Positions 1 to 6,777 of a DNA stretch of 6,777 nucleotides are shown here, piece after piece. The position numbers and the translations under genes were made by a program. A model generated the notes under the pieces. It was given only the letters and a program-made list of their open reading frames with translations, did no database searches and was not told the origin of the DNA. The number at the start of each line of letters is the position of its first letter. The first letter of the stretch is position 1. The stretch comes from Gemmatimonadaceae bacterium (GTDB lineage: Bacteria > Gemmatimonadota > Gemmatimonadetes > Gemmatimonadales > Gemmatimonadaceae): NCBI GenBank assembly GCA_013361745.1, contig JABFXM010000154.1:1-6777 (forward strand), given 5' to 3'.

Positions 1-327
1 GATCGGGCGGCCCTCCGGCCACCGCGTCCAGATCGACGCCGCGAAAATCGCGAGCGCCGCCACGAGAGCGAGCGTCGGCAGATCCCCGCGGAAGACCCCG
101 AGCCGCTCTCCGTGCACGACGATCGGCAGCAGTCCCGCCAGCGCCGCGCCCGCGAGCACGAACGGCTGATGCCCCGCCTCGCGCGCGATGCGGAAGAACT
201 CCCCCGCGCCCAGCGCCGCCGCGATCGCGAGCAGCGCCGCCAGCGCCCAGTCGCCGTACCAGATCGCGCCTAACGCGACGGGGATCGCCACCACCGAGAA
301 GAGAACCCGGCGCGTCAGCTCCGACAC
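1..327 (-). CDS. cdsA: Phosphatidate cytidylyltransferase (CDP-diglyceride synthetase), N-terminal part
   Basis: Integral membrane enzyme that makes CDP-diacylglycerol from phosphatidic acid and CTP, the precursor of bacterial phospholipids. The visible 109 codons run off the left edge, so the C-terminal catalytic signature is not in the window. Read from a GTG, the protein begins VSELTRRVLFSVVAIP, a short basic start followed by hydrophobic segments at about residues 9-43, 54-71 and 86-100. A GEFFRIARE stretch (42-50) lies after the first hydrophobic pair. This layout and its place directly after uppS match CdsA, which very commonly follows UppS. The GTG lies one base after the uppS TAG, so translational coupling is likely; a GGAAAGG stretch sits about 12 nt upstream of the GTG, rather far for a Shine-Dalgarno (SD) site. 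Identification rests on membrane pattern and context more than on a catalytic motif. Confidence 0.85.
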   Translation of the reverse strand, partial: MSELTRRVLFSVVAIPVALGAIWYGDWALAALLAIAAALGAGEFFRIAREAGHQPFVLAGAALAGLLPIVVHGERLGVFRGDLPTLALVAALAIFAASIWTRWPEGRPI

Positions 328-328
328 G

Positions 329-1075
329 CTACGCCGAGACCTTTCCGAACCGGCGCTCGCGACTCTGATACGCGACAATCGCCTCGTACAGCTCGCGCCG
401 CCCGAAGTCGGGCCAGAGCACCGGCGAGATGTACAGCTCGGCGTACGCGACCTGCCAGAGCAGGAAGTTCGAGATCCGCTGCTCGCCCGAGGTCCTGATC
501 AGGAGATCCGGATCGGGACACCCGGCGGTGAAGAGCCGCTTCTCGATCTCCGCCTCGGTGATCTCGCCCGGCGAGAGCTTTCCTGCCGCGACGTCCGCCG
601 CGATCGACCGCGTCGCGCGGAGGATCTCGGCCCGGCTCCCGTACGAGATGAAGAGGTTCAGCGTCAGCCGGTCGTTGTGTGCCGTCTGCGCCATCACGCG
701 GTCGACCGCGGCGCGCGCCGGCGGCGTCAGGCGATCGAGCTCGCCGAGCACCATCACCCGCACGCCGCGCTCCGCCAGCTCGTTCGCCTCGCGCGCGATG
801 TATTCCTCGAGCAGCGACATCAGCGCCGAGACTTCGGTAATCGGTCGCTGCCAGTTCTCCTGCGAGAACGCGAACAGCGAGAGCACCTCCACCCCGGCCT
901 CGATCGCTCCCTCGACCACCTCGCGCACCGACTTCATTCCGCTGCGGTGCCCCATCGGTCGTGGCATCAGGCGCTCGCGCGCCCAGCGTCCATTGCCATC
1001 CATGATGATGGCGATGTGGCGCGGCACGGCTCCGTTGAGGCGGATGCGCGCGAGCAGATCGGCGGCGGTCATCAC
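329..1075 (-). CDS. uppS: Undecaprenyl diphosphate synthase (di-trans,poly-cis)
   Basis: Cytosolic cis-prenyltransferase that extends farnesyl diphosphate with isopentenyl diphosphate to the C55 lipid carrier for peptidoglycan and other envelope polymers. The 248-residue product has the family motifs in order: MDGNGRWA at 25-32 with the catalytic Asp26, GHRSG at 42-46, FAFSQENW at 68-75, SYGSR at 144-148 (where many homologues have NYGGR), and RTSGEQRISNFLLWQ at 194-208. Length is normal for the family. Two starts are possible: GTG at 1075 or the next codon, ATG at 1072. A GAGGG about 9 nt upstream favours GTG, but ATG cannot be excluded. It starts 20 nt after the frr stop and ends in TAG, one base before cdsA. 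It therefore belongs to the same operon, linking lipid-carrier and phospholipid synthesis to translation genes. Confidence 0.97.
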   Translation of the reverse strand: MMTAADLLARIRLNGAVPRHIAIIMDGNGRWARERLMPRPMGHRSGMKSVREVVEGAIEAGVEVLSLFAFSQENWQRPITEVSALMSLLEEYIAREANELAERGVRVMVLGELDRLTPPARAAVDRVMAQTAHNDRLTLNLFISYGSRAEILRATRSIAADVAAGKLSPGEITEAEIEKRLFTAGCPDPDLLIRTSGEQRISNFLLWQVAYAELYISPVLWPDFGRRELYEAIVAYQSRERRFGKVSA

Positions 1076-1095
1076 GAGCGTCGGCCCTCGCGGGC

Positions 1096-1650
1096 TCAGA
1101 CCTCCATGATCTCGGCTTCCTTCGCCTTGATCAGATCGTCGATCTTCTTGATCGCGTCGTCGTGCACCTTCTGGATGTCCTTCTCGAAGTGCTTCTTGTC
1201 GTCCTCGGGGACGCCGTCCGACTTCTTCACCTTGTCGCGCGCTTCCGTGCGCGCGTGGCGGATGGCGACGCGACCTTCCTCGGCGTACTTGTGGACGATC
1301 TTCACGAGGTCCTTGCGCCGCTGCTCGTTCATCGACGGCAACGGCACGCGGACGATGTTCCCCTGCACCGCCGGGTCGAGCCCGAGATCCGACTCGCGGA
1401 TCGCCTTCTCGACCGCCTTGATCTGCCCCTTGTCGAAGGGCGTCACGATCAGCATCCGCGGCTCCGGCGCGGAGACCGTCGCGACCTGGTTGATCGGCAT
1501 CTGCTGGCCGTACATCTCGACGCGCACGGTGTCGAGCATCGTCGGCGACGCCTTCCCCGAGCGGACGCCGGAGAACTCCTTGCGCGTGTTGTCGATCGCG
1601 CGGTCCATCTGCTGCCGCGCCGAATTGAGAATGGGTGTGAGTGCGCTCAT
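1096..1650 (-). CDS. frr: Ribosome recycling factor
   Basis: Acts with EF-G to split post-termination ribosomes so that subunits can be reused. The 184-residue length is typical of RRF. Helical domain I is formed by the N-terminal helix (about 1-30) and residues from about 105 to the end. Beta domain II lies between them and contains [12 protein letters not shown] (28-39). The signature [17 protein letters not shown] is at 101-117, and the conserved Arg-rich helix [12 protein letters not shown] is at 128-139. The last residues are rich in Lys, Asp and Glu, as usual. The ATG overlaps the pyrH stop as ATGA (4 nt) and no strong SD site is visible. Expression therefore probably depends on ribosomes finishing pyrH, which matters because pyrH has an internal stop. 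Confidence 0.98.
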
Positions 1651-2360
1651 CTGACGAGGGTGCCCACGCGCTCGCCGCGGGTCGCGGCCGCGACGGCGCC
1701 TTGGCTGTGGATGTTCAGCACGATCAGCGGAAGCTTGTTCTCGCTGCAGAGCGTGATCGCCGTCTGGTCCATCACCCCGAGCTGATCGACGATCACGTCG
1801 CGGTAGCTCATCTCGGTGAAGAACTTCGCCTGCGGGTCCTTCTTCGGGTCGGCCGAATACACCCCGTCGACGCTGGTCGCCTTGATGATGACGTCGGCCT
1901 TCATCTGGATCGCGCGCAGCACGGCGGCGGTGTCGGTGGAAAAATACGGGTTCCCCGTTCCCGCGGCAAAGATCACCGTCCGTCCCTTCTCGAAGTGCCG
2001 CAGCGCGCGGCGGCGGATGTACGGCTCCGCGAGCTACTCCATCCGGATCGCCGTCATAACACGGGTGTCGACGCCCATCCGCTCCAGCACGTCCTGCAGC
2101 GCCAGCGCGTTGATGACGGTGCCGAGCATCCCCATGTAGTCGGCGCCGACGCGGTCCATGCCGACCTTCGCCAGCTGTGCGCCGCGGACGATGTTCCCGC
2201 CCCCGATCACGAGCCCGACGCTGACTCCCTGATCAACCACATGCTTCACTTCACTGGCGAGCCGCTTCACGACGTCGAAGTCGAAGCCGAATCCTTTCTC
2301 CCCGGCGAGCGCCTCGCCGGAGAGCTTGAGGAGGATCCGCTTGTAGTGCAGGTCGGGCAC
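1647..2360 (-). pseudogene. pyrH: UMP kinase, reading frame interrupted by an in-frame TAG at codon 109
   Basis: Uridylate kinase (amino-acid kinase fold) phosphorylates UMP to UDP and is normally single-copy and essential. The frame opens at GTG 2360, 8 nt after the tsf stop, with an AGGAG about 11 nt upstream. Codons 1-108 contain [13 protein letters not shown] (6-18), [11 protein letters not shown] (51-61) and [17 protein letters not shown] (74-90). Codon 109 is TAG (2036-2034). The same frame continues without any shift as [18 protein letters not shown] (110-127), [14 protein letters not shown] (133-146) and DGVYSADP (165-172), and ends with TGA overlapping frr. Full length would be 237 codons, normal for PyrH. 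The family usually has a polar residue, often Gln, just before the (V/L)AEPYIRR segment, so CAG to TAG is the simplest origin. Without readthrough, the 108-residue fragment lacks the UMP- and ATP-site segments and should be inactive. Sequencing error is a live alternative. Confidence 0.9.
2034..2036 (-). other. pyrH: Internal amber codon in pyrH
   Basis: The plus strand reads cta here, which is TAG on the coding strand. The flanking codons are GAG (Glu108) and CTC (Leu110). Conserved UMP kinase sequence lies directly on both sides in the same frame, so a point substitution explains it and an insertion or deletion does not. Confidence 0.95.
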
Positions 2361-2368
2361 TGGTGGCC

Positions 2369-3250
2369 TTACTCCTGGCCCATCTGGAAGCGCGCGAAGC
2401 GGCGAATCTTCAGCCCCGCGCCTGCGGCGCTCACGATGTCGCGGATCGACTTCGAGTCGTCGCGGATCCACGGCTGGTCCACCAGCGTGACCTCCTTGTA
2501 GTACTTCTCGATCCGGCCGCCGACCATCTTCTCGACGATGTTCGCCGGCTTCCCGCTAGCCGCCGCCTGCTCGGTGAAGATGCGCCGCTCGCGGTCGACG
2601 AGATCCTGCGGGACCTCCTCGCGGTTCACCGCCGCCGGCACCGTCGGCACGCCCGCCGCGACGTGCTCGGCCACCGTGCGCGCCAGCTGCTGCACCGCAT
2701 CGCCGCTGCCGCCGGTCACCTCGACCATCGCCGCGACCTTGCCGTTGTGGTGGACGTAGGTGCCGAGCGCGCCGTCGGTCTTGAAGCGCGCGTAGCGGCG
2801 AACCACGAGGTTCTCACCGATCGTCCCCGACAGCTCCTTCAGCGCGCCTTCGACCGTCGTGCCGCCGACCTTCTGCGAGAGGAGCGCCGAGCCCTCGGCG
2901 TTGTTCACCACCCCGTCGATCGCGTCCGCCTTCAGCAGCGTGTCGGCGATCTGGTCGACGAGCTTGCCGAAGCCCTCGTTCCGCGCGACGAAGTCGGTCT
3001 CGGAGTTCACCTCGACGAGGACGCCGGTCTTCCCGTCCGGGCTCACGCGGGCGACGATCTTCCCCTCGCTCGCCGCGCGCCCCGCGCGCTTCTCGGCCTT
3101 CGCGATCCCCTTCTTGCGGAGGAGCTCGATGGCGGACTCCATGGTCCCCTTCGTCTCCTCGAGCGCCTTCTTGCATTCCATCATCCCGGCGCCGGTGCGC
3201 TGGCGGAGCTCCTGCACGTCCTTCGCCGTGAACGTCGTCGTCGTGGTCAT
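2369..3250 (-). CDS. tsf: Translation elongation factor Ts
   Basis: Guanine nucleotide exchange factor that releases GDP from EF-Tu in the cytosol. The 293-residue protein starts with a Thr-rich leader (codons ACC ACG ACG ACG ACG). A UBA-like N-terminal domain follows (about 7-45, with [16 protein letters not shown] at 15-30). Next comes the core with the EF-Tu-contacting TDFV motif at 85-88 inside [14 protein letters not shown]. Two dimerisation-type subdomains fill the rest, and the C-terminus ends [14 protein letters not shown], as in full-length EF-Ts. AGGGA about 7-8 nt before the ATG is a usable SD site. It lies 99 nt downstream of rpsB, the classic S2/EF-Ts pairing, and its TAA is 8 nt before the pyrH GTG. 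The gap upstream may carry its own promoter. Confidence 0.98.
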
Positions 3251-3286
3251 CTCGTCATCCCTGCGTGAACCGCTGTGTCGTGGAAA

Positions 3287-3312
3287 CGCCGCCGACCGAA
3301 CGGCCGGCGGCG
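3287..3312 (-). promoter_or_regulatory. GC-rich hairpin in the rpsB-tsf gap
   Basis: Arms CGCCGCCG (3287-3294) and CGGCGGCG (3305-3312) are perfect 8-bp complements around a 10-base centre. CC/GG inside that centre can pair further, leaving a GAAC loop on the plus strand and one mismatch. On the coding strand it is followed only by TTTCC, which is weak for an intrinsic terminator. It could be an attenuator between rpsB and tsf, an RNA stabiliser or, if the promoter-like island just upstream is real, a 5'-end stem-loop of a tsf transcript. Confidence 0.4.
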
Positions 3313-3317
3313 TATGG

Positions 3318-3346
3318 ATTCTACATAAAGTGCCGTGCGACGACAG
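3318..3346 (-). promoter_or_regulatory. Possible internal promoter for tsf-pyrH-frr-uppS-cdsA
   Basis: An AT-rich patch in very GC-rich surroundings gives TAGAAT (3323-3318 on the minus strand), five of six matches to a sigma-70-type -10 box. The best-spaced -35 candidate, CTGTCG at 3346-3341 with a 17-nt spacer, matches only three of six positions. The expected start point is near 3311, at the base of the downstream hairpin. The composition contrast is real; promoter activity is inference. Confidence 0.3.
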
Positions 3347-3349
3347 GCC

Positions 3350-4264
3350 TCAGGCGCCGGCTTCCTCGCCCTCGTCGCCGCCCTCGGCGCCCTCACCGCC
3401 TTCGGCTGCCTCTCCCTCGGCGCCGCCCTTCCGCATCGCGGCGATCGCCTCGGGCTTCGCCCGGCGCCGGCGCGGACGGCGACGGCGCTTGCGCTCGTCG
3501 TCACCCGCCGCGGCTTCCATCCCGCGATCGCTGCTGTAGGTGCTCTCCTCGCCTTCCTCGACCGACGCGCGCACCGGAGCCTCGCGGCGCGCCTCCTCGA
3601 TCGTGTCGGCGATGGTCTTCGTGATCAGCTCGACCGAGCGGATCGCGTCGTCGTTGCCCGCGATCGGCACCGTGATCAGATCCGGGTCCGCGTTCGTGTC
3701 GACGACGGCGACCATCGGGATCCCGAGCTTGTTCGCCTCGCTGACCGCGATGCGCTCCTTCTTCGAGTCGACGACGAAGATGAGGCCGGGCAGGCGCATC
3801 ATGTTGCTGATGCCGCTGAAGTACTTCGCGAGCTTGTCGCGCTCGCGCGACATCATCAGCTGCTCCTTCTTCGTGTAGTTCGAGAACTCGCCGCCCTCTT
3901 CCGCACCGGCCTGCAGCTCCTTGAGCCGACGGAGCTGCTTCTTCACGGTGTTGAAGTTGGTGAGCATCCCGCCGAGCCAGCGCTCGGTGACGTACATCGC
4001 GCCGCAGCGCTCCGCTTCCTGCCGGACGAGGCCGGCGAGCTGGCGCTTGGTGCAGACGAAGAGGACGTTCTCGCCGCGCATGATGACCTCGCGCACGAGC
4101 TTCTGCGCGAGCTCCACCTGCCGGAGCGTCTTCTGGAGATCGATGATGTGGATCCCGTTCCGCTCCGCGAAATTGAAGTGGCGCATCTTCGGGTTCCAGC
4201 GGCGGGTCTGGTGTCCGAAATGGACACCGGCGGCGAGCAACTGCTCGAGGGTGATGCCGGCCAT
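3350..4264 (-). CDS. rpsB: 30S ribosomal protein S2 with a long charged C-terminal extension
   Basis: Small-subunit protein S2, which binds late at the 30S neck and aids recruitment of S1 and mRNA. The core (about 1-228) is canonical: LLAAGVHFGHQTRRWNPKM (9-27), NGIHIIDLQKT (36-46), ERWLGGMLTNF (94-104), LPGLIFVVDSKKE (158-170), IPMVAVVDTNADP (182-194) and IAGNDDAIRSVELI (201-214). Beyond it lies an extension of about 75 residues. This has an acidic linker (EEGEES near 236-241), a basic block (KRRRRPRRRRAK, 259-270), then a Gly/Ala/Glu tail (GGAEGEAAEGG onward) to residue 304. The tail is in frame, with coding base usage like the core. A clean AGGAG lies 8 nt before the ATG. It is 142 nt after rpsI and 99 nt before tsf. 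Confidence 0.97.
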   Translation of the reverse strand: MAGITLEQLLAAGVHFGHQTRRWNPKMRHFNFAERNGIHIIDLQKTLRQVELAQKLVREVIMRGENVLFVCTKRQLAGLVRQEAERCGAMYVTERWLGGMLTNFNTVKKQLRRLKELQAGAEEGGEFSNYTKKEQLMMSRERDKLAKYFSGISNMMRLPGLIFVVDSKKERIAVSEANKLGIPMVAVVDTNADPDLITVPIAGNDDAIRSVELITKTIADTIEEARREAPVRASVEEGEESTYSSDRGMEAAAGDDERKRRRRPRRRRAKPEAIAAMRKGGAEGEAAEGGEGAEGGDEGEEAGA

Positions 4265-4366
4265 GCGAACTGCTCCTGATCGGTTCGTGTCGTCCGCGGC
4301 TCTTCGCTGCCATCGCCGACCGGAACGTATCCGGCACCCGACGACGACTGGAACCGCGTGTGAGAT

Positions 4367-4393
4367 CGGTGCGCGCGACGATCGCGCGCACCG
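4367..4393 (-). terminator. Perfect 12-bp hairpin just after rpsI
   Basis: CGGTGCGCGCGA (4367-4378) and TCGCGCGCACCG (4382-4393) are exact reverse complements around a CGA loop, 13 nt past the rpsI stop codon. The position suits the end of the rplM-rpsI transcript. On the minus strand, however, the stem is followed by ATCTCACACG and not a run of T, so intrinsic termination is doubtful. It may instead protect or process the 3' end, or act as a partial terminator before rpsB. Confidence 0.45.
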
Positions 4394-4406
4394 TGCTGCG
4401 TCCTGC

Positions 4407-4799
4407 CTAGCGCTTGCTGAACTGGAAGCGCTTGCGGGCCTTCGGACGGCCCGGCTTCTTGCGCTCCACCGCGCGCGCGTCGCGCGTCAGGAGCCCGAGG
4501 TCACGCAGCTTGCGCCGATGACCTTCGTCGATCTTCACCAGCGCGCGGGCGACCGCGAGCCGGAGCGCGCCGGCCTGACCGGTGACGCCACCACCCTCGA
4601 GGTTCGCCTTCACGTCGTAGCGGCCGAGGAGGTCGGTCGCGGTGAACGGCTGCTGGATCGCGGAGACGAGCGAGGGGCGCGGGAAATAGTCGCCGAGCGT
4701 CCGCCCGTTGACGTCCCACTTGCCGCTGCCGGCCTTCAGGTACACGCGGCAGACCGCTTCCTTCCGCCGACCGACGCTGTGGATCTGGCTGTCCGCCAT
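4407..4799 (-). CDS. rpsI: 30S ribosomal protein S9
   Basis: Small-subunit head protein whose C-terminal tail reaches the P-site tRNA. The product is 130 residues, normal for bacteria. It shows the N-terminal GRRKEAVCRVYL (10-21), the glycine-rich loop EGGGVTGQAGALRLAVARAL (68-87), and the universal basic tail with KKPGRPKARKR at 114-124 ending FQFSKR. The frame stops at TAG exactly after SKR, so TAG is a true stop codon in this genome. Its ATG overlaps the rplM stop by one base (TAATG), so the two proteins are translationally coupled, as in the usual L13-S9 operon. The SD site is weak, consistent with coupling. Confidence 0.99.
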   Translation of the reverse strand: MADSQIHSVGRRKEAVCRVYLKAGSGKWDVNGRTLGDYFPRPSLVSAIQQPFTATDLLGRYDVKANLEGGGVTGQAGALRLAVARALVKIDEGHRRKLRDLGLLTRDARAVERKKPGRPKARKRFQFSKR

Positions 4800-5248
4800 T
4801 ACTTCGTCTCGCTCTGCTTGAGGTTCAGGGTCTTGGGCTGCTGGGCCTTGTGCGGATGCTCGGCGCCGGGGTAGACACGGAGCTTCAGCCGCAGCTTCTG
4901 GCGGCCGAGGGCGTTCTTCGGGAGCATCCCGTAGACCGCCTTCTCGATCACCCGCTCCGGGTGCTTCGCGATCACTTCCGCGAAGGGGGTGAAGCGCTCG
5001 TGTCCCATGTAGCCCGTGTGGCGGAAGTACTGCTTCTGCTCCGCCTTCTTGCCGGTCACCGCGACCTTCGCCGCGTTGATGACGATGACGTTGTCGCCCG
5101 TGTCCATGTGCGGGGTGAACGTCGGCTTGTGCTTGCCGCGGATGATCTTGGCGATCTGCGACGCCAGGCGGCCGAGCACCATGCCCTCGGCGTCGACGAC
5201 ATACCAGTCGTGCTGGATGTCGGTCGGGGTGGCGGTGAAAGTCTTCAT
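4799..5248 (-). CDS. rplM: 50S ribosomal protein L13
   Basis: Early-assembling large-subunit protein. I chose the ATG at 5248 because it gives the canonical start [20 protein letters not shown] and 149 residues. The frame stays open further upstream, but that part is not L13-like and overlaps the leader and promoter. Motifs are [20 protein letters not shown] (22-41), [17 protein letters not shown] (52-68), YFRHTGYMG (74-82), and the signature [14 protein letters not shown] (103-116) followed by [11 protein letters not shown] (123-133). Only a poor GGA lies about 8 nt before the ATG, unusual for a highly expressed ribosomal gene and suggestive of leader control. It is the first gene of a two-gene unit with rpsI, driven by the promoter at 5332-5360. 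Confidence 0.98.
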
Positions 5249-5279
5249 GACAGGTCCAGAGAATTCAGTCGGAGCCCTC

Positions 5280-5299
5280 GCGCATCCGGATCGGTGCGC
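5280..5299 (-). promoter_or_regulatory. Stem-loop in the rplM leader
   Basis: GCGCA (5280-5284) pairs with TGCGC (5295-5299) and CCG (5286-5288) pairs with CGG (5292-5294). Position 5285 is a one-base bulge and the loop is three bases. It lies about 31 nt upstream of the rplM start codon, inside the predicted 5' UTR. L13 is known to repress its own operon in E. coli, so a feedback site here is conceivable but unproven. Confidence 0.3.
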
Positions 5300-5331
5300 C
5301 GAAGGCCCTAGGGGTTTTTCGACAGACAAGT

Positions 5332-5360
5332 AAGCTACGAAAGGAGTTAGGCGTTGTCAA
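5332..5360 (-). promoter_or_regulatory. Sigma-70-type promoter of rplM-rpsI
   Basis: On the minus strand a perfect -35 box TTGACA (5360-5355) is followed after exactly 17 nt by TAGCTT (5337-5332) as the -10. Initiation would fall near 5320-5327 and give a leader of roughly 70-80 nt. The -10 keeps the key first TA and last T. It lies directly upstream of a ribosomal protein operon, where a strong housekeeping promoter is expected. Confidence 0.75.
5341..5346 (+). promoter_or_regulatory. Shine-Dalgarno-like AAGGAG before a TTG codon
   Basis: AAGGAG lies 7 nt before a TTG at 5354 that opens the same frame as the exported-protein gene. This argues for an upstream start adding 17 residues. The site falls inside the spacer of the opposite-strand rplM promoter, so it may be coincidental. 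Confidence 0.35.
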
Positions 5361-5404
5361 CGGACTGGGCTTGCGCGATCTCGGCGTCCTCGCGAGCGTT
5401 GCGC

Positions 5405-5950
5405 ATGGCCATCTCGCACCCCTCCCCGAGCCCTCGCCAGAGGCCCGCACATCGCGCCGTCGCGGCGTTAGTCGCTGGCATCGCCGCGTTCGTCTCGGTC
5501 GCCGCTTCGTGCGGCGGTCGCAACGACGCCACCCTCACCGGCCTCTGCGAGGGGCACGCGGCGACGCAGCGCGTCGCGGCGACGGTCGACACGGTCCTCC
5601 CCTACGCGGGCGCCGGCCTCGCCGCGCTGAAGGGCACGCGCTTCACCCTCGGTCTCGCCTTCTCGCCGCCGCCGCCGACCGGCCCGGCCGCGGGCACCGC
5701 CGAGTGCCAGGGCGCGATCGGAGAGGCGCGCTTCAGCGGCGACCTGCCGGCGCCGCTTCGAACCGCGGCCGCGGAGAACGGCATCGCCGGATGGCGGATC
5801 GAGGGCGACACGATCCTCGTCGGACTCAACCCGCGCGCGCGCGACAACAACCTCGTGATGTCGCTCCCGCTGAAGGGCGGACGCGGCCACTGGTCGCTCT
5901 CGACCTTCGCCGGCGAAGTCGCGCGCGGAAACGCGACCGCGGGACGTTGA
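5405..5950 (+). CDS. Unrecognised exported protein, putative lipoprotein
   Basis: I do not recognise the family. Read from ATG 5405, it is 181 residues. A basic N-terminus (RQRPAHR, 11-17) and a hydrophobic stretch (AVAALVAGIAAFVSVAAS, 18-35) lead directly to Cys36, giving a lipoprotein-like SVAASC. This is a loose lipobox, since the -3 position is Ala and not Leu. A mature domain of about 145 residues follows. It has Cys48 (GLCEG) and Cys101 (AECQG), a possible disulfide pair. It also has a Pro run (FSPPPPTGP, 86-94) and a C-terminal region with alternating hydrophobic stretches (WRIEGDTILVGLNP, MSLPLKGGRGHWSLS) that looks beta-rich. High third-position GC along the frame supports a real gene. 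An alternative start, TTG at 5354, has a far better SD site but would put an unusual 17-residue extension before the signal. The gene is divergent from rplM and converges on the biotin-carrier gene with 7 nt between the stop codons. Confidence 0.75.
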   Translation: MAISHPSPSPRQRPAHRAVAALVAGIAAFVSVAASCGGRNDATLTGLCEGHAATQRVAATVDTVLPYAGAGLAALKGTRFTLGLAFSPPPPTGPAAGTAECQGAIGEARFSGDLPAPLRTAAAENGIAGWRIEGDTILVGLNPRARDNNLVMSLPLKGGRGHWSLSTFAGEVARGNATAGR

Positions 5951-5957
5951 AGCGCCG

Positions 5958-6458
5958 CTACTCCATCTCGACGAGCAGGGCGCCCTTCTCCACCGCCTGA
6001 CCGACGGCGGCGTGCACCGCCTTCACCCGACCGGCCGCCGCGGCACGGAGCTCGTTCTCCATCTTCATCGCCTCGATCGCGACGAGCCCCTGCCCCGCCG
6101 CCACTTCATCGCCGACCGAGACGTTGACGCGGACGATGAGCCCGGGCATCGGTGCCTTCAGCGGCGCTGGCCCCGTCGGCGCGCTCGACGCACCCGAGAG
6201 CGCGCGGATCGCGTGCGTCCGTTCGTCCACCGCGTCCACCTCGTAGCGATGGCCGTCCAGCCAGAGGGTGTAACGGCCGCGGCGGTCGCCGCGCCGCACG
6301 ACGACGCGATGCACCTCGTCGCCGAGGGTGACGAGCTTCACCGGCGTGCCCGCGAGATCGTCGACGCGAGCCGCGACCGGCGCTCCCTCGACATGCACCC
6401 CCTCACCGTCGAGCGTGACCTCGCGCTCCTCCCCGTTCACGTTGACGATGTACTTCAC
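5958..6458 (-). CDS. Biotin carboxyl carrier-type (biotinyl/lipoyl-binding) protein
   Basis: Small carrier protein of 166 residues from GTG 6458. The C-terminal domain (about 98-166) is a biotinyl fold with APMPGLIVRVNVSVGDEV (102-119) and the attachment sequence EAMKMENEL (129-137). Lys132 is the expected biotin acceptor. The final VEKGALLVEME matches the usual end of such domains. The N-terminal half (about 1-85; YIVNVNGEEREV, RYTLWLDGHRYEVDAVDER) resembles the linker region seen before the carrier domain in propionyl- or acetyl-CoA carboxylase alpha chains. It may therefore serve an acyl-CoA carboxylase whose other subunits are elsewhere; none is visible here. The start overlaps the methyltransferase stop as GTGA, and GGAGG sits 4 nt before it. 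Lipoylation is less likely given AMKM. The stop is TAG. Confidence 0.92.
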   Translation of the reverse strand: MKYIVNVNGEEREVTLDGEGVHVEGAPVAARVDDLAGTPVKLVTLGDEVHRVVVRRGDRRGRYTLWLDGHRYEVDAVDERTHAIRALSGASSAPTGPAPLKAPMPGLIVRVNVSVGDEVAAGQGLVAIEAMKMENELRAAAAGRVKAVHAAVGQAVEKGALLVEME

Positions 6459-6777
6459 GCGGCCTCCGGAACGAGCTCGCACACCGTCTCGACGTGCGCG
6501 GTCTGGGGAAACATGTCGAACGCGATCGCGTCGCGGATGCGGTAGCTCGGCATGCGCGCGAGGTCCCGTGCGAGCGTCGCCGGATCGCAGCTCACGTAGA
6601 TCACCGCGTGCGGCGCCGGCCGCGCCGCCTCGAGCACCTCGGTGACGCGCGCGTCCACCCCGGCGCGCGGCGGATTGATCACCACCACGTCGGCGGGAAG
6701 CGCCGCCGCCAGATGATCCTCGACGCGTCCGCTCACCGCGGTCGACGGCGCGGACAGCCGCCGCGCCGCGAATGCCG
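6455..6777 (-). CDS. TrmA/RlmD-type RNA (uracil-5-)-methyltransferase, C-terminal part
   Basis: SAM-dependent m5U methyltransferase acting on tRNA or 23S rRNA uridines. Only the last 106 codons are present and the gene continues past the right edge. Visible motifs are VVINPPRAGVD (the catalytic-domain motif usually written DPPR or DPAR), then VIYVSCDPATLARDLA with the nucleophilic Cys in SCDP. The C-terminal signature FDMFPQTAHVETVCEL closes the fold. These identify the TrmA/RlmD/RlmC superfamily securely. The target base cannot be assigned because the N-terminal TRAM or Fe-S region is missing. The Asn in place of the first Asp of DPPR is a minor variation. It is translationally coupled to the biotin-carrier gene by a 4-nt overlap. 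Confidence 0.92.
   Translation of the reverse strand, partial: AFAARRLSAPSTAVSGRVEDHLAAALPADVVVINPPRAGVDARVTEVLEAARPAPHAVIYVSCDPATLARDLARMPSYRIRDAIAFDMFPQTAHVETVCELVPEAA

Follow-up and report, generated by a model that had tools for sequence, protein, structure and literature searches.

An in-frame TAG private to one draft Gemmatimonadaceae genome interrupts its pyrH gene, most likely as a single-base assembly error

UMP kinase, the product of pyrH, is normally an indispensable enzyme. In-frame stops inside bacterial genes can arise in several ways: spurious stops of this kind are a recognised category in draft metagenome assemblies, and peroxiredoxins are known in which an in-frame TGA encodes selenocysteine. 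In TAG-recoded genomes, TAG is read as an amino acid, as is reported for some phages (PMC11210395, PMC7886860).

The locus considered here carries a TAG in the middle of pyrH. The window, by which we mean the whole stretch of DNA that was analysed, is the 6,777-base contig C383. It belongs to a draft genome that totals 2,970,068 bases over 619 contigs, with an estimated completeness of 72.33% and contamination of 3.32%; judged by PyrH, the closest relatives with a name are metagenome-assembled genomes assigned to Gemmatimonadaceae and Gemmatimonadetes. On the minus strand the window holds, in this order, what we take to be rplM, rpsI, rpsB, tsf, pyrH, frr and uppS, with pyrH identified by profile TIGR02075. 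The two neighbours of pyrH, presumably tsf upstream (2369..3250, minus strand) and frr downstream (1096..1650, minus strand; named from its sequence and the gene order), are both uninterrupted open reading frames that could be aligned to relatives. A tRNA gene was not found in the window, and a plasmid search with the pyrH region returned 29 records at 60-80% identity that have no bearing on the stop.

The interrupted pyrH frame and its relatives

The pyrH frame comprises 237 codons on the minus strand, from a GTG start at 2358-2360 to a TGA stop at 1647-1649, which shares bases with the ATG of frr. Codon readout gives ATC CGG ATG GAG TAG CTC GCG GAG CCG for the middle of the frame and places the TAG at codon 109 (2034..2036, minus strand), just as the original prediction had it. 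On either side of this codon the bacterial UMP kinase profile (TIGR02075, pyrH_bact, length 233) is matched over its whole length and in one frame, yet as two pieces: codons 1-108 including the GTG start (2037..2360, minus strand; 108 aa) match positions 1-103 with 138.1 bits and an E value of 3.4e-40, and codons 110-237 plus the TGA stop (1647..2033, minus strand; 128 aa) match positions 106-232 with 168 bits and an E value of 2.6e-49. The prediction that the distal half has been preserved was thus borne out by the rear piece. The curated cut-off of 243.9 bits, which applies to an uninterrupted frame, is not reached by pyrH, as the TAG separates the pieces. Since the gene continues across the stop without loss or frame change, the two pieces represent one gene rather than a chance pair of open reading frames. 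Rare codons make up 16 of the 237 (6.8%, versus 9.1% in the long open reading frames surveyed), and the lack of an excess gives no indication of gene decay. Recent origin, artefact or readthrough, the choices originally offered for the stop, are in our judgment the right ones.

Comparison with sister genomes, as had been proposed, showed the stop to be private to the window. We matched pyrH in 56 of the 60 genomes searched, the window's own included, and the other 55 copies are all free of an internal stop. A wider family search matched the gene in 170 of 179 genomes and, among the matches listed, only the window's copy has a stop. The genus is represented by one further genome, whose assembly lacks pyrH but matches window positions 3497-5954 at 81%. 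At column 109, every one of 99 aligned relative loci has a sense codon (GAG 60, GAA 28, TCG 7, TCC 2, ACG 2), although these loci, 80 named and 19 further ones, are not independent because several of the 19 probably lie on the same contigs as some of the 80. The corresponding residue is Glu at 88 loci, Ser at nine, Thr at two and Gln at none; among the 80 named loci, which were fetched with six patterns, one of them ending at column 109 and favouring Glu, the figures are 70 Glu, 8 Ser and 2 Thr. Glu also occupies this column in the nearest database protein, the intact P0001 (98% identical), and in 13 other aligned proteins drawn from the 120 matches listed. A stop conserved among relatives, as programmed readthrough would need, was therefore not what we found. 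Nor do the relatives support the expectation of a CAG codon, with G at 2036: as they use Glu, Ser or Thr and never Gln at the 99 loci, we reject an origin of the TAG by a Gln-to-amber change.

Stop codon use and other interrupted genes of the draft genome

Our stop survey covered 120 contigs and the window, together 670,544 bases or 22.6% of the genome, and counted 394 stops after coding sequence, a few internal ones included: 272 TGA, 101 TAG and 21 TAA. TAG terminates uppS, rpsI and the biotin-carrier gene, as the open reading frames confirm and as had been pointed out from the outset. An alternative code would lead one to expect TAG to be absent or rare as a terminator; its frequency argues against reassignment, so that wholesale reassignment, already considered a poor fit, can be discarded. 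The search for a suppressor tRNA, likewise called for by the original prediction, came back empty: no CUA anticodon occurs among the 30 tRNA matches of the 72%-complete assembly, 29 of which were named by ARAGORN while the thirtieth, which was not, has no CTA within its loop, and ARAGORN found none on the 120 surveyed contigs either. The assembly gives a single release-factor match, which we presume from its sequence to be RF2-like, versus two in 20 of the 24 genomes searched, among them the one from the same genus. TAG reassignment would lead one to expect RF1 to be lost or changed; its absence is no surprise, however, in an assembly that is 72% complete.

A separate observation concerns tRNA structure in this genome. 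Contig C377 carries at 3663-3784 (L052 1501-1622) a tRNA body (RF00005, 43.5 bits) whose anticodon loop is 56 nt long; it adjoins a tRNA-Pro(cgg) gene and was not called by ARAGORN. Its insertion measures about 49 nt, and a match across an insertion of this type was obtained in one of 59 other genomes (L293 1504-1638, 58.8 bits), with a 68-nt loop, a similar hairpin and, by eye, paired changes in the acceptor stem. If the C377 loop were spliced, the tRNA could read with the anticodon UCG (Arg). A bacterial tRNA with a short, conserved interruption would be unusual, and a literature search on interrupted tRNA found no report.

A codon-use scan of the surveyed sequence picked out 17 stops that are flanked by coding sequence before and after. 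By eye, four of them each interrupt a single gene, namely the TAG of pyrH, two further TAGs in gcvT and in a probable SMP-30/gluconolactonase-like (SGL-like) gene, and a TGA in a peroxiredoxin gene; the other 13, judged by eye alone, mark a gene end followed by another gene or were left undecided. A relaxed scan flagged 22 stops, 12 in common with the first scan and 10 new. The gcvT stop (contig C411, L238, 2079-2081, minus strand) has GCV_T and GCV_T_C matches on either side; 14 of 15 aligned relative loci have Lys (AAG) and one has Arg (AGG) at this codon, and the full-length gcvT matches of relatives contain no stop. For the TAG on contig C12 (L065, 1606-1608, minus strand), the family match is weak, with 24.8 bits for the rear piece versus a cut-off of 26.3 and no match for the front piece, and the SGL-like gene is probably the third broken gene of the assembly. 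The pyrH and gcvT stops, the two best supported, stand in for different residues, a pattern that scattered single-base errors would produce. With this genome's own codon use, chance single-base changes to a stop would yield TAG in 69.8% of cases, or in 63.5% when only G-to-T and C-to-A changes are counted; three TAGs thus need no recoding, and the TAG-only pattern can be dismissed as evidence of suppression. As the scan detects about 54% of coding sites across 170,730 coding codons, the three events would imply, by our own arithmetic, roughly 4 substitutions in every 10,000 bases; leaving out the window, which had been chosen for its stop, lowers the figure to about 3. A rate of about 3-4 per 10,000 bases would plausibly fit a thin assembly.

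The background of such stops was also surveyed in relatives, using the seven window genes aligned to the 80 named loci of relatives, which together supply 492 gene copies and 104,325 aa. By eye, 11 of the 15 stop rows are ragged natural ends of rpsB and three fall in a misaligned tsf stretch of two loci. The remaining row lies within a gene: rpsB of a relative metagenome-assembled genome (L107, position 135) has an internal TAA, 135 bases away from where its contig ends. An essential gene with an in-frame stop is therefore found in another draft genome of the group as well, at a lower frequency than the scan suggests for the window's own. The notion of a window full of errors is not supported, as it has private residues at five of 575 conserved columns (rank 19 of 67). 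Two of these five are AAT (Asn) codons, one at frr residue 9 (1624-1626, minus strand), where relatives have Lys (AAG 67, AAA 11), and one at rpsB residue 31 (4172-4174, minus strand), where they have Ile (ATC 46, ATT 23). AAT is rare in this genome (2.29 per 1,000 versus 21.97 for AAC), and the private AAT codons hint at unselected base changes.

The TGA in the peroxiredoxin gene, which we take to be Bcp-like, is a different case. It lies on contig C411 (L238, 4092-4094, minus strand) within an AhpC-TSA match, at a Cys column where three of 11 aligned relatives have TGA and eight have Cys, and many further matches listed each show one TGA. A selB match above the curated cut-off is present in the genome, in which no tRNA-Sec above its own cut-off was found. 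This TGA is probably a selenocysteine codon; it stands out as probably recoded because relatives share the stop.

Competing explanations

In our view the pyrH TAG probably reflects one wrong base in the consensus of a fragmentary metagenome assembly, or else a rare damaged or minority allele that the assembler picked up; compared with this, a novel reading of the genetic code is the less likely interpretation. What is observed in its favour are the stop itself, the intact flanks, the absence of the stop from relatives and the other in-frame stops of the assembly. The pyrH of the population would then be open at codon 109, as in the relatives seen, and one wrong or minority base in presumably thin coverage would have replaced a sense codon by a stop; the remainder of the gene would look selected because it is selected in real cells. 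A real nonsense mutation of recent date, present in some of the population (a strain mixture, or a lineage that is dying out) and picked up by the assembler, would explain much the same data, given that the flanks of pyrH are intact, that so close a relative as P0001 has an uninterrupted gene and that TAG is one base away from the relatives' commonest codon. Such cells would however lack UMP kinase and should not dominate an assembly, the enzyme being indispensable, which makes this explanation unlikely. Somewhat less likely still is a real TAG that an amber suppressor tRNA or leaky termination allows ribosomes to pass, with some full-length UMP kinase being made. It would be in line with the preserved distal parts behind the TAGs of pyrH, gcvT and probably the SGL-like gene, and with the tolerance for Glu, Ser or Thr at this column in relatives, but the 29 tRNAs named by ARAGORN and the loop of the thirtieth offered no CUA anticodon in the 72%-complete assembly, a strong suppressor would disturb the ends of the 101 of 394 coding stretches that close with TAG, and the stop is absent from every relative seen.

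A split enzyme, its halves made separately and the rear one by reinitiation, appears very improbable to us. The first in-frame start past the TAG is a GTG, codon 129 (1974..1976, minus strand), at a distance of 19 codons, and a predicted reinitiation there would give a 109-aa piece (open reading frame 1647..1976). Database searches with each pyrH piece, which can match only proteins shorter than the whole enzyme, listed among 120 rear pieces a 109-aa one, P0210 (97% identity, on a 1,561-base contig), which begins exactly at this residue. P0210 differs from the window at three residues, as a protein of another strain might; it may be a fragment cut off by the edge of its contig, or else another interrupted copy. 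The split would however cost residues 109-128, most of them invariant in a 15-row alignment, and among the 120 front fragments listed none has a length of 108 and none exceeds 84% identity. The least credible of the explanations is a second, intact pyrH elsewhere in the genome that would make the window's copy a pseudogene. Going by the estimated completeness, the assembly lacks over a quarter of the genome; yet the second copy that the original prediction suggested looking for did not turn up in the 72%-complete assembly, which contains one UMP kinase match only. One match is also the rule in 165 of the 170 matched genomes, the window's own included, with two in the other five, and the window's pyrH sits in its place between tsf and frr. 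The other amino-acid-kinase match of the genome, on contig C369 and without a stop, was considered as a candidate and rejected, its frame-unverified slice matching no NCBIfam family.

That amber codons are real in several conserved genes of this lineage, the essential pyrH among them, and that its cells survive by natural low-level amber suppression beside TAG terminators strikes us as a distant prospect, ranking below readthrough of the pyrH stop as such and above the split enzyme. If true, an essential gene would depend on stop readthrough, and natural amber suppression would operate in a bacterium that still ends genes with TAG. With an assembly error as the preferred reading, the case illustrates that draft metagenome genomes can hold scattered in-frame stops in essential genes, and that the background of spurious stops needs measuring before recoding claims are made.

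Comparison with known systems

Both window pieces align around the stop with UMP kinase PyrH as represented by TIGR02075 and by the solved bacterial uridylate kinases 8yh1 and 2bne, and P0001, the relative with an intact frame, can be aligned to 8yh1 across residues 5-236; what sets the window apart from this enzyme is the break of its frame at codon 109. The likeness to selenoprotein peroxiredoxins is found elsewhere in the same genome, in the peroxiredoxin gene with an in-frame stop common to relatives and with selB present; unlike that TGA, which recurs at a Cys column, the TAG of pyrH does not recur. TAG-recoded genomes share with the window's genome the presence of TAG inside conserved genes, whereas the latter uses TAG as a common terminator, has few TAG-bearing genes and yielded no CUA tRNA. 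With the spurious stops of draft assemblies, the window's stop has in common that it is single, private and placed in an otherwise conserved gene, that other genes of the same assembly are interrupted as well, and that an ochre stop occurs in rpsB of another metagenome-assembled genome.
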